Shown piece after piece: positions 1-15,056 of a DNA stretch of 15,056 nt; the first letter of the stretch is position 1; each line of letters opens with the position of its first letter. Source of the DNA: an uncultured Clostridia bacterium (lineage in GTDB: Bacteria > Bacillota > Clostridia > Saccharofermentanales > Saccharofermentanaceae); contig CAMNNN010000010.1 of assembly GCA_946545505.1 (NCBI GenBank), forward strand, positions 1 through 15,056, written 5' to 3'. The notes beneath the pieces are model-generated. The model was not told the DNA's origin. It saw only the letters and a list, made by a program, of their open reading frames with translations, and did not search any database. Both the position numbers and the translations under genes were made by a program.

Positions 1-1252
1 TAACGTAAGCTTCTTTGTCGATCGTGTTGCTGATCGTGATCGCGAAGATGAATGCGATAACTGCGATCAGAATGTAGCACAGGATGCTCGTTCCTGTTGA
101 GTCACCTCCAATATCGGAAGGAGCGAAATTGCTGGCCTGTCTCAAGTACTCCGGAAGGTAATCGTCAATCTCGTTGTCGTCTACGAGAGTCTGTGAGATC
201 AGGCTCTTAAGGAAGCTGTCGGAGAAATCGGCAGCCTCGACCTTGTCAGCGGGTTTGGTCTCATAGAAGAAAGCGTAGCTGTAGTGGGTTCTCGATGTCA
301 GTGCCTCAAAAGCGTCCGGGGTAAGCATCGCGACGTCAAAGCCGAATGCGTCGAACATCAGATCCGTGTTGGACTCGTGCAATGTCAGATAATTACAGTA
401 GGAAAGAAGACCCGTGATCTCATACTCGCGTCCGCCTACAGTGATCGTGTCACCGATAGTAACGCCGACGTTATCTGCGTGCATTCTGTCGATCGCGATC
501 TCCGAAGAAGTCTCAGGTGCACGTCCCTCGATGAAGGATGCCATATCGACTGTAGAGTCGCTTCTGAAGATCCTTACTGTGCCGTCTTCTTCGCCGTCGT
601 TATTGTGGTCCTCGGGCTCGTTGTGATAGAAGTTCGCGCAGATCGTTACGGGAACCGGAGTGAAGCCTTCATCGTTAAGATTGTATTCTTCCTCGATATC
701 GTCCCACTCTTCGTCTACAGCCTCGATTACTGTATCATGAGCCTCCGCATATGCCTCCTCCGAAGCCTCGATAAACTCATCCGAGTTACGTGCTTCTTCA
801 AGTGCATCCTCGAAGTTCTCTTCCATCGCAGTGTCGATCTGCGCCTGTATCATCTCTTCGTCCGTGATGCCGTAAGCCTCACACTGCTCGCGTACAGCAT
901 CTTCGATACCGGCAGCGACCTGATTGTTCAGTTCTTCCTCGATCGCATCGGCAACCTCGGCGTCAGCCTCTTCCATTCCTTCGTCGATAAAGTACTGACG
1001 CACGTCAGCCTTCTCGCCCGTGCTTAAGGCTGCCAGCAACTCGGGAGAAGCCTCATGCGAAAGCTCGAAAGAACCGTCTTCGAGATTCAGGTCGGTACGC
1101 CCCTTCTCTATGGAATAAAGCATGCTGTCATGGCCTACGTACATGCCGGAGATGACTCCGATCATGAGCACCATGAACAGGATTATTACCGCATACTTAT
1201 GCCAATCCGCCGCCAGCTCTTTTGGGATTCTCTTTACAAGAGGGTTTCTCAT
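1..1252 (-). CDS. FtsX/MacB-type ABC transporter permease, N-terminal part (runs off the window)
   Basis: The frame is open from the ATG at 1252 to the window edge, giving 417 codons with no stop, so the C-terminal part is missing. After a short basic cytoplasmic start there is one membrane segment (about residues 20-40, YAVIILFMVLMIGVISGMYV). A large extracytoplasmic domain of about 345 residues follows, then a second membrane segment at about 389-408 that begins the FtsX core (ILIAVIAFIFAITISNTI). This layout is that of FtsX/MacB-like permeases, which pair with an LolD/MacB-type ATPase and act mechanically on substrates outside the membrane. Residues 90-195 are extremely rich in Glu and Asp and look helical. 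Residues 215-220 read DHNNDG, an EF-hand-like DxNxDG metal-ligand pattern. The start follows GGGGGTGGA and lies 12 nt after the ATPase stop, so the two are co-transcribed. The substrate cannot be told from sequence. Confidence 0.9.
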   Translation of the reverse strand, partial: MRNPLVKRIPKELAADWHKYAVIILFMVLMIGVISGMYVGHDSMLYSIEKGRTDLNLEDGSFELSHEASPELLAALSTGEKADVRQYFIDEGMEEADAEVADAIEEELNNQVAAGIEDAVREQCEAYGITDEEMIQAQIDTAMEENFEDALEEARNSDEFIEASEEAYAEAHDTVIEAVDEEWDDIEEEYNLNDEGFTPVPVTICANFYHNEPEDHNNDGEEDGTVRIFRSDSTVDMASFIEGRAPETSSEIAIDRMHADNVGVTIGDTITVGGREYEITGLLSYCNYLTLHESNTDLMFDAFGFDVAMLTPDAFEALTSRTHYSYAFFYETKPADKVEAADFSDSFLKSLISQTLVDDNEIDDYLPEYLRQASNFAPSDIGGDSTGTSILCYILIAVIAFIFAITISNTIDKEAYV

Positions 1253-1264
1253 TATTCCACCCCC

Positions 1265-1972
1265 TTACCACTCGAGCTCGGAAGCCGGGATCTTCTTCTC
1301 GTTAATGTCGTTATGACGGACGACACCGTCTCTTAGTTTGACTACGTGATCAGCCATGTATTTGATGGCTTCGTTATGCGTAACCATGATGATGGTGGTT
1401 CCGTACTTCTGATTGCAGTCTTCTATCAGTGCAAGAATCTCCTTGCTGGTCTTGTAGTCGAGAGCTCCGGTAGGCTCGTCGCACATCAGGATATCGGGAT
1501 TCTTAACGACAGCTCTTCCGATGGATACTCTCTGCTGCTGTCCTCCAGACAGCTGATTGGGATACTTATACTTGTGGTCCTGAAGACCGAGAGTGGTCAA
1601 TACTTCTTCCACATCGAGCGGTTTGTCGGAAAGATATGCGCCGACCTCGATGTTCTCTTTAACATTCAGGTTAGGGATCAGGTTGTACATCTGGAAGACA
1701 TAACCGAGATGCTTCCTTCGATAAGTCGTAAGCTGCTTCTCGTCCATGTCTTCGAGCTTGTCTCCTGCTATGCTGACATAACCCGAATCCGGTGTGTCGA
1801 TACCCCCGATGATATTCAGAAGTGTCGACTTGCCTGAGCCTGACGGTCCGAGCAGTACGCAGAACTCGCCTTTTCCTACGGTGAAGTCCATGCCCCTCAG
1901 GACGTCCTGCCGCGCTTCGCCCGTGCCGAAGCTTTTCTTTAAGTCTTTGATTTCCAAGAAATTTTCTGCCAT
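1265..1972 (-). CDS. ABC transporter ATP-binding protein (LolD/MacB type)
   Basis: This 235-residue nucleotide-binding subunit powers the FtsX-type permease encoded just downstream. All motifs are intact: Walker A GPSGSGKS (42-49), Q-loop Gln94, signature LSGGQQQR (141-148), Walker B ILMCDEP (161-167) followed by TGALD, and switch His199. Length and motif wording (LLNIIGGID, GEPTGALD-like) are typical of the LolD/MacB/YknY group that works with four-TM FtsX permeases. I chose ATG 1972 (MAENFLEI) instead of an in-frame ATG seven codons upstream, because GGAAGGAGAG sits at ribosome-binding distance before 1972 and overlaps the alternative start. The gene is first in its operon and is preceded by a long structured leader that should control transcription elongation into it. 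Confidence 0.95.
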   Translation of the reverse strand: MAENFLEIKDLKKSFGTGEARQDVLRGMDFTVGKGEFCVLLGPSGSGKSTLLNIIGGIDTPDSGYVSIAGDKLEDMDEKQLTTYRRKHLGYVFQMYNLIPNLNVKENIEVGAYLSDKPLDVEEVLTTLGLQDHKYKYPNQLSGGQQQRVSIGRAVVKNPDILMCDEPTGALDYKTSKEILALIEDCNQKYGTTIIMVTHNEAIKYMADHVVKLRDGVVRHNDINEKKIPASELEW

Positions 1973-2022
1973 TTTTAACTCTCCTTCCGGCATTCGTTTT
2001 CTTGAATTCCCTGAATCTTTCC

Positions 2023-2061
2023 AAACAAAAGACCCAAGTACAGCCGAACTACACTTGGGTC
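2023..2061 (-). terminator. Regulated rho-independent terminator in the ABC operon leader
   Basis: On the minus strand GACCCAAGT (2061-2053) pairs perfectly with ACTTGGGTC (2039-2031). The stem continues inward as GTAG/CTGT around a TTCGG loop, for about 13 bp including G-U pairs. TTTTGTTT follows directly. It lies between the leader promoter and the ABC ATPase start, so it must be conditional; its 5' arm overlaps a 9-bp antiterminator partner (see the hairpin entry 2082-2109). Confidence 0.88.
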
Positions 2062-2094
2062 ATAAACATCAATATATAACATCATGTATAGTTC
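2046..2094 (-). promoter_or_regulatory. Antiterminator pairing in the riboswitch expression platform
   Basis: On the minus strand GAACTATAC (2094-2086) is complementary over 9 bp (one G-U) to GTGTAGTTC (2054-2046). The second segment is part of the terminator's 5' arm and loop. The first segment overlaps the 3' arm of the hairpin at 2082-2109. Terminator, antiterminator and P1-competing hairpin are therefore mutually exclusive, as expected for an ON switch. This is read from complementarity only; no energies were computed. Confidence 0.7.
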
Positions 2095-2109
2095 TTAAGC
2101 TATACATGA
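2082..2109 (-). promoter_or_regulatory. P1-competing hairpin (anti-antiterminator) of the riboswitch
   Basis: A perfect 10-bp inverted repeat, TCATGTATAG / CTATACATGA, with an 8-nt loop (CTTAAGAA on the minus strand). Its 5' arm shares CTCATG (2110-2105) with the 3' strand of aptamer helix P1. Its 3' arm holds the strand that could form the antiterminator. As DNA it could also be read as an operator, but its overlap with both P1 and the antiterminator favours an RNA role. Confidence 0.7.
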
Positions 2110-2187
2110 GTCTCGCGATTTAAAACAAGCCAGACGCTTGGTCAGGATGTTGACTTGCTACGCTTACGCGCTCGCTACTCCCCCATG
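2105..2187 (-). ncRNA. yybP-ykoY family (Mn2+) riboswitch aptamer
   Basis: The minus strand reads GGGGGAGTAGC (2184-2174), then a short CGC-GTAA-GCG hairpin, AAGTCAACAT (2155-2146), a CCA...TGG hairpin closed by GCAAG/CTTGT, and finally TCGCGAGAC (2118-2110 region). From memory of the family, GGGGAGUAGC near the 5' end, a purine-pyrimidine GUCA internal loop and G(C/A)(A/G)AGAC at the 3' end are the hallmarks of yybP-ykoY RNAs, which bind Mn2+ between the two loops. Helix P1 is supported independently: CATGGG (2187-2182) pairs with CTCATG (2110-2105), six pairs including one G-U. It lies about 10 nt after the predicted start of transcription and leads into the ABC exporter operon. A covariance-model search is needed for proof. 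Confidence 0.82.
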
Positions 2188-2201
2188 GGAATTACATACG
2201 G

Positions 2202-2230
2202 AATTTATCATATGTTCTCATTTTAGTCAA
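2202..2230 (-). promoter_or_regulatory. Promoter of the riboswitch-ABC exporter operon
   Basis: On the minus strand TTGACT (2230-2225) is followed after 17 bp by TAAATT (2207-2202). A transcript starting near 2195 would begin just before the riboswitch P1 helix, which is the expected spacing. The leader would be about 220 nt long. Confidence 0.7.
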
Positions 2231-2240
2231 TTATGCAATG

Positions 2241-2246
2241 TATAAT
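2241..2246 (+). promoter_or_regulatory. Candidate -10 box of the diguanylate cyclase gene
   Basis: A perfect TATAAT lies 38 bp before the chosen start, with only a poor -35 (TCATTT at 2218-2223). It is back-to-back with the minus-strand riboswitch promoter, so the two may compete. It also argues against the in-frame ATG at 2233, which would lie upstream of the transcript start. Confidence 0.45.
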
Positions 2247-2283
2247 TAAGCTACCTATTCTTATTGTATGTTTAAGGGCAGAA

Positions 2284-3375
2284 ATGAATAATACGGTGAT
2301 TCGACAGGATACTATAAGTAAGACGTTTGGATTTCTCGTAAAGAACAGCTTCGCATTCACGGTCGGAGTCATGGGTCTTGTTCATGTCGGTCTGCTTATC
2401 TTTATGGCATATACCGGAGTACTCCCGCTGATGTTCTTTAACATATTAAGCGTAGTTGTTTACATTTTCTGCTTCATCCTGTGCAGATTCGGGCTTATCA
2501 TGCCGGCGTATGTAAGCATTATCCTGGAAGTTACGATATATACGGTATTATCCACGTACTATATCGGTCTGCGCTGCGGTACATACTGTTTCCTGTTCTC
2601 TATCGTTCCTATAATCATATACTTCGGAAGTTACCTGTTTAAGGGAAATAAGAGGGTCAGCGTGGCGATAATGCTGGTCCTGAACTTTGCCGTATTCATA
2701 GCGATGTACATCCGCTTCGGCAATACGGAGCCAATCTATGATATCGAGCCTTCGGCCAGACTGTTTATTGTAATCTATTCTTCATTTACCATGGTATTCT
2801 CGACAGTCTTCTATAACGCTATGTACATTTACATGAGTGAGCACGAGGTTAATATTCTCGAGGAACAGAACAGGCAGCTGTCGTCAGATGCTCATGAAGA
2901 TGCCTTGACGAGCCTTCTTAACAGAAGAGGCTTCCTGCCTATAGTGGATTCGCTGATGAAGAGTGAACGAACGAGTACTTTCAGCGTCGCATTCTGCGAT
3001 ATCGATAACTTCAAGCACATTAATGATACCTATGGCCATGAAGCCGGTGACGAAGTCCTGAAGCAGATCACTTTACTTATCCGTAAAGAGATGAACGGCT
3101 GTGATGTGTGCAGATGGGGAGGAGAAGAGATCGTCATCCTCATGAAGGGATTTGAACTGGATGAGGCACGTGACAGTATGGAACGCTTAAGGAAGAGCAT
3201 CGAGGTCAACCCGACATTCTTCTTTAACAATACGATCTTTGTCACTATAACTATCGGCGTCGCCCAGAATGACGGCAGCTTCTCAGGGCCCGAGGAAGTT
3301 ATCAAGACCGCTGACAAGAGGATGTATTACGGTAAGCAGCACGGCAAGAACATCGTGGTGTACGAAGACCATTAA
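2284..3375 (+). CDS. Membrane-bound diguanylate cyclase (GGDEF domain, GGEEI signature)
   Basis: It makes the second messenger cyclic di-GMP from two GTP. The 363-residue protein has about six hydrophobic segments (roughly residues 24-43, 48-68, 72-95, 99-117, 126-143, 159-184). A short coiled linker (186-202) leads to a C-terminal GGDEF domain starting at DALTSLLNRRGF (206-217). Metal-binding CDIDNFKHIND (238-248) and the active-site signature RWGGEE (277-282) are intact, so it should be catalytic. The position of the RxxD product-inhibition site holds NGCD (271-274), so the canonical I-site arginine is absent. The membrane sensor matches no family I can name. ATG 2284 is preferred (AAGGG at 2274-2278) over ATG 2233, which overlaps the promoter. 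It is a single-gene unit ending at a strong terminator. Confidence 0.9.
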   Translation: MNNTVIRQDTISKTFGFLVKNSFAFTVGVMGLVHVGLLIFMAYTGVLPLMFFNILSVVVYIFCFILCRFGLIMPAYVSIILEVTIYTVLSTYYIGLRCGTYCFLFSIVPIIIYFGSYLFKGNKRVSVAIMLVLNFAVFIAMYIRFGNTEPIYDIEPSARLFIVIYSSFTMVFSTVFYNAMYIYMSEHEVNILEEQNRQLSSDAHEDALTSLLNRRGFLPIVDSLMKSERTSTFSVAFCDIDNFKHINDTYGHEAGDEVLKQITLLIRKEMNGCDVCRWGGEEIVILMKGFELDEARDSMERLRKSIEVNPTFFFNNTIFVTITIGVAQNDGSFSGPEEVIKTADKRMYYGKQHGKNIVVYEDH

Positions 3376-3384
3376 GACAAACAA

Positions 3385-3411
3385 AAAGGCAGTTCATTAC
3401 GAACTGCCTTT
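3385..3411. terminator. Bidirectional rho-independent terminator
   Basis: AAAGGCAGTTC (3385-3395) and GAACTGCCTTT (3401-3411) form an 11-bp perfect stem with a 5-nt loop. A-rich sequence lies on the left and TTATT on the right. It lies 9 nt after the diguanylate cyclase stop and 22 nt after the end of the converging DUF1858 gene, so it serves both. Confidence 0.9.
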
Positions 3412-3433
3412 TATTATGCATATAGTCTCAGAA

Positions 3434-3646
3434 TCAGGCCTTAGCTGCGAGGAATTCGTTTACCTCAGCTACTGTTGTATCTACGTCCTCAGGTGTGAAT
3501 CCGTGAACATACATTGCCTGCTCAAGGCTCTCACCGCTTGCAGCCATACAGCCGATGCAGTGCATGCCCTTCTGCATAAGGATCTGAGCGATCTCCATAT
3601 CCTGATCAAGGATATCTGTGATAAGCATATCTTTTGTAATTGCCAT
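3434..3646 (-). CDS. DUF1858 domain protein (hybrid-cluster-protein-associated redox disulfide family)
   Basis: A complete 70-residue protein made of a single DUF1858 domain (MAITKDMLITDIL...). It has the hallmark CxxC at Cys30-Ile-Gly-Cys33 inside MHCIGCMAASGESLEQA and the family's C-terminal helix. Such small proteins are found widely in anaerobes and are thought to act as thiol/disulfide or metal-binding partners of redox enzymes. The partner is not visible here, since neither neighbour is a redox enzyme. The start is supported by GAAGGAGAG seven nt upstream. A consensus-like promoter overlapped by a perfect dyad lies directly upstream, so the gene is probably expressed and regulated on its own. 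Confidence 0.9.
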   Translation of the reverse strand: MAITKDMLITDILDQDMEIAQILMQKGMHCIGCMAASGESLEQAMYVHGFTPEDVDTTVAEVNEFLAAKA

Positions 3647-3683
3647 TGTTATCTCTCCTTCTCTTATTAGTCATCCGCAGTCA

Positions 3684-3712
3684 TTATATAACGGTGTTAT
3701 ATAATTGTGAAG
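3684..3712 (-). promoter_or_regulatory. Promoter of the DUF1858 gene, overlapped by a perfect operator-like dyad
   Basis: On the minus strand TTCACA (3712-3707), 17 bp, then TATAAT (3689-3684). The dyad ATTATATAAC-GGT-GTTATATAAT (3684-3706) fills the whole spacer and the -10. A protein bound there would block RNA polymerase. The regulator is unknown. Confidence 0.78.
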
Positions 3713-3736
3713 CACGGATTCATTCATAATTATTAG

Positions 3737-4879
3737 TTAATTCGGAGGATTAACGCCGGTTAATTCAGCAAACTGCGCGAAAGTGATTCTACCTTCATCA
3801 AGAAGCAAAGCTACCGCCGGAACTATAAGGTCCGTGCGCGTAGTCAGGTCGGGTATCTCGAAGTCAAATCCGACACTGCTGACAAGATCAAGAACGAGGC
3901 CGCCGTTCTCATCCTCCGTGACCTTAAACACCACTTCTACAGGACCTGTGCCGGCCTGAGCGATCTGTTCAGTCAGCGCTCCTGCGAGATTGGATGCTAT
4001 AGTCAGGTAATTTATTGTGTTGCCGTTAAGAGTGGATTCGATATAGTCGGCAGCAATCGGAACCATAATGTCCTGATCAGCCAGAACTGCATCGAGGACT
4101 GCCTGCATATCGGGGCCGGTTCCTGAAGCAGTTACCATAATGTATTCGTCTGTAATCTCGGTCACTTCAAGCTCGTAATCAACTCTGGAGAAATATCCTG
4201 TGATGATATCGTTGAAGCCGTCCATTGTACCTGCCAGCTGAAGATAGGATGCAAGTTCGCTGTCTGTATTGCCGAGCATTGAGACAGCATCACCGGTATT
4301 ACCTTCTTCGATATCGGTCATGAATTCATCAACGAGTTCGAGAGCATTTTCTTCAGTGAGGTTCGTGAACTCCAGGTCAGCGATCAAGCTCATCAGGAGG
4401 TTGTAGTACTCATCTGTCGAATCAGCTTCGATCAGCCAAACGTCATCTTCTTTAACGAGCTCGAATTCTATTGTCTCATCGATGGTATCTTCGATATCTC
4501 CGACAGCCTCCAGGAATTCCTCATATGAATAATTCTCATCGGCTATAGATCCGATATCGGGGAATGTGAATATGACCTGCGCGGTCGCGGAGTCCTCATC
4601 GATCTCTATATCTCCGTAATCGAATTCAGACGCATCCTGGATAGCGGCGATGAGACCGGCCTCAGTATCATTCATTTCATTAAGAAGGAAAGCATCCTCT
4701 TCATCGACAACATGCTCTGCGGATTCTTCATACTGAGCATCCTCAACCGCTGTAAGGTATTCCGTGAGCGCTGATTTGACGTTGGGCATCTCGAGATTAC
4801 TGAGCATACTGCAGCTGCCCAGCGCACCCGCCAGAATGGCCGAAGATGTGATTATACAGATTATTTTTCCTGTGTGCAT
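3737..4879 (-). CDS. Acidic secreted lipoprotein of unknown function
   Basis: A 380-residue protein with a lipoprotein signal peptide: short basic start (MHTGK), hydrophobic core and lipobox LGSC with the lipidated cysteine at residue 23. It should be anchored on the outer face of the membrane. The mature part is strongly acidic and seems to hold two related modules. The first (about 35-160) runs from ALTEYLTAVEDAQYEESAEHV to EDDVWLIEADS. The second (about 175-350) begins ALELVDEFMTDIEEGNTGDAV. The pattern of a helix with an 'effort per residue' acidic start, then strands ending in V-W-x-I, resembles NTF2-like/DUF4878-type lipoprotein domains, but I cannot name a function. The start follows GGGGAGGGGGAT. 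No terminator is visible after the stop, so transcripts may continue into the DUF1858 gene. Confidence 0.85.
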   Translation of the reverse strand: MHTGKIICIITSSAILAGALGSCSMLSNLEMPNVKSALTEYLTAVEDAQYEESAEHVVDEEDAFLLNEMNDTEAGLIAAIQDASEFDYGDIEIDEDSATAQVIFTFPDIGSIADENYSYEEFLEAVGDIEDTIDETIEFELVKEDDVWLIEADSTDEYYNLLMSLIADLEFTNLTEENALELVDEFMTDIEEGNTGDAVSMLGNTDSELASYLQLAGTMDGFNDIITGYFSRVDYELEVTEITDEYIMVTASGTGPDMQAVLDAVLADQDIMVPIAADYIESTLNGNTINYLTIASNLAGALTEQIAQAGTGPVEVVFKVTEDENGGLVLDLVSSVGFDFEIPDLTTRTDLIVPAVALLLDEGRITFAQFAELTGVNPPN

Positions 4880-4885
4880 AATTAT

Positions 4886-4936
4886 CCCCCTCCCCGATTA
4901 GTCACTCATAATTATAAAGCATATCAAGGGAGGGGG
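4886..4936 (-). repeat. Inverted repeat that can pair with the lipoprotein ribosome binding site
   Basis: On the minus strand CCCCCTCCC (4936-4928) is perfectly complementary to GGGAGGGGG (4894-4886), 33 nt apart. The second arm is the ribosome binding region of the lipoprotein gene. Only transcripts coming through from trpA would contain both arms; a transcript from the local promoter would not. Confidence 0.6.
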
Positions 4937-4940
4937 TAAA
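4911..4940 (-). promoter_or_regulatory. Candidate promoter of the lipoprotein gene
   Basis: On the minus strand TTTACC (4940-4935), 18 bp, then a perfect TATAAT (4916-4911). Transcription would begin near 4904, leaving a leader of about 25 nt. The weak -35 and the long spacer lower confidence. Confidence 0.55.
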
Positions 4941-4947
4941 ATGCGGA

Positions 4948-5718
4948 TTATCTTATCGCGTCCTTCATGGACTTAACGTATTCGCCTACGTAAGGAGCAG
5001 CATCTCTTCCGTGCTGAGCGAGGATCTTGATAATTGCAGAACCTACGATAGCTCCGTCAGAGATGTCGGCCATCTTCTTTGCCTGTTCGGGAGTGGAGAT
5101 GCCGAAGCCGATCGCGACAGGAGTCTTAGTGTTCGCTCGGATGACTTCAACGATGGAACCGAGGTCGGTCTTTATCTCTGAGCGCACACCCGTAACCCCC
5201 AGGGAAGATACGAGGTATATGAAGCCCTCCGCTTCCTTGGCGATCATGGCAATGCGGTTCTCGGAGGTGGGTGCGATCAGCGAGATCAGGTTCACATCAT
5301 ACTGACGGCACAGGGGCAGGAATTCCTCCTTCTCCTCGAACGGAAGATCCGGCAGGATCAGACCGTCTATGCCTATCTCCTTACATGTGGAAATGAACTT
5401 CTCTGCACCGTAAGAGAAGACCACGTTCGCATATGTCATGAAGACCATCGGCACGGTCACATCTTCGCGCAGTCCGCGTACCAGATCGAATACTTTATCT
5501 GTTGTAACTCCGCCCTCAAGAGCGCGCAGGTTGGCGCCCTGGATTACGGGTCCTTCCGCAGTCGGATCCGAGAAGGGGATTCCGAGTTCCACCAGATCCG
5601 CGCCGTTCTTTACGGCTTCACGTACGACCTTTGCCGTCGTCTCGAGGTCAGGGTCGCCGCATGTGATGAATGGTATGAACGCCTTGCCGTTCTTAAAAGC
5701 TTCTGCGATCTTACTCAT
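4948..5718 (-). CDS. trpA: Tryptophan synthase alpha subunit
   Basis: It cleaves indole-3-glycerol phosphate to indole and glyceraldehyde-3-phosphate, and indole passes to TrpB through the alpha2-beta2 channel. The 256-residue TIM barrel begins MSKIAEAF. Catalytic Glu44 lies in [10 protein letters not shown] (Salmonella Glu49). The second catalytic acid, Asp60 in Salmonella, is a glutamate here (TAEGP, Glu55). Later family motifs are [25 protein letters not shown] and [13 protein letters not shown] chose ATG 5718, which overlaps the trpB stop by 8 nt and follows GGGGAGGA. A longer in-frame opening to 5844 lies inside trpB and has no family similarity. Last gene of the operon. No rho-independent terminator is visible after it, so read-through into the lipoprotein gene is possible. 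Confidence 0.97.
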
Positions 5719-6901
5719 GGATATCCTCCCCTCTGTAGCGGGCGATAGCCGCACAGTCCTTGTCGCCTCTTCCCGAGATCGTGATGACAATGATCTTGTC
5801 CTTATCCATAGTGGGGGCAAGCTTCCTTGCATATGCCACGGCATGCGCAGACTCGATGGCGGGGATGATGCCTTCGGTCTTTGCCAGATACTCGAAAGCC
5901 TGTACCGCTTCCTCGTCAGTTACGGGAACATATTCCGCTCTTCCGATGTCATGCAGGTATGCGTGCTCGGGACCGACTCCGGGGTAATCGAGACCTGCGG
6001 AGATCGAGTATACGGGAGCTATCTGGCCGTACTCGTCCTGACAGAAATAGGACTTCATTCCGTGGAATATCCCGACTCTTCCCGTGTTGACCGTGGCCGC
6101 TGTCTCGAAGGTGTCGATGCCTCTTCCGGCAGCCTCGCAGCCGATAAGTCTTACGTCCTTGTCATCGATGAAATTATAGAAAGTTCCGATGGCATTGGAG
6201 CCTCCGCCCACGCACGCAATAACTGCGTCGGGCAGTCTGCCTTCCTTCTGCAGCATCTGCTCCTTAATCTCCTTGGAGATGACGGCCTGGAAGTCTCTTA
6301 CGATAGTAGGGAAGGGGTGAGGTCCCATGACGGAACCCAAGCAGTAATGCGTGTCGGAGATCCTTGAAGTCCACTCTCTCATTGCCTCGGAAACTGCATC
6401 TTTCAGCGTGCGGGTTCCGGACTTAACCGGGATTACTTCCGCGCCGAGAAGCCTCATGCGGTACACGTTCAGTGCCTGCCTTATAGTGTCCTCTTCACCC
6501 ATGAAGACCACACACTCCATACCGAAAAGTGCCGCTGCGGTAGCTGTGGCAACTCCGTGCTGTCCCGCGCCGGTCTCGGCAATAAGACGAGTCTTGCCCA
6601 TCTTCTTGGCGAGCAGTGCCTGCCCGAGTACGTTATTGATCTTGTGCGCACCTGTGTGGTTGAGATCCTCGCGCTTAAGATAGATCTTGGCGCCGCCCAG
6701 GTCCTTGGTCATCTTCTCGGCGTAGTAAAGCCTTGAAGGCCTTCCTGCGTACTCGTTAAAGAGCTCAGTAAGTTCCGCCTGAAACTCCGGATCGTTCTTA
6801 TACTTGTTGTATGCTTCCTCGAGCTCAATGACGGCGTTCATCAGCGTCTCGGGGATATACTGCCCGCCGTGTATGCCGAAGCGTCCGTTGGGATTAGTCA
6901 T
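5711..6901 (-). CDS. trpB: Tryptophan synthase beta subunit
   Basis: PLP enzyme that condenses indole with L-serine to form L-tryptophan. The 396 residues have the normal length of the TrpB1 type that pairs with TrpA. The Schiff-base lysine is Lys87 in HTGAHKINN. Glu109 in AETGAGQHG is the catalytic acid, and [10 protein letters not shown] forms the PLP phosphate loop. The C-terminal [10 protein letters not shown] is also typical. The N-terminal [15 protein letters not shown] marks a TrpB1 rather than a TrpB2. The start overlaps the trpF stop by 8 nt and the end overlaps trpA by 8 nt, which implies translational coupling and balanced production of the two subunits. Confidence 0.98.
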
Positions 6902-7508
6902 GGTTGTCTTCCTTTCTGACAGCGCTTATAAAAGCCGCCATCTTTGCATTATCTTTTATGCCTCCGGTCTCTACTCCCGAGCTTACGTCGACTGCATAAG
7001 GATGAAGGTTCCTTACCGCCTCAGCCGCATTTCCGGGGTGAAGGCCGCCTGCAAGAAAATAAGGTCTCTCTATATTCTTCAACAGGTTCCAGTCGAAAGT
7101 GACTCCGCCGCCCATTCCGGCATCAAGGAGAACATAGTCAGCGGGGCTTTCTTCCGCTTGTGTGAATCCGCCGGCGGTATCCGCCCGGAAAGCTTTTATG
7201 ACAGGCTTTCCTGTGCATGCCTGCAGACTTCGTATGTATGCTTCGTCCTCGTGACCGTGAAGCTGGGCGATGTCGATTATACCATCATTAAGAAGAGCCT
7301 TAACAACTTCTATGTCTTCGTCTACAAACACGCCCGCGGCTTTGACGGAAGGATCGAGCTGAGCCTTAAGTGCCGCGGCCTTCTCACGGGTAACGGCGCG
7401 CTTGGATTTGGTCCAGAATACGAAGCCTATATAATCAGGCTTCAATTCATTAGCCGCTTCGATATCCTCAATGCGTGTCAGTCCGCAGAACTTAACCTTG
7501 GTCATCAT
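6894..7508 (-). CDS. trpF: Phosphoribosylanthranilate isomerase
   Basis: It isomerises N-(5'-phosphoribosyl)anthranilate to CdRP, the third step from chorismate. A 204-residue TIM barrel with KFCGLTR carrying the catalytic Cys8, QLHGHED (82-88), LLDA with the catalytic Asp129, [17 protein letters not shown] and VDVSSGVE. Two adjacent ATG codons (7508 and 7505) are possible. The first gives an ATGA overlap with trpC; the second has better spacing to AGGAG. The protein differs by one residue only. It is a separate gene here, not fused to trpC as in enterics. Confidence 0.96.
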
Positions 7509-8284
7509 ACACTCCTGAAAGATCTGAGCATCTGTTTCTTGTCAGCTGCTCTCATAAGCGCCTCGCCTACGAGCACTGCATCCACACCTGCTTTCTTAAG
7601 CAAAGCGACATCGGATGCGTCTTTAACTCCGCTCTCGGAAACAAATATCACGTCATCTCCCACGAGCTCCTTAAGCCTCATGCTGTTGCCGGTGTCGACC
7701 GAGAAATCCTTGAGGTTTCTGTTGTTGACTCCTATGATCCGTGCGCCTGCTTCAAGTGCAGTTTTTACTTCAGCTTCATCGTGTGCTTCGACCAGTGCTG
7801 ACAGCCCGAGCTCATCACAGATGCCGATGTACCCGCGGATCTGTTCCATGCCCAAGATAGAGCAGATGAGAAGGACTGCGGAAGCCCCCAGAATCTTGGC
7901 CTCGTAGATCATGTATTCATCTACCGTGAAGTCCTTCCTTATGCAGGGAGTGCTTACGGCGGAAGTAATCTCCTTAAGGTACTCATCGCTTCCCAGGAAC
8001 CACTTGGGCTCAGTGAGGACCGAGATGCAGTCTGCTCCCGCTTCCTCGTATTCCTTCGCGATCTGAAGGTAAGGAAAATCCTCGGCGATAATGCCCTTGG
8101 ACGGGGATGCCTTCTTGCACTCGCATATGAACGAGAGGCCCTCCCGGCGGAGTGCTTTCTCGAAAGGAAAGTCTCCCTTGGGCAATGCCTGTGCCTCGGC
8201 TCTGACCTGCTCTAACGGTCTTATGCTTTTCGAGGCGGCAACGCGCTCGCGTGCGTGTTCTGCAAGCTGATCGAGGATCGTCAT
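7505..8284 (-). CDS. trpC: Indole-3-glycerol-phosphate synthase
   Basis: It closes the indole ring by decarboxylating CdRP to indole-3-glycerol phosphate. A 259-residue, stand-alone TIM barrel. Family motifs are [13 protein letters not shown] (52-64) with the conserved Glu and Lys, [26 protein letters not shown] with the catalytic lysine, [13 protein letters not shown], and VSESGV near the C-terminus. The ATG overlaps the trpD stop as ATGA, and the stop overlaps the trpF start in the same way, so translation should pass directly from gene to gene. Confidence 0.97.
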
Positions 8285-9312
8285 GCCTCTGCCTCCGGAC
8301 GGTTGCTGACTTCGATCATCTTCTGCAGTGTCTCGTATGCCTTGCCGGAGTCGAGGATCTCACCTGCAAGCTTAACGCCTTCTGCAAATGAGTCTGCCTT
8401 GCCGCCGATGTAGAGGGAAGCACCTGCGTTCAGGAGAACTGCGTCTCTCTTAGGTCCCTTAGCACCCTTGAGAATGTCGATAGTGATCTGAGCGTTCTGC
8501 TCGGGATCGCCGCCCTTGAGGTCATCCTTGGTGCAGCGTGTAAGGCCGAAGTCCTCGGGAGTTATTGTGTATGTCTTGTACCAGCCGTCACGGATCTCGC
8601 TTATCCTTGTGGGAGCGCTCATAGAGATTTCATCAAGCTTGTCTGTGCCGTAAACTACCATGCCGCGCTTAACGCCGAGGCTGACAAGAACCTGTGACAA
8701 AGGCTCAACGAGGTACTCGTCATAGACTCCGAGGAGCTGCATTGAAGGCTTGCCGGGGTTGGTGAGGGGGCCGAGGATGTTAAACACCGTACGGAAGCCG
8801 AGCTCCTTACGGATGGGTCCGACATACTTCATGGAGGTGTGATACTTCTGTGCGAAGAAGAAGCACATGCCGGCCTCGTTCAGCATCTCTATGCAGCGCG
8901 CGGGGCTCTGGTTGATGTTTACTCCCAGGGCCTCGAGGCAGTCTGCCGTGCCGCACTTGGAAGATGCCGCGCGGTTACCGTGCTTAGCTACCTTCATGCC
9001 GCCTGCAGCAGCCACGATCGCGGAAGTGGTGGAGATGTTGAAGCTGTGTGCGTTGTCTCCGCCCGTGCCTACGATCTCGAAGATGTCCATGCCTGTCTCT
9101 ACGGGGATGGCGTGGTCTCTCATTGCCGCAGCGCAGCCGGCGATCTCATCTCTTGTCTCAGCCCTCGCACTCTTGGTGGAAAGAGCTGCGAGGAATGCCG
9201 CATTCTGCGTGGGAGTTGTCTCTCCGTTCATGATCTCGTTCATGACGGTAAATGCCTCGTCATATGTGAGATCTTCCTTGTTTACGATCTTTACGATTGC
9301 TTCCTTGATCAT
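8281..9312 (-). CDS. trpD: Anthranilate phosphoribosyltransferase
   Basis: It transfers phosphoribose from PRPP to anthranilate, the second step of the pathway. A 343-residue protein, normal length. An all-helical N-terminal region is followed by the PRPP loop VGTGGD (81-86) and the family signature [12 protein letters not shown] (110-121) ending [27 protein letters not shown] and the DE pair in KLDEIS contribute to metal binding in the family. It is separate from trpG, unlike the enteric fusion. AAGGAGG overlaps the trpG stop, and the ATG lies 4 nt after that stop, the only non-overlapping junction inside the operon. Confidence 0.98.
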
Positions 9313-9316
9313 TGTC

Positions 9317-9883
9317 TTATGCCTCCTTAATGAAATTCATTAACATCTTTTTCCCGTCTGGTGTCATTATCGATTCCGGGTGAAACTGCACTCCGTAAAT
9401 CTTATATTCTCTGTGCTGCACCGCCATGACTTCTCCGTCTTCGGTGAGTGCTGTGACCATGAGCTCTTCCGGGATTGTCTCGGGGTCTGCCGCGAGCGAA
9501 TGATACCTTGCCACCTTGCCGAGAGGGATGCCGTCGAAGAGTTTGCATCTGCCGTCGAATCTTACCACCGATTGCTTGCCGTGCATGAGTTCCTTCGCGT
9601 ATGTGATAGTGGCTCCGAATGCCGCACAGATCGCCTGGTGACCGAGGCACACGCCGAGGATGGGAAAGTCTTTGCCGAGCTGCTTCACCACATCGATTAT
9701 TACGCCGGCGTCCTCAGGTCTTCCGGGTCCGGGTGAGAGGATGATCCGGTCGGGGTTCAATGCCCTGATCTCGTCCACCGTGAGTTCGTCATTGCGGATG
9801 ACTCTGATGTCGGGGTCTATCGCGCCGATGAGCTGATAAAGGTTATAAGAAAAACTGTCGTAATTATCTATGAGCAGGATCAT
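9317..9883 (-). CDS. trpG: Anthranilate synthase glutamine amidotransferase subunit
   Basis: It hydrolyses glutamine and feeds ammonia to TrpE for anthranilate synthesis. A 188-residue class I amidotransferase with the catalytic triad visible: Cys79 in GVCLGHQ, His168 and Glu170 in QFHPES. The oxyanion segment [11 protein letters not shown] (50-60) and the N-terminal [13 protein letters not shown] are typical of TrpG/PabA. Since the two cannot be separated by sequence alone, a shared role in folate (pabA) synthesis is possible; position next to trpE supports TrpG. The ATG overlaps the trpE stop as ATGA. Confidence 0.96.
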
Positions 9884-11346
9884 AATTCATCCTCCTGTGC
9901 AAGCTCGAGTGCCTTAAGTGATGCTCTTGCTTTGTTGAGGCACTCCTGGTATTCCTTCCCGGGGTCGGAGTCAGCGACGATTCCTGCGCCGGATCTGACG
10001 AAGACCTTGCCGTTCTTCTTGAATACGAGTCTTATGGCGATACATGTGTCCATGTTTCCGGTAAAGTCGATGTAGCCTATGGCACCTCCGTAGATGCCGC
10101 GCTTGTTATTCTCGAGTTCTCCTATAAGCTGGCATGCTCTTATCTTGGGTGCTCCGGAGAGGGTGCCTGCAGGGAGGACTGCCTCGATCGCATCGAAGGC
10201 GTCATGGTCTTCCGTGATCTCCCCCCTTACCGTGGATCCTATGTGCATGACATGTGAAAACCTCTCAATGGTGTGGAGCTTCTCTATTTCCACGGAACCG
10301 AATTTGCTTATCTTTCCCAGGTCGTTTCTTCCCAGATCCACGAGCATATTGTGCTCGGCAAGCTCTTTCTCATCCTGAAGGAGCTCCTCCTCGAGTGCCT
10401 TGTCTTCCTCAGGTGTCTTTCCCCTGGGTCTTGTGCCTGCGAGAGGGAAAGTATGAAGAACACCGTCCTGAAGCTTAACGAGCGTCTCGGGGGAAGCGCC
10501 TGCGACCTCAACGTCCGTGCCGGAGAAATAGAACATGTAAGGCGACGGGTTGATAGTTCTCAGCACTCTGTATGTGTTGAGCAGGCTGCCTTCAAAAGGC
10601 GCGGAAAGCCTGTTGGAAAGAACTATCTGGAAGATGTCGCCTTCCTTAATGTGGTGCTTGCCCTTCTCGACCATTTCGCAGAATGCTTCCTTGCCGAAGA
10701 GGGGGGTGACCTCGCCCTTGAGCCTGCCGCCTTTCTCCTCGATCTTACTGCCGTTATGCAGAAGGTTTACGAGTCCCTTTAAGGTCTCAACAGCTCTTCT
10801 GTAGCCGTCCTCGCCCTCATTGAGCTTCATGTTCTCGATGATGATTATCTTCTGCTTTAAGTTGTCGAAGGCGATTACCTTGTCGAAGAGCATGAGGTCA
10901 ACATCCTTGAAGCCCTCCTCGTCTTCAACGTCACACTTTGCCGTGGGTTCGCTGTAAGTTAAGTAGTCGTATGAGAAGTAACCTACGAGGCCGCCTGCGA
11001 AGGGAGGGAGGTAGTCGAACCTGGGGCTTTTGTAGCCGCTCATGATTCTTCTTAACTCGGCGGAAGGATCATTTGTCTTTATCTTCTCATCGCCGATCTC
11101 AAGGATCCCGTCCTTACAGGTGATGAGTTCTCTGGGGTTAAATCCCAGAAATGTATATCTTCCCCATGTCTCGTTCGCCTGTGCCGACTCGAGCATATAG
11201 ACATGGTCTGAAGCATTCTTCAGAATCTTTAATGCCTCGATCGGAGTAGTGAAGTCGGATAAGATCTCTACGCTTATAGGAAGCACATCGTACTTGCCTT
11301 CTGCTGCGATCTTCATGGCCTCTTCCAGAGTGGGTCTGATCTGCAT
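9880..11346 (-). CDS. trpE: Anthranilate synthase component I
   Basis: First committed enzyme: chorismate plus ammonia to anthranilate and pyruvate, with TrpG. The 488 residues hold an N-terminal allosteric domain with MLESAQANETWGRYTFLG, where the LES motif forms the tryptophan feedback pocket in the family. The chorismate-binding domain follows: ASPETLV, AGTRPRGKTPEED, LVDLGRNDLGK, FSHVMHIGSTVRG, LPAGTLSGAPKIRA, YGGAIGYIDF and GAGIVADSDP. The intact LES motif suggests normal feedback inhibition by tryptophan. The ATG follows AAAGGAGGACAAAACAA, a strong ribosome binding site, 30 nt after the T-box terminator U-tract. First gene of the operon. Confidence 0.98.
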   Translation of the reverse strand: MQIRPTLEEAMKIAAEGKYDVLPISVEILSDFTTPIEALKILKNASDHVYMLESAQANETWGRYTFLGFNPRELITCKDGILEIGDEKIKTNDPSAELRRIMSGYKSPRFDYLPPFAGGLVGYFSYDYLTYSEPTAKCDVEDEEGFKDVDLMLFDKVIAFDNLKQKIIIIENMKLNEGEDGYRRAVETLKGLVNLLHNGSKIEEKGGRLKGEVTPLFGKEAFCEMVEKGKHHIKEGDIFQIVLSNRLSAPFEGSLLNTYRVLRTINPSPYMFYFSGTDVEVAGASPETLVKLQDGVLHTFPLAGTRPRGKTPEEDKALEEELLQDEKELAEHNMLVDLGRNDLGKISKFGSVEIEKLHTIERFSHVMHIGSTVRGEITEDHDAFDAIEAVLPAGTLSGAPKIRACQLIGELENNKRGIYGGAIGYIDFTGNMDTCIAIRLVFKKNGKVFVRSGAGIVADSDPGKEYQECLNKARASLKALELAQEDEL

Positions 11347-11376
11347 TTGTTTTGTCCTCCTTTACCTGCTCGAGGA

Positions 11377-11419
11377 CAAAAGAAAACGCCCTCGACAGAA
11401 TTACTATCTGTCAAGGACG
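11377..11419 (-). terminator. T-box-regulated terminator before trpE
   Basis: On the minus strand CGTCCTTGACAG (11419-11408) pairs with CTGTCGAGGGCG (11398-11387), 12 bp with two G-U pairs and a 9-nt loop, followed by TTTTCTTTT. The 5' arm contains CCTTG, which alternatively closes the T-box antiterminator. Confidence 0.92.
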
Positions 11420-11640
11420 AATAATTACATTATCCGCGGTGCCACCTTGATTTACGGGTTACCGTACTCTTAAGCAGGATACCATCATATCCCCGGCTGT
11501 TAACGGTGCCTGCCGTCGCAGCATTTGACTGCGCCCTCATCCGGTCCATTTGATAATCCGTTTCTCACCTGACTCTCAGCACCACAGGCTCTCTGTAAAG
11601 GCGTTTATTATCTTTATCTCCGCATCAACGGTTTACTTTA
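11377..11640 (-). ncRNA. Tryptophan T-box leader of the trp operon
   Basis: The minus strand carries the T-box AAGGTGGCACCGCGG (11448-11434). It contains the UGGC bulge that pairs with the GCCA-3' end of uncharged tRNA-Trp. Stem I is seen upstream with AGAGAG and a GTGCTGAGAGTCAGGTGAGAA distal region. GATAAT and ATTATC close the helix above the specifier loop, whose 3' side reads AAATGGACC. The specifier codon is therefore TGG (Trp) at 11548-11546. GGATGA after it resembles the stem I kink-turn. The antiterminator (CAAGG with CCTTG) and the terminator at 11377-11419 share sequence, so uncharged tRNA-Trp should allow transcription of trpE onwards. Confidence 0.95.
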
Positions 11641-11666
11641 TGGCGGTAATTTACCACAGTAAAGTA
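11634..11666. promoter_or_regulatory. Nested dyad (candidate operator) centred on the trp promoter
   Basis: Two sets of inverted repeats share one centre at 11650: TACTTTA / TAAAGTA (11634-11640, 11660-11666) and GGTAA / TTACC (11645-11649, 11651-11655). The dyad covers the -10 box and the likely transcription start. It lies upstream of T-box stem I, so it is more likely a protein site than RNA. The regulator is unknown. Confidence 0.55.
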
Positions 11667-11677
11667 TAGTTTGTAAA
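11648..11677 (-). promoter_or_regulatory. Candidate trp operon promoter
   Basis: On the minus strand TTTACA (11677-11672), 18 bp, then TAAATT (11653-11648) preceded by TGG (extended -10). An alternative is TTGGGT (11692-11687), 18 bp, TATACT (11668-11663). Either would give a transcript containing the complete T-box leader. The first is preferred for its extended -10 and distance to stem I. Confidence 0.55.
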
Positions 11678-11710
11678 TAGGATTTTACCCAATCACCCGA
11701 TAAACGATGA

Positions 11711-11750
11711 AAAATCACCTGATTATCAGGTTGTCATATCAGGCGATTTT
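11711..11750 (-). terminator. Terminator-like hairpin facing the trp promoter
   Basis: AAAATCACCTGAT (11711-11723) and ATCAGGCGATTTT (11738-11750) form a 13-bp stem with one mismatch. As minus-strand RNA the mismatch becomes G-U and the stem is followed by U-rich sequence, so it would work best leftwards. A third copy of ATCAGG (11724-11730 region) sits in the loop. No minus-strand gene is visible upstream of it, so it may insulate trp from antisense transcription or be a DNA site. Confidence 0.45.
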
Positions 11751-11769
11751 ATGAACATTGCCTTTAGGA

Positions 11770-11805
11770 TTGTCGGATTTTGTCGTTTTTTGTCGAGAAT
11801 TGTCG
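11770..11805 (+). repeat. Four TTGTCG direct repeats at exact 10-bp spacing
   Basis: TTGTCG begins at 11770, 11780, 11790 and 11800, each separated by 4 unlike bases. A related TTGTCA is at 11731. The array ends 35 bp before the nuclease-like gene. One-per-helical-turn spacing is typical of cooperative protein binding on one DNA face. No clear -35/-10 pair was found beside it. Confidence 0.75.
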
Positions 11806-11840
11806 GTCTTTCTGGAATGAGAGGCTGATAGGCTGGGGAT

Positions 11841-12623
11841 ATGAACGAGAAGATGGTCCTACAATTACGCATATCATATCTTTCATATCGGATAGAAAGA
11901 TTACCTAGAGGATGGTTTTCTACCATTAACGGGCGTAAATATACCGTGATAGCCTATGAGCCTGATAATCCGAAGGTGGGGGTTAGGAATACCAGGAGAT
12001 ATTTGTTTAACACCAGGAAAGGTGATTCTTACAGGAGAAAGGTAATTGAACGTATATCTGCTGAAGCTGAACTCACCAAGCTGTTGGCTGAATGGCACAT
12101 GAATTATATCGGGGAGCCGGAGATTATCAAATTCCCGCTTAGCAAGACCAGATTCTGCGGGATACAGACCAGGCAGTTCATGAATTCAGAGTCTAACCAG
12201 AACAAATACCAACCCAGGAATCCGATTATCTACAAAGGTCAGACTCTAAGATCGAAGAATGAATTACTGGCGGTTAAAGAGGTAGAAGCATTAGGCTTCA
12301 TGTGGAAAACGGAAATCTGCTTCCGCTTCGGCAAATATACCTTCTATCCGGATGTGGTTTTCTACGTTCCTTACATCGATAAACCAATAGCATTGGAACT
12401 CGACGGTATGATGGATGAAGACGATTACTACGATCATGCGGAAGACAGAAGACGCAAGTATATCAGGGCAGGATTCGAAGAGAATAAGGATGTAATCTTC
12501 TTGAGGCTTAATAACGAATATTATTTTCCGTCAGAGGACTTAAAAACACTGATTAGAATTGCCATAGAAAGAAGCATCGCCGATCTGAGGATCGGCGATG
12601 CGGAAGGTATTGAATTTGTCTGA
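11841..12623 (+). CDS. Protein with a PD-(D/E)XK nuclease-like C-terminal domain, function unknown
   Basis: A 260-residue protein, not confidently recognised as a named family. The N-terminal part (1-110) is basic with many Arg and Tyr (YTVIAYEP, RNTRRYLFNTRKGDSYRRK). The C-terminal part (130-225) has the arrangement of a restriction-endonuclease-like core: Glu141 in RSKNELLAV, Pro170-Asp171 in FYPDVVFYV, then Glu186-Leu-Asp188 in IALELDGMMDE. A helix with HAEDRRRKYIRAGF and the strand VIFLRL follow. This order of E, PD and ExD/K-like strand is seen in DUF559/Vsr-type folds. The usual lysine is replaced by Asp188, so activity is uncertain. It starts after GGCTGGGGAT, a weak ribosome site. It seems AT-richer than the trp genes and stands alone, which may indicate horizontal acquisition. 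The last codons contain a minus-strand terminator. Confidence 0.75.
   Translation: MNEKMVLQLRISYLSYRIERLPRGWFSTINGRKYTVIAYEPDNPKVGVRNTRRYLFNTRKGDSYRRKVIERISAEAELTKLLAEWHMNYIGEPEIIKFPLSKTRFCGIQTRQFMNSESNQNKYQPRNPIIYKGQTLRSKNELLAVKEVEALGFMWKTEICFRFGKYTFYPDVVFYVPYIDKPIALELDGMMDEDDYYDHAEDRRRKYIRAGFEENKDVIFLRLNNEYYFPSEDLKTLIRIAIERSIADLRIGDAEGIEFV
12565..12601 (-). terminator. Rho-independent terminator of ohrR/marR, inside the converging CDS
   Basis: GCATCGCCGATC (12574-12585) and GATCGGCGATGC (12590-12601) form a perfect 12-bp GC-rich stem with a 4-nt loop. On the minus strand it is followed by TTCTTTCT; on the plus strand no T-run follows. It therefore serves the regulator gene ending at 12633, yet lies wholly within the last codons of the plus-strand gene. 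Confidence 0.85.
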
Positions 12624-12632
12624 TCAATCTAA

Positions 12633-13076
12633 TTAAGCTTTACCACCGAGGAGTACATACAGGAGACGGTAAAGGTCGGCTGCATCCTCGAGTGAGAGAT
12701 TTACACATGCGCTCATCTTCTTGGGGACGTCGAGACATTCTTCTCTTAAGTCGTAGCCTTTCTTGGTGAGCTTCACGATAACAACACGCTCATCTTCCGT
12801 GCTTCTCTCTCTGGTCAGATACCCCTGAAGTTCGAGTTTCTTGAGCATGGGCGTGAGGGTGCCGGTATCAAGGAAGAGTCTCTTACCGAGATCTCCTACG
12901 GTCATGCCGTCATTCTCCCACAGTGCCATGAATGTGATGTACTGCGTATACGTGAGTCCGATCTCGGAGAGGATCGGAGTGTACATGTTTATAATCTCTC
13001 TTGATGCCGCATAAAGAGGGAAGCAGAGCTGGTTATCCAGCTTCAGCGCCTCGTATTTATCTTTCTTCTTAGCCAT
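12633..13076 (-). CDS. MarR-family regulator, OhrR-like peroxide sensor
   Basis: A 147-residue winged-helix repressor. The N-terminus reads KLDNQLCFPLYAASREI, closely matching OhrR, in which the equivalent cysteine (Cys18 here) is oxidised by organic hydroperoxides and releases DNA. Tyrosines in MYTPILSEIGLTYTQY match those that contact the reactive cysteine in OhrR. The winged helix spans about residues 53-106 (MTVGDLGKRL, TPMLKKLELQGYLTRERSTEDERV). Two more cysteines (114, 124) could allow the disulfide chemistry of 2-Cys OhrR. ATG 13076 is chosen because GAGGAG lies 7 nt upstream; an earlier TTG is less likely. No ohr peroxidase gene is visible, so the target may be its own promoter or the flavoprotein/MATE genes upstream. 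Confidence 0.9.
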   Translation of the reverse strand: MAKKKDKYEALKLDNQLCFPLYAASREIINMYTPILSEIGLTYTQYITFMALWENDGMTVGDLGKRLFLDTGTLTPMLKKLELQGYLTRERSTEDERVVIVKLTKKGYDLREECLDVPKKMSACVNLSLEDAADLYRLLYVLLGGKA

Positions 13077-13176
13077 ATACAAACTCCTCTATCGCCTTGG
13101 ATATGTAGTAAAAGAATATCACGCATTAAGGGAGCTTTGGGGCTTTTCCAAAACCTTTTATAAAATGTTTATCTTT

Positions 13177-13191
13177 TTGAAAAAGTTTCAA
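13177..13191. promoter_or_regulatory. Candidate operator upstream of ohrR/marR
   Basis: A perfect palindrome TTGAAA-AAG-TTTCAA in the 131-bp gap between the flavoprotein gene and the regulator. Gene-adjacent AT-rich palindromes of this size are typical MarR-family sites and suggest autoregulation. No convincing -10/-35 pair was found, and the sequence is not the known OhrR box. Confidence 0.4.
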
Positions 13192-13207
13192 CAAATATAA
13201 TCGGGTA

Positions 13208-13600
13208 TCAGAAGTTTACTGTCCTCGGAGCGGCAGTGAAAGATGAGAATGTGGCTGTCGCATTCTTAAAGTAGAACACCTCGGTGTTGCCGTCCTCTGC
13301 CGAATACATAGCCTGAAGTTCGGGGTAGCCTGCCAGCATATGAGCCTTCGCCTCCACGCGATCGTCACTTATGAGTTCTCCTGCCACACGAAGCCATGTG
13401 CCGTCCTTGAAAGCACAGATTTCCGCCTTGGGGTTAGCGTGCAGCTGCTTACTGACGCTCTTGATCTTTCCGGTCTGGATATAGAGCTTGTCTTCAAAGA
13501 TATCAACCGTGCCGAACGGTCTTACCCTGGGCTGATCGCCTTCTACTGTAGCAAGATAATAGGTCTGAGCAGATTTAAGAAAATCGTATACTTCGTTCAT
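13208..13600 (-). CDS. Pyridoxamine 5'-phosphate oxidase-like flavoprotein (FMN split barrel)
   Basis: A complete 130-residue protein. The N-terminus (MNEVYDFLKSAQTYYLATVEGDQPRVRPFG) and later KLYIQTGKIKSVSKQLHANPKAEICAF are typical of the small PNPOx-like family of FMN- or F420-binding split-barrel proteins in anaerobes. These act as reductases or cofactor-binding proteins and generally do not make pyridoxal phosphate. The FxxGTVDIF segment and the K-x-V-K/QL helix match the FMN site region; substrate unknown. GGAGG precedes the ATG. It lies 30 nt after the MATE stop, so the two are likely co-transcribed. Confidence 0.88.
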   Translation of the reverse strand: MNEVYDFLKSAQTYYLATVEGDQPRVRPFGTVDIFEDKLYIQTGKIKSVSKQLHANPKAEICAFKDGTWLRVAGELISDDRVEAKAHMLAGYPELQAMYSAEDGNTEVFYFKNATATFSSFTAAPRTVNF

Positions 13601-13630
13601 ACAAAGCCTCCGTTTTCTTTATATTCTAAC

Positions 13631-15016
13631 TCAATTACGGACGATATTCTTCGCCCAGATTCCGCTTCGAACCATAATCTGCCCCATCGCACACTTGATG
13701 AGCTCAGCCCACTGCACTGCGAACATCATAACCGGGACGCTTACGGAAGTGTAACGGCTCAGGCAGTATGCGAGCGGCACAACTATAATCCACGTGTAAC
13801 CGCAGTCGAAGATGAAAGTAATCAGGGTGTTGCCGCCGGATCTGATGATGAAGTAGGATGCGTGCGTGAATGCCATCAGCGGCATAACGATACCGGAGAT
13901 AAAGATCAGGACAGTCGCGAGGGATCTGACATCATCCGTGGTGTTGTAGAACCTCGGGAAGAGGGGGGACAGCGCCATCATGATAATTCCGCATACAGCG
14001 GCGAACGCGACCGTGAGATCACGCATCTTAACTGCATAGTCTTTTGCTTTGTCGACCTCTCCGGCACCGAGCCTTTGGCCGACTACGATTCCTATGGATT
14101 CGCCGACGGCAATAAACGCGACCGTCATGAGGTTCCACAGCGTCGTCTCGATATTAACTGCAGCGACTGCATCGAGGCTTCTGAAGGAATAACACTGGTT
14201 CAGCACGGTCATGCCGAGCGACCATAAAGTCTCATTCGCCATCAGCGGCAGCGACTTCAGAATAAACTGCGACACAAGTCTGAGCGGCATGCGGAAACTT
14301 CGAAAAGCTCCGACTATGAACGGATTTGACTCTGTGTGTGTACCCGTGTAGATCATGAGCACAAGAAGCTCCACATAACGCGAGACCACAGTGGCGATCG
14401 CGGCACCGTTAGCACCCAGTGCGGGAAGTCCGAACAGGCCGTAAATGAGTACGGCATTACCTGCGAGGTTAACGAAAATCGCCACCATTGTGGCTACCAT
14501 TGGAACCTTCGTGTTTCCGGTGTCTCTTAGTGTGCCGGCATAGGCATAGCTTAAGCCGATGGGAACGAGACTCGCGATGATTATATTCAGGTAGTTGACG
14601 CCTATCTCGAGCGTCTGCGCCGCATCCTCGGGAGTGCCGTCACCTTCGAGGAACCATGACACCATAGTAGGAGCCAGTAAGTAATAGACGACACCTGCAA
14701 CCAGTGCGAGTGCGGTGTTGGCGATCAGCTTGAACCTGAATGTATCGCGCACGCCTTTCGTATCGCCTTTGCCGTAAAACTGCGCGGTGAATATGCCGAC
14801 GCCTGCCGTGGCTCCGAACATCAGAAGCCAGAAGACGAACATCAGCTGGTTGGCGATGGCAACGCCGGAGATGGCGTTCGTGCCGACACCGCCGATCATC
14901 AGATTATCAAGAAGGCTCACGAAGTTAGTCAGTCCGTTCTGAATGATCATCGGGACTGCTATGACGAGTACCATCTTATAGAAATCTTTTGTGCCTATAC
15001 GTGATCTGATATTCAT
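13631..15016 (-). CDS. MATE-family multidrug/toxin efflux transporter
   Basis: A 461-residue polytopic membrane protein with about 12 hydrophobic helices in two similar halves, the normal length for MATE exporters, which expel cationic compounds by Na+ or H+ antiport. N-terminal hallmarks are VLVIAVPMIIQNGLTNFVSLLDNLMIG, followed by GATAGVGIFTAQFYGKGD. GLSYAYAGTLRDTGNTKVPM and LGANGAAIATVVSRYVE occur later in the first half, and VGQRLGAGEVDKAKDYA starts the second. It belongs to the DinF/NorM-like group; the substrate cannot be predicted. I chose ATG 15016 over a GTG six codons upstream; neither has a strong ribosome binding site, so the start is uncertain. It forms an apparent operon with the flavoprotein gene. 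Confidence 0.94.
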   Translation of the reverse strand: MNIRSRIGTKDFYKMVLVIAVPMIIQNGLTNFVSLLDNLMIGGVGTNAISGVAIANQLMFVFWLLMFGATAGVGIFTAQFYGKGDTKGVRDTFRFKLIANTALALVAGVVYYLLAPTMVSWFLEGDGTPEDAAQTLEIGVNYLNIIIASLVPIGLSYAYAGTLRDTGNTKVPMVATMVAIFVNLAGNAVLIYGLFGLPALGANGAAIATVVSRYVELLVLMIYTGTHTESNPFIVGAFRSFRMPLRLVSQFILKSLPLMANETLWSLGMTVLNQCYSFRSLDAVAAVNIETTLWNLMTVAFIAVGESIGIVVGQRLGAGEVDKAKDYAVKMRDLTVAFAAVCGIIMMALSPLFPRFYNTTDDVRSLATVLIFISGIVMPLMAFTHASYFIIRSGGNTLITFIFDCGYTWIIVVPLAYCLSRYTSVSVPVMMFAVQWAELIKCAMGQIMVRSGIWAKNIVRN

Positions 15017-15042
15017 AGAGACAGATATTAGCACAGAAAAGG

Positions 15043-15056
15043 ATTATGGTCATAAT
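15043..15056. promoter_or_regulatory. Short dyad upstream of the MATE gene at the window edge
   Basis: ATTATG-GT-CATAAT, a perfect 6-bp inverted repeat ending at the last base of the window. On the minus strand one arm (CATAAT, 15048-15043) could be the -10 box of the MATE operon, about 27 bp before the start. The flanking -35 is outside the window. Confidence 0.3.

Follow-up and report, generated by a model that had tools for sequence, protein, structure and literature searches.

The stretch of DNA that we analysed (15,056 nucleotides from an uncultured Clostridia bacterium, hereafter the window) raises the question of whether an RNA leader of the Mn2+ (yybP-ykoY) riboswitch type controls an FtsX/MacB-type ABC operon, and what such a transporter would do for the cell. 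The source is a draft genome of 1.57 Mb that is 70% complete. On the minus strand, profile matches identified a LolD/MacB-type ABC ATPase of 235 amino acids (1265..1972, ATG at 1972), and profile matches together with relatives identified the N-terminal 417 amino acids of an FtsX/MacB-type permease (2..1252). The permease is truncated because the window begins at the contig end; close relatives are about 900 amino acids long. The leader lies on the minus strand between the ATPase gene and a divergent diguanylate cyclase gene (plus strand, start near 2284, end at 3375). Control of the diguanylate cyclase by the leader was ruled out, because the aptamer and the terminator sit on the opposite strand. 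A match to the consensus points to a putative promoter at 2202..2230 of the minus strand (TTGACT-17-TAAATT, with TG ahead of the second hexamer); it looks sigma-70-like and, since it ends at 2202, the transcript would be expected to start near 2195, just ahead of helix P1.1. The sequence GGAAGGAG at 1981..1988 (minus strand) is a likely ribosome binding site. Elsewhere, 4948-11346 of the minus strand was read by eye as a tryptophan biosynthesis cluster, with a gene order that we take to be trpE-G-D-C-F-B-A.

The aptamer occupies 2105..2187 of the minus strand and consists of P1.1, P1.2, P2 and P3, as judged from our covariance model R1 (described below), RF00080 and covariation. The earlier note had read the family signatures GGGGAGUAGC at 2183-2174 and GCGAGAC at 2116-2110 together with a 6-bp P1, and all of these coordinates were confirmed on the minus strand. 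Sequence and leader alignment agree that the two signatures are the 5' strand (2174..2183) and the 3' strand (2110..2116) of L1, and the L1 core of Mn2+ riboswitches, GGGGAGUAG...GCGAGAC, is present in the leader. P1.1, the switch helix, pairs 2187-2182 with 2110-2105 in six base pairs, one of them G-U; both its 5' strand (2182..2187) and its 3' strand (2105..2110) are supported by covariation, and 2109-2105 are common to P1.1 and the anti-antiterminator hairpin downstream. Comparison of R1 hits places L3, UCAACAU, at 2147..2153 (minus strand), including A2148. In solved structures Mn2+ is contacted through the N7 of an invariant adenosine, A48 in X. oryzae (excerpts of PMC6754395) and A41 in L. 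lactis (excerpts of PMC9190785); going by the residue names and order given there, A2148 is probably the counterpart of this adenosine. A UUUAAA linker takes the place of P4, the third helix in the Rfam consensus, giving a three-way junction, and both P4 and the four-way junction of the yybP-ykoY family are absent from the aptamer in the window. A three-way junction is also described for S. pneumoniae mgtA in the portions of PMC9495176 available to us, and P4 is thus not universal in the family.

The predicted structure was supported by folding and by comparison. The 196-base leader folded better than all 200 of 200 dinucleotide shuffles (z -5.2). When 31 leaders, the window's among them, were aligned, 98.4% of the cells at aptamer pairs were paired and 9 of 22 pairs showed double-sided changes; none of 500 shuffles scored as high on either measure, and slid alignments were at most 51% paired. 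The alignment backs P1.1, P1.2, P2 and P3, as well as the inner part of P3.

The Rfam library recognised this RNA poorly. The whole window gave no match at gathering cut-offs, and the Infernal match to RF00080 that the earlier note proposed as a check failed: a permissive scan placed RF00080 on 2201-2090 with 15.0 bits (E 0.035) against a cut-off of 45. The same scan gave bglG 22.4 bits, more than RF00080 at a weaker E-value (0.076; cut-off 80), and we rejected a bglG-type attenuator, the downstream gene being not bglG-like. Matches to mir-6128, PhrS, CRISPR-DR17 and STnc540 were at chance level. None of ten related loci, four of them with the leader, matched RF00080 at its cut-off. Among 391 genomes of the class, 30 had sub-threshold RF00080 matches and none had a match at the gathering cut-off, including the genomes with MntP-linked hits. 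The gathering cut-off is a library threshold and no property of the RNA itself. Clostridial Mn2+ riboswitches appear to escape the Rfam model, and since its cut-off passes 0 of the 391 sampled Clostridia, Mn2+ regulons in these bacteria are undercounted.

We therefore relied on R1, a covariance model built from the 31 aligned leaders. The window is one seed row, and seed leaders match by construction, as does the window at 2096-2193 (109.9 bits). Relatives of the permease formed two collections, the first being the best 80 of 120 loci found and the second comprising 30 loci; the two overlap in some assemblies (L002 and L031, for example), and the locus counts are not additive. Hosts in the first collection were mostly labelled Clostridiales, Saccharofermentans, Ruminococcaceae, Oscillospiraceae, Lachnospiraceae or Butyrivibrio, many of them from ruminants. 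A motif search found the signature pair about 930 bases ahead of the permease in many relatives. The expectation that the leader is kept ahead of orthologous ABC operons held in part: R1 found it in the window and in 27 of the best 80 of 120 loci (L097 and L106 each had a second copy), whereas 53 of the 80 were without it, at least three of these (L072, L078, L095) lacking the upstream DNA on the contig. In the second collection 19 of 30 loci had the leader (weakest match, E 0.05). More widely, R1 matched 55 of the 115 family genomes and 109 of the 391 class genomes. Of 30 fetched sub-threshold RF00080 loci, 18 were R1 hits at the identical place, and therefore both models describe one family. 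The comparison of sequences makes a strong case that the leader is a divergent clostridial member of the yybP-ykoY (Mn2+) family; the identity claimed in the earlier note stands on family homology (overlap of R1 and RF00080, and covariation), but the leader falls below the Rfam threshold and is without P4. One locus, L238 of genome G146, has two tandem R1-type aptamers (101-207 and 244-346) with 36 bases between them, ahead of a P-type cation ATPase gene.

The genes behind the riboswitch were classified for 154 distinct R1 hits, of which 152 had a called downstream gene. First genes were called automatically as longest ORFs, and BLAST linkage defined their groups; the second copies L294, L229b and L197b were removed, and 32 of the weakest hits in the class (about 44 bits and below) stood outside this classification. 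The 152 first genes comprised 80 MntP-like genes, 37 LolD-type ABC ATPases, 28 P-type ATPases, 3 Ca/Na antiporters and 4 others. NCBIfam was run on six representatives: four were MntP-like with 80-139 bits, under the equivalog cut-off of 214, one P-type ATPase was above the cut-off of TIGR01494, a general model, and one antiporter was above that of TIGR00367. Of the genes behind the 30 RF00080 loci, 8 grouped with MntP, 12 with P-type ATPases, 2 with the antiporter and 8 with none of these; no ABC gene of the window's type was among them. Fifteen genomes carried one R1 copy before an ABC and one before MntP (G004, G005, G007, G021, G027, G068, G070, G081, G092, G100, G101, G105, G108, G113 and G114).

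Behind the hits L211, L255, L291 and L252 the next gene was no known transporter; by eye, these genes were one SPFH-type, two TetR-type and one ferredoxin/ASKHA-like. Nine loci of genus g20 (L265, L138, L140, L257, L260, L261, L263, L264 and L266), and likewise L097:8037-9410 and L106:8016-9389, encode proteins of about 454-466 amino acids with an MntP-like start. In L265 a single chain behind the riboswitch matches the NCBIfam MntP model at residues 15-200 and a ZupT-like ZIP model at 223-462; judged by these matches, the protein is a predicted MntP-ZIP fusion joining an exporter-type to a ZIP-type domain. L097 and L106 each have a second riboswitch behind the ABC operon, together with an MntP-motif gene that clusters with ZIP proteins.

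Downstream of the aptamer, the minus strand holds an expression platform of three elements. A hairpin of ten perfect base pairs (2109-2100 with 2091-2082; feature 2082..2109), found paired in 22 leaders, acts as the putative anti-antiterminator. The antiterminator joins strand 1 (2086..2094) to strand 2 (2046..2054, in the 5' arm and loop of the terminator) in 9 bp, one of them G-U, with both strands supported by covariation. An intrinsic terminator stem-loop at 2031..2061, followed by a U-rich stretch, was supported by covariation and by a terminator scan of 1950-2330, which returned three terminator-like sites against a shuffle mean of 0.3. The length of the antiterminator in the window is by itself within chance, as 9 bp or more arose in 23% of 5000 shuffles; it is supported because it covaries across leaders, not by its length. 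A stem, a T-rich tail and a complementary strand able to pair over 7 to 12 bp were present in all 30 of 30 leaders, and in at least 6 of the 30 (L035-L037, L039, L040, L074) this strand differs from the one named in the earlier note.

Covariation of the platform was measured on 22 of the 30 leaders, with near-copies and MntP-linked second copies excluded and with some rows stopping inside the terminator. In the antiterminator 95.3% of the cells were paired, with double-sided changes in 5 of 9 pairs and at most 46% pairing in slid alignments; clear examples are L082, with GUCAUA opposite UAUGAC, and L102, with AAGCUAUA opposite UAUGGCUU. The terminator was paired in 96.0% of the cells (double-sided changes in 7 of 13 pairs), and the hairpin in 99.0%, with little variation. 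The earlier note's layout was recovered here: a perfect hairpin at 2082-2109 that has 2109-2105 in common with P1.1, a 9-bp antiterminator in competition with both hairpin and terminator, and an arrangement consistent with an ON switch.

We infer a transcriptional ON polarity because P1.1 and the hairpin share a strand, in agreement with L. lactis, where, according to the available parts of PMC11087558 and PMC9190785, formation of P1.1 opposes the terminator. At low Mn2+, the 3' strand of P1.1 (2110-2105) would pair into the downstream hairpin (2109-2082); the hairpin would then hide the antiterminator strand, the terminator (2061-2031) would form and transcription would stop ahead of the ABC genes. 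When Mn2+ docks L1 onto L3, P1.1 would be held and the hairpin deprived of its 5' arm, and the freed 2094-2086 could pair with 2054-2046, break the terminator and allow the ABC genes to be transcribed. The ligand-free energies leave the switch direction unsettled: the unconstrained fold (-63.4 kcal/mol) contained the antiterminator and not the terminator, but among the constrained states the one with the terminator (-60.3 kcal/mol) was much lower than the one with aptamer plus antiterminator (-46.7 kcal/mol). A review calls Mn2+ riboswitches OFF switches (PMC11477304, in the sections available), contrary to PMC9190785 and PMC11087558.

The best NCBIfam models for the ATPase were DarD, DevA, MacB, YbbA, a bacteriocin exporter and LolD; none of the 25 models listed was above its own cut-off, and the ATPase therefore belongs to no named subfamily. 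It is LolD/MacB-like, as is the ATPase of a type VII ABC system. PF02687 (FtsX; cut-off 25.5) matched two stretches in each of the L031 permease (62.8 bits) and the L042 permease (67.0 bits); the domain was not seen in the window's 417-residue piece, which ends about where it begins. PF12704 (MacB periplasmic core) scored 21.8-24.9 bits against a cut-off of 27. A search for the permease family found 7092 proteins at E 0.001 or better of 7997 scored, with no functional name among the best 120 of the 7092, and a profile search gave no hit to a solved relative. An ectodomain loop of the DxNxDGxxD type (strict pattern), which may bind metal, occurs in 35 of 41 aligned permeases, and the 127 residues ahead of it in L031 include 43 acidic and 4 basic ones. 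More distant permeases in the comparison did not show this loop pattern.

The leaders also precede permeases that are 26-43% identical to the L031 permease over the longest aligned segment. These belong to other groups in the window's genus and to L198 and L205 of a second family, and the link between riboswitch and ABC therefore spans more than one orthologous group. L198 and L205 were the two ABC-linked hits in another family; otherwise the hits examined fell mostly in the window's genus, and among them the link appears to be mostly a feature of that genus. A divergent leader with the L3 form UCGUCA and a terminator-like end was seen in L014, L015, L016 and L023 (leaders located at about 230-400) and in L292. 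In L014-L016 and L023 it is followed, by eye, by a promoter-like TTGAC...TATAAT or similar, with a GTTAG...CTAAC palindrome inside the promoter spacer; double control of a related ABC is possible there.

What the ABC does was approached through its neighbours, by unbiased clustering of the genes around the best 80 of 120 permease loci. After the ABC itself, metal genes ranked top: of these 80 loci, 28 had a member of a cluster of FeoB, P-type ATPase and FeoA pieces, 12 a DtxR-type repressor, 12 an HMA protein, 11 ZIP, 10 DUF3793, 9 DUF6110 and 7 Fur. FeoB and P-type ATPases fell into one cluster, which we split by motif, and nine short 'P-type' pieces include FeoA/FeoB ends. Pfam confirmed ten of the neighbour genes. 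A P-type ATPase lies directly ahead of the ABC in L045, L047, L049 and L050. FeoB-labelled genes occurred in 16 of the best 80 of 120 loci against about 1% expected, the expectation resting on about 125 FeoB_N matches above 140 bits in 59 other genomes of the class (about 1 per hundred 11-kb stretches) and not on the 80 loci's own genomes. The metal-handling role suggested in the earlier note thereby gains independent support from metal genes beside leader-less orthologues.

The neighbours were distributed unevenly. Metal genes adjoined 6 of 25 leader-bearing loci with a full permease, versus 30 of 52 leader-less ones. This speaks against a simple link between leader and metal neighbours, and we read the pattern as an exchange of regulators: the leader and DtxR-/Fur-type regulators may replace one another, with the leader doing in some genomes the job that they do elsewhere. 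On a tree of 77 permeases, in which contigs ending before the leader were scored as leader-less, the leader state changed 11 times, at least 10 of the changes being forced by well-supported branches. One orthologue that is 89% identical (L033:4130-4230) has no riboswitch; its promoter region shows a palindrome, TGAACA...TGTTCA, and feoB and a DtxR-type gene lie nearby.

Taken together, these data make it quite likely that a divergent clostridial subgroup of Mn2+ riboswitches controls a two-gene type VII ABC, which probably defends the cell against Mn excess or Mn/Fe imbalance. RNA homology and conservation, the covariation of aptamer, antiterminator and terminator, the riboswitch class in common with MntP, and the metal genes beside orthologues are computed results. 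We infer Mn2+ as the ligand. That the ABC is an effector of metal homeostasis or metal stress is well motivated: leader-less orthologues often stand beside feoB, dtxR, fur, zip, HMA and P-type ATPase genes, and therefore the ABC is probably a metal effector. Its site of action would be the membrane or cell surface, where it would counter excess manganese or a Mn/Fe imbalance caused by manganese; MntP would belong to the same regulon as another branch.

The alternative that survives best, though we think it unlikely, is that a genuine riboswitch merely induces, under metal stress, a general exporter for envelope stress or drugs that has no metal-related substrate. FtsX/MacB-type systems such as BceAB, MacB and YknXYZ handle peptides and drugs (PMC5985334, as excerpted), and in L033 a possible palindromic operator, read by eye, replaces the leader. 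However, metal genes recur beside the orthologues: four loci (L060, L083, L085, L094) have a co-directional DtxR gene immediately upstream, and four (L033, L078, L093, L094) have ZIP immediately downstream. HrtAB, of the same superfamily, is tied to haem protection in the same excerpts.

It is more doubtful still that a drifted aptamer now senses another divalent ion (Fe2+, Ca2+ or Co2+/Ni2+) and that the ABC answers to that ion instead of Mn2+. In favour of this, the base two past the key L3 adenosine (2146 in the window) is C in 26 of 37 ABC leaders and A in 72 of 80 MntP leaders; iron genes adjoin orthologous ABC loci, a 2020 review expects yybP variants with altered metal specificity (PMC7266159, as excerpted), and Ca2+ binding by the S. 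pneumoniae mgtA aptamer is reported in the available portions of PMC9495176. Yet C also prevails in the leaders of P-type ATPases (20 of 28), the type to which the Mn2+-controlled YoaB of L. lactis belongs (excerpts of PMC11477304 and PMC9190785), and position 2146 is possibly a tuning position. The key adenosine itself is conserved in 149 of 152 distinct R1 hits (exceptions L234, L245 and L292), the L1 core is nearly invariant across them, and the 15 genomes listed above also have this riboswitch class before MntP. A chance resemblance, or an unrelated attenuator of, for instance, the bglG antiterminator type, for which the missing Rfam match at cut-off and the higher bglG bit score in the permissive scan might speak, is scarcely credible as an account of the leader and is already contradicted by the comparative data, namely the conserved, covarying core, the co-located RF00080 matches, the cation-exporter-type genes behind 111 of 115 non-ABC hits, and a bglG score far under its cut-off before a gene that is not bglG-like.

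Beyond the reading of a Mn2+ riboswitch that controls a metal-defence ABC, we offer tentatively, and with less than even confidence, a larger one: large two-unit FtsX-type ABCs may serve rumen and gut Clostridia as machinery dedicated to defence against transition metals (Mn/Fe). Some lineages would control it with Mn2+ riboswitches and others apparently with DtxR-/Fur-type regulators, and in the window's subgroup it would act from outside the membrane through its acidic, EF-hand-like ectodomain. Effectors of metal homeostasis would then gain a new mechanistic class. The riboswitch link suggests what a large ABC permease family may do, and a simple cue, Mn2+, makes the suggestion testable; should the ABC protect against metals, metal homeostasis would involve type VII systems beyond the haem case of HrtAB.

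We compared the locus with the systems known to us. The earlier note had held an FtsX/MacB-type target to be unusual for this riboswitch family, and we too found none in the literature searched, whose scope did not extend to the 2015 papers that defined the ligand; the accessible sections of PMC5955585, PMC4342826 and PMC11477304 name no ABC target. With the yybP-ykoY family (RF00080) the leader has in common the L1/L3 core, the P1.1 switch helix, the key adenosine, the placement before exporter genes and a terminator-type platform; it differs in scoring 15 bits against 45, in the absence of P4, in its LolD-FtsX operon target and in the extra hairpin between P1.1 and the terminator. As for YbbA-YbbP/BceAB type VII ABC systems, we know of no metal regulation, whereas the window system has a Mn2+-type riboswitch leader. 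The two are alike in a LolD/MacB-like ATPase and a permease of two FtsX-type units (PMC5985334, as excerpted). In the L. lactis yoaB riboswitch, too, a stable P1.1 keeps the terminator from forming and so turns transcription ON (PMC11087558 and PMC9190785), as we propose for the window's leader. There the 3' strand of P1.1 runs straight into the terminator and the target is a P-type ATPase, whereas in the window the signal would pass through a hairpin and a separate antiterminator to an ABC operon. HrtAB was compared by likeness only, no Hrt model being among the 25 of 191 families listed for the window ATPase. HrtB is a short single-unit permease; the window family's permease, by comparison, has about 900 amino acids, two FtsX matches, an acidic ectodomain insert and Mn2+-type riboswitch control. 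Both systems nonetheless pair an ATPase with an FtsX/MacB-type permease, and HrtAB, according to PMC5985334, is linked to the protection of Gram-positive bacteria from a metal compound.
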